64,000 nucleotides of DNA from Halobacteriovorax sp. GB3 (GTDB lineage: Bacteria; Bdellovibrionota; Bacteriovoracia; Bacteriovoracales; Bacteriovoracaceae). Numbering within the stretch: the first letter of the stretch is position 1; each line of letters starts with the position of its first letter. The stretch is from positions 310,001 to 374,000 of the forward strand of contig NZ_JAQSLN010000004.1 of assembly GCF_028649655.1 (NCBI RefSeq). The letters are read 5' to 3'. Below are positions 1-64,000 of this stretch, piece after piece. The notes beneath the pieces are model-generated. The model worked only from the letters and a program-made list of their open reading frames with translations, made no database searches and had not been told where the DNA came from. The translations under genes were made by a program, and so were the position numbers.

Positions 1-795
1 TGCAATCTCACGTCTAACAACGTTGAATGAAGAAATAACAACAACCTCTGGAGTGTCGTCAATAATAAGGTCAACACCACAGATTTGCTCGAAAGCTCTA
101 ATGTTACGACCCTCACGACCAATTAGACGACCTTTAACATCATCAGATGGAAGATCAACTGTTGAGATTGTCTTCTCGGCAACATACTCTCCAGCGAAAC
201 GCTGAATAGCGATTCCAACAATTCTCTTTGCCTTATCTTCTGCTTCTTCTTTTGTTTCTTCTTCAATTCTCTTAAGCTCTTTAGCAAAATCAACACGAGC
301 ATCTTCAGTCATTAGATCAAGTAGCTCTTGCTTAGCTTGCTCTTTACTCATTTCACTGACTTCAGAAAGTTTATTAGCAACTTCTTCTTGTCTAATTTTA
401 AACTTCTCTACTTCGCGAATAGCTTCAAGCTTTTTCGCTTCAAGTTCTTGTGCCTTTTCGTGAGCTTGTTTTTCTTTTTTCTCAGCATCTTCAATCTTAG
501 TATCAAGTTTCGCCTCTTTTCTAACGACTTCATTCTCTTGATCTTTGATCTCTTTTTGCTTTTTGTTTACAAACTTCTCAAGCTCTTCTTTTTCTTCTTT
601 AGCAATTTCTTTTGCTTCTTTTCTCGCTTTGTACTTAATATCTGATGCTTGTTTCTTAGCGTTTTCGATGATCTCGTCACCTTTTTCCAAACGCACTTTT
701 GTTTCTTTATTGGCCTGTGATTGCCTAACAAAGAAACCAACACCAGCACCAACAATTAAGCATAAAATTGATGCAAGGATAATTTCAATACCCAT
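1..795 (-). CDS. rny: Ribonuclease Y (N-terminal part, runs off window)
   Basis: Membrane-anchored endoribonuclease that starts mRNA decay. The visible 265 residues give an N-terminal hydrophobic anchor ([18 protein letters not shown]), then a long charged coiled coil rich in K, E and A (about residues 25-200), then the start of the KH domain with the RNase Y hallmark [15 protein letters not shown] followed by [13 protein letters not shown]. The catalytic HD domain lies beyond the window edge. The start is the ATG at 795-793, just behind a GGGAG ribosome-binding site. It is the last visible gene of the run ftsY-zapA-5-FCL-rny, with 12 bases separating it from the cyclo-ligase stop. The family assignment is firm. 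Confidence 0.95.
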
Positions 796-807
796 AGTTT
801 TCTCCCT

Positions 808-1365
808 CTATTTCTTAACTTTGATGATTCGCTTATCTGTAACAACGAAGTCCATATAAACATCATGATCACTCATGGGAACTTCATTTAGGATTTGCTC
901 ATCAAAGCCAATACCTATTTTAAAATAACTAAACTTCTCTAAATATTTATCGTAATAACCCTTTCCCCTTCCTAGACGTCCACCTTTAAGATCAAAGGCC
1001 CTCGCAGGAATGAGAAGAGCTTCTGGAGTAACTACCTTCGCCTCAGCACGAGGGCTCAAGATTGTCACTCCAAAATCCTTGCTTTCTACAAGATCGCCAT
1101 AAAGGCTACTCTTAAAAAGCATATTTCCGTTTGGATCGGTTGCCGGAAAACAGGGCGAAATATTCATTTCGAATTCTATTTCACGACAATCCAATTCATC
1201 GGATAAAGGAGCATAAAGCCCCAAACTAATTTCATTTTGGGTAGCAAAAAGATCTTTTAGAAGATGAGAAAGATTTTTAATGGCTAAAAGAGATTTCTCT
1301 TTTTTATGAAATGAACCAAGAGAACGAATCCTCTCGTTAATATTCTTTCTTATTTCGTTTTTCAA
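808..1365 (-). CDS. 5-formyltetrahydrofolate cyclo-ligase
   Basis: Converts 5-formyl-THF to 5,10-methenyl-THF with ATP, in cytoplasmic one-carbon metabolism. The C-terminal half carries the family signature GGRLGRGKGYYDKYL, preceded by LLIPARAFD, and ends in VVTDKRI. I chose the TTG at 1365 because it gives 185 residues, normal for the family, and places the conserved basic N-terminus (LKNEIRKNINERIR) at the start. An in-frame GTG at 1449 would give 213 residues and overlap zapA by 44 bases. The purine-rich GAGAAGAGA directly before the TTG is a poor ribosome-binding site, so the start is uncertain. Pairing with zapA is common in proteobacteria, but there is no room here for the 6S RNA often found between them. 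Confidence 0.85.
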   Translation of the reverse strand: MKNEIRKNINERIRSLGSFHKKEKSLLAIKNLSHLLKDLFATQNEISLGLYAPLSDELDCREIEFEMNISPCFPATDPNGNMLFKSSLYGDLVESKDFGVTILSPRAEAKVVTPEALLIPARAFDLKGGRLGRGKGYYDKYLEKFSYFKIGIGFDEQILNEVPMSDHDVYMDFVVTDKRIIKVKK

Positions 1366-1405
1366 TCTCTTCTCAATCTTATTTAAAAGATAAAGAGAAT
1401 GAGAA

Positions 1406-1711
1406 TTACATTGTACTAGGAGATACCTCTTCAATATATCCAAGTGCACCTTTAGCAGATGCCTTAAGTTTAGTGATATTTTCTTGATAATCTCTTTCTA
1501 TACCAAGCTTTTCTGATGCAATTTTCAGAGCAACTAATACCGCTGCCTGAGCGTTCTCTAAACTAGGAGAACTTTGTTTAATAGCATCAATTTCACCTTG
1601 AACATACTCAATAATTTTTTCTGGTGCGATTTCACCACTATCTTCCTCAGACTTTAGTCTGATGTTATATCCTAGTACGTTAAATTCTTTCAATTCTCTT
1701 TTGCTATCCAT
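1406..1711 (-). CDS. zapA: Cell division protein ZapA-like
   Basis: Small cytoplasmic protein that bundles FtsZ filaments at the division ring. It has 101 residues, the usual ZapA size. The N-terminal part (KEFNVLGYNIRLKSEED) has the ZapA beta-strand pattern, followed by a helix containing NAQAAVLVALKIASEKL, where ZapA proteins carry their conserved dimer helix, and a C-terminal coiled coil. It lies 52 bases downstream of ftsY and directly upstream of the cyclo-ligase, the classic zapA neighbour. No clear ribosome-binding site precedes the ATG. A small inverted repeat (AGGGTA/TACCCT, 1720-1737) lies 8 bases upstream of it. Confidence 0.75.
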   Translation of the reverse strand: MDSKRELKEFNVLGYNIRLKSEEDSGEIAPEKIIEYVQGEIDAIKQSSPSLENAQAAVLVALKIASEKLGIERDYQENITKLKASAKGALGYIEEVSPSTM

Positions 1712-1763
1712 ATTGTTTAAGGGTAATTCAATACCCTAAGGCAGTCAATCAAGAAGACTTGTC

Positions 1764-3050
1764 TTAGTAGTCTAAAAGAGCGTTTAAATACTCTTTTAAG
1801 CTAAATACGTTTAAATCTTCTACATTTTCGCCTACACCAATGTACGTTATTGGTACTTTTAACTGCTGAACGATGGACACGGCGCTTCCTGCTTTAGAGG
1901 AACCATCGCATTTTGTAAAAATAAGGCCAGTTAATCCAAGTGCCTTATTAAATTCCTCGGCCTGTCTAAGAGCATTTTGACCCGTAATGGCATCAATAAC
2001 GAGAAGAACTTGATCTGGAGCACTGTCATCAAGCTTTTTGAGAACATTTTTACTCTTTGTCAGTTCTTCCATCAGATTTCCTGCTGTATGTAAACGCCCC
2101 GCAGTATCTAAAATACAGTAATCAGCATTTTCATTCATCGCTGTTTGAAGTGCATCATATCCTACACCGCTTGGGTTTGCCCCTTCGCGAGCTCTGATCA
2201 TTGTTGCTCCAGCTCTGTCACACCACACCTGAAGTTGGTCAACAGCTGCGGCCCTAAATGTATCACAAGCACCAACAACAACTTTAGCCCCTTGATTAGT
2301 AAGTTTCGTGGCCAATTTTCCAATGGTTGTCGTTTTCCCTGCCCCATTTACTCCAACAACCATAATAACTTTTGTTTTACCTTTGTTTTCTGGGTTGAAT
2401 TGGTAGAGGTCTTTATCAACTGTATTTTGAATCGAGTCCATTTTCTGGCTTAAGAAATCGAAGAGAAAACTTTTAAACTCTTTCTCTCCAAAACCTTCAC
2501 TCTTTGCCTTCTCTTCAAGCTCTTCAATTAGTTCAGCAACTGTCGCCGGGCCAATATCTGCACCATAAAGTAGTTCTTCAACTTCTTCTAAAGTGTCTTC
2601 GTCCAAGGCCGTACCTGAGAAGAGCTTTCCAATTCTTCCCCATACCTGATTTCTCGACTGCCCAAGGCCTTTTCTTAGTCGATCAGTCCAACTTGGACCT
2701 TCTTCTTTAGCTACTTCTTTAGAAACCTCTTCAGGAGTTGCCTCAACAACTTCTTCAACAACAGCTTGCTCTTTAGCTGCAACCTCTGTTTCTTTTTCAG
2801 CTGTGATTTCTTCAGCGGCTTCTTTAGTAATCTCTAACTTCGAGGCCTCTTCAGCTTGTGCTGGAGCTTTTTTCTGAGCATCAAATTCTGATGGTATTTT
2901 TTCATCTGCTTTCTTGAAAACTTTAATAAGGATCAGAAGAAATAAAAATCCTAGAACACCTGTGATCACATAGAGATGCTCTAATGTCGCTTCTTGCTGA
3001 AGACCTAACTTTGTATAAAGCGCTTGCAAGCTTTGAAGTGCTTTTTCCAT
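1764..3050 (-). CDS. ftsY: Signal recognition particle receptor FtsY
   Basis: SRP receptor GTPase that docks ribosome-SRP complexes at the inner membrane. The 428 residues show an N-terminal membrane helix (about 27-44), a Glu/Ala-rich acidic A domain (about 45-120), the N domain, then the G domain with GVNGAGKTTT (233-242), DTFRAAA (263-269), DTAGR and TKCDGSSKAG. A true membrane helix at the N-terminus, rather than only an amphipathic one, is seen in part of the family. It is the first gene of the minus-strand run ftsY-zapA-5-FCL-rny and is divergent from epmA, with 95 bases between them. Confidence 0.96.
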   Translation of the reverse strand: MEKALQSLQALYTKLGLQQEATLEHLYVITGVLGFLFLLILIKVFKKADEKIPSEFDAQKKAPAQAEEASKLEITKEAAEEITAEKETEVAAKEQAVVEEVVEATPEEVSKEVAKEEGPSWTDRLRKGLGQSRNQVWGRIGKLFSGTALDEDTLEEVEELLYGADIGPATVAELIEELEEKAKSEGFGEKEFKSFLFDFLSQKMDSIQNTVDKDLYQFNPENKGKTKVIMVVGVNGAGKTTTIGKLATKLTNQGAKVVVGACDTFRAAAVDQLQVWCDRAGATMIRAREGANPSGVGYDALQTAMNENADYCILDTAGRLHTAGNLMEELTKSKNVLKKLDDSAPDQVLLVIDAITGQNALRQAEEFNKALGLTGLIFTKCDGSSKAGSAVSIVQQLKVPITYIGVGENVEDLNVFSLKEYLNALLDY

Positions 3051-3145
3051 ATAAATAACCTTTGTCTATTTGATTAGTTCTGTTGAAAAAGATATGTCAT
3101 AGGCCTTAAGAAAAATCAACTTTTTATACGGAGCGATAGAGTTTC

Positions 3146-4111
3146 ATGACTACAAATAAAAGAGCATTATTTCATTTACTGAAATCAATAAGGCTATTCT
3201 TTGAAAAAGATGATTTCATCGATGTCATGACTCCACCTATGGTTACAAACCCAGGTATGGAAACCCATATTCACCCATTTCAAGTGAGAAGTGTTGTGAA
3301 TAACAAAAACCATGAGCTCTATCTTAACACTTCTCCAGAATTTCATATGAAGGCCCTTCTCAGCGAGGGATTAGATAAGATTTTTACTCTCACCTATAGT
3401 TTTCGTGATGAGCCTAATTCTTTCACACACAGACCTCAGTTCATCATGCTCGAATGGTATAGAACAAATGAAAAATATGAAAAGATCATGAATGATATGA
3501 CAGAGCTCTTTCAATTTTCTCTTGATCGTTTTGTTCAGAGTGGTTTTGAAGTGAATAAAAAACTAAAAGACTTCACACCAATGAAACTGACCGTTCAAGA
3601 AGTTATTTTCAAATACTGTGACTTTGATATCTTAGATTTTTTAGAAAAAGAAAAACTCTTTCAAAAAATCAAAGAGACATATTCAGATATTACATTGGGA
3701 GAAATAAAAGATTATTCATGGGATGATCTCTTCTTTCTTCTCTTTTTAAACAAAGTAGAACCTCATTTTAAAGAAATCCCATTTCTCCTTCTCTATGAAT
3801 TTCCACACCATCTCAGTGCCCTTTCGACTTTAAAAGAGAGTGATCCTAGAGTCTGTGAAAGGTTTGAAGTTTATTGCTTTGGAATTGAACTATGTAATTG
3901 CTTTAACGAGCTAACAGATCTTAAAGAACAAAAAAGAAGATTTGAATTACAGAAAAAAGAGAAACGAGAACTATATCATTATGAACTTCCACAAGCGGAC
4001 CTCCTTTACAATGCTCTTGAAAAAGGTTTTCCACCATCAAGTGGTATTGCTCTTGGAGTAGAAAGACTCCTCATGGTCTTAATCGACACAGAGGAGCCAT
4101 TTTATGATTAA
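3146..4111 (+). CDS. epmA: EF-P lysine-ligase (EpmA/PoxA/GenX)
   Basis: Lysyl-tRNA synthetase paralogue without the anticodon-binding domain, which attaches beta-lysine to a lysine of elongation factor P. The 321 residues match EpmA in length. Class II motif 2 is visible as SFRDEPNSFTHRPQFIMLEWYR split around residues 85-106, preceded by LNTSPEFHMK, and motif 3 is GIALGVERLLML-like near the C-terminus. The gene stands alone on the plus strand and overlaps the convergent secreted-protein gene by 4 bases. The partner aminomutase EpmB and EF-P itself are not in the window. A true LysRS is excluded by the missing OB-fold. Confidence 0.88.
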   Translation: MTTNKRALFHLLKSIRLFFEKDDFIDVMTPPMVTNPGMETHIHPFQVRSVVNNKNHELYLNTSPEFHMKALLSEGLDKIFTLTYSFRDEPNSFTHRPQFIMLEWYRTNEKYEKIMNDMTELFQFSLDRFVQSGFEVNKKLKDFTPMKLTVQEVIFKYCDFDILDFLEKEKLFQKIKETYSDITLGEIKDYSWDDLFFLLFLNKVEPHFKEIPFLLLYEFPHHLSALSTLKESDPRVCERFEVYCFGIELCNCFNELTDLKEQKRRFELQKKEKRELYHYELPQADLLYNALEKGFPPSSGIALGVERLLMVLIDTEEPFYD

Positions 4112-4890
4112 GAACCACTAAATGAATTCATTAAAATGTGAAGCTTTAGAATAATCTCTGACTTCACATATTGAGTAGGAACAGATTTTGCCCAAGCACG
4201 ATGTCTTTCTGCACTATCAAGTTTTCTAAGTTTATTAGAAAACCTTGTTCCATATCTTTTTCCCATCTCTGCTGAAAAAACAGCATACCAATCATAAAAC
4301 TTTTCTTTATCATTGAAGATGAGAGCATCATTAATTTCCAATGTATTTTCTACAACAACTCTTTTAAGCATATAAATATTTGATGTTAAGATTGTCTCTT
4401 TCTTTACAGTACGATCTAAAAATTCTGCAAAGTAATTAACGACAAAATCCCCTGTTTGCTCATTAACACCCGATCCAAAATTTTCTAAACCACGATACGT
4501 TTCATCTAGTACAAGAGCTCTATATACTCCCTCACGACCAGCATTTTGCCCCATGACATTCATCCACTTCGCCAGATCATTATCGTTGATCTCTTTTCTA
4601 CGAACGACTTGGTAAAGTTCTTCTAAAAAAGCAATATTATACTTCTGTGCATCTTCCTTCTTTAAGGTAGACTCATCTCTTTTCATATCGTAAGACTTCG
4701 TTGATGTTGCCTTTTTATCAACCTTTGGAATCGCCGGAAGTTTTATTGTTGATTCTTTTTTTCCAAAGATTTTGTCGGAGATATCAGTACCTAAAAACTT
4801 ATCTGACATTTTCCTTGCTTCGGTCATAAAATCTGCTTGAGCACTAGTCATAACTCCAACAAGCATCATCCCTGCTATTATTTTTTTCAC
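4108..4890 (-). CDS. Secreted protein of unknown function
   Basis: I do not recognise the family. The 260 residues begin with a signal peptide (MKKIIAGMMLVGVMTSAQA, likely cut after AQA), then a Lys/Ser-rich stretch and a mostly helical, charged body with no obvious catalytic motif, so a periplasmic or exported product is likely. The ATG overlaps the stop of the upstream sigma54-type response regulator (ATGA arrangement), so the two genes are probably translationally coupled. The 3' end overlaps epmA by 4 bases. Confidence 0.75.
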   Translation of the reverse strand: MKKIIAGMMLVGVMTSAQADFMTEARKMSDKFLGTDISDKIFGKKESTIKLPAIPKVDKKATSTKSYDMKRDESTLKKEDAQKYNIAFLEELYQVVRRKEINDNDLAKWMNVMGQNAGREGVYRALVLDETYRGLENFGSGVNEQTGDFVVNYFAEFLDRTVKKETILTSNIYMLKRVVVENTLEINDALIFNDKEKFYDWYAVFSAEMGKRYGTRFSNKLRKLDSAERHRAWAKSVPTQYVKSEIILKLHILMNSFSGS

Positions 4891-6233
4891 TTATCCTCCA
4901 GTGATTGTTTTACTCTTTTCATTATTTTATAAAAACTATTTGTCGACAAACCTAGTTCATCGGCGGTTCTTCTAACTTTTTCATCATTATACTTAAAAGA
5001 ATGATAAAGCACGAACTCTTCAATTTTTTCCACTAGATCTCTCAGTCCGTTCTCTTTAGCATAATCTAAAAATTGAGGAGGGACATTCAGTTGATCAATC
5101 TTGGAGTGTAAGTCGATTTTTTCTTTTTGAACTTCTCTTTCAAGATGAAGATCCTCTTTCGAAATAACACCTTTATTCATATGCAGGATTTTTTCCATAA
5201 CATGGACAAGCTCTCGAATATTTCCAGGCCATGAATAATTTAGTAATTCTTCATAGGCATCTTCTTTAAGATGTATCTTTCTTTTACTCTTCGCCAGTTC
5301 ATCATGAATAAAGTAATCAACATCAGATTTTCTATTTACTAGGGCCGGGACGACAAAAGTATAACCAGATAATCGATAGTATAAATCTGATCTAAATGAG
5401 CCTTTCTCAATCAATTCATCGAGAGGATCACAAGTTGCACTTATAACTCGAAAATCCGATTTGACTTCTCGATCAGAACCTACAGGATAAAATGATTTCT
5501 TTTCGATTGCTTTTAATAGTTTATTTTGAAGATATTCAGGCATAGATGAAAGTTCATCTAAAAAAAGAGTTCCATTATCTGCGAGCTTTAGTTTACCAAC
5601 CTTATCTTGATCAGCACCTGTAAATGCACCTTTAACATGGCCAAAAATTTCAGATTCCAAGAGTTGCTCACTAAATTCTGAGCAATTCACATGAACAAAT
5701 TTACCTGATAAATCACTATTTTTATGGATGACTTCGGCCAATGTCGTTTTACCAACACCTGTAGGACCAAGAAGAAGAATCGGCGATTTAGAACTGATAT
5801 AAGTTTCAAGTTCCATAATTTGAGCCATTAAAGATTCATCCGTCGTTTTAAAATCTTTTAGTATATAACTTGAACGACTTCCATTTATTAGTATAGAAGC
5901 TCTTTTAAGTAACGATGAAATACTGACTCGATCAAAGGGCTTTGTTATAAAATCATCCGCGCCCAATTCATAAGCTTTCGCAATAATTTCAAATTCATCA
6001 TGGCCACTAAAAACAACTTTGTACTTTGCTCTTGCAACAATAAGCTCTAGTGCTTTTAACCCAATCAAATTTTCTTCTAGATCTAAATCAATAAATGCTA
6101 AATCAAAAGATTCTTTGTTATTTCTGAGTTCTTTAAATGAAGAGAAAAGACTCACCTGATGACCCTTTTCCTTTAAATACGAAATAAGAACTCTTTGAAC
6201 GAATTGATCGTCTTCTAGAACTAAAATCTTCAT
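4887..6233 (-). CDS. NtrC-type sigma54-dependent response regulator
   Basis: Transcription activator with three parts. The receiver domain (about 1-115) has acidic residues at 8-9, the likely phospho-acceptor D49 and ITKPF with K98. The AAA+ domain (about 130-360) has Walker A GPTGVGKT (156-163), the sigma54-contact loop GAFTGA (202-207) and Walker B GTLFLDE (221-227). A Fis-type helix-turn-helix ends the protein (RRTADELGLSTNSFYKIMKR). All the motifs needed to engage RNA polymerase-sigma54 are intact. No sensor kinase is adjacent. It is coupled by a 4-base overlap to a secreted protein of unknown function, which may be part of its circuit. Confidence 0.93.
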   Translation of the reverse strand: MKILVLEDDQFVQRVLISYLKEKGHQVSLFSSFKELRNNKESFDLAFIDLDLEENLIGLKALELIVARAKYKVVFSGHDEFEIIAKAYELGADDFITKPFDRVSISSLLKRASILINGSRSSYILKDFKTTDESLMAQIMELETYISSKSPILLLGPTGVGKTTLAEVIHKNSDLSGKFVHVNCSEFSEQLLESEIFGHVKGAFTGADQDKVGKLKLADNGTLFLDELSSMPEYLQNKLLKAIEKKSFYPVGSDREVKSDFRVISATCDPLDELIEKGSFRSDLYYRLSGYTFVVPALVNRKSDVDYFIHDELAKSKRKIHLKEDAYEELLNYSWPGNIRELVHVMEKILHMNKGVISKEDLHLEREVQKEKIDLHSKIDQLNVPPQFLDYAKENGLRDLVEKIEEFVLYHSFKYNDEKVRRTADELGLSTNSFYKIMKRVKQSLEDK

Positions 6234-6417
6234 AAATACCTACTTATACTTGATTCTTATTCGCTTATCGGAGTTCCAATATGATTCGTGTTCTATATGG
6301 CTGAATTTCTTGGCACTAGGAAAAATCTTCGCTTTTCCAAACACTGCTAAGTATTTGAAATTCTAATATGAGTAAAACTTGCTAAAAGTTTATACAAAAG
6401 GTGTCGATAATATTCGT

Positions 6418-9400
6418 ATGAAAACGATAAATGGAATTATTTCGACACTCTTTTTAGTACTATTATTTCAAGGATGCATGCCTGACAGCCTTACCAAATT
6501 TAAGGAAGACCCTGTCACAAAGCAAGAAGAAGGTGCAACTGACGATGGACCAGATCTCACGAATTGTGATCAAGGTATCGATCCAGTTTGTACACCTCCA
6601 ATTGGGATAACCTACCCACTCAGTACACTCAATTTAAATATCTATGAGGATATGGCCTCACAACTGCAAGATGATAACGATGGTCTAAACCTATCAGATG
6701 GATTTAATCCTTCACTCATAGGTGGTGTTGATAAAATCGAAAACTATCTAAGCTATTCGATTAGTCCTGATCTTTTCACTAATACTGGTCTTGGTTTCAA
6801 TACAAAGACAGGTGAAATTTCAGGTTCAGCCAATAAGTACTCTGCACAGCAAGTTTATACAATTACGCTAAAGCACAGTTCATATAGTAGCCCCGTGGCG
6901 ACTTATTCTATGACAATCGGAACAGGAACTGAAATTACTGACCTTCAAATTGGAGACAACGTTGGAACAAATTATCAACTATCAGTAACGAATACTTCGG
7001 CCTTCTATTATGATCCAGTCACTCCTTCAAATAGTGACATCCTTGTATCAAATAAAGGTTCATTCTCTCGTATCACTGATATTGATCCAGCTTCTGCCAC
7101 TGTCAATGTCTCACTTACAAACTCTAGAATTGTAAAACCAGGTGAATATTTAGATAACTCTAAAGACCCTTCTAATAATCCAATCTATGTAACAGCTAAA
7201 GCTGAAGTACGTGAAGCTGTCATCTTATTGGAAACGGGAACACTTTATTCTTTCTTCCCAACTATTTTTTCATCTACAGGTGTCGATCCAAACTCTACAC
7301 CTAATGAGGGACCAGCTATTTCATTTCACATCTCTCCGGGTCTCCCACCAGGTCTTAGCCTCGATTCTCAATCGGGTGCTATTTCTGGTACACCAACATC
7401 GAACACGGTTGCCCAGACTTATACGTACTCAGCTTTTCACTCAGGAATTGAGAAAACGACAACGACAACATTTAAACTCAAAGTTGGAAATTTAAATAGT
7501 AGCAACTCGTTCACTTACAATAACCCAGTAAATGGAAAGCTTCTTGTTAAACTATCTGATCCAGCTAGCTTCATCTCAGATGCCTCTAGTAAAACATTTA
7601 CGAGTATTGCTTCTAACAATGGCCTCGTTGGTCAAATCGATTATCTAAATGGACAAGATGCTTATGTAACAGTAACAACTTCAGGTCCGACATTTACTGC
7701 TAATGAACCTGTCGATAACAGAACTGCTTATGTAGCACAAAAGACGACAACTCTTTATTCTTATACGATTTATGAAACGGGACAAGACTTTACCTTCTCA
7801 CCGACTTTAGACTCTACTCTTTCAAATCTAGATGATGAACAAAAAGTAACTTATACAGTTTCGCCAAATCTTCCAGGACTAGCGACAGGAGTTAAATTCC
7901 TAACAAAAGCTAGGTGTATTGATACATCAATTACAAGCTCTGCCACTTGTAGCAGTGGTACATGGGTAGATAATCTCTGTGCACGAGCACTATCACAAGT
8001 AAGTTGTACAGGTGGTTCTCTTCAATGGTATCCAGGTGGAACGATTACAGGAGCCTCTGAAATTGATCTGATTCCAACTGAATTTACAATTACGGCAACT
8101 GGAAATGATGGTACTTCAATCTCTACAAACCTCAGTCTAGCGATTGGAGATAGCCCAAAGAACCTAACGACAAATAGAAACACTCTTCTTCAGGTTAATA
8201 ATGCAAGTATCTTTGGAGAAGGTGATTATGTAACGTCGAGAGATAATGCGGCCATCGGTATTGTCATGGCCAGCGACACTGTTAACAATCTTTTAGAAGT
8301 AAAGATTATCAAAGGCCGCTTCACTCCTGGCGTTGATATTGATAATCACAAAGCATTTGGTAATGCTGCGACGTTTGTTACAAACTCAACTGATGCCATT
8401 GTTCAATACAATGCGAAGTTCGCTCTTAGTAACACAACGAATTTTTCAAGTACAAAAGGTTCAAATGATATTTATATTGATGCCACTAACCGTGGTGTCA
8501 TTAATAAAATCGTTTCGAGTAATGTCTACGTCTCAATTGTTGAAGGCGATTTTCTTGAAGGAAGTACAGTTCTTTGTGCCGCCGGATGTAGCGCGACAAT
8601 CAGCTCTGTATCAGCTAATAATTTAAGATTTAGCTTCAGTATTTCTCCATCAGCAAGTGTTGGTGATGACTTCAACAGTACAAACACTAAGATAGCTCAA
8701 ATAAATGAAATTGCCGGAGCGGTTGCGATCGCTTCTCCTAAAGAAGGTGTTTTCCAAGTTGCTGACTCTGTCGACTTTGCTAACTATTATGTTGGGCCAG
8801 CCGATGGAACAGTTTCAACAATTGAAACAACTCCTACTTTCTATACAAATAGAGGGGAAGATGAAGAGATCCGTATTTACATGGACTCGACAAATTATAG
8901 CGATACAAAAATTGACTTCAAGCCAACACTACCAACAGGCATTACAGTTGATCAGGATCAAAAGAAATTTACAGGTTCGTCTTCAACATTTGTCTCAAAA
9001 ACAAGTTATACAATTTATGCCTATAACCAATACGGTTACACGACTCACACTTTCGATTGGAAGGTTAATGATCACGTAACACTTAAAAGTACAACAAGTG
9101 CCTTTACTTATAATTTACATAAAGCTGGTTTTGGCCACGGAAATTCGCCATGTAGAATTCTAAGAGACGAACTTGATTCGACAAACCCAAAAGAGATTGA
9201 TTGTTATCTCGATGCTGGAGAACAAGAACTTTACAGTAAGGGTCTTGAAACTCAAATTACTTTTGGTAATGATATGTGCCAATTTATAGAAGAGCTTCCT
9301 TACTTCTACTATAGCTATCAACCAGGTGCGACTCAGCCGACCAACACAGTTGCTGTTATCAATGAAGGCGAGTCAGATTGTTATAATGGAACAAATACGA

Positions 9401-10479
9401 CCTATGTTGGTGCTTATGCCGTAGGTGCTGCTGGAAACTACACGACAGACCACTTAGGTTCTGCTGTTATCGTAGACCCAAAGACAGCATTCTGCTCATT
9501 CAACTACAAAACAGAGAGTAGTCCTTGGTATCCAGACTGTGACACTGGTCAATATGGTCAAGTAGGATTCACATGGGCAAAATTTAGCTTCCGCTGTATG
9601 AACGCGGGATCAGAAACAAGCGAAACAGATGCTATTAGCTGTTACCAAGCCTACGGCGCTTGCTCTAATACGTCTTATGATAACTACGATGAATGTGTTA
9701 ATAACGCCGCTACTTGGACGACTTCAGCAACACATAATGATCCATCAATCACAACTGGATACTCAGCAGCGGTAGCAACTCAGGTTGCTAACGACGAAAT
9801 GCCAGCGATTGATACATCTTCTCTCTCAGGTAACGTTGATGGTTGTTACATTAAAGAAGTCGCAACAGAAGATCCTGCAGATTGCGGTGGAAAACTTTCG
9901 GCCTGCGTATCAGGAGCTCTAAGAGGTGTTGTTTCTTCCGACCAGATCGATGATGCAAATCAATTTGGAATACTCCATATTTTATCAAATGGAACACCAA
10001 TTAATAGTAACTATGGAAACCCATTTGATAACCACACAGAGTATAGAAAGAATACGACAATGTATTTAGCAAACTTTTATGGAGCGGCTTCATCATCAAC
10101 TGCTGCTTGTTTAGACAGTGCAAACCCTTATAAAATCAATCAGACCGTATACACATCTCCAAATGGTGATGCAAATGCTACTCACATGTTTGCCGGTACG
10201 CGCTCAATTTATAAGTACAGTTGTAAAAATGGTGCTGGTGATGATCTAGGAGTTATCAATCTCTTTGTAAGAGATTGGGACGTCGATTTTAAAGTCTCTG
10301 ATGGTGTCGATGAAGTTTTCCCTACGAGAATGGATTCGGCAACTGGACTAGATGATATTTTAGATATTGATTCAGGAGGATTGATCACAGGTAACTTCTG
10401 TGCAACACCTCCATCAGCTGGAAATATTAACAATACGACTGCACCGTTTAATAGTCTTTTTCCAGAGACTTCTGAATAG
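6418..10479 (+). CDS. Very large lipoprotein with putative Ig-like (He_PIG) repeats
   Basis: A 1353-residue surface or periplasmic lipoprotein. I chose the ATG at 6418, not the TTG at 6379, because it gives a clean lipoprotein signal with lipobox LFQGC (Cys20). Several segments follow the putative-Ig pattern (LPxGLxLDxxxGxISGTPT): around SPGLPPGLSLDSQSGAISGT, an earlier copy with FNTKTGEISGSAN and a later one with LPTGITVDQDQKKFTGSS. Between them lie beta-rich stretches with a recurring VKLSDPASF/LQVNNASIF-like motif. Two Cys-rich inserts occur, one near residues 500-545 and a larger one in the last 450 residues. Function is unknown; adhesion or an outer-surface structural role is a guess from the architecture. 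The coding end overlaps a bidirectional terminator. Confidence 0.85.
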   Translation: MKTINGIISTLFLVLLFQGCMPDSLTKFKEDPVTKQEEGATDDGPDLTNCDQGIDPVCTPPIGITYPLSTLNLNIYEDMASQLQDDNDGLNLSDGFNPSLIGGVDKIENYLSYSISPDLFTNTGLGFNTKTGEISGSANKYSAQQVYTITLKHSSYSSPVATYSMTIGTGTEITDLQIGDNVGTNYQLSVTNTSAFYYDPVTPSNSDILVSNKGSFSRITDIDPASATVNVSLTNSRIVKPGEYLDNSKDPSNNPIYVTAKAEVREAVILLETGTLYSFFPTIFSSTGVDPNSTPNEGPAISFHISPGLPPGLSLDSQSGAISGTPTSNTVAQTYTYSAFHSGIEKTTTTTFKLKVGNLNSSNSFTYNNPVNGKLLVKLSDPASFISDASSKTFTSIASNNGLVGQIDYLNGQDAYVTVTTSGPTFTANEPVDNRTAYVAQKTTTLYSYTIYETGQDFTFSPTLDSTLSNLDDEQKVTYTVSPNLPGLATGVKFLTKARCIDTSITSSATCSSGTWVDNLCARALSQVSCTGGSLQWYPGGTITGASEIDLIPTEFTITATGNDGTSISTNLSLAIGDSPKNLTTNRNTLLQVNNASIFGEGDYVTSRDNAAIGIVMASDTVNNLLEVKIIKGRFTPGVDIDNHKAFGNAATFVTNSTDAIVQYNAKFALSNTTNFSSTKGSNDIYIDATNRGVINKIVSSNVYVSIVEGDFLEGSTVLCAAGCSATISSVSANNLRFSFSISPSASVGDDFNSTNTKIAQINEIAGAVAIASPKEGVFQVADSVDFANYYVGPADGTVSTIETTPTFYTNRGEDEEIRIYMDSTNYSDTKIDFKPTLPTGITVDQDQKKFTGSSSTFVSKTSYTIYAYNQYGYTTHTFDWKVNDHVTLKSTTSAFTYNLHKAGFGHGNSPCRILRDELDSTNPKEIDCYLDAGEQELYSKGLETQITFGNDMCQFIEELPYFYYSYQPGATQPTNTVAVINEGESDCYNGTNTTYVGAYAVGAAGNYTTDHLGSAVIVDPKTAFCSFNYKTESSPWYPDCDTGQYGQVGFTWAKFSFRCMNAGSETSETDAISCYQAYGACSNTSYDNYDECVNNAATWTTSATHNDPSITTGYSAAVATQVANDEMPAIDTSSLSGNVDGCYIKEVATEDPADCGGKLSACVSGALRGVVSSDQIDDANQFGILHILSNGTPINSNYGNPFDNHTEYRKNTTMYLANFYGAASSSTAACLDSANPYKINQTVYTSPNGDANATHMFAGTRSIYKYSCKNGAGDDLGVINLFVRDWDVDFKVSDGVDEVFPTRMDSATGLDDILDIDSGGLITGNFCATPPSAGNINNTTAPFNSLFPETSE

Positions 10480-10500
10480 GAGTCCCTGGAAAAGCTTTTT
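10456..10500. terminator. Bidirectional terminator between lipoprotein gene and rimO
   Basis: Imperfect inverted repeat TTTTTCCAGAGACT (10457-10470) and AGTCCCTGGAAAAG (10481-10494), with a 10-base loop and T-runs on both sides. It can serve both convergent genes, and the stop of the lipoprotein gene lies in the loop. Confidence 0.8.
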
Positions 10501-11890
10501 ATTTCTTAGAAATAATTGTACCAACTAAATCAAAATCAAGAACTTCAGTGACCTCAACTTCAACGAGGTCACCCTCTTGAAGATCAAATCCATTCATATC
10601 ATTGATAATTACATTACCATCAATATCAGGTGCTTGCCCAAAATGGCGTCCTTGAATGAGAAGTTCAGTTTCAGGATGCTCTCCTTCAATAAGAACATCA
10701 ATTTTCTTACCAAGAAACTCTTGATTAAGCTCTCTAGCAATCTCTCTCTGCGCTTCATACAGACGATCAAAGCGCTCTTCGATCACTTCTTGTGGAACCT
10801 TATCTTTCAATCTAAATGCCGGTGTCCCCTCTTCATCTGAATAACGGAAAATACCTAAGTGATTGAATCTCGCCTTTTTGATCCCTTCAAGAAGTAGTTC
10901 AAAGTCTTCATCAGATTCACCAGGGAACCCAACGATAATAGAAGTTCGAAGAACAATTCCAGGAATACGCTCACGAAGTTTAGAGATTCTCTCGTGAATT
11001 TTTTCTCCTGTAATTTTACGATTCATTCTCTTTAAAACATGGTCAGAGAAATGCTGAACTGGCATATCAAGGTACTTACACACTTTTTGTGATGTAGCCA
11101 TTTTTTCGATAACTGTATCCGTTAACTCATCAGGATAAAAATAAAATAATCTAATCCAATCAACGCCATCGACACTCTCAAGGCCACCAAGAAGTTCGAA
11201 AAGATTATTCTCATCAGAAAGATCGACACCGTAGTCCGATAGATCTTGGGAGATTAGATTGAGTTCTCTTACTCCATTTTCTGAAAGTTTTTTCGCCTCT
11301 TCTACAAGAGACTCAACTGTTCTTGATCTCAATCTTCCTCGAAGTGTTGGAATGATACAAAATGTACAATTTCTATTACAACCTTCAGAGATTTTTAACC
11401 AAGCCGTATAAAATGGAGATGTATTTAATCTCGGATCAAATTCAGTGTGAATAAATTTTGGGATTTCAACAAAAGACTTCTTTTCAAGCTTTCCGTCTTC
11501 TAGTGCTTTTAAAAGAGGTACAATTTTATTGTATTCTCCTGTTCCGATAAACATATCAACTTCAGGGAGATTCTCTTCAAGTTGATCAGAATATCTTTGG
11601 GCCATACAACCAGAAACGACAAGGGCCTTACATCTTCCTTCCTCTTCATTTTTAAAGTCAGCAAGTTCAAGAATCGTATCGATACTCTCTTTCTTTGAAG
11701 CTTCAATAAATGAACAAGTATTAACAATGATAACTTCAGCATTATCTGGCTCAGGAACAATTGAAAATCCATCTAGACCCATATAACCGAGCATGACTTG
11801 TGAATCGACAAGGTTCTTTGAACAACCAAGTGAAGAAAAGAATACAGTTTTATCTAAAAACTTTTTATCTTGAGTACTTACGTCTGACAT
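10499..11890 (-). CDS. rimO: Ribosomal protein S12 methylthiotransferase RimO
   Basis: Radical-SAM enzyme that adds a methylthio group to an aspartate of ribosomal protein S12. The 463 residues show the UPF0004 domain with cluster cysteines 23, 59 and 95 (SLGCSKN, VNTCSF, VSGCMAQR), the radical-SAM motif GCNRNCTFC (Cys171, 175, 178), the RimO-specific LRGRLRSR and LISQDLSDYG, and a C-terminal TRAM domain. The RimO-type sequence after the CxxxCxxC motif separates it from MiaB. It stands alone on the minus strand, convergent with the lipoprotein gene and sharing its terminator. Confidence 0.95.
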   Translation of the reverse strand: MSDVSTQDKKFLDKTVFFSSLGCSKNLVDSQVMLGYMGLDGFSIVPEPDNAEVIIVNTCSFIEASKKESIDTILELADFKNEEEGRCKALVVSGCMAQRYSDQLEENLPEVDMFIGTGEYNKIVPLLKALEDGKLEKKSFVEIPKFIHTEFDPRLNTSPFYTAWLKISEGCNRNCTFCIIPTLRGRLRSRTVESLVEEAKKLSENGVRELNLISQDLSDYGVDLSDENNLFELLGGLESVDGVDWIRLFYFYPDELTDTVIEKMATSQKVCKYLDMPVQHFSDHVLKRMNRKITGEKIHERISKLRERIPGIVLRTSIIVGFPGESDEDFELLLEGIKKARFNHLGIFRYSDEEGTPAFRLKDKVPQEVIEERFDRLYEAQREIARELNQEFLGKKIDVLIEGEHPETELLIQGRHFGQAPDIDGNVIINDMNGFDLQEGDLVEVEVTEVLDFDLVGTIISKK

Positions 11891-12076
11891 GAAATCCTCT
11901 TAATTATTTTAAATTGTGCGTCATTTCTACCGCACATCCGAATTAAATTCAAAAGAGTATGAAGAATTTATGCAATACCCGACCTTTATGATCCGTTAAA
12001 AATCAAAAGGTTACGACGTAGGACCAGTTTTATGTTAAACTATCAAACGTGGATGGCACGATAATTAGGAGGATTT

Positions 12077-14116
12077 GTGCATAAATCGATATATTTTATT
12101 TTAGCCCTTTTGGTCTCATGTTCGCATCATGGCCTCGAGGTCCCTCCCTCTAAAGATCGCATTCTCTCTCTTTGGAAAGAGCCTAATGTAGACCTTAAAG
12201 AATTAAATGAAAATGAAAAAGCTGCTCTTGTTCTAAAGAAGGCCAAGAAAGATAATTATCAAAACTGCTTTGATCTCATTTCACTTTCTAAGAGAAATGA
12301 CTTTCCTCTTTCAAAGTTAGCGACGCTTAAATCAATAGAAAATTGTGATCTGCCAGAAGAAAAGCTTGTTCAAATTTGGCAACAAGAGGACGAGATTCCA
12401 AATTGGTTGAAAAAGAGATTTAATGAAGTCTCCCTTGAACTAGCTAACAAGCATTCTCTTGTCGATTATCAGGCTAAGTTTTCTTTGAAAGTTATTAAAG
12501 ACAAAAGACTTCAAAAAGAACGTGAAGAAGTTCTGCTTGCTGCGATCTCATCAGCTAAAAGAGCAAAAAATATTGAAGCACTCAATGACTTAACAGAAAA
12601 GCTTTACGATGTTGCTCCAAGATATAACAAAGTCATTACTAAAGAGAATATTTATTCCGTTGCCAGAGACTTTGAGCGTAATCGCTCTTTCAAGAAAGCG
12701 AGAAATCTCTACACTAAAATTATCCGCTACAGAAACTATACGATAGATGAAAAAGTGAAGGCATGGAATAGACTTCGTCTTTCACATAAAATCGAAAGAG
12801 ATAAGAAAACATATCTTAAAGAAACGGCAAGAATGGTGAGTTTCCTTAAGAAGTACTACCGTAAAAACAGAAACTCAAAAGTTCATCACTACCTCGTAGA
12901 TAGTATCATTACTTTATCTCGAGCTCAGTGGACTGAGCATATGCGCTCTAAGGCCGAAAGAACTCTAAAAGATCTCAATAAGAGATACAACCCAGACAAC
13001 AAAGAACTGGCAAAGTCTTATTGGCTACTAGGCTCTATGAGACTGGAAGCTAAGGACTTCAAGAAATCACGCTACTTCTATGAAAAGGCCTTCGAACTCG
13101 ATCCTAAATCAGAAAATATAGCTTGGTCACTTGGGTGGAATCTCTATACTGATAAAAATTTTAATGAAGCTAAAAAACTATTTTCTCGTTATGTCGAAGA
13201 AAATCCTGATACTCAACGCTTCAGATTCTGGCTCGCGAAAACTCATCTTCACCTTAAAGAAAATGATGAGGCAGAAGACTTATTTAAAGAAATCATCTCA
13301 ATCGACCCAATGGAGTACTACTCTTTTCTCTCACATCTTGAGTTGAATAAAGAGATTGATCCAATTGATAGCTTTGATGAAATTACAGCTCTTGAAGATA
13401 CAACATTTGAATGGCTCTACTCACTTGGCGAAATTGATATTGCAAAGGACTATCTCAAATCAATGAGAAGAGTATGGAAGGGAGAAAAAAGAATTGCTTC
13501 ACTTCCTCTCTATGAACGAGTTGGATATTATGATGCAATGATTTCTCAGGTCTATTCTATTCCATCAGAAGATAGAAAAGACTTACTTTTAGAGAATCCA
13601 ACTTTTGCTTTCCCTAAGCCTTTCAAGCAGGAAGTTGAAAAAGCTTCTAAGAAATTTAATGTCGCACCAGAACTTATCTATGCTATTTCAAGACAAGAGT
13701 CTGGATTCAATCAACATGCAAGAAGCTGGGCCGATGCTTTTGGCGTCATGCAATTAATCCCTGAAAAAGCAAAGGTTCTTGGTCAACGTTACAAGATTCC
13801 ATATAAAGACCACTATGATCTCTTTACACCTAAAACAAATGTTTTGTTAGGAGCATCACTTTTAGGTGAGCTACAAAAGAGATTCAATGGAAAGTTTCCT
13901 CTCTACGTCGCCAGCTATAATGCCAGTGGGCAAGCCGTTAAAAGATGGTACGATGAAAGATTTGATGGAGATTTCATAGAGTTTATCGAAATGATTCCTT
14001 ATGCCGAGACAAGAAAATATGTAAAACTCGTTTTAAGAAATTTCTTTATCTATAAAAAAATGAATGCTGAAGATGATATTGTATTTAACAGAAGCTTTTT
14101 CACCTCAGAATCTTGA
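12077..14116 (+). CDS. Soluble lytic murein transglycosylase (Slt70-like lipoprotein)
   Basis: Peptidoglycan-cleaving lytic transglycosylase of the GH23/SLT family. The start is GTG at 12077, decided by a strong AGGAGG at 12067-12072. The protein starts with a lipoprotein signal (ILALLVSC, Cys15), so it is a lipid-anchored variant rather than a soluble one. A long superhelical TPR-like region (about 60-500) precedes the catalytic domain, which has the catalytic Glu541 in SRQESGFN, then AFGVMQLIPEKA and YNASGQAVKRW. In predatory bacteria such enzymes often serve prey-wall remodelling, but a housekeeping role is equally possible. It ends in a strong hairpin terminator. Confidence 0.92.
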   Translation: MHKSIYFILALLVSCSHHGLEVPPSKDRILSLWKEPNVDLKELNENEKAALVLKKAKKDNYQNCFDLISLSKRNDFPLSKLATLKSIENCDLPEEKLVQIWQQEDEIPNWLKKRFNEVSLELANKHSLVDYQAKFSLKVIKDKRLQKEREEVLLAAISSAKRAKNIEALNDLTEKLYDVAPRYNKVITKENIYSVARDFERNRSFKKARNLYTKIIRYRNYTIDEKVKAWNRLRLSHKIERDKKTYLKETARMVSFLKKYYRKNRNSKVHHYLVDSIITLSRAQWTEHMRSKAERTLKDLNKRYNPDNKELAKSYWLLGSMRLEAKDFKKSRYFYEKAFELDPKSENIAWSLGWNLYTDKNFNEAKKLFSRYVEENPDTQRFRFWLAKTHLHLKENDEAEDLFKEIISIDPMEYYSFLSHLELNKEIDPIDSFDEITALEDTTFEWLYSLGEIDIAKDYLKSMRRVWKGEKRIASLPLYERVGYYDAMISQVYSIPSEDRKDLLLENPTFAFPKPFKQEVEKASKKFNVAPELIYAISRQESGFNQHARSWADAFGVMQLIPEKAKVLGQRYKIPYKDHYDLFTPKTNVLLGASLLGELQKRFNGKFPLYVASYNASGQAVKRWYDERFDGDFIEFIEMIPYAETRKYVKLVLRNFFIYKKMNAEDDIVFNRSFFTSES

Positions 14117-14130
14117 GGTGAAAAGCTTTT
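14092..14130. terminator. Bidirectional terminator, slt/lolA
   Basis: Hairpin with arms AGCTTTTTCACCTCA and TGAGGTGAAAAGCTTTT, loop GAATCT, flanked by T-runs on both strands. It overlaps the slt stop codon and lies just beyond the lolA stop, so it can serve both convergent genes. Confidence 0.85.
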
Positions 14131-14134
14131 ATAA

Positions 14135-14749
14135 TTAGCGATGAATCTGTTTAGTATTTTTTGGAATTTTGAAATTAAAGACATCTGATGATAATCCGAC
14201 ATTTTCTTTAATACCACCGAATTGAAAGCTAACAACTTTTCCTCTTGAATAAGAAAGATCAATTTTCTGAATATGAGAAAACTCTTTCTTCTCTTTAAAT
14301 GTAATTTCAGCCGTAGCAATATCTAATTTCGAAGAGAAATCCTTAGAGAACGTTAAGTGTGCTTTCTCTCCATCAATTTTAACATTATAAAACTCATTCG
14401 ACTTCAGCCCATTCTTCAAGACATCAAAGAGAAGGTGTAAAGGGTTGGCCTTAGCTGTTTGAATAGTCACTTGTCCCTGCTCTTTTTCTGTATAAGCAGG
14501 AGTATAATACCAAGTCGTTTTATTATTACTTACGTAAGTTAATTTATTATCTTTAGATGTAACATCAAAACGAATATGCCCAGGAAATTTATATTGAACT
14601 TTTCCTTCAATAATTTTTGGTGCAGCTCTTCTAGAACGTCTTTTTCTTTTTGAGATATTTTCTTGTTTAAAATTTGCTTCGAAGCTCTTTGGCATGAATG
14701 CCAGAACATCAAAACTCAATAAAAATGTAGCAATAATTAATTTAGTCAT
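14135..14749 (-). CDS. lolA: LolA-like outer-membrane lipoprotein carrier
   Basis: Periplasmic chaperone that carries lipoproteins from LolCDE to the outer membrane. I chose the ATG at 14749, giving 204 residues with a signal peptide (MTKLIIATFLLSFDVLA). An upstream in-frame start at 14809 would place about 20 residues over a terminator hairpin. The body has the LolA plan: an early FEANFKQE, GKVQYKFPGHIRFDV (compare the LolA pattern G-xL-xRPGxFRW), WYYTPAYTEKEQ, and a later FxFGGIKEN. A basic patch, KRKRRSRR, sits near the mature N-terminus and is unusual. The ribosome-binding site lies inside the loop of the smc terminator-like hairpin, described separately. Confidence 0.8.
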   Translation of the reverse strand: MTKLIIATFLLSFDVLAFMPKSFEANFKQENISKRKRRSRRAAPKIIEGKVQYKFPGHIRFDVTSKDNKLTYVSNNKTTWYYTPAYTEKEQGQVTIQTAKANPLHLLFDVLKNGLKSNEFYNVKIDGEKAHLTFSKDFSSKLDIATAEITFKEKKEFSHIQKIDLSYSRGKVVSFQFGGIKENVGLSSDVFNFKIPKNTKQIHR

Positions 14750-14780
14750 AAAAAAGGGGCCTCCAAAAATAGACCCCTTT
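14750..14780 (-). terminator. Terminator-like hairpin that contains the lolA ribosome-binding site
   Basis: Read on the minus strand: arm AAAGGGG, a 14-base loop containing GGAGG, arm CCCC, then six T bases and immediately the lolA ATG. The shape is that of an intrinsic terminator for smc, yet GGAGG (14764-14760) is placed 10 bases before the lolA start, a workable spacing. It may act as an attenuator or RBS switch. Confidence 0.7.
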
Positions 14781-14814
14781 AGTATAGACAAAATTTTAAT
14801 AGCAAGCAAAGTGC

Positions 14815-17800
14815 TTAGTGAAGCTGTACAGAAACTGCCTTAGAAACACCTGGCTCTTGCATTGTTACCCCATAAAGAGTGTCGTTCAGCTCCATTGTCT
14901 TCTTATTGTGCGTAATAAGAATAAACTGAGAATCAGAACTCATCTCTCTAAGTAGTTCATTGAATCGACCAACGTTAGCATCATCAAGAGGAGCGTCAAC
15001 CTCATCAAGAAGACAGAACGGAGATGGCTTAACAAGAAAGATAGAGAAAATAAGAGAAACTGCAGTCATGGCCTTCTCACCACCTGACATTAAGTTAATG
15101 TTCTGCATTTTCTTTCCAGGAGGCTGAGCAATAATCTCAACACCACATTCAATTGAATCAAGGTCTCCTGTAACTTTAAGAGTCGCACTACCTCCTCCAA
15201 AAATAATTGGAAATACTTTTTGGAAACGAGTGTTAACTTCTTCATAAGCAATTTTAAATCTTACTTTAGATTTTTCATCAATATGATTAATTGCATTTTG
15301 AAGATCTTCAAGAGATTGACGTAACTCTCCTTCTTGAACTTTTAGGAATTCATTTCTCGCCTTCTGACGATCATAATCTTCAATAGCTTGCCAGTTAATC
15401 TCACCTAGGCGGCCATATTCCATTTTATATTGCTTAAGCTTGTGACCACAGTCTTTAAGATCTTGGCCATAGCGACGAGAGAATTCGTAATCTTCTCTTT
15501 CGATTTCTTTTGTACCTGTTTCAGTTTCAATGAAATACATCGTTGAAACATCTTTAAGTTCTTCGAAATCACTTTCTTCATACTCAAGAAATTTTCCAAG
15601 AGCATAACGTAGATCAACTCTATACTTTTCAAAGATATTTCTTGTGATCTCTTCTTCTTCGTTAACAAATTGAGTAAAACGAAGTTCAAGTTCATTAACA
15701 AGCTTATCATTTTGATTGATTTTCTTACCAAGTTCTTTCGCTTCATCTTCTCTCTCTTGCATAGCAAGGAGTAGTTCAGAGAATTGATCTTTAAGTACAC
15801 TAAGAACTTCATCTTTATCAGAGAGGACTTCTGCTGTGTCTTGGTTCTGCGCTTCGAGAGTGTCGAGCTCATTTGAGATATTTTCAATTTCTTCTTTATA
15901 TTGCTCAATCAAATTAAGATTAGACTCAATTCTTGTCTGTTGCTTCTCAACCTGAGCCTCAATATCTTCAATTTGATTCGTTATTCCATTTACTCTTTCT
16001 TCATAAGACTTAGCATCGAGTTTTCTTTGCATAAGTTCTTCTTTCTGCTCTTCGTATACAGATCTTTGGTCTGTTAGTTCAGATTGAAGTTCTTCTAATC
16101 GTGAAGAAAGGTCTTCGATCTCTTCTTCAAGAGATGAAACATTATTTGCAAGAGACTCTTCACTCTCTAAGAGCTCAAGTCTCGACTTAGAAATTTCTTG
16201 TTTTCTATTTTTAAGAATATCAAGTCTTGTATTCCCAGACTCCATTCCCGCTAGTTTTGATTCTAGGGCAGATTTCTTAGCAGCAAAATCAGCTCTCGCA
16301 TCAGAAAGAGATGAGCGTAGAAGATCAAAGTCATTTTTCTTATCTTCTAAGAGCTCAGATTTAGTCTCAGTCTTCTCTTCAAGTTCAGATAGTTCTTTAG
16401 AAAGAACAACCATCTTCTCTTCAAGTTCTTGAATAAGGTTATTTCTAGCAATAACCCCTTGCCCTTCATCATTAGAGCTTTTAAGACTTAATACTTTTCC
16501 ATTACCAACATTCTTAATAGTCTTCGTACCATCGAATGTTGAAATGGCCTTATAGTTAAGGTCAAAATTAAGTGATTCAAATTTACCTTCATCGAGTTCA
16601 TCAACGAGATAGTATCCTTCAAAAAATGGAACAAGTCTCGACTTGAATTGCTCAGGAAGATCAATCAAATCAGAAAGTGCTCTTACATTTTCACCAAAGG
16701 CTAATTGCAGGCGAGCTTTCGACTCGTCTGATGCAAGATCAGCACTCTTATTTCCAATTAGAAAATCAACGGCTTTCTCAGGGTTAACAGCATACCACTT
16801 ATTAAAATCAGTAAGGTCATCAGAACTTGTTACGACAGTATCAAGAAAGTCACTTAGAAGTGCTTGTACCGCTTTCGTGTACTGGTCTTCACAATTAATA
16901 AGTGTTCCTAAAAGAGCAAATGATTCAGAATCAGTAGATCCAAGAAAATCACTCGCGCCTTCTTTCGCACCTTCAAGAGAAGCATTGATTTCTTTAAGAG
17001 AATTGAGACGAGATTCAGTCGTAATAACTTCTTTTGATTTGTCCTTTAATTCTCTTTCAAGAACTTTTACTTCACTTGAAAGAAGATCAAGTTCCGCTTT
17101 AGACGTCTCATCTTTTTCTGTTAATTCAGCGACAAGAGTTTCTGCTTCATTTACAGCATCTCTTTCATTTTGAATTTCCGTTGAAACACCTGAATATTGT
17201 TTTTCAAGAGCTTCAATTTCAACAGAGATGTCTTCTAAACTTGTACTGTATTCTTCTAGCTTAGAATTATTTTGAAAAACTGTCTGAGAAAGTTTCTGTA
17301 AACTATCTTTTTTCTCTTCGTGCTCTTCTTTAATTTCATTGTAACTTGTCGTCTTAAGTTCTAACTCTTCTTTAAGAGTTTCAACTCTTTGCTCAACATC
17401 AGAAAAATCAAATTCTTCAGCATTCTTCTCTTCAATTTCTCTTAGAGTTTCTTGAAGTGTCGATACTTTTTGTTTTCTTTCATTCTGCTCTTCTTGAAGC
17501 TCTTCTAGCTCGCGCTCACGCATTTCGATTTGCTTCTCTTTATCAGTAAGAGTTGAACAAAGACCGTTAAGCCTCTCTTCATCTTTAGCAAGCTTATTTG
17601 AAATTTCGTTTCTTTCACGAGAAAGAGTCTCAATTTTTTCAGTCTGCTCTTCTTTTTGAAATCTCTCTTCTTCAAGAGATACCTCGAGCATATCTTTCTT
17701 AGTAGACCAAGTTTCAATCTCGGCCTTCTTTTCAACAAGAGTGGATCTCCCTTCACGGAAGTCTTTCATAATATCAAAAACTTTATGAGCGTTAACAACT

Positions 17801-18498
17801 AGCTCATTTCTTCTGATCTTATCTTTTAAAGATCTCGCTCTCTCGGCCTTCTCAGCCTGCTTTTCAAGAGATTTAAGATTCTTCTCAATTTCAATTTGAA
17901 GGTCATTCAATCTAGAAAGGTTTGATTCCGTTTGCTCAATCTTTTTGAGTGATTCTTTCTTACGAATTTTAAATTTAGTAATTCCAGCAACTTCTTCAAT
18001 CATCGTACGACGTTCTTCAGGCTTTTGCTGAACAAGTCGGTTGATCTCACCTTGAGCAATAATTGAATAAGATTTCGCACCAGCACCAGTGTCCATGAAA
18101 ACTTCTTGAATATCACGAAGTCTCGCAGGAATATTATTGATACGATACTCTGTTTCACCGTTACGATAGAGTTTACGAGTTAAAACAATCTCAGTTGGAG
18201 AACTAACTTTGTTTCCAATGTGAATATGTTTACCGTCGTCATTTTCTAGAACAAGTGAAGCCTCTGCAAATGCGCCTGGCTTATATTTAGATGATCCAGC
18301 AAAAATAAGGTCCTTCATAGATTTCCCACGAAGGTGTTTTGCCGATTGCTCACCCATTACCCAAAAGAGGGCGTCAACAATATTTGATTTTCCACAACCG
18401 TTCGGGCCAACAATCCCCGTAATTCCATCATCGAAATTAATAACAGTTCTGTCTTTGAAGGATTTAAACCCCTGAATGATAAGTCTCTTAAGCTTCAC
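14815..18498 (-). CDS. smc: Chromosome segregation protein SMC
   Basis: Core ATPase of bacterial condensin. The 1227 residues show the full SMC plan: N-terminal Walker A GPNGCGKSN (about 32-40) after LKRLIIQGFKSFKD, a long coiled coil (about 165-500), the hinge (about 510-640, with LLGTLINCEDQYTKAVQALL), a second coiled coil, and the C-terminal head with signature NLMSGGEKAMTAV and Walker B CLLDEVDAPLDD. No ScpA or ScpB gene is in the window. The gene ends 35 bases before the hairpin that precedes lolA. Confidence 0.97.
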   Translation of the reverse strand: MKLKRLIIQGFKSFKDRTVINFDDGITGIVGPNGCGKSNIVDALFWVMGEQSAKHLRGKSMKDLIFAGSSKYKPGAFAEASLVLENDDGKHIHIGNKVSSPTEIVLTRKLYRNGETEYRINNIPARLRDIQEVFMDTGAGAKSYSIIAQGEINRLVQQKPEERRTMIEEVAGITKFKIRKKESLKKIEQTESNLSRLNDLQIEIEKNLKSLEKQAEKAERARSLKDKIRRNELVVNAHKVFDIMKDFREGRSTLVEKKAEIETWSTKKDMLEVSLEEERFQKEEQTEKIETLSRERNEISNKLAKDEERLNGLCSTLTDKEKQIEMRERELEELQEEQNERKQKVSTLQETLREIEEKNAEEFDFSDVEQRVETLKEELELKTTSYNEIKEEHEEKKDSLQKLSQTVFQNNSKLEEYSTSLEDISVEIEALEKQYSGVSTEIQNERDAVNEAETLVAELTEKDETSKAELDLLSSEVKVLERELKDKSKEVITTESRLNSLKEINASLEGAKEGASDFLGSTDSESFALLGTLINCEDQYTKAVQALLSDFLDTVVTSSDDLTDFNKWYAVNPEKAVDFLIGNKSADLASDESKARLQLAFGENVRALSDLIDLPEQFKSRLVPFFEGYYLVDELDEGKFESLNFDLNYKAISTFDGTKTIKNVGNGKVLSLKSSNDEGQGVIARNNLIQELEEKMVVLSKELSELEEKTETKSELLEDKKNDFDLLRSSLSDARADFAAKKSALESKLAGMESGNTRLDILKNRKQEISKSRLELLESEESLANNVSSLEEEIEDLSSRLEELQSELTDQRSVYEEQKEELMQRKLDAKSYEERVNGITNQIEDIEAQVEKQQTRIESNLNLIEQYKEEIENISNELDTLEAQNQDTAEVLSDKDEVLSVLKDQFSELLLAMQEREDEAKELGKKINQNDKLVNELELRFTQFVNEEEEITRNIFEKYRVDLRYALGKFLEYEESDFEELKDVSTMYFIETETGTKEIEREDYEFSRRYGQDLKDCGHKLKQYKMEYGRLGEINWQAIEDYDRQKARNEFLKVQEGELRQSLEDLQNAINHIDEKSKVRFKIAYEEVNTRFQKVFPIIFGGGSATLKVTGDLDSIECGVEIIAQPPGKKMQNINLMSGGEKAMTAVSLIFSIFLVKPSPFCLLDEVDAPLDDANVGRFNELLREMSSDSQFILITHNKKTMELNDTLYGVTMQEPGVSKAVSVQLH

Positions 18499-18657
18499 AA
18501 GCGTTCCTCTGCTTTGTGTTAGATTTCGTGTGTAGGTCGAAAAAAATTACCATTTATTGGCCGATTCGTACACGACTTTTTCGCCAAGAGTAAGACGTTG
18601 AAAGGTTCTAAACCCCTCTACTCATCAATTCAAAGCCCTTTTTACTAGCTCAACTAG
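18499..18657. other. Intergenic region upstream of smc
   Basis: This stretch lies before the smc start and must hold its promoter, but I see no convincing -35/-10 pair, RNA gene or coding potential in it. All six frames are short and interrupted. Confidence 0.4.
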
Positions 18658-18893
18658 ACGCGTCGCACCCAGCAAATCCAGCCAAAGTTCGGAACACTCA
18701 TCCTACTTAGCTACTACCCTAAAGAGTTAAGAAGAAAAATTCTAGACTACCGAGTTGGGCAAACGAAGCCAGACAACGAAATCAAAGAATATCTAAAGTT
18801 CAAACAGAACTTCAATCACCAAGCATGGTCGGAGCCATTTGCCAGCGTCAAAAAGCAAAGCTTTTTGATGATGAGCATACTAACCCTCGAATA
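18658..18893 (+). pseudogene. Possible gene remnant running into the first tRNA-end repeat
   Basis: An open frame without a usable start codon reads 78 codons to a TAA at 18891-18893. Its first two thirds look protein-like (YYPKELRRKILDYRVGQTK, then PDNEIKEYLKFKQNFNHQAW), with normal Lys/Glu/Tyr content. It continues without interruption into repeat R1, whose bases give SEPFASVKKQSFL before the stop. It may be the 3' end of a gene cut off when the repeat region formed. I do not recognise the family, and chance is not excluded at this length. Confidence 0.3.
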
Positions 18894-18975
18894 AAGTGAG
18901 CGAGGAAACGTCAGTGCCCGAACGAACGATGTCGGTTAGTGGACGTGAAGTAAATATATTCGATTATAAAAGAAA
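18825..18975. repeat. tRNA-Pro-end repeat, copy R1 (isolated copy)
   Basis: A 151 bp unit beginning ATGGTCGGAGC, the reverse complement of the last bases of the tRNA-Pro gene at 23741-23817. It differs from R2 at four positions, although 4.3 kb separates them. It contains a small hairpin (AAAAAGC-AAA-GCTTTTT) and a conserved inverted repeat (ACGTC...GACGT with CCGA/TCGG inside). Directly after it, at 18976, another ATGGTCGG starts but the sequence then changes to the island. Confidence 0.92.
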
Positions 18976-19015
18976 ATGGTCGGCTCGCCGACACCGTATG
19001 CGAACCAAGCCCTAA

Positions 19016-19438
19016 TTGTTCATATCTATCTGTTTTTATTACACATTTTTCAATAATCCCAAGGAAAATATCGGAATTTTACGGAAACTATACCTCGATT
19101 TTGATCTCTCGATGAGCAAAATCAGTGAACTCACTGAAGGAAAGTGGCCAAAGACCTCTATCATCGAAGCTCTTCAGGCGCATGGAATTAAGAAGTCAGA
19201 AACTCCAATTCCCTCAAAACCTAAGTACGGCTACAAGGTCGAAAATGGCGAGTTGGTTCTTTGTGAGAAAGAGCAAAAAATTATCAAGCTCATCTTGGAG
19301 CTTCATTCCCAAAACAACTCTTTGCGAAAAATAGCTCGAATTCTAAATGATAAGAAAATTAAAGGTAAGTACGGCGGTCTTTGGGACAAGTCCGTTATCT
19401 CTACCATTATAAAGCGTGAAACCAAACAGGAGGAATAA
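19016..19438 (+). CDS. Truncated serine-recombinase-like protein (C-terminal Recombinase domain)
   Basis: The 140-residue product resembles the DNA-binding C-terminal half of large serine recombinases: a helix-turn-helix-like part (LSMSKISELTEGKWPKTSII, EALQAHGIKK), then KYGYKVENGELVLCEKEQ, IIKLILELHSQ, SLRKIARILNDKKIKGKYGG and a closing W-x-S-x-I-x-x-IIKR. The N-terminal catalytic domain with the nucleophilic serine is absent. The start is unclear: TTG at 19016 has no good ribosome-binding site, and ATG at 19112 would drop 32 residues. It may be a recombinase remnant or a small DNA-binding protein in its own right. A 55-residue gene follows after 2 bases. Confidence 0.55.
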   Translation: MFISICFYYTFFNNPKENIGILRKLYLDFDLSMSKISELTEGKWPKTSIIEALQAHGIKKSETPIPSKPKYGYKVENGELVLCEKEQKIIKLILELHSQNNSLRKIARILNDKKIKGKYGGLWDKSVISTIIKRETKQEE

Positions 19439-19440
19439 TC

Positions 19441-19608
19441 ATGCGTGCAGTTATTGAAATCATTCTTGCGATAATTTTTACAGCCGTTACTGGAACGACA
19501 GTTTTAAACTTCTCTAGTAAGGCCATCAAAAAGGAAGCTCTCACAAAAATACAAAGGGGTCTGCCAAGCTTAGAAGATTTTACTTTAAAAATGATTCAGA
19601 GAAATTAA
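19441..19608 (+). CDS. Small single-pass membrane protein, 55 residues
   Basis: The ATG at 19441 stands 7 bases behind a perfect AGGAGG that overlaps the end of the recombinase-like gene. The product starts with a hydrophobic helix (VIEIILAIIFTAVTGTTVL, about residues 4-22) and ends in a short basic, amphipathic tail. I do not recognise a family. The excellent ribosome-binding site and close spacing to the previous gene support real expression. It could be a toxin-like or regulatory membrane peptide, but nothing in the sequence shows this. Confidence 0.55.
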   Translation: MRAVIEIILAIIFTAVTGTTVLNFSSKAIKKEALTKIQRGLPSLEDFTLKMIQRN

Positions 19609-19664
19609 GCCCCTTTTGGCCATAGCTCTATTAGTACCAAAATTCAAAAAGGCTTAATGACTAG

Positions 19665-20510
19665 TTAATCACATTTATTAGAACAACATGTCTCTTTTAC
19701 TGGCTCTACTTTCTTGATTTTTGATAACCTAATTATGCTAATACCGCCTCTAATTACTATAATAGAGACAATTCCACCAATAATTAAATCTGGTATATTA
19801 CTATTAAGAAAATAAACTAACGCACCAGAAACAATTACTCCTGTATTAACAATTACGTCATTAGCAGAAAAAATCCAACTGGCCTTCATATGAACTTCGC
19901 CGTCTTTATGCTTGTGAATCAAAACAAGACACCAAAGGTTCGCGATAAGAGCGATCATTGAAACGACAATCATATAATTAGAAAGTGGCTCACTCCCAAA
20001 GTAGAACTTTCTACCGACCTCGACTAGGCAAAGCAAGCCAAGAGAGATTTGCATTACTCCACTAAAGTATGCTGCTTTGTGCTTCATTGAGATCGACTTT
20101 CCGACAGCGTAAAGACTTAGGCCATAGACAAATGAATCAGCTAGCATATCAAGTCCATCAGCGAGAAGCCCTGTAGACTCAGCATAAAACCCTAACATGA
20201 TCTCAATAACAAACATCGTAAAGTTTATGCCTAGTAAGTATTTTAACGTTTTCGCTTCTACACTAGGAGCAATATCTGGAACTTCATCAATTCCTATTTC
20301 TTCTGTACTAATTAACTCACCAGGAAGGGATATGGTATTCAAAGATTCTATTATTTGGTGCTTATCCACACTATGATAAAAATGCACAGTCCTAGACTCT
20401 AAATCAAACTCCATCTTTGCACTTGGATCTAAGTTTTCCATCAATCCTTCGATCATTTTTATTTCCGAAGGACAATCCATTTTTTTTATATTTACAGATG
20501 TTTTTTGCAC
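19665..20510 (-). CDS. CDF-family cation transporter with N-terminal HMA-like domain
   Basis: Probable metal-ion/proton antiporter of the inner membrane. Residues 1-75 resemble a heavy-metal-associated domain (KKMDCPSEIKMIEGLM) but keep only the first cysteine of the usual CxxC. About six membrane segments follow (90-265), with the CDF metal-site pattern DGLDMLADSFVYGLS in segment 2; segment 5 reads HMKASWIFSANDVIVN. The C-terminus ends with a cysteine cluster (CCSNKC). The start is GTG, one base after the FTR1 stop, so the two are co-translated. The metal is unknown; the neighbouring FTR1 and DtxR-like regulator favour iron. Confidence 0.8.
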   Translation of the reverse strand: MQKTSVNIKKMDCPSEIKMIEGLMENLDPSAKMEFDLESRTVHFYHSVDKHQIIESLNTISLPGELISTEEIGIDEVPDIAPSVEAKTLKYLLGINFTMFVIEIMLGFYAESTGLLADGLDMLADSFVYGLSLYAVGKSISMKHKAAYFSGVMQISLGLLCLVEVGRKFYFGSEPLSNYMIVVSMIALIANLWCLVLIHKHKDGEVHMKASWIFSANDVIVNTGVIVSGALVYFLNSNIPDLIIGGIVSIIVIRGGISIIRLSKIKKVEPVKETCCSNKCD

Positions 20511-22397
20511 CTATGCCATACCTTTTTCCAATTTTAATCTGGAAGCGATGAAAAAAGAGAGGACTAAAAGAACCATAATCATTTGTGCGATTAGAACTTC
20601 TAGCGTCGAATTAAAGCCTATTGATGGTAGAGAAAAAATATCTAGCGAAGTTTGTGGAAATACACCAGTCTTTTGAAGAGCACCAATTCCTTTTCCTAAA
20701 AAAATTGTCGATAAACTCAAAATTAATATAGTTGATGCCTTAAATAGATACTTTAAGTTAAGCTTGATTGAGAATTTAATCGCAACCAAAATGACAAAAA
20801 AGGTTAATAGCACTGCTGATATAGCTCCAATTCCAACAAAGTACTGCTGATAACCGTCAAGAATTAATACTTTAAGAAAAAGTATTGTTTCAAATATTTC
20901 TCTAAAAGATGCAGTAAATGCAATAAAAAATAAAGTCAAACCTCTCCCACTTCCGAGAGTAGTGTCTACTGCTGAGGTAAATTTATCTTTTAGTTTTTGA
21001 ATATCAGTATTTTTATGCATCCAGTATCCGACATAAAACAATAATAAGGATGCGATTAACGCAGTATATCCCTCAAGAGATTCAGCAACTTCCCCTGTTA
21101 TACTAATATATCTACTCAGCAAGATATATGCACCAACTCCGATTGCTATTGAAGATATCCAGCCTAAATGAATATGTTTATTAAATGCAGTTGCATTAGA
21201 CTTCCTAGTAAGGCTCAGTAACAAAAATAATATAAGGCCTGCCTCAAATGCTTCCCTTAGTACAATGCCAAAAGACACTAAAAATGATGATACATTTGTT
21301 TTCTTGATCGTTGAGGTATCTATGGCCCCTTGGAGCTTACTCAGTATGGGGTTTAAAACGGATTCGACTTTGCTATGATTAGCACTTTCACTAATTAAAC
21401 CTCTATATTTTGCCAATGATGTCTCTAGCTCAATTACTAAGTCTGCATTCTTAGACTTTAAAATTCCCTCGACAGGCTCAACTCCCTGCAAATAAGCAGA
21501 TAATGAAAGATTCCTGGCCTCTTTTAATTTTCCTGCCTTATATAGTGAAAAGCTTGCTTTTAAGTCCTTGATTGCCTTTTTTAAATAAATTTCAACTTGC
21601 CCTTTATTGCCGTTTGAAGGTGGTGGTGAATTGATGTCTCTTATCGTTGCCATCATTCCCATTAAATCATCCTCTTTCAAATCGAATTTTTTTTGAATCT
21701 CATTGTCTGAAAGGGAAGAGCTTTCCTTAACATCTAAAACTAAACCTGCTCTCTTTTCTATGTTCTTAAAACGAAAGCTAGATACATAATAAGCTAACGA
21801 CCAACGATCTTCTTTTGAAAGATAGTCGTGAGCGGCCATTCCTGTTTCATTTACTCCTAGGGTAATGGTATTATATGCCCCATAAGGAGATACATTTCTC
21901 ATTCTCTCTAAGTCATGAAAGTTCGTAGGACTTGGCTCTAGCCCTTCTCCGGCCTCACCATCACCATATCCATTCTGACCATGACAGCTCATGCAATTAT
22001 TCTTATATAAATTGGCCGCTCTAGTTAGGTCAATTTTTGTCTCAGGATAAGTTAAAAGATTGAACTGTTTTAAAATTTCAGACTTTATTTTATTTGCTAG
22101 AGCAGAAACCTCATGAACCTTACTTTTAGCTAGAATTGACTGATTAAGATTTTGAATACTAGAGCTTAAACTTTGATTATAATTATTTTCTTTTGCAATT
22201 CTAATAACTTCATTGGAGAAATCAATTTGTTCCTCATATTCTCCTTTACTTATAACTTTTCCATTGGCAACAGCTTCACCGTAGTCCTGAGCTAAATAGC
22301 TTAAAAGGTGGACAGCTAATTGGTTCTCTTTAGTCGATGCAAATGCTGTAGAACCAATAACAAATAACAAACAAAAAAATATCTTAATCATCCTCAT
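20511..22397 (-). CDS. FTR1-family iron permease fused to a cytochrome c domain
   Basis: Inner-membrane iron uptake protein with a periplasmic haem domain. I chose the ATG at 22397, preceded by GGAGAAAGG, giving 628 residues with a signal peptide (IKIFFCLLFVIGSTAFA). Residues about 120-215 are a class I cytochrome c (NCMSCHGQNG, haem cysteines 135 and 138, His139). A helical linker leads to a seven-helix FTR1 domain whose two iron motifs read REAFE and REIFE in place of the classic REGLE. The start overlaps the regulator stop by 14 bases. Such fusions suggest iron oxidation or electron transfer coupled to import, which is inference. Confidence 0.88.
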   Translation of the reverse strand: MRMIKIFFCLLFVIGSTAFASTKENQLAVHLLSYLAQDYGEAVANGKVISKGEYEEQIDFSNEVIRIAKENNYNQSLSSSIQNLNQSILAKSKVHEVSALANKIKSEILKQFNLLTYPETKIDLTRAANLYKNNCMSCHGQNGYGDGEAGEGLEPSPTNFHDLERMRNVSPYGAYNTITLGVNETGMAAHDYLSKEDRWSLAYYVSSFRFKNIEKRAGLVLDVKESSSLSDNEIQKKFDLKEDDLMGMMATIRDINSPPPSNGNKGQVEIYLKKAIKDLKASFSLYKAGKLKEARNLSLSAYLQGVEPVEGILKSKNADLVIELETSLAKYRGLISESANHSKVESVLNPILSKLQGAIDTSTIKKTNVSSFLVSFGIVLREAFEAGLILFLLLSLTRKSNATAFNKHIHLGWISSIAIGVGAYILLSRYISITGEVAESLEGYTALIASLLLFYVGYWMHKNTDIQKLKDKFTSAVDTTLGSGRGLTLFFIAFTASFREIFETILFLKVLILDGYQQYFVGIGAISAVLLTFFVILVAIKFSIKLNLKYLFKASTILILSLSTIFLGKGIGALQKTGVFPQTSLDIFSLPSIGFNSTLEVLIAQMIMVLLVLSFFIASRLKLEKGMA

Positions 22398-22920
22398 TGC
22401 CTTTCTCCATAGAATGTATATTTTCACAAAGACCACAGCCAATTTCGGGGTCACATTGTAGGTAATATTTTTGAAACTCTTTTAAAAATTGCAAAACGAC
22501 CTTGCGATCAGAACGTAAGAATTGAACAAACTTAAGTAGAGATTCACCCGTTTCATCAGATAGTAAATGCTCTATTTTACAACTATCCGTCACAGCTATA
22601 TGTTCAGGAAGTCCCAACACTTCTGTAAGCAAGACAATCATCGTTTGTCTCTTATTAGCGATTTTTTCGACTAACACTATCGAATGCTTTGGAAGTGATA
22701 TAAAGTTATCTTTTATTTTAACAAGTTTTTTTTCTGATAACTTTTTGAGCTGTAAATGAACAGCATTTCTACTAACACCAAGTTCTTTGGCGATAGTGGA
22801 AGCTCTGAGTTGATCACTTTTTTGTAAAAATGAATAAATAGTTAAGAGATAGTGCGTTTCAGAATGTGATAATTCGTTTTCACTATATTCCTTCCAGTAC
22901 TGTCCAAATTGAAATTCCAA
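22384..22920 (-). CDS. DtxR/MntR-like metal-dependent repressor
   Basis: 178 residues. The N-terminal winged helix (ETHYLLTIYSFLQ, STIAKELGVSRNAVHLQLKKL) is followed by a DtxR-type dimer and metal domain with LLTEVLGLPEHIAVTDSCKIEHLLS, matching the pattern in which Cys, Glu and His bind the regulatory metal. The C-terminus adds a cysteine motif (CDPEIGCGLC), possibly an extra metal site. The start is TTG at 22920, set by AGAGG five bases upstream of the spacer TGCC. It overlaps the FTR1 gene and sits behind a promoter with a DtxR-box-like palindrome, so it is very likely autoregulated. Confidence 0.85.
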   Translation of the reverse strand: MEFQFGQYWKEYSENELSHSETHYLLTIYSFLQKSDQLRASTIAKELGVSRNAVHLQLKKLSEKKLVKIKDNFISLPKHSIVLVEKIANKRQTMIVLLTEVLGLPEHIAVTDSCKIEHLLSDETGESLLKFVQFLRSDRKVVLQFLKEFQKYYLQCDPEIGCGLCENIHSMEKGNEDD

Positions 22921-22933
22921 GGCATCCTCTTTT

Positions 22934-22989
22934 TATGTTAGGTATGCCTAACATATTTTTAATCTCTAATATTGTCAAGCATGCCTAAC
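22934..22989 (-). promoter_or_regulatory. Promoter with DtxR-box-like operator for the metal operon
   Basis: On the minus strand: TTGACA (22978-22973), 17 bases, then TATGTT (22955-22950). The -10 lies in the palindrome TATGTTAGG-4-CCTAACATA (22934-22955), close to the TTAGG...CCTAA plan of DtxR/IdeR boxes. A second GTTAGG half-site (22989-22984) lies just upstream of the -35. A repressor bound here would block polymerase. Confidence 0.8.
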
Positions 22990-23149
22990 AGTGAGGATTG
23001 CTCTCTGGAAAGTTTCTCCATCCAGTCGAGAACAAAAAAGAGCGGGGAGTGTGTCGTCTTAACCTTTTAGAGATTTCATAAATTTTCAGATTTGGGATTG
23101 AGTAAAACATAAATTTAGAGATTACTAATTTTCATTCATCGCTGTGATT
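22990..23149. other. Non-coding AT-rich stretch at the island end
   Basis: No open frame of note. The 10-mer TTTAGAGATT occurs twice (near 23078 and 23113). I see no RNA gene or clear promoter here apart from the metal-operon promoter next to it. Confidence 0.4.
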
Positions 23150-23284
23150 AAATATCGCAAATAAATAGTTCACAATCATGATTTAAATATCGCAATTTCG
23201 TTGAAAAATATCGCAGACGAACCAAGCTTTTGGGCTAAAAAACAATAATTTCAGTGATTTAAAAATAGTGCAATAAATATCGCA
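23150..23284. repeat. Iteron-like AAATATCGCA direct repeats
   Basis: Four exact copies of AAATATCGCA at 23150-23159, 23185-23194, 23206-23215 and 23275-23284, plus a near copy AAATAGTGCA at about 23262-23271. Some are preceded by TGATT. All are in the same orientation and unevenly spaced. They could bind a recombinase, partition or replication protein; none is identified. Confidence 0.7.
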
Positions 23285-23290
23285 CAAAAA

Positions 23291-23441
23291 ATGGTCGGAG
23301 CCATTTGCCAGCGTCAAAAAGCAAAGCTTTTTGATGATGAGCATACTAACCCTCGAAAAAAGTGAGAGAGGAAACGTCAGTGCCCGAACGAACGATGTCG
23401 GTTAGTGGACGTGAAATAAATATATTCGATGATAAAAGAAA
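23291..23441. repeat. tRNA-Pro-end repeat, copy R2
   Basis: A 151 bp unit starting ATGGTCGGAGC, four mismatches from R1 and directly abutting R3. It carries the AAAAAGC-AAA-GCTTTTT hairpin and the conserved ACGTC...GACGT inverted repeat. Confidence 0.92.
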
Positions 23442-23590
23442 ATGGTCGGAGCTATTTGCCCGCAGCAAAAAGCAAAGCTTTTTGATGTGGAGCATACTAA
23501 CCCTCGAAAAAAGAGAGAGAGGAAACGTCAGTGCCCGAACGAACGATGTCGGTTAGTGGACGTGAAGTAAATATAATGGATTATAAAAAA
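23442..23590. repeat. tRNA-Pro-end repeat, copy R3
   Basis: A 149 bp unit identical to R4. It differs from R1/R2 mainly near the hairpin (GCCCGCAGC in place of GCCAGCGTC) and at the end of the unit. Confidence 0.93.
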
Positions 23591-23739
23591 ATGGTCGGAG
23601 CTATTTGCCCGCAGCAAAAAGCAAAGCTTTTTGATGTGGAGCATACTAACCCTCGAAAAAAGAGAGAGAGGAAACGTCAGTGCCCGAACGAACGATGTCG
23701 GTTAGTGGACGTGAAGTAAATATAATGGATTATAAAAAA
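23591..23739. repeat. tRNA-Pro-end repeat, copy R4, abutting tRNA-Pro
   Basis: A 149 bp unit identical to R3. Its end meets the genuine tRNA 3' end at 23740-23741, so in the tRNA's direction R4 is the first sequence downstream of tRNA-Pro. Units of 149 and 151 bp are not multiples of three, which argues against a repeated protein. Confidence 0.93.
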
Positions 23740-23740
23740 A

Positions 23741-23817
23741 TGGTCGGAGCGAGAGGATTCGAACCTCCGACCCCTTGCTCCCAAAGCAAGTGCGCTACCA
23801 AGCTGCGCTACGCTCCG
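23741..23817 (-). tRNA. tRNA-Pro (anticodon TGG)
   Basis: 77 bases including an encoded CCA. Acceptor arms CGGAGCG and CGCTCCG pair fully; the D arm reads GCGC...GCGC, the anticodon stem CTTGC/GCAAG has loop TTTGGGA (anticodon TGG at 23783-23781), and the T loop is TTCGAAT. It reads CCA, and by wobble other proline codons. The 5' end lies 37 bases downstream of the rdgB stop. Its 3' end is repeated in the array downstream. Confidence 0.97.
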
Positions 23818-23853
23818 ACTAAAGATCTTGGTGAGAAGTATTATTAACGCAAA

Positions 23854-24450
23854 TCACCTTGATTGGCAAACTCTTTCCTTAAAAAAGTTTTCAGCAAATT
23901 GGCAAGCGATCGCTCGGTGTGAATTTTTTGCTTTCCAATCTGGCAGCATTGCCAAGCTCGAATGCTCGTTTTCCCCTTCTGGATAGAATACGGGATCATA
24001 GCCAAAGCCGAAATCGCCTTTATACTCTTCTCCAACACGCCCTTGCAGCCTTCCCTCGAAAAAGAAGTACTCATCTTCTGATAAATAAAAGCACAAGACA
24101 CAAATAAAATATGCTGAGCGGTCTTTTGCTTGAACACCTTGTAATTTTTCCAACAAAAGCTCAGCTCGCTCTTTGGCGCTCAGGTCATCACCACCAAATC
24201 TTGCGCTATATATCCCTAGCTCATCAGGCAGAGCCTGAACACAAAGTCCAGAGTCATCTGCCATAACTGGTTGTTTATATTTGTCGTAATAAGATTTTGC
24301 CTTCTTCAAGGCATTTTCATGAAATGTCTTACCGTCTTCGATTACCTCTAGCTTCTCAGGTGCTGCTGTAATTTGAAGAATTTCTGGATTGAATAATTCT
24401 GCAAATTCTTCTGCTTTGTGTGCATTTCCTGTCGCTAATAAGAAATTCAT
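23854..24450 (-). CDS. rdgB: XTP/dITP diphosphatase (RdgB/HAM1)
   Basis: House-cleaning pyrophosphatase that hydrolyses inosine and xanthosine triphosphates to monophosphates so that they are not incorporated into nucleic acid. The 198 residues match the family, with [13 protein letters not shown] at the N-terminus, [47 protein letters not shown] and a C-terminal SHRAIACQ. The ATG lies one base behind the rph stop and its ribosome-binding site GGGAGAT overlaps the end of rph, so the two are coupled. The rph-rdgB order is conserved in many bacteria. Confidence 0.95.
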
Positions 24451-24451
24451 T

Positions 24452-25159
24452 TTATCTCCCTAGGACTTCGTTTTGCTTTTCAAAAACGACTTTTAAAGAC
24501 TCTTCAGCACATTCCACAAGAGCATCAAGTTGTTCTCTTGAAAAAGGAACACCTTCTGCTGTTCCTTGGATTTCGATAAATTTACCAGATTTTGTCATTA
24601 CGATATTCATATCTGTTTCACAGCTTGAATCTTCTTCATAATTAAGATCAGCGATAATTTTTCCTGCTTCATTGATTCCACAGCTAAGTGCACCCATTTG
24701 TTCATTAATAGGATTTTCAGCAAGAAGACCTTCTGCCATTAACTTTTTAACTGCTAGCTCTAATGCAACATAAGCTCCAGAGATTGACGTTGTTCTTGTT
24801 CCACCATCGGCAACAAGGACATCACAGTCAATAACAATTGATCTCTCTCCTAATTTCTTTAGGTCAATAATCGCTCTTAGGCTTCTTCCAATAAGTCTTT
24901 GGATCTCTTGTGTTCTTCCACCAACTTTACTCCTTTCACGACGCATACGCGTATGAGTAGAAGATGGAAGCATATTATATTCAGCTGTCACCCATCCCTG
25001 CTCTTTACCTTTGAGGAATCCCGGTACTGATTCTTCTACAGTTGCTGTAACATGAACTTTTGTGTTCCCAAATTCAGCAATAACACTTCCTGCTGCATAA
25101 GGATTAATATTTGGAGTAAAAGAAATTTGACGTGGATTTGATCTTTCGATAAGTGACAT
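24452..25159 (-). CDS. rph: Ribonuclease PH
   Basis: Phosphorolytic 3'-exoribonuclease that trims tRNA precursors. The 235 residues match the family: [54 protein letters not shown], and [20 protein letters not shown] with the phosphate-binding GGTRT. The conserved [15 protein letters not shown] metal-site region is present. It is the first gene of rph-rdgB and lies upstream of tRNA-Pro on the same strand; RNase PH acts on tRNA 3' ends, which is notable next to a tRNA with an unusual 3' region. It is divergent from birA. Confidence 0.96.
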
Positions 25160-25242
25160 AGAAACCTCTGAATTTTATTGATTAGACATCTCTATCTTTA
25201 CATGAGAAAGCTTTTTTTTAAACAGCTAATATAGATTTTAAA

Positions 25243-25944
25243 ATGAAACATATAAAAAAGAATTCAATTGATTCAACTCAACAATATCTCTATGACAATT
25301 TTGATGAGCTTACATCTTTAGATCATGACGTCCTCATTTCTACAAATCAACAAACGAAGGGAGTAGGACGTAGAGGGAATAAGTGGATTGATCAATCAAA
25401 TGCATTGGCCTTTAGCTTCACTTTAAAAGCTCATTCAAAGCAAACTCTGACACCCCTTGAACTTGGTGCTCTTCTATCTCTCTACATTGAAAATAAGTTT
25501 AATAAGAGAATCTTTTTAAAATGGCCTAATGATATTTTAACCGGGAAAGGTGAAAAAGTTGGTGGTATTTTGTGCCAATTAAAGGGCTCCACAGTCATTG
25601 CAGGTATTGGTCTCAATCTTGGTCACTCAAATAATGTAATTGAAATTTGTAATGATCGCTATAGTGTCTCAACTGTTTTAGACTCAAAGATTTCTTCTGA
25701 TCTACAACATGAATTGCCACAAGAAATTGTTCAGTTCATTATATCCAACAGACTTGATGAACAAACTGTAATTAAAGAATGGAAAAAGAGATGTCTTCAT
25801 ATTGATAAGCCTGTCACTATTATTAATGATTCCGATGAGGTTAGTGGGATTTTTAAAGGTATTGGTCAATGGGGACAAGCGGTCATTGAGATAGATAAAG
25901 AGAGCCACGAATTCTATTCGGGCTCTCTTAGATTTTCTATTTGA
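25243..25944 (+). CDS. birA: Biotin-[acetyl-CoA-carboxylase] ligase (BirA, short form)
   Basis: Activates biotin with ATP and attaches it to the lysine of biotin carrier proteins. The 233 residues contain the catalytic loop KGVGRRGNKW (39-48), KWPNDILTGKGEKVGGIL (93-110) and GIGLNLGHS. The N-terminal DNA-binding domain of E. coli BirA is missing, so this is the short form and cannot repress transcription that way. A likely client is the biotin carrier protein encoded at 60181-60690. The 3' end overlaps the convergent regulator gene by 8 bases. Confidence 0.9.
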   Translation: MKHIKKNSIDSTQQYLYDNFDELTSLDHDVLISTNQQTKGVGRRGNKWIDQSNALAFSFTLKAHSKQTLTPLELGALLSLYIENKFNKRIFLKWPNDILTGKGEKVGGILCQLKGSTVIAGIGLNLGHSNNVIEICNDRYSVSTVLDSKISSDLQHELPQEIVQFIISNRLDEQTVIKEWKKRCLHIDKPVTIINDSDEVSGIFKGIGQWGQAVIEIDKESHEFYSGSLRFSI

Positions 25945-27310
25945 TTGATTCGTTCATTACTGTAGATGAGATATCTTTGATTTCTTTTCTAATCAAGTTC
26001 TCTGCAAGATCAGGAATTACTTCCCAAGTAACCTCTTCAACTTTAGATTTACAAGCTTCCTTGATCAACTCTTCTATCATTGGTTTTAGATTATTTGTAA
26101 TTCGCTCTACAATTTTATCTTCGTCAAATTGAAATTCTCTGTACTCTTGAGATTCCGCTTTTTCAGGAATGTCACTTACTGCTGAATTCAACTGGTTTCC
26201 TTTGACTTCTGTTTTTAATTCTAAATTTTTCAAATTCTCATTATCATCATCAATCGACCAGAATTGCTCTGCATCTTCTGAAGGAATTGAATCACCCTCA
26301 GATACAGTTTGTAGATCTCTCGCAAACTCCTTTGGAATTTGGTAACTCGGATCGGTTGCATCTTCATCGAGTTCTGATTCAATATTCATTTCTAATTCTT
26401 CATCACTTTCATCTGATGCTTCGAAGACTTCTTCCTCATCTTCTTGAACAGCGCCAGGATAAGAGACGCTCTTCAGATCCTCTTCACTCGAGCCAATATA
26501 ATCAACATCAGCATCCATATCAGGGTAATCGAGATCATCATTACTAGGTAAGACGACCTCTTCCTCTTCTACAGGTTCTGCACTCAAGGCTTCAAAAGCG
26601 TCATCGACTTCTTCTTCAAGGCTGCTTTCAAAACTCTCTTCTTCAACAACATGAAGGTTCGTTACATTATTTTGACCATCAATGACTGGTGGCATTTCTC
26701 CAAGTGACATCTGTGTATTAATAACGTTTGGAACTTCAATTCCCCATCCTTTAGCTTCTTCCATTAACATATTTTCTGAAGCCGAGGAATCTTGAAAATC
26801 TTCTTCATCATCAAAAGAGTGATCTTCTACTTCAGGAGAATCTAGAACCCAGTCGTCACCAAGTTCTGGTTCAGAGGACTCGCTGAACTCTTCAGGCAGA
26901 GAATGCTCTGCCGTTCGATCTAAATTAACCTCTGCGAGAGGTCTATCTGATTCGATAAGTTCTTGGCACTTTCTAATGAATTTTTCACTTTCAAATGGTT
27001 TCGTAATTTTTTCAGCAATTCCACAATCATTCATCTTTTGATCATTAATTGAATCAAAAGTCCCTAACATGGCCATAACTGCAACATTCGGAATATGTGT
27101 GTGAGCAAAAGTTGCTAACTCATAACCGCTTTGACTTCCTTCTAGGGAAAAATCTAATAGAATGAGATCGAATGCATCACTCTTAACAGCATTACGAAAC
27201 GACTCACCATCTAATACTGGCGTGATTTCATAATTCGTGTCTGCTAAAGTAATCTTAACGACTTTTTGAATTGTCTGACTGTCATCTGCTACTAATACTT
27301 TTGTTGTCAT
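25937..27310 (-). CDS. RomR-like polarity response regulator
   Basis: 457 residues: a receiver domain (about 1-118; D53 in LILLDFSLEG, K104 in KITKPFES), then a strongly acidic, low-complexity linker (about 130-400), and a conserved C-terminal module (about 405-450) with IVERITNNLKPMIEELI and VEEVTWEVIPDLAENLIRKE. There is no DNA-binding domain. Receiver, acidic linker and a terminal W-E-V-P-x-L-A helix match deltaproteobacterial polarity proteins of the RomR type, which position MglA; in Bdellovibrio a RomR homologue marks the invasive pole. The match is from memory of the family, so the name stays open. It is the last gene of the tadC-FHA-PP2C run. Confidence 0.6.
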   Translation of the reverse strand: MTTKVLVADDSQTIQKVVKITLADTNYEITPVLDGESFRNAVKSDAFDLILLDFSLEGSQSGYELATFAHTHIPNVAVMAMLGTFDSINDQKMNDCGIAEKITKPFESEKFIRKCQELIESDRPLAEVNLDRTAEHSLPEEFSESSEPELGDDWVLDSPEVEDHSFDDEEDFQDSSASENMLMEEAKGWGIEVPNVINTQMSLGEMPPVIDGQNNVTNLHVVEEESFESSLEEEVDDAFEALSAEPVEEEEVVLPSNDDLDYPDMDADVDYIGSSEEDLKSVSYPGAVQEDEEEVFEASDESDEELEMNIESELDEDATDPSYQIPKEFARDLQTVSEGDSIPSEDAEQFWSIDDDNENLKNLELKTEVKGNQLNSAVSDIPEKAESQEYREFQFDEDKIVERITNNLKPMIEELIKEACKSKVEEVTWEVIPDLAENLIRKEIKDISSTVMNESIK

Positions 27311-27359
27311 GACATTTATTTTCTCTTAATTTCTCATTTGAAGCAACAAGTAATGGAAA

Positions 27360-28094
27360 TTAAAATCGAAGAACAATAGTTGACTGATTATCTCTGTTAC
27401 CTCTTTCGTTTGCTAGGGAGAAGAGTTTTTCAACTTTTTCAGACTCTTTCATTTTCTGATTCCCGACTATTTCTCTCAAATCCTTAGGAAGAATTCGAGC
27501 GTAAACGCCATCGCTCATCATGATGATACAGTCACCTTCTTTAACTCGAACTTCTTTTACTTCATAACCAAGTTTAGTAAAAAGCCCAAGAGCATTGAGT
27601 GGCGCTGTATGAAACTGTGGTTGGTAAGTATCCATCCAAGGTGGAGTCATGCAATCTGGATTAGAAACAATTTGCACTTTGCTGTCTCTAATTAAGCAAC
27701 AAATAGTATTTCCAATCGACATCACATTAAAGATATTTCCACATAAGACGCCTCCGGCCATAGAACTACCACCTCTTTGATGCATTTCTTTCGTTTCATT
27801 TTCTTTCATCAAAGATTCATGGGCCATTAACGATGAATTAATCAGTGAGTTCATTTCTAACAGATATCTAGAATTAAAAACAAAGGGCATTGTTGAGTCA
27901 GGATCACCACCAATTTTAGAATAGAAGCTACTGATTTTGTCTTTCAATTGCGATACAGCAACATCGCCAACACCTGCACCACCAAAACCATCGAATAATA
28001 AAAATAGATTATTTGTTATATCCGTATAAATATCATCTTCGTTTATTTCTAAACAAGGTCCTTGATCTGTTTTTGCTGCGTATGACTTTAACAC
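27360..28094 (-). CDS. PP2C-family protein serine/threonine phosphatase
   Basis: Metal-dependent phosphatase of 244 residues, without a membrane segment. PP2C motifs seen: KTDQGPCLEINEDD near the N-terminus, LLFDGFGGAGVGD (metal ligand D35), GGSSMAGGVL, SIGNTICCLIRDSKV, MMSDGVYARI and a closing NRDNQSTIV with the last Asp ligand. All metal-binding aspartates appear intact, so it should be active. It is placed 8 bases after a double-FHA protein, suggesting it reverses the phospho-threonine marks FHA domains bind. No Ser/Thr kinase is in the window. Confidence 0.9.
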   Translation of the reverse strand: MLKSYAAKTDQGPCLEINEDDIYTDITNNLFLLFDGFGGAGVGDVAVSQLKDKISSFYSKIGGDPDSTMPFVFNSRYLLEMNSLINSSLMAHESLMKENETKEMHQRGGSSMAGGVLCGNIFNVMSIGNTICCLIRDSKVQIVSNPDCMTPPWMDTYQPQFHTAPLNALGLFTKLGYEVKEVRVKEGDCIIMMSDGVYARILPKDLREIVGNQKMKESEKVEKLFSLANERGNRDNQSTIVLRF

Positions 28095-28102
28095 AAAGAC
28101 TC

Positions 28103-30331
28103 CTAGTCTAAGTAATTCTTCAATTTTTCTGTAGCCTTTTTATAGTACTCACTATCCGTCGGCGAAATTTGTTGAACTTCTTGATACTTCTCTTTCGCTT
28201 CATTGAACTGACTCAAAGATTCAGAGATGATCGCTTCTCTGTATGTTTTTCTCGATCTCTTATGTAAAGTCGAGCGAATTTTATCCATCTCATTAAGTGC
28301 CTCAATACTTGAAGGATCATATTGAAGAATTTCATTATAAGTTTCATAAGCACCTTTCAAGTCTTGTCCTTCCTTCAACGATCGTGCCTTTCCAAGTAAC
28401 GGATTAACAACTCGCTTTAGATTTTCACGTGACTCTTCTAGCATTTTACTAGCTTCAGTAATGAGATCGTCATCCATACCCTCAAGTCGTAAGAAGTCTT
28501 CTAATTTCAATACGGCGTTGTACCATTCTTTTTTAAGATAAAAATTCTTTCCAGGCTGAAGCTCACTCTCTTGACGATTTCTCTCAGCTTCAGCTTGAGC
28601 TTTTGCTAAATCCTCTTCTTGAATTTTTCTCTTATAAGCTTCGATCTCAAGCTTAAGCTCAGTAACATCATAATTTTCTGGATCTAATTTAATGATCTCA
28701 GTAAATAAATTCTCGGCCAAAACAGTATTCTTTTCTTCAACTGCGGCCTTTGCCTTTTCGACTAGATCTTTAACTTTTTTCTTTCGAACGGCTTCTCTTT
28801 TTTCTCGTTCTTCTTTCTCTTGAAGCTCTTTCAATCTCGCAAGACCTTGCTTAGCAAGTTCATAGATTTGCTTGGCGTTTTTATACTCTTTCGCAATTAA
28901 AAATAATTGATCTAAATTTTCTACCGCTTCTCTATAGCGTCCTTCATTAATTAATTGCTGCGCTAATTGATAAAGGCCCTCAGCTGTCTCCGCTTGCTCT
29001 GGAGTTAATTTAATATCACTCTTGGTAGGAGCTTTCTTTTTTACAACTTTTTCTGTTTTCTTCGGAGCTTTCTTTTCAGGTGCACTATCCCCGCCCTCAT
29101 CTAAAAGAACCCAAGCTGCAACCAAACCTAAAACGATATAAATAAGTTTCTTTCTCTTGGCCGGGTCTTTCAAGGCCTCTTTAGAAAAAAGAGAATTGTT
29201 CGCTGACTGAGCTTCACCGAAGCTAGCACCTTCAATATCATCGTCATCAAAGTTTTCTTCATCAACTTCGACAACTTCTTCTACTTCAATCACCTGATTC
29301 TCTTCTACAGGCATTAAGCTTTGCTTTTCTGCCTCTAGAAAATCGGAACCAATATGAACAGTGAATGTAGTAGAACCAATAATGAATTCATCACCATTAG
29401 TTAGAATGTCTTTATTTACTCTTTTACCATTTAACAGAGTTCCATTAGATGATTGGAGATCTTCTAACTCACAAGTTATATTATTCCTCTTAATTACGGC
29501 ATGGATGCTTGAGACTTCACTATCATTCAATACGATCTGACATTTTTCTGGATCACGTCCTATGAAGATTTCATTATCACGTACGGAGTAATTATCATAA
29601 GGAGCATACTCTCCAAAAAGCTCTAAAGAAACTTTAGCAAAGCTGATTGCTACGTTCGTTTTATCTCCCATATCATCATCATAGGAATCTACAGCATATT
29701 CATCATCGCCATATTCATCATAGCCTTCCTCTTGGTCAGAGTATTGCTCATCAGTATTTTCGAATTCACTATTTTCACTGTCAAAGTCAAATCCTTCAGT
29801 ACCATCATTATCCTCTGGAAATTCACTTTCTTCAGCTCCATCTGAGATATCGAATTCTTTGACTTCGTCTTCACTTTCAACTTCTTGCTCATTATTTTCA
29901 ATTGGAGCATCTAATTCTGTCGTAAGATCTTCGACATCATCTACTTCATCACTTTCTACTTCTATTTCTTCTACATCATCATTTGGCCCTTCAAAAAGAG
30001 TCGGAGTCTGCTCCTTAACGGGCTCGATATAGACTGAAATATTAAACTCGCCCACTTTGATGATATCACCACTAGACAGTGGTGCTCCCTCACTAGGGAC
30101 ACCATTAATGTAGAGGACACCAAAGCCAGGTAATTTTCGAATAGACCAATTTCCTTGAATATAAGAAATTTGAGCATGTTCTCTTGATACTGTTTGATCA
30201 TTAAGACATACGTGGCAATCGCTTGAACGACCAAGCAAAAAAGTAATTTCTCCTTGCTCAATCCCTTCGATTTCTTTTGCAAGGTCAATTTCTTCGATGA
30301 ATTTATTTAGTTTCGAAACACTTAATTTCAC
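28103..30331 (-). CDS. Double-FHA membrane protein with TPR-like C-terminus
   Basis: 742 residues. FHA1 (about 15-105: EITFLLGRSSDCHVCLNDQT, VSREHAQI), a very acidic linker (about 115-220), FHA2 (about 240-325: EIFIGRDPEKCQIVLNDSE, SSIHAVIKRN, SSNGTLLNGKRV), a second acidic stretch, one membrane helix (LIYIVLGLVAAWVLL, about 395-412), then a helical TPR-like region to the end. FHA domains bind phospho-threonine and probably face the cytoplasm, with the TPR part in the periplasm. The 5' end overlaps the upstream FHA gene by 29 bases. Likely a scaffold linking phospho-signalling to an envelope machine. Confidence 0.88.
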   Translation of the reverse strand: MKLSVSKLNKFIEEIDLAKEIEGIEQGEITFLLGRSSDCHVCLNDQTVSREHAQISYIQGNWSIRKLPGFGVLYINGVPSEGAPLSSGDIIKVGEFNISVYIEPVKEQTPTLFEGPNDDVEEIEVESDEVDDVEDLTTELDAPIENNEQEVESEDEVKEFDISDGAEESEFPEDNDGTEGFDFDSENSEFENTDEQYSDQEEGYDEYGDDEYAVDSYDDDMGDKTNVAISFAKVSLELFGEYAPYDNYSVRDNEIFIGRDPEKCQIVLNDSEVSSIHAVIKRNNITCELEDLQSSNGTLLNGKRVNKDILTNGDEFIIGSTTFTVHIGSDFLEAEKQSLMPVEENQVIEVEEVVEVDEENFDDDDIEGASFGEAQSANNSLFSKEALKDPAKRKKLIYIVLGLVAAWVLLDEGGDSAPEKKAPKKTEKVVKKKAPTKSDIKLTPEQAETAEGLYQLAQQLINEGRYREAVENLDQLFLIAKEYKNAKQIYELAKQGLARLKELQEKEEREKREAVRKKKVKDLVEKAKAAVEEKNTVLAENLFTEIIKLDPENYDVTELKLEIEAYKRKIQEEDLAKAQAEAERNRQESELQPGKNFYLKKEWYNAVLKLEDFLRLEGMDDDLITEASKMLEESRENLKRVVNPLLGKARSLKEGQDLKGAYETYNEILQYDPSSIEALNEMDKIRSTLHKRSRKTYREAIISESLSQFNEAKEKYQEVQQISPTDSEYYKKATEKLKNYLD

Positions 30332-31292
30332 CTTCTAATAACCCCATTTTCCTTTCCAGAACTCTAATTTGTTCTTCGGCCTGCTTATATCTTTCATCTT
30401 CTTCTCGGTAATCTTGTAATAACTTAACGACTGAACAATATGAAACGACCGCGGCATCGTATTTTAGTGCTTCAGTTTCCTGTCTCGCACTAATAAATGT
30501 TTTTTTAATTTTTTCATCTAGTCTCTGTTTTGCTTTTTCCATATAGAAAGAAGCTCTTCCATGCTCAGGAGACAATATGAGGGCCCTTCTAAATTCTTCC
30601 ATTGCCCTAAAGTAATTCCCTTCTCTATACTCTCTTTGCCCTCTATGAATATAGGTCTCTATAGTATCTTGAAGCTCTTTATCTTCATCTGTTTCTTTTT
30701 TCTTAATGAAATTCTTAGTTAAATCAGCACTTACTTGATTATTTGTTTTCTTAGCTTTTTTTGGCCCTTTCGTATCTTCCTCAGGCAATAAGAAAAATGC
30801 TGCAAGCAGAGCAACAATTCCATAAATTAATACTCTTCGATTAGGCTTCTTCTTCGATTTAGATTTCTCTACTTCTTCAAGCTCTTCCTCTTCCTCATCT
30901 TCATCGTCTTCTTCATCAACTTCTACAAGTTCATTTTTAACTTCGATTTCACCATATTTTAAAACAGTCGTTCCGATAATAATCTTATCGCCATCTTTTA
31001 ACTCATGTTGTGATACTTTAAGATCATTAACAACGACACCATTTTGAGACTTAAGATCTGTTAAGACCAATCCCCGACCTACGGCCACGATTTCCAAGTG
31101 TTCTCTAGAAGCCTTTACATCTAAGACTTGGACATCACAATCTTTACCTCGGCCAAGGACGACACGTTTACCTTGTATATAATAACAAAGTCCTTTATTT
31201 TTTCCCGTTAAACAAATAATTCTGCGATAGAAACCAGGTTTCTCAGGAGCTTTTAAATTTCTTGTGATTTTAACAGCACTACTTGCCATCAC
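30303..31292 (-). CDS. FHA membrane protein with TPR-like C-terminus
   Basis: 329 residues with the same plan as the next gene, halved: one FHA domain (about 30-115: VVLGRGKDCDVQVLDVKASR, EHLEIV, SQNGVVVNDLKV), an Asp/Glu-rich linker with a long acidic run (about 124-145), one membrane helix (RVLIYGIVALLAAFFLL, about 153-170) and a TPR-like tail (GQREYREGNYFRAMEEFRRA, ILSPEHGRASFY). The shared plan suggests duplication from a common ancestor. The start overlaps the FHA/PAS sensor stop by 4 bases (ATGA), showing tight coupling. Confidence 0.88.
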   Translation of the reverse strand: MMASSAVKITRNLKAPEKPGFYRRIICLTGKNKGLCYYIQGKRVVLGRGKDCDVQVLDVKASREHLEIVAVGRGLVLTDLKSQNGVVVNDLKVSQHELKDGDKIIIGTTVLKYGEIEVKNELVEVDEEDDEDEEEEELEEVEKSKSKKKPNRRVLIYGIVALLAAFFLLPEEDTKGPKKAKKTNNQVSADLTKNFIKKKETDEDKELQDTIETYIHRGQREYREGNYFRAMEEFRRALILSPEHGRASFYMEKAKQRLDEKIKKTFISARQETEALKYDAAVVSYCSVVKLLQDYREEDERYKQAEEQIRVLERKMGLLEGEIKCFETK

Positions 31293-32857
31293 ACATCCTT
31301 AACAAATGTAACATAAAAAGCTTTTGCAAAATTATCCTTTCCCATTAATGACGTTACATAGACATTATGGGGTTGACCTTGAAGCTCATAATCGCCTTGC
31401 TGACTATATCCACCGTTATTAGCAGACTCCTCGCAAAGCTCTAGCACTGTCGCAGCAAAACCTTTTTCTCTACTTACATCTAATAGTGACATTCCCTCAG
31501 CTGAGCTTTCTCTAATCCCAGTTAAATCTTCTGCCTCAGTATTAATTGCGCGAACATTCTTTTCTGAATCAAGAATGACAACGGCACCATTGGCACCTCT
31601 AAGAAATTCTTTCAAGGTATCTACGTAACCATCATCACTTTCAATATCCGCAAATTCCCCATCCCCTCCATCATCTTGAAGCTCTCGTATCTTTTGTAAG
31701 AGCGAATTAACAGATGATTTCAGAGGATTAATCTCCTCAAAGAGATAGCGAGTCTCGACGTTTCTCTTCTTTCCACGAAGGACTTCCTCTATTTGATATT
31801 TAATTTCTTCAACAGGCCTAATCGTTAAATAATAAATAATCGCGAAAAAGATAATTGAAACAATCATCGAAGTAACAAGTGCTTCCATATATGCTTTTTG
31901 TGATTTAGCTGCTTCTCTTGCAAGGGATGTTGGAGCAAATCGTATCGCGATTAACCCAACCGCCTCAAAGTCTCCACTTTTGGGGTTATATGCAATAATT
32001 CTTTTTCCAATCCCAATACTCCCATCATCGAGTAGCTTAGTTAGCGTTCGACTATCTTGAGAGTTCATTCTATTCTTTTGCGCCCAATCTTTAACTTCAA
32101 TTGAAAATGTATCGTCGATGTATTCATTTAATCTAGCTAGTGGTCTTACAATACGTCCCTCAAGATCAAAAAGGTCATAGGACATTACACCGTCTTCTTT
32201 TTCAAGAAAATCTGAGTTCACACGATCTAAGTTTTTAGACTCGAGTGCTTGAGCATTAATTCTTCCAATTTCTTCAGCATAGTGAGCACCCCTTTTTGCA
32301 ATTTCTCGCAAAAGGAGCTTCTTACTATCTTGAAGTATAGGAAAAATAGTAAGCGTAATCGTTGTAACAACAAAGATAGAGAGAAGAATTCCAAAAAGAA
32401 CCCGCCATTCATACTCTTCATTTATTCCATGAACAATCGGCATGAACTTATATTTGAAATAATAAATAATTTTCGGGAATAATTTTTGAGGGACTGGCCC
32501 ACCTTTTAAAAATAATTCCTCAGGATCTTCTTCTTTTGCCATTTTCTTTTTAATGACAATTTTCTTTTCTTTAACAAAGACGACCTGAAGGATGACATCT
32601 GGAAGAGCGATTTTATCACCATTTTTTATGGTCGCTCGTTTGACAATTTTCCCATTTACGAAAGTTCCATTAGAACTTCCCAAATCTTTAAGATAAGCTA
32701 CATCATCTGTTACAGTAATCGAGAGATGCTTTTTTGAAACACCGTCAATATTTAGAGTATGGTCGCAAGATTCATCACGACCAATAGAGTTTTCGCCTGA
32801 CTCTAAGACAAACTCTTCTCCACGAATTTTCCCTGCGACTGCGACTAATTTATACAT
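31289..32857 (-). CDS. FHA-PAS transmembrane sensor
   Basis: 522 residues. N-terminal FHA domain (about 10-95: ENSIGRDESCDHTLNIDGVS, KKHLSI, SSNGTFVNGKIV), first membrane helix (VLFGILLSIFVVTTITLTIF, about 150-170), an extracytoplasmic sensor region of about 150 residues, second membrane helix (LVTSMIVSIIFFAIIYYL), a HAMP-like linker (TIRPVEEI, EEINPLKSSVNSLL) and a C-terminal PAS-like domain (GAVVILDSEKNVRAINTEAE, DLTGI). No kinase or cyclase output follows, so it probably signals by protein contact or through its FHA domain. It overlaps both neighbours by a few bases. Confidence 0.85.
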   Translation of the reverse strand: MYKLVAVAGKIRGEEFVLESGENSIGRDESCDHTLNIDGVSKKHLSITVTDDVAYLKDLGSSNGTFVNGKIVKRATIKNGDKIALPDVILQVVFVKEKKIVIKKKMAKEEDPEELFLKGGPVPQKLFPKIIYYFKYKFMPIVHGINEEYEWRVLFGILLSIFVVTTITLTIFPILQDSKKLLLREIAKRGAHYAEEIGRINAQALESKNLDRVNSDFLEKEDGVMSYDLFDLEGRIVRPLARLNEYIDDTFSIEVKDWAQKNRMNSQDSRTLTKLLDDGSIGIGKRIIAYNPKSGDFEAVGLIAIRFAPTSLAREAAKSQKAYMEALVTSMIVSIIFFAIIYYLTIRPVEEIKYQIEEVLRGKKRNVETRYLFEEINPLKSSVNSLLQKIRELQDDGGDGEFADIESDDGYVDTLKEFLRGANGAVVILDSEKNVRAINTEAEDLTGIRESSAEGMSLLDVSREKGFAATVLELCEESANNGGYSQQGDYELQGQPHNVYVTSLMGKDNFAKAFYVTFVKDV

Positions 32858-33182
32858 TCATCACCAGCTTTTGACCTTTTTCAATATTATTAACTGTGCC
32901 CGCTTTTAACTCTAGTACGTGCTTTGCTGTAAAATAGATCCATGACATTCTCCATGGTTTCATATTTTTTATTACTTTTACGACTTCATACTGAGAATTT
33001 AAGAAGATGACATCTATATCCATTCTCATGAAAAATGTATGAATCGAATTACAATGTGGTATTAAAAGAGCATCATAGCCAATCATCTCTTTTGTTCCCA
33101 TTAATCCGATCAGCCTTTGAAAGAATGTTTCAGCAACTCTTACGCGACTAGCGAGAATAGTTTCACCGATAATAGCTTTCAC
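32850..33182 (-). CDS. DUF192 family protein
   Basis: 110 residues, the DUF192 (COG1430) size. Family features: ASRVRVAETFFQRLIGLMG near the start, DALLIPHCNSIHTFFMRMDI, DVIFLNSQYEVVKV, and a late AKHVLELKAGT. Many family members are exported, but this one has no signal peptide. Biochemical function is unknown. DUF192 genes are often found near Tad/Flp pilus genes in Bdellovibrio relatives, which fits its place between tadC (1-base overlap) and the FHA sensor. Confidence 0.88.
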   Translation of the reverse strand: MKAIIGETILASRVRVAETFFQRLIGLMGTKEMIGYDALLIPHCNSIHTFFMRMDIDVIFLNSQYEVVKVIKNMKPWRMSWIYFTAKHVLELKAGTVNNIEKGQKLVMNV

Positions 33183-34393
33183 TATTGCCCTCCTGCCATC
33201 ATTTCAATTACAAGAGGTCCACCAACAATTAGAAAAACGGCCGGTGTGATCAAAAATAGCATGGGAAAGAGAATTTTAGTTGCAGCTGTCGCTCCAGCCT
33301 TTTCAACATCGGCAGATTTCTTCTGTCTAATTTCAACAGCAAGTGCTTTTAAGATTGGACCAATAGATGCCCCAACAGAGTCTGCGGCAATCAGTGTTGC
33401 ACAGAATGAAGAAATAACCATCATATCAGATCTCCAGGCCATATTACGTAAGGCCTCAGATCGACTTGCTCCAATTTTAATTTCCTTAATAAGAATTTCA
33501 AATTCTTCTGTGAGTGGAGATTTTCGTGCCTTTTCAACTACTTTAGTCATTGCAGCGACAAAATCTAAACCAGCTTCAACAGAAAGAGCTAGCATATCAA
33601 CACAAAATGGCATCGATGATGTTATATCTTTTTGTCTCTTCTCAATTTTTCCTTTGATCCAAATATCGGGATAAACAAAACCAAGAAGAGCAACTCCTGG
33701 AATATATGAAAGTGGCCATGTCTCTTCAAGAAATGTTCTAATGACAATAAAGACAATTGGAAAACCAAGAATCAAAAAGAGTTTAAAGGCATAAAAGTCT
33801 TCAGTCGTTAGATAATCAGTTAAACCAGCACTGGCTAATTTTCTTTTATACTTCTCTCTAATTTTTTTCTTATTTTTCATCTGCGCTACAATGGGTGAAA
33901 CGTAACGCTTAAAAAATGGCCTTGAATATTTTAGAACGATTCCATGTTCTTCCTGGGCCTGACCTTTTCCCTTATCAGAACCATCTTCTAATTTTTCTTG
34001 TGCCTTATATTCATCTTCATCCGCAAACATAGTTCGCGTAATAATTAACGTCGCAATACCAATGAGAATGACACCAGCGTAGAGCAAGAGATCAGAAGTC
34101 TCTTCAAAGATTCCCTCCTCTCCTTTCAGATACTGACATCCCTCTTTAGAACCAAGTTTACATGCTTCTCGTATGTACTTTGTTCCAAGCGCTTTAGATC
34201 TCTCATTCTCAACTCTTTTAAAACGAAGTCCTAAATCCAAACAATTCGGTGCCGAGCCTCGTTCACAGCCATCTTTCAATAAAAGATTGATGTCCCGACC
34301 ACTGAAACCCTTGTACGTACTATTCACATTAGACTGCGCTAACGTTATTGATATCGAAAATATTAGACTTATAAAAAGCAGCAAAATTCTCAT
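33182..34393 (-). CDS. tadC: Tad/Flp pilus assembly protein TadC with extra N-terminal domain
   Basis: Inner-membrane platform protein of the Tad type IVc pilus or secretion machine. The C-terminal 240 residues are a T2SSF domain with membrane segments and the TadC pattern MPFCVDMLALSVEAGLDFVA, then SLGAS-like SVGASIGPILKALA and a final hydrophobic pair. The N-terminus is unusual: a signal peptide (ILLLFISLIFSISITLA), a Sel1-like repeat pair (GCERGSAPNCLDLGLRF, ACKLGSKEGCQYLKG) and an extra membrane helix (about 108-125). So a periplasmic Sel1-like part is fused to TadC. It is the first gene of the FHA run; other tad genes are not in the window. Confidence 0.85.
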   Translation of the reverse strand: MRILLLFISLIFSISITLAQSNVNSTYKGFSGRDINLLLKDGCERGSAPNCLDLGLRFKRVENERSKALGTKYIREACKLGSKEGCQYLKGEEGIFEETSDLLLYAGVILIGIATLIITRTMFADEDEYKAQEKLEDGSDKGKGQAQEEHGIVLKYSRPFFKRYVSPIVAQMKNKKKIREKYKRKLASAGLTDYLTTEDFYAFKLFLILGFPIVFIVIRTFLEETWPLSYIPGVALLGFVYPDIWIKGKIEKRQKDITSSMPFCVDMLALSVEAGLDFVAAMTKVVEKARKSPLTEEFEILIKEIKIGASRSEALRNMAWRSDMMVISSFCATLIAADSVGASIGPILKALAVEIRQKKSADVEKAGATAATKILFPMLFLITPAVFLIVGGPLVIEMMAGGQ

Positions 34394-34495
34394 GTTCTAC
34401 TCCATAAGTATAGAATATCAGAGAATATGCTGCATTTAGACAAACGACACTATTTTGCCGTTTGAAGAAAGTAATTGAATTCTTTAATCAGCTAT

Positions 34496-35560
34496 TTAGC
34501 TAATCAACTTTGCCAGCTCTTCAACAAAAGTTTTTGAAGAACTAGTCCCTACTTTTTTGGCAACATCAGGGATATAAATTGGTTTGTACTCTTTAAAGTA
34601 ACCTTTTTTACTTCTTTGAATGTTTTGAAGTCTTTCGGTAAGAACAGCATTTTTAATTTTCTTTGTCTTAACTGCTTCTTTTAAACCTTCCAACGCCTTC
34701 TTCGCAAATTCCATATCACGATACTCAACAATATCACTTCCAGCATTAATCGCCATAACTGCCGCTTCTTCAACTCCATAGTGATTAGTAATCGCCTGCA
34801 TTTGCATATCATCAGAAATAATGAGCTTACTATACTTCATCTCATCACGAAGAATTTGATGGGCCTTCTCACTAAGTGAGCAAGGTAATTTCGGATCAAT
34901 TCCCTCAACGATTATATGGGCCATCATAACAAATTCAACTCGCGATTTAACGGCCTTAACAAAAGGAATAAATTCAACATCTCTTAACTCGTCGAGTGAT
35001 TTACTCACTTTAGGTAAATCAAAATGTGAATCTAAAACGGTATCACCGTGTCCAGGAAAATGTTTTGCACAAGCGAGCACATTTCCTGTTTGCAGGCCTC
35101 TGATCGCTGAAGAAACAAACTTAGATACTGTTTCAGGATCTTTTCCAAAAGCGCGATCTCCAATGACTTTATTTTTGTCATTTGTCCACACATCACAAAC
35201 TGGAGCTAAGTTTACATTTACACCACATGCAGCAAGTTCATCGGCCATAATTTTATGAACGTGAAAGCACTGTTTTGGTGATTCTGTTAGTGAGATATCG
35301 TGCATTGGTGGAAATTGTGTAAATCCACTTTTAAAGCGAATAACTCTTCCACCTTCATGATCAACAGCTATAAATAATGGGTATTCTCTACGACATTGTT
35401 GAATTGAATTCACAAGCTCAGCCAATTGAGCCGGATTCTCGTAATTCTTTGAAAATAGAATTACACCACCGATGTCTTCTGATTCTAAAAATTCTCTCTC
35501 ATCATCTGTTAAGCTTGTTCCGGAAAGACCGGTAAAGATTAACTGTCCAATACTATTCAT
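34496..35560 (-). CDS. nagZ: Beta-N-acetylhexosaminidase NagZ (GH3)
   Basis: Releases GlcNAc from peptidoglycan fragments during wall recycling. I chose the ATG at 35560, behind GGAG at 7 bases, giving 354 residues; an upstream frame start at 35605 adds 15 unlikely residues. GH3/NagZ motifs: GGVILFSKNYE, AVDHEGGRVIRF, DRAFGKDPE, the catalytic-loop KHFPGHGDTVLDSH, and the nucleophile region LIISDDMQMQAI. It has no signal peptide, fitting the cytoplasmic enzyme. It follows the dppBC permeases by 67 bases, and together they could import and break down wall fragments or peptides. Confidence 0.93.
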   Translation of the reverse strand: MNSIGQLIFTGLSGTSLTDDEREFLESEDIGGVILFSKNYENPAQLAELVNSIQQCRREYPLFIAVDHEGGRVIRFKSGFTQFPPMHDISLTESPKQCFHVHKIMADELAACGVNVNLAPVCDVWTNDKNKVIGDRAFGKDPETVSKFVSSAIRGLQTGNVLACAKHFPGHGDTVLDSHFDLPKVSKSLDELRDVEFIPFVKAVKSRVEFVMMAHIIVEGIDPKLPCSLSEKAHQILRDEMKYSKLIISDDMQMQAITNHYGVEEAAVMAINAGSDIVEYRDMEFAKKALEGLKEAVKTKKIKNAVLTERLQNIQRSKKGYFKEYKPIYIPDVAKKVGTSSSKTFVEELAKLIS

Positions 35561-35627
35561 TAACATCTCCAATGTTAACTCTCCACTCAACAATACATTG
35601 TACAACTTCTCGGTTTTTTTTCTAGAT

Positions 35628-36470
35628 TCAGAAGGATTTTCGCGGGTCTATTTGGTCTCTAAGCCCATCACCCAATAAATTTAGTCCTATAATCAGCCCG
35701 CCAAGTGTAACACTCAATAAAATTACAATAAATGGAGCTTCTAATAAAACGGTCTTTCCCATAGAAAGAAGAGAGCCCCAAGAATATTCACTACCACCAA
35801 GACCTAAAAATCCTAGTGCCGCCTCACTAATAACAACACCACCAACACCAAGAACAATATTTACAATAAGTACTGGTAGAATTGATGGAATCACTGTTTT
35901 TATAAAAAGATGATACTCTCCAACGCCAATGGCCCTCGCACTTTCTACATAACTTAATCCCATAACTCTCTGAGTTTCTCCCCTAGCTATACGGGCATAA
36001 GCAGGCCAACCTGTAAAAACTAAAGTAAGAACAAGTCCTGGAACAGATTGTCCAGTAACCGCCATCACCATGATTGCAATGAGGATACTTGGAAAAATGA
36101 AGATGAGATTTGTTAATAAATCAGAAATATATTTTACTGAATTAGGACCTTCTACCGTCATATAGCCAACAACGACGCCAATAAGGGCAGATAAGAAACT
36201 TACCGTAAAAGAAACACTCAATGAATATACAAGTCCCTGTGATAAGACTTCAAGCATTGAGCGACCATAAATATCAGAACCAAAAATAAATTCTTTTCCA
36301 GGAGAAAGTAACTCGAATTCAATTGAACTAGATGGAATATAAGGATTTACAATTGTTCCCGCTAAAAAATGAGAATAAACAAACCAAATGATGGCCCATA
36401 GAAAATAAAGACCCATAATAAAGGCACCAATTTTTAATTCTCTATTCCAAGACTTTATTTGTTCAATCAT
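35628..36470 (-). CDS. Peptide ABC transporter permease, DppC/OppC type
   Basis: 280-residue inner-membrane subunit with the OppC plan: N-terminal membrane helix (FIMGLYFLWAIIWFVYSHFL), a periplasmic loop with PGKEFIFGSDIYGRSMLEV (compare the hallmark HxLGTDxxGRDxLSR), four or five further helices and the EAA loop (SYVESARAIGVGEYHLFIK, then GFLGLGGSEYSWGSLL). It lies 2 bases after the DppB-type gene. The substrate-binding protein and ATPases are not nearby and must be encoded elsewhere. Substrate is inferred from the family only. Confidence 0.9.
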   Translation of the reverse strand: MIEQIKSWNRELKIGAFIMGLYFLWAIIWFVYSHFLAGTIVNPYIPSSSIEFELLSPGKEFIFGSDIYGRSMLEVLSQGLVYSLSVSFTVSFLSALIGVVVGYMTVEGPNSVKYISDLLTNLIFIFPSILIAIMVMAVTGQSVPGLVLTLVFTGWPAYARIARGETQRVMGLSYVESARAIGVGEYHLFIKTVIPSILPVLIVNIVLGVGGVVISEAALGFLGLGGSEYSWGSLLSMGKTVLLEAPFIVILLSVTLGGLIIGLNLLGDGLRDQIDPRKSF

Positions 36471-36472
36471 AG

Positions 36473-37387
36473 TTAAGCCTTTATCCTTGGATCAATGATT
36501 GAGTTTACAAAATCAATTAAGAAGTAAACCCCCATGTAGATTACTGTTGAATAAAGAATGACTCCTTGTACGATTGGGTAGTCTCTATTTGAAATGGCAT
36601 CAAATAAGAGAAGTCCCATTCCAGGGATATCAAAGATCGTCTCACTAATCATTGTCCCTGCTAAAACGACAGATAACTGTATTGCGACGATATTTAAAAT
36701 AGTCGGTAGACATACCTTCATTAATCGAAAAAGGACCGCACGATTACAAAGCCCCTTTGCTTTCAAAACCTGGACCCAAGGCTCACTTCTTTCTTCTAAG
36801 AATTTGTTACGACTCACTCTTGAAACAATTGAAGAAAGAGGAAGAACAAGAGTTAAGACGGGAAGGATTGTATGCTTCCACGTCGTCCACTCAGAGACGG
36901 GAAGAAGGTTTAATTTTATAGAGAAAATCAAAACAAGTATCGGAGCAAGAGAAAATATTGGAAACGAAAGAGCTAGCAGTGAAAAGATTCTTAAGAAGTT
37001 ATCAGCTAGTCCTGATTTTCTAAAACCAGCCCATATCCCCATTAATGTTCCTAATGGCGCTGAAATAGATACTGTTAAGAATGCGAGCATAATTGTCGGC
37101 CCCATATGTACCTTTAACAACTCGAGGACATCTTTCTTTTTAAATAATGACTGACCTAAATCCCCCTTAACCAATCCACCTAAAAAGGATAGATACTGCT
37201 TTAATACGGGAAGATTTAAACCAAGTTGAGTTCTATAGGCTTCAATCTCTTCTAGCGAAGCCTCAGGCCCTAAAATCCTTTCAACAGGATCTCCTGGAGA
37301 GAGACGAATAATAAAAAAGATAAGAGTTACTGCTAGAAAGATAGTTAGAAGTGAATATAAAAGTTTTCCTATTTTAGATTCTGTCAT
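36473..37387 (-). CDS. Peptide ABC transporter permease, DppB/OppB type
   Basis: 304-residue membrane subunit. The N-terminus has the OppB signature IRLSPGDPVERILGP followed by YRTQLGLNLPVLKQYLSFLG and GDLGQSLF, then six predicted helices and the EAA loop (VLKAKGLCNRAVLFRLM). Family members bring peptides or, in some cases, nickel into the cell. The start shares one base with the stop of the upstream lipoprotein gene, so translation is coupled. It pairs with the DppC-type gene downstream. Confidence 0.9.
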   Translation of the reverse strand: MTESKIGKLLYSLLTIFLAVTLIFFIIRLSPGDPVERILGPEASLEEIEAYRTQLGLNLPVLKQYLSFLGGLVKGDLGQSLFKKKDVLELLKVHMGPTIMLAFLTVSISAPLGTLMGIWAGFRKSGLADNFLRIFSLLALSFPIFSLAPILVLIFSIKLNLLPVSEWTTWKHTILPVLTLVLPLSSIVSRVSRNKFLEERSEPWVQVLKAKGLCNRAVLFRLMKVCLPTILNIVAIQLSVVLAGTMISETIFDIPGMGLLLFDAISNRDYPIVQGVILYSTVIYMGVYFLIDFVNSIIDPRIKA

Positions 37388-38139
37388 TACTCAACCTCAA
37401 TCATACTTAGTGCTTGAGCTACCCAAAAATACTTTTTAAGTTTTAAATCATCATCAAAGAAATAAAACTGAACATGGTTTTCAGTTTTAAGTGAAAAACG
37501 AAAATTTCCATCTTCACTTTTTCCATCATAACTAAATTCGGCATCTTGAAATACACCTTCTGGTATATTCAAATACTGTTCCTGAAAATATGGATAACCA
37601 TTCCATATGAGCTTAAACTTCATACTCCCATGATTTTTCTTAATCGCTTCACTAAGAAAACCTGAATAACCTAAACATTCAGCGACTTGATTATAAAAAC
37701 AGAATACATTGCTATTTGTAGGAAAATCATAAGATCGTCTTCCCTTCCACTGTGCTTCTGGAGAATTTAGAATAACTTCTAGTTTTTTCTCCTTAACGTT
37801 CACCTTCATTGCACTAACGTATTTTTTACCATCAAACCAAACTTCGTAGTACGAGCTTTCAGGCCTAAAGAGATCCTTTCCCTTCAATTGTCCAAGATTA
37901 GATACCAGAATAGACTTTTCTAAAACATTCGCTGTCTTAGTTGAATCACTAAGAAGAACTTTTTTTACAACAAACTTATTACTCTTTTCTTTGTAAAATC
38001 TTTTTCGAGTTACATAGAAGTCACCCGACTTGTCTGTAAGTTTGTAATTTACAGCTAGTGAATTTGTTATCTTATCTTTACTGCTCGTCGAGCAAGCAGT
38101 AACCAATACGACGAGCCCAAGAGTTAAAAGAAACCTCAT
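37387..38139 (-). CDS. Lipoprotein of unknown function
   Basis: 250 residues with a lipoprotein signal (FLLTLGLVVLVTACS, lipobox VTAC, Cys16). The mature part is beta-rich, with many aromatic residues and no motif I recognise. It is coupled on both sides: the start shares a base with the stop of the PilZ-like gene and its stop with the DppB start. The position in front of two permease genes suggests a role with that transporter, but it does not resemble a DppA-type binding protein in length or sequence. Confidence 0.8.
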   Translation of the reverse strand: MRFLLTLGLVVLVTACSTSSKDKITNSLAVNYKLTDKSGDFYVTRKRFYKEKSNKFVVKKVLLSDSTKTANVLEKSILVSNLGQLKGKDLFRPESSYYEVWFDGKKYVSAMKVNVKEKKLEVILNSPEAQWKGRRSYDFPTNSNVFCFYNQVAECLGYSGFLSEAIKKNHGSMKFKLIWNGYPYFQEQYLNIPEGVFQDAEFSYDGKSEDGNFRFSLKTENHVQFYFFDDDLKLKKYFWVAQALSMIEVE

Positions 38140-38948
38140 TACTGTCCTTCATTTTTAAGGAACATTTCAAATTGCTCTTCTACTTCTAGAATATAGTCAG
38201 AGTCATTTAAAAATTGTTCCAGATATTCATTAGATTGAGAGTTTGAAGAGAAATGAACTCCAACCTTTTTCATCGGAGCTTGTGAAGCCCTTGGATTAAC
38301 ATAAGTAACTATGTAGACAATTTCTAAATCATCTAAAAGAATGCTTTCATTATCTTCAACTCTTAAATAGCATTCTTTTGGAAATTTTTGATTGATGAAA
38401 TTTGAGAATACTTCTTCTTCATTAGCATTAATAAAAAAAGATAATCCATTCTTTGAAAAATCAGTAACTCTGTATTTTAAAACGAGCTCAGATTCTCTAT
38501 GAAAATCTTTTAAGAATTTTAGATCATCATTTTTATGGGCCTGAAATGAAATAACATTACTGCCCACTTCTTGATCATTCTCAATCTCTAAAAATAATGT
38601 ATGACCAGGAAAAGTAAGAAGTCTTTCATTTTCACGTTTCTCTGTACGATAGAATTTATCAATCGACTCAATAAGTCCCTTCTCTCGATCTAGTATGCGA
38701 ATTCTTGAAAAGTAGTGGACCTCATCTAATGAGAAAGACATTAAAAGTGTATCGTCATTTTTAAATGAAAAAGGAATCGTCTCTAAGTTGATTTGATTAC
38801 CATGAACGAAAGTGAAAAAAGAGGAAGCTCTTGCTTCCTCTTCATTCCATATTTTAACAGATACTTGTTCTTTAATTGCGCGAGCAATTTTCGGTAGGAT
38901 CTCTGACAAGAGAAATCCTTGAAATTTTACTCCAAGGCTTGAGGCCAT
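38139..38948 (-). CDS. PilZ-like domain protein
   Basis: 269 residues, cytoplasmic. The N-terminal half resembles a YcgR-like beta-domain (FKNDDTLLMSFSLDEVHYFS). Around residues 98-108 is RTEKRENER, fitting the RxxxR half of the c-di-GMP site, and about 60 residues later DFSKNGLSF fits the (D/N)xSxxG half. So it probably binds c-di-GMP, although the spacing is a little long. Many predatory-bacterium functions (gliding, invasion) use such proteins. It lies 27 bases after mreB. Confidence 0.65.
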   Translation of the reverse strand: MASSLGVKFQGFLLSEILPKIARAIKEQVSVKIWNEEEARASSFFTFVHGNQINLETIPFSFKNDDTLLMSFSLDEVHYFSRIRILDREKGLIESIDKFYRTEKRENERLLTFPGHTLFLEIENDQEVGSNVISFQAHKNDDLKFLKDFHRESELVLKYRVTDFSKNGLSFFINANEEEVFSNFINQKFPKECYLRVEDNESILLDDLEIVYIVTYVNPRASQAPMKKVGVHFSSNSQSNEYLEQFLNDSDYILEVEEQFEMFLKNEGQ

Positions 38949-38975
38949 ATTTTTCTTCCCTGAAAAATGTGTTCT

Positions 38976-40016
<1,041 letters not shown>

Positions 40017-40030
40017 TTATCCCTTATTTT

Positions 40031-41116
40031 TTACCAGTGATAGTGTCTAATATTTTCACCGCGCTCAGCGATATCGGCCATGGCTTCGATTCCTAGCTCG
40101 ATATGAAGGTCAGTGTATTTTCTAAAAACGCTCTTTGCAGATTTCTTCGTTTTGATTCCACCCTTTTTCATAGGGCAATCAGAAATTAGCAGAAGCGCTC
40201 CAATGTTAACTTTACTCACAAAACATGAAGTGAATAATGCAGCAGTTTCCATCTCTACAGCAAGAACTCTCTCTTCAATCAATTGTGTTTTAAATCCATC
40301 ATCAAATTCCCAAAAGCGGTAATCTGTAGAGTGGATAGTTCCCGTTCTATACTCCATTCCGTGCTCAACAAGAATTTGTGAAACAAACTTTTGAACCTTA
40401 AATGTTGGTAGCGCCGGAACTTGTTGAGGTAGAAAGTGATTTGAAACACCTTCTGCTCTAATTGAGGCAATAGGTAGAACAAAGTCACCAACTTTCAAAG
40501 ATGGGTGAACCGCACCGGCAAGTCCAAGGAAAAGAACTGCTTTAGGTTGAACAACAGAGATTAGCTCTCCAATGAGAGCGGCCATCGCTGCACCAACACC
40601 AAATTCAATAATCGTAACTTTAGCCTTTTTAGAACTTGAAGCTTTAAAAGCGGAACCTTGTGTATATTTATGGTCATCAAGAAGACCATTAAATCTTTCT
40701 AGGTAGTAATGAAAATTTGTAAGAATAATCTGTTGTTGAAAATCTTTAAAATCATGACCAGTGTAACGCTCAAGCATATCAATGGCGATTTTTCTCTTTT
40801 CTTCGTTCCAGTGAATTCTTCTCGCTCTTAGTTGAGCTTTCTTTTCTTCAACAGCACTAGCTTGTCTCTTCGTAGCCTTTTTTACACTTTCAATATTTTT
40901 TTCAATTGAAGCTTTTAATGACTTCGCCGTAACAGACTTAGGAGCTGCTTCTATTTTTGGAGCAACTTTCTTAATTGTTTTCTTAGCAGTTGCTTTTTTT
41001 GTCGTTTTTTTGACGGCCTTCTTTTTAGCAGTTTTCTTCGTCGTTGAAGCTTTTGCTTTCTTAGAAGTTGTGGCCTTTTTCTTTGTAGAAGAAGTTGTCG
41101 CTTTTTTCTTGGCCAT
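40031..41116 (-). CDS. amn: AMP nucleosidase with histone H1-like N-terminal tail
   Basis: Hydrolyses AMP to adenine and ribose 5-phosphate. The C-terminal 260 residues are the enzyme: IEFGVGAAMAALIGELIS, KAVLFLGLAGAVHPSLKVGD, EYRTGTIHSTDYRFWEF, VLAVEMETAALFTSCF and LLISDCPMKKGGIKT. The first about 80 residues are an unusual Lys/Ala/Thr-rich tail (repeats such as KKKATTSSTKKKATTSKK) like bacterial histone H1 or Hc1 proteins, and may bind nucleic acid. I chose the ATG at 41116, with AAGG 8 bases upstream; the GTG at 41125 is the alternative. The usual amn N-terminal regulatory domain is replaced. Confidence 0.88.
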   Translation of the reverse strand: MAKKKATTSSTKKKATTSKKAKASTTKKTAKKKAVKKTTKKATAKKTIKKVAPKIEAAPKSVTAKSLKASIEKNIESVKKATKRQASAVEEKKAQLRARRIHWNEEKRKIAIDMLERYTGHDFKDFQQQIILTNFHYYLERFNGLLDDHKYTQGSAFKASSSKKAKVTIIEFGVGAAMAALIGELISVVQPKAVLFLGLAGAVHPSLKVGDFVLPIASIRAEGVSNHFLPQQVPALPTFKVQKFVSQILVEHGMEYRTGTIHSTDYRFWEFDDGFKTQLIEERVLAVEMETAALFTSCFVSKVNIGALLLISDCPMKKGGIKTKKSAKSVFRKYTDLHIELGIEAMADIAERGENIRHYHW

Positions 41117-41125
41117 TTCTCTCAC

Positions 41126-41332
41126 CTTCTTTTGTATTCCCTTACTTATAATCTATAAAATGTACCATTTAGAGGGAATTGTTGACAACTCTTATAAATA
41201 TTGAAAATACCATTTATTTAGAGTGGATCCTATCGAGAATACCCGTTTCCATCTTTTGGCTTGTCATATCTTAACAAATTGCGTAGTATGGTGCTTCATT
41301 GTTAATATAACACATAGCAAAAGGACAACGTT
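41126..41332. other. Divergent promoter region, amn and the small basic gene
   Basis: A 207-base spacer. For the minus strand, TTGTCA with TACATT 18 bases further on is a fair promoter; for the plus strand, TTGCGT (41279-41284) and TAATAT (41303-41308) with an 18-base spacer is weaker. No coding potential seen. Confidence 0.4.
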
Positions 41333-41437
41333 ATGGGTATGGGTCGTAAGAAAACAGTTCTTAAAATGAAAAGAAAAAAGAACCAAGCAAAGAAAAAAGC
41401 CAGAATTCTTAAAAGAATTCAAGCTGCTAAAAAGTAA
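41333..41437 (+). CDS. Very basic small protein, 34 residues
   Basis: Short gene with AAGGA seven bases before the ATG and a perfect hairpin terminator overlapping its stop codon. The product (MGMGRKKTVLKMKRKKNQAK, then KKARILKRIQAAKK) has 17 Lys/Arg among 34 residues, is likely a single helix, and contains no acidic residue. It resembles very small ribosome- or nucleic-acid-binding proteins, but I do not recognise a named family. Its own promoter region, ribosome-binding site and terminator support it as a real, probably well-expressed gene. Confidence 0.75.
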   Translation: MGMGRKKTVLKMKRKKNQAKKKARILKRIQAAKK

Positions 41438-41460
41438 AAGCAGTAGCTTTTACTTTTTAG
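41427..41460. terminator. Perfect bidirectional terminator
   Basis: Arms CTAAAAAGTAAAAGC (41427-41441) and GCTTTTACTTTTTAG (41446-41460), fully complementary over 15 bases with loop AGTA. Both the small basic gene and the convergent LpoA-like gene end inside it. Confidence 0.88.
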
Positions 41461-43462
41461 TTTCCTCAACTTTATTTCCCATTTCATCGTAATTATCTTT
41501 TAAAACAATTCCATCTACTTTTCCTCTATGCAATTTAAGAGGAACAAGATTTTTCATCCAAACTCCATCTTGCAGAGTCCATTTTCCAGAAATTCCCATT
41601 AATTCAGTATTCGAGCGTACAGCATCGTCTAATTCATCTCTAGTCTTAAACGGACCGGCCTTCAGTAGTGTATGTAGAATTCTCAATGAGTCATAGGCCC
41701 TAATCTCTACGAGAAGAGGTCTTCTTCCATAGAGTTCTTGAAAGTTTTGACTAAATGTTTCTGGAATCTCAGTTATGTCGTCTCCAACAAAACTTAGCTT
41801 CCCAAGCTTATAACTTTCTCTCGAGAGCGTTTTAGATCTCCATGATGGATCTCCAATTAAATTCATCTTAAAGGCATCATAGTAACTAAATGATGGAATG
41901 ATCTGCAGGGCTTCTCTTGGAAATGCAGGTATAAAAACCCAATCGAAATCTTTTTGCGGTTTTAGAACCTGAATTCGTCTAATCGTCGTATTCTTTTCAA
42001 GAGAGTAGATTTCATTAAATGTATCGAATTCTTCCTGTCTTTCTCTTTTAAATTTTAGACCGAGAAGTTTCTGTACAGTTTTACGATGATCAGTAGCCGT
42101 TTTATCGTATGAATAGGCTCCATTAACAACAACATTCATCTCCTTAGCTTTTCTCCAAAATTCATCAACGTAGGCTTCTCCACGACTCGATTTTGGATAA
42201 ATAATCGCAGCTCTCTTTCCAAAGTGCTCCAACATTTCAGTATCAAAAAGTCTATTCACCAGTGATTCAACAGAACCAGGAACCTCTACTAAAAGATGGT
42301 CTTTATTAAACTTTGGCGTATAGATTTGCGAAAGAGAAACAAAGAAAACTCCATTCTTTCTCGCTTCAGTGTATTCTTTAAATGCTTCGTCAGAAAATAA
42401 ACCTCCAACAATAGCAGAAACCTGATGCTTCTCAACAAGTTCTTGAACCTTGTGAGCTCCAACGGCTGCACTTCCATTTGAATCTTCGATGAACAGTGTA
42501 TAACTGCTAGACGGCGTTTCTTTGAAATATTGCTTAAAAGCATTATCAATTCCAGTCAAAGCTCGACGACCAAAATTTTCTTTCTCACCACTTAAAGGAA
42601 GAACAACACCAATATTGAAATGGTTCATCTTAGCAAAGTTTTCTACACGGTTTAAAAATCTTCCCGCTAAAATTTCTAGCTCTTGATATTTCTCAAAGTT
42701 ATCTTGCATCCATGAGATCAGCTCTTTAGCCTCACTCTTTTTACCTTTATAATAAAGCTTTTCAGCTTCAAGATAAGCAAGGTAGCCAACAAGAAAAATA
42801 TCTTCACCTTCAAATTTTTCAATAAATCTTAGACGCTCTCTATTTGAGAGACCCATAAAATCAGAAAGTAGTGATTCAAAAAGTGGCTCATTCTTTAACT
42901 CAGTTAAACTCTCCTTGTCTTTAATCGACCAAACGAGAGACTCCATGGCCAGACCACTTTGACCTAATTCGAGAGCTGTCTTGTATTTAAGTTTATGAAA
43001 TTTAATCGCTTCATTTTCTGATAAATTTTTGAAGTCACTAATCACAAGAACTGACATGGCCTTTTCCATGTAACCCATTTTAAAATAAGTGCTCGCAAGA
43101 TTTAGTTGAACCTGAGAATTTAGCGAAGGATCTAGTCTCGATGTAGAAAGAGCAAGATTGAAGTTATAAATAGCTTGTTCAAAGTTCTCTTTACCAAAAA
43201 GAATAACTCCAATTAAGTTTCTCTTCATCGCAACTTCTGCAGGAAGAAGTTCTTGATCATTCATAGCTCTCAATTTAACTAGAGCCGCCTCTGAGTTACC
43301 CGATCCAAATTGATCCTTAATAACATTAATTTTTTTCAGAAAGTTCTCAGAATAATAGTCTTTTGAACTTCTTTGATTGAGCATTGAAATCCCACCACAA
43401 GAAGTTAGAAAAACAAATGAACAAATAACTAGAGCTTTCACCATCTGTGAAAATGAATACAT
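41450..43462 (-). CDS. LpoA-like penicillin-binding protein activator (lipoprotein)
   Basis: 670-residue lipoprotein (lipobox LTSC, Cys22; strong GGAGG five bases before the ATG). The N-terminal half is TPR-like helices (about 35-265); the C-terminal half is a periplasmic-binding-protein fold (about 280-640: FNIGVVLPLSGEKENFGRRA, EKHQVSAIVGGLFSDEA, KRAAIIYPKSSRGEAYVDEF, SFVGDDITEIPETF). This is the LpoA/LppC plan; LpoA activates PBP1A from the outer membrane in gammaproteobacteria. The role here is by family. It may also be a ligand sensor. It is a single gene, convergent with the small basic gene. Confidence 0.75.
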   Translation of the reverse strand: MYSFSQMVKALVICSFVFLTSCGGISMLNQRSSKDYYSENFLKKINVIKDQFGSGNSEAALVKLRAMNDQELLPAEVAMKRNLIGVILFGKENFEQAIYNFNLALSTSRLDPSLNSQVQLNLASTYFKMGYMEKAMSVLVISDFKNLSENEAIKFHKLKYKTALELGQSGLAMESLVWSIKDKESLTELKNEPLFESLLSDFMGLSNRERLRFIEKFEGEDIFLVGYLAYLEAEKLYYKGKKSEAKELISWMQDNFEKYQELEILAGRFLNRVENFAKMNHFNIGVVLPLSGEKENFGRRALTGIDNAFKQYFKETPSSSYTLFIEDSNGSAAVGAHKVQELVEKHQVSAIVGGLFSDEAFKEYTEARKNGVFFVSLSQIYTPKFNKDHLLVEVPGSVESLVNRLFDTEMLEHFGKRAAIIYPKSSRGEAYVDEFWRKAKEMNVVVNGAYSYDKTATDHRKTVQKLLGLKFKRERQEEFDTFNEIYSLEKNTTIRRIQVLKPQKDFDWVFIPAFPREALQIIPSFSYYDAFKMNLIGDPSWRSKTLSRESYKLGKLSFVGDDITEIPETFSQNFQELYGRRPLLVEIRAYDSLRILHTLLKAGPFKTRDELDDAVRSNTELMGISGKWTLQDGVWMKNLVPLKLHRGKVDGIVLKDNYDEMGNKVEETKK

Positions 43463-43552
43463 GCTTACCTCCGCCCAACCATTTTAAATCTCATTGGTCC
43501 GTATGTAAAAGCACTAGGTAAAAATATAATTAAACTAATTTAGTCAGATAAA

Positions 43553-43574
43553 AGGCCCCTTATTCAAGGGGCCT
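43553..43574 (-). terminator. Terminator after dnaJ
   Basis: On the minus strand AGGCCCCTT-GAAT-AAGGGGCCT followed by TTT, just downstream of the dnaJ stop. Confidence 0.85.
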
Positions 43575-43585
43575 AGTTTTTAGAA

Positions 43586-44713
43586 TTATTGAAATAGATC
43601 TTTAACTTTATCAAAGAATCCACGACTCATAGGATTACAATTTTCATGTTCAATCTCAGCAAGCTTTTGAAAGAGCTCTTTCTGCTCTGAACTTAGCTTT
43701 GTTGGCGTTTCAACATGAATGTGCAGGATGCAATCACCATTTCCACCGTAGCCACCAAGTCTTTGAATCCCTTTCCCCTTTAATCTCATCTTGCGACCAG
43801 ATTGAGTACCTGTAGGGATGTTAACGAGAACTTTCCCATCAAGTGTAGGAACTTCAATTTCCGCTCCAAGCGCAGCTTGAGAGAAACTAACTGGGACTGT
43901 ACAGTGAACATCGAATCCATCTCTTTCAAAGATCTCATGTTCTTCAATTTGAATAACAACATAAAGATCACCATCTGGACCACCTTGTGCTCCAGCATCA
44001 CCTTCTCCAGAGAGCTTAAGTCTTTGCCCTTCATCAATTCCCGCTGGAATTTTCACTGAAAGCTCTGACTCTTTTCTCGCTCTACCTTCGCCATGACATG
44101 TCCCACATGGATCACTAATCGTTTGACCTGAACCATTACACTTTGGACAAGTTGAAGCAACAGTAAAGAATCCTTGCTGTCTTCTCACCTCACCAGCTCC
44201 GTGACACATATCACATGAAACCGGCTTAGCACCATCCTTACCACCTGAACCATCACAAGTTCCACACTTGGCAAGTTTGTTAATTTTAATTGTTTTCTCA
44301 GCACCAAAAGCAGCTTCTTCAAACGTTACATTAATGGCCATTTGAAGATCATTTCCAGGTCTACCACGGCTACGTTGACGACGACGTCCACGTCCGCCAC
44401 CCATCATATCGCCAAAGATATCACCAAAAATGTCTCCAAGATCACCAAAGTCACCGCTGAATCCACCACCGCCAAAGCCTCCAGCTTGACCGTCAACACC
44501 AGCGTGGCCAAATTGGTCATAACGCTGTTTTTTTCCGTCGTCGAGGAGGACTTCTGCCGCTTCAGAAATCTCTTGAAACTTTGCTTTTGCATCTTCCCCA
44601 TCATTTCTATCTGGGTGATACTTCATTGCAAGTTTTCTATAGGCTTTTTTAATTTCGTCCTTACCTGCACCTTTTTGTACACCAAGAACTTCATAATAAT
44701 CTCTTTTACTCAT
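43586..44713 (-). CDS. dnaJ: Chaperone DnaJ
   Basis: Hsp40 co-chaperone that delivers substrates to DnaK and stimulates its ATPase. The 375 residues show the J domain with HPDRN (about 33-37), a G/F-rich region with [13 protein letters not shown], and the four zinc-finger repeats [24 protein letters not shown] and CGTCHGEG, then the substrate-binding domain. It ends the grpE-dnaK-dnaJ run and is separated from dnaK by 76 bases containing a strong hairpin. Confidence 0.97.
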
Positions 44714-44735
44714 TGCTCGTCTCTTCTAGCAGGAA

Positions 44736-44767
44736 AGGGGAAGCTTTCTTTAAAGAAAACTTCCCCT
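44736..44767 (-). terminator. Hairpin between dnaK and dnaJ
   Basis: On the minus strand AGGGGAAG (44767-44760), a 16-base loop with an inner TTTCTTTAAAGAAA palindrome, and CTTCCCCT (44743-44736), followed by TTCC. The T-run is weak, so it is more likely a partial attenuator or RNA-stability element than a full stop; dnaJ would then be expressed less than dnaK. Confidence 0.6.
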
Positions 44768-44789
44768 CTCTTATTTTTGAAATTTATTC

Positions 44790-46718
44790 TTAAACTTCTT
44801 TAAAATCAGCGTCTACAACATCGTCATCTTTCTTATCAGATGAACCTGCTTGAGCTCCCGCTTGAGCACCGGCATCAGCTCCTGCACCCATATCTGGACC
44901 AGGTTGACCACCTTGAGCTTGATACATTTGAGTTGCAACTTTGTGTGAAGCATTTTGAAGGGCTTCGTTTGCAGCTTTAAGCTCATCAAGATTTTCAGAG
45001 TTAAGTTTCTCTTTCGCTTCTTTAACGGCATTTTCTAGCTCAGTCTTATCAGCTTCAGAGATCTTATCTCCACCATCTTTAATCATCTTTTCAACACTTA
45101 GGATAAGAGCATCAAGTCCGTTTTTCGCATCAACAGTTTCTCTTCTCTTCTTATCTTCTTCAGCGTGCATTTCAGCATCTTTAACCATTTTTTCAATCTC
45201 ATCTTCAGAAAGACCTGAACCAGCAGTGATCTTAATTTCTTGAGACTGACCAGTTGCCTTATCAATCGCGTTAACGTTTACAATACCGTTAGCGTCGATA
45301 TCAAAAGTAACTTCAATTTGAGGAACCCCTCTTGGAGCTGGAGCAATACCAGATAGGTCAAAGCGCCCTAGTGTTTTGTTATCATTTGCAAATTCACGCT
45401 CACCTTGAAGAACGTGGATTGTAACCGCTGGTTGATTATCAACAGCTGTTGAGAAAGTTTGCGATTTCTTAGTTGGAATCGTAGTGTTTTTCTCGATAAG
45501 TTTCGTCATAACTCCACCAAGAGTCTCGATACCAAGAGAAAGTGGAGTAACGTCTAGAAGAAGAACATCTTTAACATCACCAGCAAGAACACCACCTTGA
45601 ATAGCAGCACCAGCAGCAACAACTTCATCAGGGTTAACACCTTTAGAAGCTTCTTTACCAAAGATTTCTTTTACTCTTTCTTGAACAGCAGGAATTCTTG
45701 TCGATCCACCAACTAGGATAACTTCATCAATTTCAGACTTAGCAAGTCCAGAGTCTTCAAGACAAGTTAGACATGGTCTAGCAAGTGCTTCAAGATCTTT
45801 AGAAATTAGGCTTTCAAACTTAGCTCTTGAAAGTTGTAGGTTAAGGTGTTTTGGTCCAGAAGCATCAGCAGTGATGAATGGAAGGTTAACATCTGTACTT
45901 TGAACGTTTGAAAGTTCGTGCTTCGCCTTCTCAGCTGCTTCTTTAAGTCTTTGAAGGGCCATTTGATCTTTTCTTAGATCGATTCCTTCTTGCTTTTGAA
46001 ATTCTTCAGCAAGGAAGTTGATAATATCTTCGTCAAAGTTTTCACCACCAAGGAAAGTGTCTCCGTTTGTCGCTTTTACTTCAAATACACCGTCAGAAGT
46101 GATTTCAAGAATTGAAATATCGAAAGTACCACCACCAAGGTCAAATACCGCGATATTCTTATCTTGCTTAGACTCAAGTCCGTAAGCAAGAGCAGCAGCA
46201 GTTGGCTCGTTGATAATACGCTTAACTTCTAGACCTGCAATTTTACCAGCGTCTTTAGTCGCTTGTCTTTGAGCATCGTTAAAGTAAGCAGGAACAGTAA
46301 TTACAGCTTCAGTAACTGTCTCACCTAGGTAATCTTCAGCAGCTTTCTTCAGTTTTTGAAGAACTTTTGCAGAAATTTCTTGTGGAGCCATTTCGTTTCC
46401 ATCAACTTTTACCCACGCATCACCATTCTTATTAGCAAAAATTTCAAATGGAGCTACATCAGAGAATTTCTTCGCTTCTGGAGTTGCAAACTTACGTCCG
46501 ATAAGTCTTTTAATCCCGTAAAGTGTTTTTGAAGGGTTCGTTACAGCTTGTCTTTTTGCAACTTGACCAACAAGAGTTTCTCCATTGCTAGCAAAACCAA
46601 TAACAGATGGTGTTGTGTTGTGCCCTTCTGCGTTTGGTACGATTTTGTACTTTCCATTCTCAAGAACTGATACACAAGAGTTTGTTGTTCCTAAGTCGAT
46701 TCCAATAATTTTTCCCAT
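44790..46718 (-). CDS. dnaK: Chaperone DnaK (Hsp70)
   Basis: ATP-driven chaperone. The 642 residues match the family: [20 protein letters not shown] at the start, [61 protein letters not shown] at the interdomain linker, and the acidic Gly/Ala/Gln-rich C-terminus ending [12 protein letters not shown], the cochaperone-binding type. It lies 28 bases after grpE. I did not find a CIRCE element or a clear heat-shock sigma promoter upstream of grpE. Confidence 0.98.
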
Positions 46719-46746
46719 TTTGTACTCCTTAAAATATTAATCTAAA

Positions 46747-47310
46747 TTAGTTTTTTACTACGACAACTTTTGAGGCCCTAAGCACTCGTCCGTTTAATTT
46801 ATAACCTTTTTGGTATTCAACGATCACTTCTTCATCCTCTTTTCCTTCTGCAGGTTGCTGAGCAAGTGCTTCGTGGAAGTTTGGATCAAATTTCTTACCT
46901 AAGGCCTCAATTTGCTCAAGTCCATTATCAATTAGGACATCAACAAACTGCTTCTTAACCATATCAACGCCAACGTAGATGTTCTTTACTTTCTCATCTT
47001 CGTCATTTTCAATTGCTTGCATCGTTCTCTCGAGATTATCCACAACCTCGATAAGTGACGAAAGAACTTTTTCATTTCCAAACTTAAGAAGCTGAGATTT
47101 TTCTCTCTCAAAACGCTTTCTCATGTTTTCCATTTCTGCAGCAACATAGAAGAATTTTGCTTTATAATCTTCTTCTGCCGATTTAAGTTCCTCTACATTA
47201 TCTTCAGCTTTTACTTCTTCGCCAGCTTCCTGTTCAACTTCTTCCGTTGATTCAGCTCCAGCTTCTACTTTTGTCTCTTCCGGCTGAACATCGTTCTGTG
47301 TTTCACTCAT
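46747..47310 (-). CDS. grpE: Nucleotide exchange factor GrpE
   Basis: Releases ADP from DnaK. The 187 residues have a Glu-rich disordered N-terminus (about 1-50), a long dimer coiled coil (YKAKFFYVAAEMENMRKRFE, about 50-90) and the C-terminal beta-domain with LGKKFDPNFHEALAQQPAEG and GYKLNGRVLRASKVVV. It is the first gene of grpE-dnaK-dnaJ. A possible promoter TTGACA (47378-47373) has only a poor -10 (ATCTTA) 17 bases on, so its control cannot be read from the sequence. Confidence 0.96.
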   Translation of the reverse strand: MSETQNDVQPEETKVEAGAESTEEVEQEAGEEVKAEDNVEELKSAEEDYKAKFFYVAAEMENMRKRFEREKSQLLKFGNEKVLSSLIEVVDNLERTMQAIENDEDEKVKNIYVGVDMVKKQFVDVLIDNGLEQIEALGKKFDPNFHEALAQQPAEGKEDEEVIVEYQKGYKLNGRVLRASKVVVVKN

Positions 47311-47423
47311 TTCTAAACCTCATTATTAACAATCAATTGATTACCCTCTTAAGATGGTTTCACTTGGCCCACTGTCAATGCTAAGAATAAAAAAAAGTTT
47401 TAAGAATTTATAAGTATCTGTAA

Positions 47424-48557
47424 TTAAAAGCTTGGATCTAAAAGAAAGACCTCATCCAACAAACTATCTAGAATTAAATAACCTTTTGAACTTAGAGTGA
47501 TTCGATCATTGTTATTGATATCTAGAAGGCCCTTGGCCTCCCATTCAAGCGCTTTGTTTTTCACTTTCAAAAGTACATCATCATTAAAAAAATGAGAGAG
47601 GTTTACACCTTCATTTGTGCGCAGGGCCATGTAAAAGTTTTCTAATTTTCTCTCTGACTCGTTTAAACTCTCAACAATATAATTTGGTCCAGACGTTTTC
47701 CATTTATACCGTATACCGGCCTCTCCCAAATATCCCGTTGCCGATGGACCAAGGGCCATGACTGTTGAAGATTTCCAATAATTTAAATTATGACGAGACT
47801 CTCGACCTTTATAAGCAAAATTGCTTACTTCATAGTGCAAAAAGCCCTTATCTTTGAGGTAACGACTAACTTTGAGATATTCATCTTCAATCCACTCATC
47901 ATCAGGAAGCTTATCTTTGTAAGGATAGCCTCCTTTCACTGTTAGAATATAAAGCGAAATATGACTTGGGCCATATTTTAATATCTCTTCTAGTTCAGCA
48001 ATGACATCTCTTTTCATCTCCTTAGAAAGAGGAAGCCCCAGCATAAAATCTACTGAAAAATTAAACTGATTTTCACCAAAGAAAGTTAGCGTATCGTGAA
48101 CATCTTGAAGTGAATGAACCCTGTCGAGAACCTTCAAAAAGTCAGATCGAAGAGACTGAATACCAAGTGAGAATCGGTTGATTCCAAACTCCTGCCAACG
48201 CTTTAAACCTTGCTCTGTCCACGTTCCAGGATTAACTTCTAATGTAAATTCCCCATCAGGATCGAGCTTTAGGCCCTTCTCTTTGAAGAAGTTCTCTAAG
48301 AAGTTGACTCCATCAGTATCCCAAAGCGAAGGTGTCCCTCCACCAAAATAGAGAGTTTTAAGTGGAGACAATTGATAGGCCTCTCTACTCAATAATTCTT
48401 CATGTTTAATCCATGAATCTTCCAAGAATTGGTGAAAAGATGACAATTCTTGCCCACGGTTTTGCGGGACTTTTTTATAAAAGTCGCAGTAATTGCACAA
48501 ATGCCGGCAAAACGGGAAATGAATATAGAGTGAATCAGCGTTATATCTTTCCATCAT
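47424..48557 (-). CDS. hemW: Haem chaperone HemW (radical SAM, HemN-like)
   Basis: Related to oxygen-independent coproporphyrinogen oxidase, but the HemW group inserts haem rather than oxidising the precursor. The 377 residues show the radical-SAM motif CRHLCNYC (Cys17, 21, 24), YFGGGTPSLW, GINRFSLGIQSL, DFMLGLPLS, and a C-terminal HemW domain. The short N-terminus before the cluster lacks the HemN extension, supporting HemW. No Shine-Dalgarno sequence is seen before the tandem ATGs at 48557. It is divergent from the M16 peptidase gene (62 bases). Confidence 0.88.
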   Translation of the reverse strand: MMERYNADSLYIHFPFCRHLCNYCDFYKKVPQNRGQELSSFHQFLEDSWIKHEELLSREAYQLSPLKTLYFGGGTPSLWDTDGVNFLENFFKEKGLKLDPDGEFTLEVNPGTWTEQGLKRWQEFGINRFSLGIQSLRSDFLKVLDRVHSLQDVHDTLTFFGENQFNFSVDFMLGLPLSKEMKRDVIAELEEILKYGPSHISLYILTVKGGYPYKDKLPDDEWIEDEYLKVSRYLKDKGFLHYEVSNFAYKGRESRHNLNYWKSSTVMALGPSATGYLGEAGIRYKWKTSGPNYIVESLNESERKLENFYMALRTNEGVNLSHFFNDDVLLKVKNKALEWEAKGLLDINNNDRITLSSKGYLILDSLLDEVFLLDPSF

Positions 48558-48619
48558 TACTTTTTCATTAGAGTTACGTTATCCTATACCTCAGAATAGA
48601 AATAAAAAATAGAGGATCT

Positions 48620-51181
48620 ATGAATTTTGAGAAAACTAGACTAGCTAATGGACTAGAAACAATATTTATCAACTCACCTGGTTCAACTTCGGCAACGGTG
48701 CAAATTTGGTTTAGGGCCGGTAGTGCTTTAGAAGAAAAATCAAACGAAGGTATTGCTCACTTTTTAGAGCATATGTTTTTCAAGGGAACCCAGACAAGGC
48801 CTGGAGCTGCTATTGCTCACGAGGTAGAGTCATTTGGTGGTGAAATCAATGCTTTTACTTCATTTGATTTCACTTGTTACTACATCAATACTCCTAGCTC
48901 ACACCTCATGCAAACAACTGATATTTTAATGGACATGGTTTCTAATCCAATGTTCCTACACGATGATATCGTTCCAGAGAGAGGTGTTGTTTTCGAAGAG
49001 TATAGAAGATCACAAGATAACCCGAATCAATTTGCGTTTCAAAAGATTCAAAAGTCTTGCTTCACTGGTGGTTATGCTCATGCAATTCTAGGTAGAGAAG
49101 ATACCATCAAAAACTTTAGCCAAGAACAACTCAAAGACTTCAGAACAAAGTTTTATAATACAAATAATGCTTTCCTTGTCATCGCAGGAGATCTTTCACA
49201 AAAAGAAGAGATCATCAAAAAAGTAGAAAGCTTCACAATGCCAGAAGGCGAGTTTTCAAACTTCCCTAATTTTACACTGAAAAAGAAAGCAGCTCTTGAT
49301 GTTCATCAAAAAGATGTTCGAATGATGACGATGACTCTTTCTACTCAAGCTCCTGAATATGATCACAGAGATGCTGCGGCAGAAGATCTCGCCTACAACA
49401 CTCTTGGTCACGGAGAAACTTCGAGACTTTATAAGAACCTCATTCTTAAAGGAACTCTCGCCAACTCTTGTGCGAGTTCAACAATGTTTATGGCAAAAGG
49501 TGGAATTCATCTTCTTAGAGTTTCATTTCCAGAAGAAAACTTCTCAAAAGTTCTCTCTCAATTAACTAAAGTCTTTAAAGAACTTTCTGATAAAGGATTT
49601 TCTAAAGAAGAGATTCAAAAAATTAAAAACCAATATGTAGCTTCTAAACTATATGACAAAGAATCACTTGATTCTTTTACATTTTCTATGAGTTCAACTT
49701 ATGCTCAAACAGGTGATTTAAATAGTGAGGAAGATTTCCTTGCCCAAATAAAAAAGACATCAGTAAATGGAGTTAACGAGGCCATAAAAAATATCCTCTC
49801 TCGCCCATTTCACATTTCGATGCAAACTCCAAAGCATCTCAAACAAGCAGACGTAAAAAAGACTCTCGCCAAATTTCAAAAGGATCTTGAAACAATTAGT
49901 CCTAGAAAACTAAAAGAGAAGTCAAAGCTCAAAATAGATAAATCTAAATACGATGAACAAGTTAAAGTTGTTACTCTAAAAGAAGGAATTAAACTTCTCT
50001 ATCGTTACAATCCAATGACTCCAACATTTGTTTTTCATGGCTACCTCAAAGGTGGTCTCACAGAAGAGTCTAAAAAGAACAATGGGATTCACCATCTACT
50101 TTCTGGAACAATTGCTAAGGCCTACAAAGGAAAGACTTATCCTAAGTTAAAGCAAATCCTAGAAGATAATTCCGCAAGCCTTTCTGGTTTTTCAGGAAAG
50201 AATGCATACGGAATGACAATGCATGGTCAAACTGAACATATTGAAGAACTTCTCACGCACTTCCTTGGTTGTTTCATTACTCCAAGTTTTCCTAATAATT
50301 TAATTAATCAGGAAAAGAAAATCACTCTCCGTGGAATTGAAAGTCAAAAAGAAGATCCTATTAGACATTGTTTTAGAGCATTCAGTACAAATATCTTTAA
50401 TGGACATCCCTACTCTTTCAATATGAATGGAACAGAGGATACGGTTAAAAAGATAAAGCGTGAAGACATCATTAAGCTTCACAATAACAACATCAAGAAG
50501 AAGGAAATTCTCTTCACATATTGTGGAGATCTCTCTCTTGAAGAAGTTATCAATCTTGTTACTCCAAGAATTAAAGACCTTAAAAAGAGAACGACAAAAA
50601 AGCTTCAAAAGAAAAGTTATAAGTCGATCTCTAAACACGTCTACATTCCATTTGATAGAGAACAAACTCAAATCTTCTACGGAGTTCCAAGTGGAGATTT
50701 AAACTCAAAAGAGAATACGATTTTTAAGATGTTAACGAGTCACCTTTCTGGTCAATCTTCTGAGCTATTTGTTGAAGTTCGCGATAGACAAGGTCTTTGT
50801 TATACAGCTCAACCTCTTCACTTCAACGCGCTCGAAGGTGGATACTGGGGAATTTATATGGCCAGCGGCCACGATAAAATAACTCCGGCCTTCAAGGCCA
50901 TTCAAGATATTATCGCTAAAATTCGCGACAATGGATTATCAGAAGAAGAATTTAATAGAATTAAAGTTATGATCGAAGGTCAAAATCTCATCAATGTCCA
51001 AACAAATGAAGATTATGCCAATGTGTATGCTGTCCCTACTCTGCAAGGCATGGGTGTCGACTACTATCACAAATCGAATAAAGCGATTAACGATCTAAGT
51101 TACGAAGACTTCCAAAAGCAAATTAAAAAAGTTCTCTCAAGAAAGTGGACTTCAGTTGTTGTTGGACGCTCTGATAAATAG
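48620..51181 (+). CDS. M16-family zinc metallopeptidase (fused double domain)
   Basis: 853 residues containing two M16 units in one chain, as in the long processing-protease-like members. The first unit is catalytic: HFLEH (47-51) gives the two zinc histidines and the base glutamate, with the third ligand in the following helix (FEEYRRS). The second unit (from about 450) lacks the motif and probably forms the other half of the clam-shell chamber. There is no signal peptide, so it is cytoplasmic. A good AGAGG precedes the ATG. A terminator follows. Confidence 0.92.
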   Translation: MNFEKTRLANGLETIFINSPGSTSATVQIWFRAGSALEEKSNEGIAHFLEHMFFKGTQTRPGAAIAHEVESFGGEINAFTSFDFTCYYINTPSSHLMQTTDILMDMVSNPMFLHDDIVPERGVVFEEYRRSQDNPNQFAFQKIQKSCFTGGYAHAILGREDTIKNFSQEQLKDFRTKFYNTNNAFLVIAGDLSQKEEIIKKVESFTMPEGEFSNFPNFTLKKKAALDVHQKDVRMMTMTLSTQAPEYDHRDAAAEDLAYNTLGHGETSRLYKNLILKGTLANSCASSTMFMAKGGIHLLRVSFPEENFSKVLSQLTKVFKELSDKGFSKEEIQKIKNQYVASKLYDKESLDSFTFSMSSTYAQTGDLNSEEDFLAQIKKTSVNGVNEAIKNILSRPFHISMQTPKHLKQADVKKTLAKFQKDLETISPRKLKEKSKLKIDKSKYDEQVKVVTLKEGIKLLYRYNPMTPTFVFHGYLKGGLTEESKKNNGIHHLLSGTIAKAYKGKTYPKLKQILEDNSASLSGFSGKNAYGMTMHGQTEHIEELLTHFLGCFITPSFPNNLINQEKKITLRGIESQKEDPIRHCFRAFSTNIFNGHPYSFNMNGTEDTVKKIKREDIIKLHNNNIKKKEILFTYCGDLSLEEVINLVTPRIKDLKKRTTKKLQKKSYKSISKHVYIPFDREQTQIFYGVPSGDLNSKENTIFKMLTSHLSGQSSELFVEVRDRQGLCYTAQPLHFNALEGGYWGIYMASGHDKITPAFKAIQDIIAKIRDNGLSEEEFNRIKVMIEGQNLINVQTNEDYANVYAVPTLQGMGVDYYHKSNKAINDLSYEDFQKQIKKVLSRKWTSVVVGRSDK

Positions 51182-51190
51182 CTTCAATAT

Positions 51191-51232
51191 AAGGTCTTGA
51201 TTTCTTTTGAGATCAAGACCTTCATTTTTATA
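51191..51232. terminator. Terminator after the M16 gene
   Basis: Arms AAGGTCTTGAT (51191-51201) and ATCAAGACCTT (51212-51222), loop of 10 bases, then CATTTTTA. The convergent gene ends at 51234, so it may work for both. Confidence 0.85.
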
Positions 51233-51233
51233 A

Positions 51234-51779
51234 TTATGAGGCCTTAAGGTTCTTCGTTATAAGAAATGAAAAATCTTCTTTGCTATGTGTGTGATTTTTC
51301 TTCTGCACAATCCTTATTAAATTCGTAAGTGTTTCAAATTGATAGGAAAGAGTATGGTAAAACTCATCGATATCATAAAAGCTTGGAACCATTGAATTTA
51401 AGCGCTTGTAGGCCTGTCTCCCAACATCATGATAGTAACTTAAATTTAAAATCTTCTCATTAACAGAATCAGAGAAGTAACCACATAGAATTAAAGAAGT
51501 ATCTCCAACATCTTGCAAAACCTTCTTCGCCTGCGTTCTCGACATCTCTCCTGTTTCTAATAATTTAAGACCTAATGTTTTTTCTCTAACCTTGCCTTCG
51601 ACTATCTCAAAGTATTCATGAGCATGGGCATAGCGATCCATGACAAGACTTGAATAATAGATAGTTTCATTGGGTAGTGGTCGAGATGACTTTTGATTTA
51701 CGCCTTGAAGCTCGTCAAAGAAAAATGACTGAAGGCTTGATTCTAGAATAATTTCCGATGCTTTACTCTCGGTACTCAC
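51234..51779 (-). CDS. Conserved-looking protein of unknown function
   Basis: 181 residues, no signal peptide or membrane segment, mostly helical with evenly spread charge. Short recognisable stretches (MDRYAHAHEYFEIVEGKVRE, SYYHDVGRQAYKRLNS) do not match a family I know. A helical bundle is likely. It is a single gene between the M16 terminator and the divergent HAD gene. Confidence 0.7.
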   Translation of the reverse strand: MSTESKASEIILESSLQSFFFDELQGVNQKSSRPLPNETIYYSSLVMDRYAHAHEYFEIVEGKVREKTLGLKLLETGEMSRTQAKKVLQDVGDTSLILCGYFSDSVNEKILNLSYYHDVGRQAYKRLNSMVPSFYDIDEFYHTLSYQFETLTNLIRIVQKKNHTHSKEDFSFLITKNLKAS

Positions 51780-51936
51780 GCAACCCCCTTCGGTGTTCTA
51801 AATATAGTTTATCAAACGGCGAAAAAGTTTCCAAAGGGGTCTCTTTTTTCCGCGTTTATATGCTATAAGAGGGCTGAAATACGATATCATAGAAGAAGGC
51901 CCTATATCACTTGTGGCCACTTTAAGAGGTAATTCC

Positions 51937-52599
51937 TTGGCATACGAAATAAACTTCACACTAAAAACAACTGTTCCAAATTTCAGCGAAATTGAAATCA
52001 TTCATCCAAGCGCGGAATGTTTTCTTTTTGATATGGATGGAACTCTAATAGACACAGAAAAATATCATGCCGAAGCTATCGTAAAGACAATTCAAGAATT
52101 AGAAAATAATTTTGATTATTCCAAGTGCGGAATTACGAAACGTTTTTTAGGAATGCCAGACAATACTGTATTTGAAACACTTAAAATTGAAGATGGCCTT
52201 TTTAGAAATATTTCTTTTGACGAATTCGTTGAAAGTAAAAATAAGAGTCTTGTTCTCACTCTTAAAGAAGAAAGTCTACACGGTGTTGTTGCCAAAGGAA
52301 TCGTTGAACTTCTTCAAGAGTTAAAATCTAAAAATAAAAAGATTGGTCTCGTTACGGCCAGTGAAAAATCAATTACCGAAGTTTCTCTTGAGCAATCAGG
52401 ACTTCTCCCTTTCTTTGAAATCATTGTTACAAGAAACGATAGTGAAAAGAGCAAACCTCATGCTGATCCCTATCTTCTTGGAATGAATCTCCTAGGCGCT
52501 AATCCATCGCAGACAATCGTTTTTGAAGATTCATTTAACGGTATGAGTGCTGCTCATTGTGCTCGTGTTAGTGGGATAATTAAAGCCTCTTGGTTTTAA
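51937..52599 (+). CDS. HAD-superfamily phosphatase/phosphoglucomutase-like
   Basis: Haloacid-dehalogenase-type hydrolase acting on a small phosphorylated compound. Motif I FDMDGTLIDTE gives the two aspartates, motif II is LVTAS, motif III the K of SEKSKPHADPYLLG, motif IV VFEDSFNGMSAA. The cap domain is the helical C1 type. I chose TTG at 51937 with AAGAGG seven bases upstream, giving 220 residues; GTG at 51913 is the alternative. Motif IV with the sequence ED-S-x-x-G resembles beta-phosphoglucomutase and phosphoglycolate phosphatase relatives, and I cannot fix the substrate. Confidence 0.82.
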   Translation: MAYEINFTLKTTVPNFSEIEIIHPSAECFLFDMDGTLIDTEKYHAEAIVKTIQELENNFDYSKCGITKRFLGMPDNTVFETLKIEDGLFRNISFDEFVESKNKSLVLTLKEESLHGVVAKGIVELLQELKSKNKKIGLVTASEKSITEVSLEQSGLLPFFEIIVTRNDSEKSKPHADPYLLGMNLLGANPSQTIVFEDSFNGMSAAHCARVSGIIKASWF

Positions 52600-52641
52600 C
52601 CTTCAAAGCATTGAAAACACATTACTGAATGAACTCCTGCT

Positions 52642-52670
52642 TTTACACATAAGAGTAAATTTGCTACATA
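52642..52670 (+). promoter_or_regulatory. Candidate promoter for methylmalonyl-CoA mutase
   Basis: TTTACA (52642-52647), 17 bases, TACATA (52665-52670), 34 bases before the start codon of the mutase gene. Confidence 0.45.
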
Positions 52671-52704
52671 TTTCTTGAACATAACTTTTTAAAAAGGTTT
52701 CCAC

Positions 52705-54840
52705 ATGAGCAAGAATAAAACAGTGAAAGACTGGGAAGAACTCGCTACAAAAGAACGTAAAGGAAAAACTCCTGACACGCTAATCAAAAAGACTCAAGAA
52801 AAAGTCGATATCAAACCACTTTATACTCAAGCCGATATCAAAGATATCGATGTTAATACACTTCCAGGATTTCCTCCTTTTATTAGAGGACCAAGAGCTA
52901 CAATGTATGCAGGAAGACCTTGGACCATTAGACAATATGCAGGTTTCTCTACAGCAGAAGAATCAAACGCGTTTTACAGAAAGGCCCTCGCGGCCGGTGG
53001 ACAAGGTGTCTCTGTTGCTTTCGACCTTGCAACTCACAGAGGATATGACTCTGACCACCCAAGAGTTAAGGGTGATGTTGGTAAGGCCGGTGTTGCAATT
53101 GACTCAGTTGAAGATATGAAAATCCTCTTCGATTCAATTCCACTTGATAAAGTTTCAGTCTCAATGACAATGAATGGTGCCGTTCTTCCAATTCTTGCCA
53201 ATTATATTATTGCAGCTGAAGAACAAGGCGTTTCTCAGGACAAGCTCTCAGGAACAATTCAAAACGATATTCTTAAAGAGTTCATGGTACGTAACACCTA
53301 TATCTACCCGCCTAAGCCTTCGATGAAGGTTATCGCAGATATCTTTGAGTATACTTCTAATCATATGCCAAAGTTTAACTCGATTTCAATTTCGGGTTAC
53401 CATATTCAAGAAGCGGGAGCTGATGCCGCCCTTGAACTTGCTTACACTCTAGCCGATGGAAAGGAATATATTGAAACGGCCATTGAAGCTGGTATGGAAA
53501 TCGATCAATTCGCGCCAAGACTTTCGTTCTTCTTTGGTATTGGAATGAATTTTTACATGGAAATAGCAAAACTTAGAGCAGCAAGACTTCTATGGAGTGA
53601 AATTGTAAATAAGTACAATCCAAAAGATATCAAATCAACAATGCTTAGAACTCACTGCCAAACTTCTGGTTGGTCACTGACTGAGCAAGATCCATATAAC
53701 AATGTTATTAGAACAACCGTTGAAGCAATGGCCGCCGTTTTTGGTGGTACTCAATCTCTTCATACAAATGCTCTTGATGAAGCGATCGCTCTTCCAACAG
53801 AGTTCTCCGCTCGTATTGCTAGAAATACTCAAATCATCCTTCAAGAAGAAACAGGAATTACAAATGTTGTCGATCCTTGGGGTGGTTCATTTATGATGGA
53901 AAAACTCACAAATGATTTGGCCGAGCGTGCTCGTGAAATGATTAAAGAGATTGATGATCTAGGAGGAATGGCCAAGGCCATCGAATCAGGAATGCCAAAG
54001 CTTAAGATTGAAGAATCAGCAGCTCAAAAGCAGGCCATGATTGATAGAGGTGAATACACGATTGTTGGAGTTAACAAGTACAAACTTGATAACGAAGAAG
54101 ATGTAGAAATTCTTGAAATCAACAATACTGCCGTTAGAGAATCTCAGCTTAAAAGACTTGATCACCTTAGAAATAATCGTGATGAAAAAGCTGTAATGGC
54201 AGCTCTTGATGAATTAACAAAGTATGCTGAAACAGGAATTGGTAATGGCCTTGATCTTGCTGTAAAAGCAGCTCGCCTAAGAGCTTCAGTGGGTGAAATT
54301 TCTTATGCACTTGAAAAAGTATGGGGACGCTATAATGCCAACACAAAAACAGTTACAGGCGTTTATGGGAGTGCTTACTCTGAAGACCAGGATTGGAATA
54401 ATATGATTAGTGAAATCAAAACCTTTGAACAAGAATACGGTCGTCGCCCCAGAGTACTTATTGCCAAGATGGGGCAAGATGGACACGACAGAGGAGCCAA
54501 GGTTGTAGCAACTGCTTTTGCTGATGTTGGTTTTGATGTTGACCTCTCTCCACTCTTTTCAACACCAGAAGAAGTTGCAAAACAAGCAGTAGAAAATGAT
54601 GTTCACGCCGTAGGTGTTTCATCTTTAGCAGCAGGTCACAAGACACTAATCCCTGATCTAATTGCAGAACTTAAAAAGCTTGATGCCGATGATATTATCG
54701 TCTTCTGTGGCGGAGTTATTCCAAAACAAGATTATGATTTTCTATGGAATGCAGGGGTAAAGGGAATTTTTGGTCCAGGAACACCTATTCCAGAATGTGC
54801 TAGAAAAGTTATAGATGAAGTGAAAAAGGCCCAAAAATAA
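52705..54840 (+). CDS. scpA: Methylmalonyl-CoA mutase (single-chain, B12-dependent)
   Basis: Converts (R)-methylmalonyl-CoA to succinyl-CoA, using adenosylcobalamin. The 711 residues hold both parts: the substrate barrel (about 40-560: [75 protein letters not shown]) and the C-terminal B12 domain with the base-off motif GQDGHDRG (Asp592, His594, Gly597) and GVSSLAAGH. The arrangement is like the catalytic alpha chain, and no second subunit is needed. It is followed after 12 bases by the MeaB chaperone. It links with the propionyl-CoA carboxylase genes at the window end. Confidence 0.97.
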
Positions 54841-54852
54841 TTCGAGGACACC

Positions 54853-55818
54853 ATGAGTATTTCAATTGATAAACTCGTTAACGGCGATAGAAGAACACTA
54901 GCGAAGGCAATTACTCTCACAGAGAGCAAATTAGACAAACATCGCCTAGAAGCTCAATCTCTTCTTGAAAAGATCGTCTCTCATACTGGGGGAAGCTTAA
55001 GAATTGGAATCTCTGGTGTCCCAGGCGTTGGTAAATCAACATTCATTGAAACATTTGGTCTCTACCTGATCTCACAAGGAAAGAAAGTCGCTGTACTTGC
55101 TGTTGATCCGAGCTCACCAATAAGTGGGGGAAGTCTTCTTGGAGATAAAACAAGGATGGAAATTCTCTCTCAACAAAATGAAGCTTTCATTCGCCCTTCA
55201 CCGACATCAGGATCTCTAGGTGGTGTTGCCCAAAAAACGAGAGAGGCCATGCTTCTCTGTGAGGCAGCTGGTTACGATATCATTCTTGTAGAAACTGTTG
55301 GGGTTGGTCAGTCGGAATATGAAGTCGCCTCAATGGTTGATTTCTTTATGGTCCTCATGCTTCCCAATGCGGGAGATGAACTACAAGGAATCAAAAAGGG
55401 TATCTTAGAATTGGCAGACTCGATTGTCGTTAACAAGGCCGACAGTGATTCAGTTAATCTAGCTAAAATGACAATGGGTCACTATAAAAATGCTCTACGT
55501 TTAGTGCATCCTACAAGCTTTTGGATTCCTCGCGTTCTTAGCTGTTCTTCTATTGAAAAAAGAGGAATTGATGATATCTGGAAGATGATCAGTGAATATC
55601 ATAGTGAGGCTAAAAAGAATGGAGAACTTCTTACAAAGCGAGCTGTTCAAAATAAGAAGTGGATGGAAAAGCTAATTTTTGAAATGATTGAACTCAGACT
55701 AAAGTCTAATAAAGAGATTCAAAAGAAATGGCATAAATTTGAGGACGATGTTTCAAAAGGACTGGCGACACCATTTAATGCCGCCAAAGATATTGTTGAA
55801 AGTTACTTTCAAAATTAA
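54853..55818 (+). CDS. meaB: MeaB/ArgK GTPase, mutase chaperone
   Basis: G3E-family GTPase that protects methylmalonyl-CoA mutase and gates its cofactor loading. The 321 residues contain the P-loop GVPGVGKS (55-62), VLAVDPSSPISGGSLLGDKT, RPSPTSGSLGGVAQKT, ILVETVGVGQSEYEV and the base-recognition NKADSD. The GAGG site stands 7 bases before the ATG. The overlap-free 12-base spacing places it in one transcript with the mutase. The 3' end overlaps the convergent gene by 4 bases. Confidence 0.94.
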   Translation: MSISIDKLVNGDRRTLAKAITLTESKLDKHRLEAQSLLEKIVSHTGGSLRIGISGVPGVGKSTFIETFGLYLISQGKKVAVLAVDPSSPISGGSLLGDKTRMEILSQQNEAFIRPSPTSGSLGGVAQKTREAMLLCEAAGYDIILVETVGVGQSEYEVASMVDFFMVLMLPNAGDELQGIKKGILELADSIVVNKADSDSVNLAKMTMGHYKNALRLVHPTSFWIPRVLSCSSIEKRGIDDIWKMISEYHSEAKKNGELLTKRAVQNKKWMEKLIFEMIELRLKSNKEIQKKWHKFEDDVSKGLATPFNAAKDIVESYFQN

Positions 55819-56096
55819 TTACAACTAAGTCCATTAACCGTTTCAACACCTCTATTCTTTACTAGAGTCATTTTCCCATTAAATGGAGCAAGAGTTACAC
55901 TTCTAATCCCTTGCGTACCGACATTAGCAGAGAAATAACTACCGAAATCTTTAGCCGTAGCTGTAAAATTAAGTCCATTCCCTGCGACATGAATAGATCC
56001 ACCGCTTACGCTGATTGTGTATCCTTCACCAGTACAAGTCGTAGCTAGTGAACTGAAAGAAACAAGCATTGTCATGGCTAAAATCAATTTTTTCAT
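55815..56096 (-). CDS. Small secreted protein of unknown function
   Basis: 93 residues with a signal peptide (MKKLILAMTMLVSFSSLA). The mature 75 residues are glycine-, serine- and threonine-rich with alternating hydrophobic residues, typical of a small beta-sandwich, and have two cysteines (CTGEGY at the start, GLSCN at the end) that could form a disulfide. It lies 13 bases after the 462-residue secreted protein gene and is probably transcribed with it. Confidence 0.65.
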   Translation of the reverse strand: MKKLILAMTMLVSFSSLATTCTGEGYTISVSGGSIHVAGNGLNFTATAKDFGSYFSANVGTQGIRSVTLAPFNGKMTLVKNRGVETVNGLSCN

Positions 56097-56109
56097 TATT
56101 CTACCTCTC

Positions 56110-57498
56110 TTATATTTTAATTGTTATTGAATTACCTTCGTATGATATAAAACTACCAACCATTTTCTTCTTTAGCACGTACATCAATAGCCAACGCCAT
56201 TTAATCCCAAGTGGTAACTTCGTTTTTGTTACATTGAAGACCATTGTGTTCTCTTCTGGGTAATGCTCTACATTCGCTTTAATAGTGATCGTAAAGTCTT
56301 TAACTAAAACCCTAACTCTTGCTGTGAGTATCATCTTATTGTTTTGAAAGGCAATACTCAGATTTTTGATGTCAGATTTTGTTTCATTAATTATCTCTCG
56401 AGGGTCAACATTGGTGTCAAAAATGGACCGAAAAAGATCTTCAAACTTCCCTGAGTTTTCATCTGAAATAATTCTTGAGATAGAGATATTCCCTTTCTTA
56501 AAACAGTCTCCTATTACACCTTGCATATCATTCAACTCAGTTTCTTCGTCCTTGTAACAGCTCGCTGTTAAATTCGAAAGAGTCGTCCCTTTATCAGAGC
56601 TAAGCATTTGAGTTGTTGGTGATCTAAATAGCAACTGCTCGTCGATAACTTTAAGCTTTTCGACATCAATGAAGAATTTAGTTTCTTCTTTTCTGTCAGT
56701 GAAAAGTATTTTTCGACTTACAACATCAAGTGAGTTTAAACAATCTTTTGCAATTTTCTTCCCATCCATTTCTAAAAGTTCAGGGTCTTTATCACAAGAA
56801 ACAACCGTTTCACCTGCTTCAATTTTAAAGGCAGGAATATCAACAGCACTCTTGCTTACATTTGCTGTAATCTTATTATCTCTAAGCTCAACTTGATCGA
56901 GTTGACTTGAAAAAAGTATTGGCGACTTTTCATCCTTGTTATCGTACTTAATTTCAGCTCCAGCTAAATCACCTTCGTCCTTACCTGAAATGAGTGAATC
57001 GGTTAGGCAACCTTTAATAATTCCATCAGGTTTTGTCATATCCACACCAGGGATACCACCACAATAGAGGTTAAACTTTGTTAAGCTAAGATTTGAGACA
57101 TCGTTAATGATACGAAACTTATTCCCGTTGAAAGAAAAGAATAACGGGTTAATAAGAAATTTTGATTCTTCAATATCAAGACTAAGAATTTTACTTAATG
57201 GGTTTTCCTCAGGAAAAGAAAATCCAAGGTTTAAGTATTTTCCTGCAATTCCAAAATAGCGATTACGATAAAAAATTTCAGACTTAAAAACTTCGTCAGT
57301 ATTATTAATACCAACGTTCATTCCATCCCATGAAAGCTGAACACTTGAAAAATCAAGACTTCCCGCCTTGCCGGCACCCTTCTGAGGGAGATCATAGTCC
57401 ATTTTTTTGATATCAATTTCAATGAAATTACTTTCATTGGCCAACGAAAGTGGCGCTGATAATAATAGGAATGAAGTGATAAGAGATTTTATTTTCAT
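56110..57498 (-). CDS. Secreted beta-rich protein with three Cys-pair repeats
   Basis: 462 residues with a signal peptide (ITSFLLLSAPLSLA). No known family recognised. The body is beta-rich and holds three spaced segments of one pattern, a Cys, 16-18 residues ending in a short hydrophobic turn, and a second Cys: CGGIPGVDMTKPDGIIKGC, CDKDPELLEMDGKKIAKDC and CYKDEETELNDMQGVIGDC. Each pair is likely a disulfide, and the phasing suggests internal duplication. The C-terminus (VRVLVKDFTITIKANVEHYP) is beta-rich. A periplasmic or outer-membrane place is likely; the role is unknown. Confidence 0.7.
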   Translation of the reverse strand: MKIKSLITSFLLLSAPLSLANESNFIEIDIKKMDYDLPQKGAGKAGSLDFSSVQLSWDGMNVGINNTDEVFKSEIFYRNRYFGIAGKYLNLGFSFPEENPLSKILSLDIEESKFLINPLFFSFNGNKFRIINDVSNLSLTKFNLYCGGIPGVDMTKPDGIIKGCLTDSLISGKDEGDLAGAEIKYDNKDEKSPILFSSQLDQVELRDNKITANVSKSAVDIPAFKIEAGETVVSCDKDPELLEMDGKKIAKDCLNSLDVVSRKILFTDRKEETKFFIDVEKLKVIDEQLLFRSPTTQMLSSDKGTTLSNLTASCYKDEETELNDMQGVIGDCFKKGNISISRIISDENSGKFEDLFRSIFDTNVDPREIINETKSDIKNLSIAFQNNKMILTARVRVLVKDFTITIKANVEHYPEENTMVFNVTKTKLPLGIKWRWLLMYVLKKKMVGSFISYEGNSITIKI

Positions 57499-57594
57499 AA
57501 AACCGTTTTATCACTTCACTTGATATAAAATTGAATGTTTGAAATTATTTTAAGGGCCGTCTATTTTTTAGGCAGAGAGATTACTCAATAATTT

Positions 57595-58215
57595 CTACCA
57601 CTTACCAGCACCCTCACGAATTAATTCAGCTTCCCCCTCAACAGAAAGGTCCACAATCGTCGATTGGCCTGCAAATTCATATTCACCTGGATCGAGAATT
57701 AACTGGATATCACCAGGAAATTTTTCTTCAATCTGATAGCTGTAAAACATTGAACCTTCTTCAAGACCCATCATCTCTTCAGAGATATTTGTCGATAGAA
57801 GTACTTCTCCATGAATCTCAACTAATTTATTAACGATATTACCTGGAATAAAACGCACACCAACTTGATGATCATTTTTAGAAGCTTGAACAGCACGGAT
57901 AATCTTTTTCGTGGCCTCAAAGATAAATGTGTAATGACCAGGAATCTTATTTCTAATCATTCTAAAAGCAGAGTCACCAATATTAGCGACTTCCGAAGCC
58001 TTTGAGATTGTGTCACAAATGAGTGAGAAGTGTTTAAGGGGACTAGCTCCTTTAAAGCGGTAAAGTCTCTCTACACCTTTTTTATTAAAAGGGTCACAAA
58101 CAACAACCCAACTTGTATCAGTAGGAATACAAACGAGATTTCCCTCTTTAATAGAATCTGATGCTCGTTTTAAAATACGATCATCAGGGTTCTCAGGAAT
58201 TAGATATTCAATCAT
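57595..58215 (-). CDS. Sua5/YciO/YrdC family protein
   Basis: Probable threonylcarbamoyl-AMP synthase for tRNA t6A, or its YciO relative. The 206 residues have NLVCIPTDTSWVVVCDPFNK (compare PTDTxYGLxCD), RLYRFKGASPLKHFSLIC, GHYTFIFEATK, QVGVRFIPGNIVNKL, and STNIS, but a short tail without the Sua5 domain. In the first motif, the usual YGL reads WVV, and the KxR-type motif is partly changed, so a YciO-type role is possible. It is the last gene of the pccB-to-hflC run, 9 bases after hflC. Confidence 0.82.
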   Translation of the reverse strand: MIEYLIPENPDDRILKRASDSIKEGNLVCIPTDTSWVVVCDPFNKKGVERLYRFKGASPLKHFSLICDTISKASEVANIGDSAFRMIRNKIPGHYTFIFEATKKIIRAVQASKNDHQVGVRFIPGNIVNKLVEIHGEVLLSTNISEEMMGLEEGSMFYSYQIEEKFPGDIQLILDPGEYEFAGQSTIVDLSVEGEAELIREGAGKW

Positions 58216-58224
58216 AATCTAGCC

Positions 58225-59190
58225 TTAATTAGTTTTTAAATACTTCAAGAATTCAGAATCAGAGGAGAAAAGAAATTTCGTCTTACTTGATAATGACTTC
58301 TTATAAGCTTCTAATGCTCTTGTAAATTCATAGAAACGTGGATCCTGAGATAATGCCTTAGCATAAATTGCTGTGGCCTTTGCCTCTGCCTCACCTCTAA
58401 CCTGCTGAGCAGTTCTATAGGCTTCAGATTCAATTTTTTTCAAGTCTCTTTGAAGACGACCTTCAATTCTGGCCTTCTCCCCTTGTCCAATCGATCTAAT
58501 TTTTGAAGCAATTCTCTGTCTTTCAGAAATCATTCTTTCATAAACTTTTGATTCAACACTTTTTTCATAAGAAATACGTCTAAGCTGTACATCAATAAGC
58601 TTAATTCCAAAAGCTGCCAATTCTTCATCAGCTCTCTCAACGATTAGCTGACTTAGCTTCTCTCTACCAAGATTAATTTTCTCAATCTCTCCAGATACTT
58701 CTTCTTCAACAATTGGCTCACCATTTTTCTTATTCTCGGCCATTTCTTTTTTACGCTTTTGAACCTGTTCTAGAATTTGGTTCGAATTACGTACTGCCTC
58801 AACGAGGTTATTTGAAGAAATAACATTTCTTGTAGCAGAGTCTAAGATTGTATCAATACGCGCTTTCGCTCCTGTTTCATTACGAACAGTCTGAATAAAC
58901 TTTAGAGCATCAACAATTCGCCATCTAGCAGTTGTATCAACTTTAATAAATTTCTTATCCTTTGTAGGGATTTGATTTGGAAATCCGTCCCAAGATAAAA
59001 TTCTCTTATCAACAAGTCTTACATCTTGAACAAAAGGCTTTTTAAATTGAATTCCGGCCGTTGTAATTGGTTGCCCAACAGGCTTTCCAAATTCAGTAAT
59101 AATTGCTTGCTGACCTTCTGTCAGAATAAACATACTTCCCTTTGCAACGATGAGGGCAACAACAACGATAACACCTAATAAAGCTTTCAT
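58225..59190 (-). CDS. hflC: FtsH regulator HflC
   Basis: SPFH-domain protein that, with HflK, forms a large membrane cage around the FtsH protease. The 321 residues start with a membrane helix (LLGVIVVVALIVAKGSMFIL), then TEGQQAIITEFGKPVG and the SPFH/band-7 domain with WRIVDALKFIQTV and a long coiled coil (YERMISERQRIASKIRSIGQ, GEKARIEGRLQRDLKKIESE). The start follows the hflK stop directly with a 1-base overlap, as in E. coli hflKC. ftsH is not in the window. Confidence 0.93.
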   Translation of the reverse strand: MKALLGVIVVVALIVAKGSMFILTEGQQAIITEFGKPVGQPITTAGIQFKKPFVQDVRLVDKRILSWDGFPNQIPTKDKKFIKVDTTARWRIVDALKFIQTVRNETGAKARIDTILDSATRNVISSNNLVEAVRNSNQILEQVQKRKKEMAENKKNGEPIVEEEVSGEIEKINLGREKLSQLIVERADEELAAFGIKLIDVQLRRISYEKSVESKVYERMISERQRIASKIRSIGQGEKARIEGRLQRDLKKIESEAYRTAQQVRGEAEAKATAIYAKALSQDPRFYEFTRALEAYKKSLSSKTKFLFSSDSEFLKYLKTN

Positions 59191-60179
59191 TATTTATTCC
59201 CCTTTTTTCCATCAAATACTGGAAGAAGTCCTTTAATTGAAGGATCAACAATCGTAACATTTTCTAAGCGTGAATAAATTGACTCCATCGTCTCAAGATA
59301 AAGACGTTTCTTAGTAATACTTGGGGCCTTTTTATATTCTTTTAAAATAGCAACAAATTTCTCAGCATCACCCAGAGATCTGTTTACAAGTTCTTCTTTA
59401 TAACCTTCAGCTTCAGAGATCATTTTCTGCGCCTTACCTCTCGCCTCTGGAATAATTTTGTTATATTCCCCTTCAGCTTGGTTGATTACTTTTTCTTGTT
59501 CTTGTTTCGCTTCGTTAACTTCGTTAAAAGATGCCTTTACTACATTTGGAGGATTAACATCCTGAAGTTTTACTGAAACAATTTTCACTCCCATATCATA
59601 GTGATCGAGAACTTCTTGCATTAGATCTTTTGCCGATGTTTCAACTTCAATTTTACCTGTCGTTAAAACTTCAGATACTGAGCGATCCCCAACAACTCTT
59701 CTCATGATCGATTCAGAGACATCGCGAATATTTCTCTCAGGCTCACTTGTTTGAAACAGGAATTTAAATGGATCAGAAATTTGAAACTGAACCGCCCATT
59801 CAACATCGGCAACATTTAAGTCACCAGTTAGCATAAGCGATTCAGACTTATAACTTTTCTCAGAGTAGGCAGAACGTCTTCCTCTAGTCGTCGATGTTCT
59901 AAATCCAAATTCAGCTTGTAGTACTCTTTTCGTTTTAACCTTAATAACTCTATCGATCCCAAATGGGACTTTAAAGTGAAGGCCTGGAGGATTAGTATTG
60001 TGAAACTCTCCTAAACGAATAACAACAGCTTCCTCATCAGGTTCAACTGTATAAAACGTTGTCATAGAGCCAATTCCAAGAACCAGCAGGATTAGAACAG
60101 GAATCAAAAACTTTTTAATTTTTTCGATATCCTCTTTCATTTTTTCAAATTCATTTTTCGGCGACTGAGAAAAAGTCAT
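59190..60179 (-). CDS. hflK: FtsH regulator HflK
   Basis: Partner of HflC. The 329 residues have a short cytoplasmic N-terminus, one membrane helix (IPVLILLVLGIGSMTTFYTV, about 26-45), the band-7 region (DEEAVVIRLGEFHNTNPPGL, FKVPFGIDRVIKVKTKR, NVADVEWAVQFQISDPFKFL) and a coiled-coil tail. It lacks the Gly-rich N-terminal extension of E. coli HflK. It starts 1 base after the biotin-carrier gene, an unexpected partnership with carboxylase genes. Confidence 0.92.
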   Translation of the reverse strand: MTFSQSPKNEFEKMKEDIEKIKKFLIPVLILLVLGIGSMTTFYTVEPDEEAVVIRLGEFHNTNPPGLHFKVPFGIDRVIKVKTKRVLQAEFGFRTSTTRGRRSAYSEKSYKSESLMLTGDLNVADVEWAVQFQISDPFKFLFQTSEPERNIRDVSESIMRRVVGDRSVSEVLTTGKIEVETSAKDLMQEVLDHYDMGVKIVSVKLQDVNPPNVVKASFNEVNEAKQEQEKVINQAEGEYNKIIPEARGKAQKMISEAEGYKEELVNRSLGDAEKFVAILKEYKKAPSITKKRLYLETMESIYSRLENVTIVDPSIKGLLPVFDGKKGNK

Positions 60180-60180
60180 A

Positions 60181-60690
60181 TTAAGCCTCTACTTCCATCA
60201 TGAGCACACCTTGATCTAAGGCATCCCCAACATTTACGTGAATTGATTTAACAAAACCATCCATTCCACATTTGATTTCATTTTCCATTTTCATGGCCTC
60301 GATGATAACAAGAGTTTGACCCTTTTTAACTTCATCACCTTCTTTTACTGAAATCTTAACGATCTTCCCTGGCATCTGAGTGATTAACTCACCCTCATTT
60401 CCACCAGCAAGTCCAGATGGTTTATAACCACGATAAACATCAAAAACTCTATCTACATTTAGCATCTTCTTAGGAAGATCTTGTCGTGGAATTTTTTTCC
60501 AAGACTTATTGTCTTTAGAAACAAAATACTGTCCAGCAAGTCTTCTTACAAAGATGATCTGTCTATTCGTGATTTTATTATCTTCGATTGTTGAATATTC
60601 AAACTCGACAAGTTCACTAGAGTGCTTCTTCGTTCTAGTAAGATCAACAATTACTTCATTTTTATCTGCATCGATTAAATATGTTCTCAT
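60181..60690 (-). CDS. Biotin carboxyl carrier protein of propionyl-CoA-type carboxylase
   Basis: 169 residues. The C-terminal 75 are a biotinyl domain with the biotinylation motif EAMKMEN (Lys134) and VNVGDALDQGVLMMEVEA. The first about 90 residues do not form the usual carrier extension of AccB but resemble the linker region of propionyl-CoA carboxylase alpha chains, which here is separated from the biotin carboxylase gene. It lies 2 bases after that gene. BirA (25243-25944) is its probable ligase. Confidence 0.88.
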   Translation of the reverse strand: MRTYLIDADKNEVIVDLTRTKKHSSELVEFEYSTIEDNKITNRQIIFVRRLAGQYFVSKDNKSWKKIPRQDLPKKMLNVDRVFDVYRGYKPSGLAGGNEGELITQMPGKIVKISVKEGDEVKKGQTLVIIEAMKMENEIKCGMDGFVKSIHVNVGDALDQGVLMMEVEA

Positions 60691-60692
60691 AC

Positions 60693-62147
60693 TTACATCC
60701 CCATTTTTCTTGCTTCAACACCAGCAAGTACTTCGTAGAATCTCATGTGATTAAGTTCTGTTGAAACTTCTTCCTGAGGTTTTTCTACGGCAATAAAGTC
60801 AGTAGAGTAATATCCATCAATAAAGTTCTTCTTATTCATAATGACTTTAAGAAGAGGAACATTTGTCTTTAGTCCTTCAATGAAAAGGCCATCGAGAGCT
60901 GCTCTCATTTTTCTTACTGCGACATCACGAATAATTCCTTTACACACAAGCTTTCCAACCATTGGGTCGAAATCAGGTGTTACTTCAAGATCTTTGTAAA
61001 GACAGTGATCAAAACGTGTTCCTTGCGGAAAGTTCGTTTCAAAACCTGTTACATGTCCTGGAGCTGGAAGCATTGTAATTGGATCTTCTGCACAGATACG
61101 ACACTCAATAGCATGTCCCGATCTTCTGATGAACTCTTGACCAGGGAAACCTAGGTCATCACCAAGAGCTGATTGAATCATACATACGATCAGATCGATC
61201 CCAGTAATCTCTTCAGTAATAGGGTGTTCAACTTGAATACGAGTGTTCATTTCTAGGAAGTAGAAATTCTTATCTTCACCCATAATAAACTCAACTGTTC
61301 CAGCAGAGTCGTAATTAACGGCTTTAGCTAATTGAACAGCAGTATTACAAACTTTTTGACGAAGCTCTTCATCGTCTCCAATAAATGGAGAAGGAGCTTC
61401 TTCAATAATTTTTTGGTGTCTTCTTTGAATAGAACATTCTCTTTCATAGAAGTGATAAACGTTTCCATTTTTATCTGCGAGAATTTGAACTTCGATATGT
61501 CTTGGATTAAGAATTAACTTTTCAACAAGAAGATCACCATTATTGAAGGCCGCAAGAGATTCTCTACCTACAGCTTCAAAATTAGCTCGTACTTCTTCTT
61601 CATTTTGGCAAGCTCTCATACCACGACCACCACCACCGGCAACCGCTTTTAAAAGAACAGGATATCCTATTTCATTACTGATCTTTACAGCTTCTTCCAC
61701 AGTAGGAACGGCTGTATCAGTTCCTGGAACAGTTGGAACTCCCGCCTTCTTAGCAATTTGCTTTGAAACGGCCTTATCACCCATGAGCTTAATTGCCTCT
61801 GCATGAGGAGCAATAAAAGTAACACCCGCTTCATTTAAAGCATTTGCGAAGTCAGCATTTTCAGAAAGAAAACCATAACCAGGGTGAACAGCATCAACAT
61901 CATTTTCCTTAATTACTTTTAACAAATTTTCAATATTCAAATATGTTTCAGCGTTTGTAGAACCTTTTAAATGTACCCACTCATCACAGAATTGAAGATG
62001 TGTCGCATGTACTTCATTATCAGTCCAAAGACCAATTGCAACGTGCCCAAGCTCTTTACATGCCTTCGCAATACGTGAAGCAATTTCTCCACGGTTAGCA
62101 ATTAGAATTCTTCTACTTTTATTTATTGGTTGTCTTATCGTCATCAT
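60693..62147 (-). CDS. Biotin carboxylase subunit (propionyl-/acetyl-CoA carboxylase)
   Basis: ATP-grasp enzyme that carboxylates biotin. The 484 residues give RILIANRGEIASRIAKACKE, HPGYGFLSENADFANAL, the glycine-rich lid LKAVAGGGGRGMRA, HIEVQILADKNGNVYHFYER, ECSIQRRHQKIIEEAPSP and FLEMNTRIQVEHPITEEITG. It ends about 30 residues beyond the usual biotin carboxylase with an extra tail. It overlaps the pccB stop by 4 bases (ATGA). With the carrier and pccB it forms a three-gene carboxylase. Confidence 0.93.
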   Translation of the reverse strand: MMTIRQPINKSRRILIANRGEIASRIAKACKELGHVAIGLWTDNEVHATHLQFCDEWVHLKGSTNAETYLNIENLLKVIKENDVDAVHPGYGFLSENADFANALNEAGVTFIAPHAEAIKLMGDKAVSKQIAKKAGVPTVPGTDTAVPTVEEAVKISNEIGYPVLLKAVAGGGGRGMRACQNEEEVRANFEAVGRESLAAFNNGDLLVEKLILNPRHIEVQILADKNGNVYHFYERECSIQRRHQKIIEEAPSPFIGDDEELRQKVCNTAVQLAKAVNYDSAGTVEFIMGEDKNFYFLEMNTRIQVEHPITEEITGIDLIVCMIQSALGDDLGFPGQEFIRRSGHAIECRICAEDPITMLPAPGHVTGFETNFPQGTRFDHCLYKDLEVTPDFDPMVGKLVCKGIIRDVAVRKMRAALDGLFIEGLKTNVPLLKVIMNKKNFIDGYYSTDFIAVEKPQEEVSTELNHMRFYEVLAGVEARKMGM

Positions 62148-63706
62148 AATTGAATGTTCCCGTGTTTACGTTGTGGAAGTTCAACTTTTTTGTCTTTAAG
62201 TGCAACTAGATATTCGTAAACTCTCTTGCGCGTTTCCTCTGGAAGAATAATCGCATCGAGATATCCTCTTTCCGCAGCTCTATAAGGGTTAGCAAATCTC
62301 TGCTCATAATTTGCAACAAGCTCTGCTTTCTTCTTATCAAAAGCTTCACCTTCAAGCCCTTTAAGCTCATTTCTAAAGATGATATTTACAGCGCCCTCTG
62401 CACCCATAACGGCAATTTCACCAGTTGGATAAGCAAGGTTAATATCTGCTCTAATATGTTTTGATGCCATAACATCATAAGCACCACCATATGATTTTCT
62501 TGTAATAAGAGTAATCATTGGAACTGTTGCTTCAGCATAAGCATAAAGTAGTTTCGATCCGTGCTTAATAATCCCACCATACTCTTGAACTGTTCCAGGA
62601 AGGAATCCAGGCACATCTACGAGAGTTAGAATAGGAATATCAAAAGAATCACAGAAACGAATAAAACGAGCTGCCTTACAAGAAGCATCGATATCTAGAA
62701 CACCTGCGAGAATTTGTGGCTGGTTTGCAACAATACCAATCTTGATTCCACCAACAGAGGCAAAACCACAAATGATATTTTGAGCATAGTCCTTATGAAC
62801 TTCTAAGAAATGTCCATCGTCAACGACATCAATGATAATCTCTTTCATGTCATATGGTTTCTTTGGGTTCGCAGGAACAGTTTCTTTAATTTTGTTATTA
62901 TCTCTATAAACAGGATCAGAAGAATACTTTTCAGTTTTCTCTCTGTAATTTGAAGCTGGAAGATATGTAAGAAGTTCTCTTACTCTTTCAAAACACTCAT
63001 CTTCATCAGTACATTTAAATTGTGATACACCAGACTTTTCAGAATGAGTTGCAGCTCCACCAAGTTCTTCTTTTGTAACTTCTTCATGTGTAACTGTTTT
63101 AATTACATCTGGCCCAGTAACAAACATATAAGATGTTTTATCAACCATGAAAATAAAATCAGTAATAGCAGGAGAATAAACAGCTCCACCAGCACAAGGT
63201 CCCATGATTAATGAAATTTGTGGAATAACACCTGAACACTTTACGTTTCTATAAAAAATTTCAGCATAACCACCAAGAGCATCGACACCCTCTTGAATAC
63301 GAGCTCCACCAGAGTCATTAATTCCAATAATTGGAATTCTATTTTCAAGAGCGAAGTCCATGATCTTACAAATTTTCTTTGCGTGATACTCACCAAGAGC
63401 TCCACCCCAACAAGTAAAGTCTTGTGAATATAGAGCAACTTTCTGACCATTAATTTCAGCGATACCAGTTACAACACCGTCACCAAGAAATTCTTTTTTA
63501 TCCATCCCAAAGTCACCACATCTGTGTGTAACAAATCTATCGAACTCTAAAAAAGTTCCCGGATCGATAAGGCGCTCAATTCTTTCACGAGCAGTATATT
63601 TACCTTGTGAATGTTGTTTTTCAATTCTAGCGGCTCCACCACCAAGTGAAGCTTCTTCTCTTCTCTCTAAGAGAAGATTTCTTTTTTCCTCAAGAATAGG
63701 ATCCAT
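62144..63706 (-). CDS. pccB: Propionyl-CoA carboxylase beta chain (carboxyltransferase)
   Basis: Transfers the carboxyl group from biotin to an acyl-CoA. The 520 residues match the family: RIEKQHSQGKYTARERIERL, GVVTGIAEINGQKVALYSQD, INDSGGARIQEGVDALGGYA, MGPCAGGAVYSPAITDFIFM, and the C-terminal VDVPGFLPGTVQEYGGIIKH, RKSYGGAYDVMASKHIRADI. A GGGAGG site precedes the ATG. Propionyl-CoA is favoured as substrate because the product enters the methylmalonyl-CoA mutase step also encoded here. Confidence 0.93.
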   Translation of the reverse strand: MDPILEEKRNLLLERREEASLGGGAARIEKQHSQGKYTARERIERLIDPGTFLEFDRFVTHRCGDFGMDKKEFLGDGVVTGIAEINGQKVALYSQDFTCWGGALGEYHAKKICKIMDFALENRIPIIGINDSGGARIQEGVDALGGYAEIFYRNVKCSGVIPQISLIMGPCAGGAVYSPAITDFIFMVDKTSYMFVTGPDVIKTVTHEEVTKEELGGAATHSEKSGVSQFKCTDEDECFERVRELLTYLPASNYREKTEKYSSDPVYRDNNKIKETVPANPKKPYDMKEIIIDVVDDGHFLEVHKDYAQNIICGFASVGGIKIGIVANQPQILAGVLDIDASCKAARFIRFCDSFDIPILTLVDVPGFLPGTVQEYGGIIKHGSKLLYAYAEATVPMITLITRKSYGGAYDVMASKHIRADINLAYPTGEIAVMGAEGAVNIIFRNELKGLEGEAFDKKKAELVANYEQRFANPYRAAERGYLDAIILPEETRKRVYEYLVALKDKKVELPQRKHGNIQL

Positions 63707-63787
63707 AATAACCTCCCAAATAACTTAGGTATTCTAAACTTTTAGTCACTAGGAGGCTATTAACTGTGCGTCATTTAACGATGAGCA

Positions 63788-63816
63788 CAAAAAAGGGCTC
63801 CACTTAGGAGCCCTTT
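63788..63816 (-). terminator. Terminator after the Fis-type regulator gene
   Basis: On the minus strand AAAGGGCTCC-TAAGT-GGAGCCC, followed by a run of six T, ending before pccB. It closes the gene that enters from the window end. Confidence 0.9.
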
Positions 63817-63841
63817 CTAATATTTTGAATTTCTTGAGATA

Positions 63842-64000
63842 TTATTCGCCAGCTGCTTTCTTTCTCTTATCAAGTCCGTACTTATCAACTTTCATAATTA
63901 GACTTGCTCTAGACACACCAAGCTCTTTAGCAAGCTTCGACTTATTAAAGTTACACCTTTTAAGTCCTTCACGAATCATCATCGCTTCAAGTTCTTCAAG
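63842..64000 (-). CDS. Fis-type regulator C-terminus (runs off window)
   Basis: Only the last 52 residues are seen. They form a Fis-family helix-turn-helix (LEELEAMMIREGLKRCNFNK, SKLAKELGVSRASLIMKVDK) and a basic tail (KRKKAAGE). This is the usual C-terminus of sigma54-dependent activators, where it binds enhancers. The AAA+ and sensor parts lie outside the window, so the full type is unproven. A strong terminator follows its stop. Confidence 0.8.
   Translation of the reverse strand, partial: LEELEAMMIREGLKRCNFNKSKLAKELGVSRASLIMKVDKYGLDKRKKAAGE

Follow-up and report, generated by a model that had tools for sequence, protein, structure and literature searches.

The ends of tRNA genes are classic landing sites of bacterial mobile DNA, and the tandem repeats that lie directly behind the tRNA-Pro(UGG) gene of Halobacteriovorax sp. 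GB3 raise the question of whether such an array is a one-off duplication, a source of tRNA-derived small RNAs, or the local form of something more widespread. We addressed this question for the window (the whole stretch of 64,000 nucleotides that was analysed) and for related genomes.

The tRNA-Pro array and its distant fourth copy

The tRNA-Pro(UGG) gene was located at 23741-23817 on the minus strand (ARAGORN and the Rfam tRNA model), and its 3' tail, GCTCCGACCA, is the end that is copied. It was the sole tRNA called by ARAGORN in the window, as tRNA-Pro(TGG). Tandem Repeats Finder reported an array at 23286-23750 with a period of 149, 3.1 copies, 95% matches and a score of 835 (six other arrays of the window scored 50-71). 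Three tandem units downstream of this gene, first described in an earlier note made from the letters of the sequence, were thus confirmed at 149, 149 and 151 bp, all on the minus strand: the tRNA-proximal unit a (23592-23740), which ends with the copied tRNA 3' tail; unit b (23443-23591); and the tRNA-distal unit c (23292-23442), with 91% identity to unit b. The two units said to be identical are the tRNA-proximal pair, a and b (100% identity). The 11 bases said to be shared with the tRNA 3' end proved a fair minimum, as each unit ends in GCTCCGACCATT, comprising the final 10 nt of tRNA-Pro plus 4-6 nt of trailer.

Each unit holds two hairpins, likewise on the minus strand. The head of the first (HP1) has the sequence GGGCACTGACGTTTCC and lies at 23670-23685 in unit a, based on the sequence, alignment A4 and pair counts; the same head occurs at 23521-23536 in unit b and 23370-23385 in unit c. 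The second (HP2) was placed by sequence reading, folding and covariation at approximately 23607-23642 in unit a, with counterparts at about 23458-23493 in unit b and 23307-23342 in unit c. Directly after the last tail copy is a weak terminator-like hairpin (GTGCGATATTTATTGCAC TATTTTT; 23268-23285, minus strand); one such hairpin was found at the array versus 1.1 expected in shuffles, and alone it is not significant.

A fourth unit copy, overlooked by the earlier note, was found 4.3 kb beyond the array in the same orientation (18824-18986, minus strand; 92% identical), flanked by CCGACCATTTTC and GCTCCGACCAT. Proximal units a and b are identical to each other, and the outer unit c resembles this distant copy. 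The intervening block of about 4.3 kb (18987-23285) encodes, according to Pfam, an Fe-dependent-repressor-like regulator, a cytochrome c/FTR1 iron permease, a cation efflux protein and a recombinase-domain fragment. The fragment, a 140-aa open reading frame (19016-19438, plus strand) adjoining the fourth copy, matches only the Recombinase domain PF07508, with no catalytic domain, and is the only recombinase trace beside the window copies. The order tRNA-Pro to smc is kept in many relatives at distances of 219 to about 5,400 bp (tRNA to smc Walker A motif); therefore, the iron-transport block was probably inserted inside a longer array. In another genome (G001) the same interval is filled by other genes, so that it looks like a variable hot spot. 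Two further observations concern this region and its parallels. A palindromic site resembling GTTAGGNNTGCCTAAC occurs twice, the second time in partial form, at 22927-22990 just upstream of the Fe-dependent-repressor-like gene, and is possibly its operator. At tRNA-Ser(GGA) of G049 (L195, L196), a near-identical unit and trailer stand 2.9 kb from the tRNA gene, paralleling the fourth copy of the window.

Units at the tRNA genes of relatives

A DNA search did not find the unit in the other genome of the window's genus. Among the tRNA-Pro loci of about 57 genomes, similarly spaced tail repeats were present in three relatives (G034, G049 and G119), and their units could be aligned with those of the window. 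Covariance model R1 gave matches in 20 of 129 genomes of the order, the stronger of which immediately followed the genes of other tRNAs (Leu, Ser, Met and Asp), and model R2 matched the same two-hairpin unit in 19 of the 129 (10 of 48 genera), both tallies being E-value counts as the tool reported them, weak matches still included. Weak matches were inspected singly, and coding or chance ones (e.g., L111, L112, L186, L187 and L192) were not counted as units. Further tRNA-linked cases involved Arg, His, Gly, Ser(GGA) and Pro(GGG), and across 291 genomes of the phylum the sole match outside the family lay at tRNA-Pro(GGG), where the unit carries a duplicate of that tRNA's tail. Given that the unit stands beside tRNA genes in relatives, the array is not the simple local duplication that the earlier note had held in reserve. 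Searches of phage and plasmid collections returned no relevant match to the unit. In IMG/VR, a pattern search gave five matches and a stricter pattern none; two of the five were inspected, found to be one protein-coding-like stretch, and taken as chance. Under the terms tried, no description of such a unit family was found in the literature.

Units were closed by the tail of their own tRNA at tRNA-Pro, Leu, Ser, Met, Arg, Asp, His and Gly. They measured about 95-200 bp and lay directly against the tRNA gene end, and the duplicated tail (considering the last copy) comprised 8-25 nt of tRNA, most commonly 10, plus 0-34 nt of trailer. In three genomes (G047, G049 and G050), the last 9 nt of a tRNA recurred within 400 nt downstream of the gene in 9 of 90 cases and within 400 nt upstream in none of the 90, compared to 20 recurrences in 2,584 control trials with foreign tRNA tails. 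Among the nine recurrences, the sequence between the tails was something other than the HP1/HP2 unit at G047 Phe and G049 Met. Distal tails were decayed in G050 and G048.

It could be argued that a REP-like hairpin sequence chanced to lie behind tRNA genes, and that slippage or unequal crossing-over between short repeats then duplicated tail and hairpins together. That this process occurs is shown by identical neighbouring units (a and b in the window; the Leu and Met arrays of G047) and by the last copies of arrays, which are often truncated. However, plain tandem duplication leaves unexplained the tail closure of single-copy units, the unlike units within one array, and the recurrence at many tRNAs in several genera, and we consider it improbable as the whole account.

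Unlike units occur at tRNA-Asp, where sequences between copies of one tail share 59% (G112) and 48% (G032) identity, and in the G049 Met array, where 66% is near random, given a baseline of about 62% for random sequences. A second unit class occurs in tandem at tRNA-Leu(CAA) of G048. This second tail-delimited class carries a motif like GGAGCGTGAYGCGACGAATGTC..GGCAGGAGCCG, starts with a terminator-like hairpin, and was seen at L226 (G049 tRNA-Met), L265 (G048 tRNA-Leu(CAA)) and L141 (the first unit at tRNA-Asp of G112).

Units also occurred away from tRNA 3' ends. Two antisense units lie upstream of tRNA-Leu(GAG) in G021, duplicating its 5' end, and one antisense unit lies at the tmRNA 5' end in G033, with that end duplicated. 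In G037 (L163, about 1500-1720), a unit is enclosed by two copies of the 3' end of an SDR gene, named fabI-like from a reading of its translation, and the copies differ mostly by synonymous changes. Free-standing copies were found in G038, G042, G033 and G047.

Tails repeated at both ends of a unit also recall attachment sites. Phage- or island-like integrative elements might have used the tRNA 3' ends, leaving each unit as a minimal att-bounded remnant, in effect a tiny cis-mobilizable element that integrases move in trans. The duplicates resemble tRNA att cores, with lengths often of 12-29 nt and a start in the acceptor strand; unlike units are stacked between tails; and the 4.3-kb block with its recombinase-domain fragment sits between the window copies. 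Nevertheless, units of similar length that share one two-hairpin core across many tRNA identities are unexpected among random deletion remnants, a position at the 5' end is unusual for an integrase, no integrase was recognised nearby in the loci inspected, and the phage and plasmid collections held no relevant match. We therefore regard an origin as attachment-site debris as unlikely.

Paired structure and the trailer RNA hypothesis

The core of the unit consists of HP1, with the head GG-CRCTNACGYTT, followed by HP2. In alignment A4 (19 units, several tRNA identities), 83.7% of cells were paired in the HP1 and HP2 structure, double-change cells numbered 61 versus 19.8 in shuffles, and the covariation score was 0.411 versus 0.154 in shuffles (0/500) and at most 0.134 with slid partners, counts that lean towards the structure, since it was hand-written from A4 and A4 was fitted to R1. 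Most of the covariation support came from HP2. Compensatory changes support the hairpin pairing. The conserved ACGTC...GACGT fold proposed in the earlier note is only partly borne out: both motifs occur in the window and G034, whereas pairing at the homologous positions of G119 and G049 is incomplete. The hairpins supported across genomes (HP1 and HP2) differ from this fold.

The earlier note had also proposed that readthrough transcripts could yield small RNAs or a sponge for tRNA-end enzymes. Put more specifically, the units would be co-transcribed with the tRNA, as a functional trailer of the rtT or 3'ETS kind, and cut to RNAs of about 149 nt that regulate or titrate. Several observations are compatible with this. 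The Leu array of G047 has a terminator after its last tail copy, which places those units inside the tRNA transcription unit; the weak terminator-like site after the window array has a similar position. The paired structure is kept by compensatory change. Some congeners retain the unit at the same tRNA (Leu-CAA in G047 and G050, Ser-GCT in G047 and G052), and this retention could reflect a function.

Other evidence points away from a transcript. Terminator-like hairpins lie between the tRNA and HP1 at tRNA-Asp of G032 and G112 and at tRNA-Pro of G033, setting these units behind a terminator. Compared with dinucleotide shuffles, the two strands folded equally (mean z -2.99 in the tRNA-sense orientation, -3.21 in the opposite one; p 0.43), and hence the data do not point to an RNA from one strand. 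A sense-strand RNA signature (G-U pairs, UNCG-like loops) was also considered and rejected: raw energies favour the antisense strand, and the strands are equal against shuffles. Besides the tRNA itself, Rfam gave only matches below the gathering score in the window, and most relatives are without the unit. Together with the antisense units at 5' ends, the free-standing units and the unit adjoining a protein gene, these results leave the small RNA and sponge proposals unsupported, and we judge a functional trailer RNA to be distinctly unlikely.

Proposed accretion at tRNA ends and comparison with known systems

Because relatives carry the family at many different tRNA genes, the array seems to belong to an undescribed kind of small DNA element, rather than to represent a single local duplication or a small RNA derived from the tRNA. 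The explanation we prefer, and to which we assign an about even chance, is that a family of REP-like DNA elements, ORF-less and built on two hairpins, accretes at tRNA gene ends in the Bacteriovoracaceae, the array being its local form. Under this accretion model, the tRNA end would serve as an insertion or recombination site, either attachment-site-like or subject to a long, variable target duplication, and each event would restore an intact tRNA gene. New copies would enter beside the tRNA gene, and extra identical copies may arise by tandem duplication between tail copies. We infer, mainly from the tRNA-Pro arrays of the window and G049, that the newest unit is the one next to the tRNA. The patchy distribution of the unit among three congeners is in line with accretion. 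Several points count against it. In the loci examined, no transposase or integrase could be tied to the family. The duplicate varies widely in length, as a fixed target duplication would not. A recombinase that crosses over in the tail would, by itself, leave unexplained how one core acquired the tails of different tRNAs. The elements themselves are probably neutral or selfish. More tentatively, and with appreciable doubt, the family may represent a new class of ORF-less mobile cassettes. These would insert at tRNA gene ends (acceptor-stem sequence, either end), duplicate the end used and form arrays of like and unlike units, some later split by the insertion of islands.

Among candidate mobilizing enzymes, Y1 transposase (Y1_Tnp, RAYT-like) genes were present in 10 of 12 genomes, and were set aside as the mobilizer, having no link to the unit in the loci examined. 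Ten Y1_Tnp loci, with flanks partly read by eye, gave no convincing R1 match (the best, in L157, scored 18.1 bits). The Y1_Tnp gene at L150 (G032) has repeats of its own on its flanks, similar to GTACGTGGATACTTTTGGGAC. By eye, the nearest downstream open reading frames of ten arrays did not look like recombinases, and no clean pair of empty and filled sites was found among the genomes compared.

The closest likeness in anatomy is to the rtT repeats of E. coli (tyrT/tyrV; Rfam RF00391, rttR), as the earlier note had suggested. There too, each unit is bounded by a repeat of the tRNA 3' tail, and three stand behind one tRNA gene: the tyrV locus reads as tRNA tail, 178-bp unit and tail, with three units and a tail in every unit. 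rttR has been listed as REP-containing (PMC12306157). The likeness did not extend to detectable homology, as the Rfam RtT model, which recognises only the E. coli locus, had no match in the window up to E=5, and R1 had none at the E. coli rtT locus. The present units share the tail-delimited plan without an R1 match in E. coli, and are therefore analogous to rtT, not members of it. Moreover, rtT comprises 178-bp units at one tRNA identity, whereas the units described here occur at tRNA genes for eight amino acids, at either gene end and also free-standing. To our knowledge, the E. coli repeats have so far been an isolated oddity. A family in which the same anatomy recurs at numerous tRNA genes, involves both gene ends and includes unlike units offers a comparative system for the origin of such arrays, and lets one ask whether a tRNA end can act as a cassette site when no integrase is resident.

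Three other kinds of element bear comparison. REP and BIME sequences are short intergenic palindromes, often at gene ends and several per genome, that are moved by RAYT (Y1) transposases. The present units are likewise short palindromic intergenic repeats with conserved hairpins, some of them free-standing; they differ in that no cognate Y1 transposase flanked by the unit was found among the loci examined, and we know of no REPs that duplicate their target. tRNA-targeted integrative elements and CIMEs are att-bounded and integrase-dependent. The units resemble these in their att-like direct repeats at both ends, insertion at a tRNA end, restored tail and tandem accretion, but are gene-free, about 150 bp long and also found at 5' ends, with no integrase seen in the loci inspected. 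Finally, integron cassette arrays combine attC hairpins, an attI site and an integron integrase (IntI). The units, too, are small hairpin modules stacked with the newest apparently beside a fixed site, although here the fixed site is a tRNA end and neighbouring units are often copies of each other.

Follow-up and report, generated by a model that had tools for sequence, protein, structure and literature searches.

In Bdellovibrio bacteriovorus, mutants of Bd0470, the TadC gene, are reported to lose attachment to prey, and mutants of Bd0474 to attach yet neither kill nor round it (PMC6561027). The TPR part of Bd0474 is given as predicted extracytoplasmic in the published account, and the protein binds Bd0075 by two-hybrid (PMC12034629). 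In Myxococcus xanthus the Kil system (MXAN_3102-3108 and MXAN_4648-4661) is described as a Tad-like machine encoded in two clusters with many FHA proteins, and its clusters assemble at the sites where prey is touched, not at a fixed pole; how prey contact leads to pilus assembly is still put there as a question, with FHA proteins pointed to and the kinase and phosphatase left unnamed (PMC8460266). Work on DgcB likewise describes the prey-contact kinase as unidentified (PMC6733907). Cytoplasmic FHA domains tied to a membrane machine are also found in YscD, GltG and the T6SS Fha proteins.

Bacterial predators depend on a pilus gene cluster for prey killing, and the locus studied here represents its conserved second half. 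It lies in the window, a stretch of 64,000 nucleotides from Halobacteriovorax sp. GB3, on the minus strand between positions 34393 and 25937, and consists of seven genes encoding TadC, a DUF192 protein, an FHA/PAS protein, an FHA/TPR protein, a double FHA/TPR protein, a PP2C phosphatase and a RomR-family regulator. Each of the seven genes listed in an earlier, sequence-only reading was found where it had been placed, on that strand, and the T2SSF (TadC), DUF192, FHA, TPR and receiver labels were recovered by library search. Two labels were less clear-cut: the PAS domain scored 21.7 bits against a Pfam cut-off of 22.6, although the predicted structure shows a PAS-like C-terminal domain, and the phosphatase stayed below the Pfam cut-off (PP2C_2, 21.9 against 24) but gave an NCBIfam Stp1/IreP match of 4.4e-20, itself under that model's cut-off.

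The six-gene core from TadC to PP2C is already known. Its gene content matches that of Bd0470 to Bd0475, with TadC first (Bd0470), an FHA protein (Bd0473), a double FHA and TPR protein (Bd0474) and then Bd0475; this correspondence was drawn from the published descriptions of the Bd genes and not from alignment, and a RomR gene is not part of those descriptions (PMC6561027, PMC12034629). In a relative genome (G041), the last gene of the operon encodes a PP2C relative devoid of catalytic motifs, whereas the PP2C of the window is intact. The core is a Kil-like Tad module; Tad genes in two clusters and several FHA proteins are present here too. However, the KilF ATPase is fused to an FHA domain, whereas the Tad ATPase of this genome carries an N-terminal ParA/MinD domain and gave no FHA match, and we therefore call the module Kil-like and do not file it as Kil. 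The Kil gene descriptions, moreover, name neither PP2C nor RomR (PMC8460266).

The FHA genes are clustered: four of the ten FHA matches given by a profile search of the genome are packed into about 3.4 kb of the window. The gene order is seen again within the same family and in nine of the 11 other families with loci compared. Of 19 other-family regions, 14, belonging to those 9/11 families, show the succession FHA/PAS, FHA/TPR, double FHA/TPR, and the RomR-like gene followed PP2C in 21/21 same-family regions. A search with the RomR profile gave 245 loci, the best 80 of which are the named Bacteriovoracia loci; 65 of these 80 hold the full seven-gene set, in order in 65/65. As these loci were chosen by that profile, they cannot show how frequent RomR is outside the operon; the independent check on its placement comes from the family-region comparison and from RomR-C counts per genome, both of which depend on the genomes chosen. 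In the same best 80 of 245, locus L107 had the other six genes and no TadC match; L056 lacks TadC in the ORF table because a frame on the opposite strand was chosen, and TadC was seen at L117, whose contig has an equal length. The possibility that the order is conserved in no relative was thus rejected by the gene-neighbourhood comparison, the order having held in the same family, in other families and at the named loci, and this recurrence together with the FHA clustering indicates that the grouping is not due to chance.

The tadC gene (33182..34393) encodes 403 residues with a signal-peptide-like N-terminus and an extra N-terminal region, and is followed by the DUF192 gene (32850..33182, 110 residues). 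The T2SSF matches of the genome comprise two paired genes, the TadC of the window, which is the only TadC-type match outside that pair, and one TadB at a locus on another contig (L045), so that TadB and TadC are each single-copy and lie on separate contigs. The latter locus also encodes a secretin, RcpC/CpaB, a T2SSE protein fused to a ParA/MinD domain and a peptidase A24, together with a weak Flp match below the curated cut-off. The Tad pilus set is therefore complete in the genome (TadA ATPase, TadB, TadC, secretin, CpaB, prepilin peptidase and, weakly, Flp pilin), and a second TadC or TadB serving the machine was rejected by the T2SSF profile search of the genome, which gave one of each. 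The Tad label of the sequence-only reading thus holds for a single gene at this locus, whereas the remainder of the set is elsewhere; the tie to a Tad machine itself was borne out. In four of 14 other-family operons (L073, L074, L076 and L078, from three families), the same operon runs directly into CpaB, secretin and TadZA genes ordered as at L045, and three of these four also gave a TadB match. We consider the Tad link firm on account of this contiguity and of the one TadB and one TadC of this genome.

Four FHA domains above the Pfam cut-off are spread over three proteins, all with predicted transmembrane segments. The FHA/PAS receptor (31289..32857, 522 residues) is predicted to be organized as FHA, transmembrane segment, Cache-like domain, transmembrane segment, HAMP-like helices and PAS, the Cache-like domain being extracytoplasmic, and it has no catalytic output domain; its best whole-length Foldseek match was WalK, with a low TM-score. 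The FHA/TPR protein (30303..31292, 329 residues), in which Cys 286 and Cys 325 are nearly invariant, and the double FHA/TPR protein (28103..30331, 742 residues), which has the architecture and position of Bd0474, are predicted to carry one and two FHA domains, respectively, followed by a transmembrane segment and an extracytoplasmic TPR part. The phosphothreonine-binding face of FHA domains is formed by Arg, Ser, His and Asn. These residues are present in the FHA domains of the FHA/PAS protein (32603..32788; R27, S41, H44, N63) and of the FHA/TPR protein (30972..31163; R48, S62, H65, N84) and in the second domain of the double protein (29375..29566; R259, S274, H277, N296), while the first domain of the latter (30050..30238) retains Arg and Ser and has lost the Asn loop. 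In Bacteriovoracia alignments, the four residues were retained in 65-67/67, 70/70 and 73-74/74 rows of the three intact domains.

The phosphatase gene (27360..28094, 244 residues) keeps its metal-binding motif residues in the family. In PP2C enzymes the metal-binding Asp residues lie in DG, SDG and DN motifs, and in Bacteriovoracia they were kept in 77-80 of 80 rows (best 80 of 245 loci). In other families the protein is degenerate, with the SDG Asp in 1/6 and the DN Asp in 2/6, three more being detectable by profile only, and no PP2C match was obtained in three of 14 other-family operons, all of family f3. An active eraser within the operon is therefore not universal, and that of the other families looks inactive from its residues. 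Within Bacteriovoracia, the retained FHA and PP2C residues support the proposed reader-eraser set of four FHA domains in three membrane proteins plus a phosphatase. The accompanying statement that no kinase is present applies to the operon, which holds no kinase gene, but not to the genome, as all 39 genomes searched (39 of 59 entries) encode a kinase in trans, six of them with no other PF00069 match. In the genome of the window this kinase gene lies at C3:1272958-1273737. Close inspection of one kinase per genome in 16 of those 39 gave an intact membrane Ser/Thr kinase in 16/16 carrier genomes, mutually alike and with HRD and DFG kept.

The last gene (25937..27310) encodes a 457-residue protein with a receiver domain (D9, D10, D53, K104), a variable acidic linker and a RomR-C region (25949..26137; W429, P433) of which this is the only copy found in the genome. 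The described features of RomR are the same, namely a receiver with an acidic pair, Asp53 and Lys, a variable linker and an invariant C-terminal Trp and Pro (PMC3441718); the linker here is long and carries family-specific motifs. The receiver residues were kept in 78-79/79 rows, and Trp and Pro in 79/79, these rows having been fetched partly by a pattern that contains the Pro; all 21 family rows fetched via the double FHA gene also have both residues. Membership in the RomR family is supported by the RomR-C profile match and the single RomR-C per genome. There was no RomR model among the NCBIfam matches listed, which are generic regulators only, and a PDB search returned receiver domains only. 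A second RomR elsewhere in the genome was rejected by genome searches, RomR-C occurring once. RomR is expected to co-occur with MglA and MglB, and beside recR this genome encodes a GTPase that is MglA-like together with a protein of 166 residues, labelled here as putative MglA and MglB from their motifs and from the description of B. marinus; PF08477 gave nothing above its cut-off in the MglA search and PF00025 gave a match. In B. marinus, an MglA-like gene and its neighbours are described beside recR in the same arrangement (PMC3983030). Whereas romR adjoins a Tad/FHA operon here, it is described as a single-gene operon in B. bacteriovorus (PMC6428892). We found no published RomR-FHA or RomR-Tad gene link in the open-access main texts consulted, and the words FHA and Tad are absent from the main text of the RomR proximity paper (PMC11025332).

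The adjacency of romR is confined to Bacteriovoracia, looser than the other junctions and set within a wider chromosomal synteny. The seven genes had been said to overlap or nearly touch; this stands for the first six, but the RomR-like gene lies 49 nt away (27311..27359). In the best 80 of 245 RomR-profile loci, the spacer measures 43-131 nt in 79 relatives, against medians of -29 to +3 nt at the other junctions, and the operon is therefore better described as six plus one. Could the regulator then be a mere neighbour on the chromosome, transcribed from a promoter of its own, without a special Tad role and kept in place by slow rearrangement? We regard this as a serious possibility, although short of an even one. 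The flanking NagZ, BPL, RNase PH and Ham1 genes are also syntenic in most of the named loci (best 80 of 245), so adjacency alone is weak evidence, and RomR-C proteins of other families lie outside the operon. In addition, the spacer may contain a promoter of romR: it holds an element, TTAAGAGAAAATA (27317-27329), that recurs at the same place in relatives, and the pattern TTARNNGANAATW was exact in 12 of 60 non-redundant spacers for 0.13 expected, a statistic that is exploratory since the pattern was picked after reading the spacers. Across the whole window, TTARNNGANAATW is not over-represented (2 for 2.5 expected). However, the spacers show no enrichment in sigma-70 -10 boxes (39/60, compared with 33.7 in shuffles), the gene directly follows PP2C in 79 of the 80 Bacteriovoracia loci, with PP2C just upstream and on the same strand in 79/79 loci holding both (best 80 of 245), and the seven genes stay together despite differing flanks at L070/L170 (one genome) and L092.

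A related doubt is whether the protein is a paralog, and not the ortholog, of Myxococcus and Bdellovibrio RomR, in which case polar functions could not be transferred; we hold this to be rather unlikely. The acidic pair is DD here, while B. bacteriovorus RomR is reported with D11E12 (PMC6428892), like the L188/L183 type, and in a receiver tree built without MXAN_4461 and Bd2761, by which one-to-one orthology is not settled, the smallest split to contain every family receiver and all 12 RomR-C receivers (UFBoot 90) also takes in four without RomR-C. Placement is complementary, though: RomR-C occurs once per genome in 18/22, within the operon in 11/11 family genomes and elsewhere in seven others. 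A search for an L188-type regulator in the 11 family genomes, that of the window included, gave generic receiver matches only, and the RomR-C profile matched 12 other-family RomR-C regions with a probability score of 98.2 and the L188/L183 pair with 96.6, as opposed to only 0.4 for the C-termini of 12 other regulators. The FHA proteins, for their part, might be structural, forming phosphorylation-independent inner-membrane rings or adaptors like the T3SS protein YscD or the gliding-machine protein GltG, with FHA domains that do no more than pack the cytoplasmic ring and TPR parts bridging to the secretin. Each of the three proteins is matched by Pfam Yop-YscD_cpl, and the double protein also by NCBIfam GltG over FHA and transmembrane segment (1.8e-19, under the model's cut-off). 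Foldseek returned YscD structures among its matches, and the missing Asn loop of one domain fits as well; at L049 and L050, FHA proteins also adjoin small membrane proteins of TolQ/TolR-like appearance. We nevertheless find a purely structural role unlikely, because the phosphothreonine contacts of three of the four domains are kept almost everywhere, including 14 other-family loci, and the nearest folds are those of phosphothreonine-binding FHA domains (3po8, GarA, OdhI, DgcB), ranked before YscD. The PP2C and the trans kinase also suit a phospho-switch. Unlike YscD, GltG or Fha, the locus has three linked FHA membrane proteins, one of them receptor-like, next to a phosphatase.

Starting from the gene content and order, single-copy counts, residue conservation and split Tad cluster that we observed, we infer a polar, phospho-gated control of the Tad machine, of which the topology, the phospho-switching, the kinase involved and the RomR-Tad coupling are putative. 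The predator would have a single Kil-like Tad pilus, with the six genes from TadC to PP2C supplying its control half at the inner membrane and the other contig encoding the remainder (Flp pilin, prepilin peptidase, CpaB, secretin, TadZ-TadA fusion and TadB). The FHA/PAS receptor would sense contact or envelope state through its Cache-like domain and relay it to the FHA and PAS domains on its cytoplasmic side, not to a kinase domain, while the two FHA-TM-TPR proteins would read cytoplasmic phosphothreonine and join these marks, through their extracytoplasmic TPR parts, to the envelope parts of the machine. With the membrane Ser/Thr kinase encoded elsewhere writing the marks and PP2C erasing them, the platform may be switched at prey contact, and the genome's only RomR-family protein may couple it to the invasive pole. 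As a whole, a phospho-switched Tad control half with RomR pole coupling is our best explanation, and we put its chances at about even. It is doubtful whether one can go further and propose that the pole marker RomR has, in Bacteriovoracia, turned into a dedicated part of the predation Tad pilus, fired by a full phosphothreonine circuit (FHA-Cache-PAS receptor, FHA-TPR couplers, an active PP2C as eraser and, as writer, a single near-universal membrane kinase), whereas other lineages of the phylum would have romR at a separate place and an eraser reduced to a pseudophosphatase scaffold. On that reading, the predator would possess a Tad machine with its writer, readers, eraser and pole address.

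The newer points are the RomR adjacency, the retention of FHA residues, the contrast between intact and decayed PP2C and the trans kinase of carrier genomes. They provide a small and concrete set for prey-contact signalling, made of three conserved FHA readers, a PP2C that one class keeps intact whereas it has decayed elsewhere, a kinase shared by all carrier genomes examined and a RomR link. The RomR link, if true, would connect the Tad machine with the polarity system.

On the minus strand, starting at 34393 and ending at 25937, ORFs and domain matches define, in this order, the genes for TadC, a DUF192 protein, FHA/PAS, FHA/TPR and double FHA/TPR proteins, a PP2C phosphatase and a RomR-like regulator. 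The sequence-only reading had all seven overlapping or nearly touching; this is true of the first six, but the RomR-like gene lies 49 nt downstream of PP2C. Its assignment of four FHA domains to three membrane proteins was borne out by both Pfam and hydropathy: of the 10 FHA matches over the Pfam cut-off in this 3.62 Mb genome, 4 fall in three operon proteins, with one transmembrane segment by hydropathy in each FHA/TPR protein (single and double) and two in FHA/PAS, and none in PP2C or the RomR-like protein. Given cytoplasmic FHA and PAS domains, the TPR parts and the FHA/PAS middle domain would be extracytoplasmic, and the Cys 286 and Cys 325 pair of the FHA/TPR protein (69/70 aligned rows) would fit an oxidising compartment. 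The window TadC (33182-34393) has an additional N-terminal region with a signal-peptide-like start; among the best 80 of the 245 loci found with the RomR profile, 44 of 63 complete TadC frames have at least 370 residues and 19 are shorter (about 300).

The FHA/TPR model (mean pLDDT 86.6, pTM 0.48) found FHA domains as nearest folds in a structure search (3po8, TM 0.92 of target), a YscD-type T3SS protein ranking 43rd. The FHA/PAS model (mean pLDDT 80.9, pTM 0.41) is ordered as FHA, TM helix, alpha-beta outer domain, TM helix, more helices and PAS-like domain. Its first match, WalK (E 1.9e-14), has a TM of 0.27 and an rmsd of 17.8 and therefore gives just a hint of a common layout; from its secondary structure the outer domain may be Cache-like.

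The locus is real and well conserved, its gene order, which had been proposed as a check, being kept in the same family and, for the three FHA genes, in 9 of 11 others. In the same-family sample (20 regions plus L092), the RomR-like gene follows PP2C in 21/21, and TadC was seen in 18/21, the other three being two contig edges and one ORF-choice artefact. The best 80 of 245 loci, mostly from Bacteriovoracaceae, Halobacteriovorax, Bacteriovorax or Bdellovibrionales metagenome-assembled genomes (here called Bacteriovoracia) and selected by RomR profile, contain RomR-like in 80, PP2C and double FHA in 79 each, FHA/TPR in 76, FHA/PAS in 73, DUF192 in 66 and TadC in 65. All seven genes occur in 65 of these 80, in order in 65/65; of the 15 lacking TadC, 14 start or end within the operon. 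The exception, L107 from a Bacteriovoracaceae metagenome-assembled genome, has the other six genes in place, but nothing that matches TadC lies between its NagZ and DUF192 genes. Flanking genes are syntenic as well; at L070/L170 and L092 the flanks differ and the seven genes remain together. In other families the three FHA genes stand in order in 14/19 regions, the five remaining belonging to f7, to f9 and, in one f4 genome, to a second locus. TadC lies upstream in 10 of these 14 (three of the other four begin at a contig end), and the RomR-like gene follows in 0/14.

Fixed RomR adjacency in Bacteriovoracia is new here. A RomR-C profile from 81 family proteins matched the C-termini of 12 other-family regulators (probability 98.2) and the L188/L183 pair (96.6), versus 0.4 for 12 other regulators. 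Exactly one copy was present in 18 of 22 genomes searched, and none was found in f3 and f7; the sole copy is the operon-adjacent gene in 11 family genomes and lies elsewhere in 7 others. The proposed RomR-family membership of the last gene is thereby supported, as judged from sequence; it would be a candidate ortholog of MXAN_4461 and Bd2761, a point that the receiver-domain tree does not decide. A recurrent element, TTARNNGANAATW, lies upstream of the RomR gene (27317-27329, minus strand), where only a few nt separate it from the start codon, and in spacers of relatives; it is exact in 12/60 non-redundant spacers against 0.13 expected, for a pattern picked after viewing the spacers. On contig C5 of the window's genome, recR, a 166-residue protein in the MglB place and an MglA-like GTPase stand in a row (L249:1465-3179). 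RomR of B. bacteriovorus is reported to be essential, polar and encoded by a single-gene operon (PMC3983030, PMC6428892, PMC11025332).

The predicted reader-eraser set is supported within the family. The key phosphothreonine residues of FHA, which we take to be Arg, Ser, His and Asn, are kept in FHA/PAS (65, 67, 66 and 67 of 67 rows), in FHA/TPR (each 70/70) and in the second FHA of the double protein (74, 74, 73 and 73 of 74). In the first FHA of that protein, Arg and Ser persist in 74/74 and His in 69/74, but the Asn loop does not. The 14 other-family loci likewise keep these residues, with weaker conservation in the double protein's first FHA. PP2C retains E, D, D, SDG-Asp and DN-Asp in 80, 80, 80, 77 and 77 of 80 rows, but its motifs are degenerate in other families (SDG-Asp 1/6, DN-Asp 2/6). 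Relatives at L080, L081 and L083 were found by profile only (E 2e-12 to 1e-8) and lack the SDG/DN motifs, and three f3 loci gave no PP2C match. By sequence, these other-family relatives would be pseudophosphatases; this apparent contrast between intact PP2C in Bacteriovoracia and decayed PP2C elsewhere is new here.

That no kinase is present holds for the operon but not for the genome, which has two PF00069 matches, proteins of 666 (contig C3) and 234 residues (C1). At least one match occurs in 39/39 genomes searched, as the sole one in G008, G014, G022, G028, G032 and G050. Relatives of the 666-residue protein, at E 6e-60 or better, occur in all 15 further genomes compared, with HRD and DFG kept in 16/16. 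The protein is the natural candidate for the writer, with no physical link to the operon seen. This candidate is new for the operon; in the DgcB paper, Bd3148 is named as a kinase candidate (PMC6733907).

The Tad tie was confirmed. The genome has six T2SSF matches: two adjacent pairs (each one frame), the window TadC and a single one at L045, a contig C5 locus encoding a Flp-like pilin, an A24 peptidase, CpaB/RcpC, secretin, a 732-residue ParA/MinD plus T2SSE protein, TadB and an RHS-repeat protein. In L073 (f8), L074 and L076 (f12) and L078 (f4), a window-type operon is followed by a few small genes, then CpaB, secretin, a TadZ-TadA fusion, TadB (recognised in 3/4) and an RHS-type protein, in the order of L045. 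This contiguity makes the operon and L045 halves of one cluster, a demonstration that is new here. TadZ (ParA/MinD) and the TadA ATPase form a single chain at L045:10297-12495 and in those four loci; the L078 frame (918 residues) additionally matches the TadC/TadB family, perhaps with TadB also fused. The RHS-repeat/DUF6531 protein (L045:7687-9312) adjoins TadB, has relatives at the 3' end of the four Tad clusters, and is possibly a conserved Tad-linked secreted protein.

Two further FHA loci of this genome, L049:9495-11315 (C3) and L050:9027-11054 (C2), each pair an FHA protein with small membrane proteins of TolQ/TolR-like appearance and resemble duplicated gliding-motor (Glt-like) loci. By published descriptions, the B. 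bacteriovorus counterpart of the operon is Bd0470-Bd0475, and the operon core is already known as a predation-essential Tad/FHA operon. There, the TadC mutant does not attach, the Bd0474 mutant attaches and neither kills nor rounds prey (PMC6561027), and Bd0474, which has a pair of FHA domains in the cytoplasm and its TPR part outside it, binds Bd0075 (PMC12034629); for M. xanthus Kil, FHA proteins are suspected of acting in a signalling cascade (PMC8460266). The polar signalling role suggested for this locus is best read as a polar phospho-switch, a reading that has about an even chance of being right.
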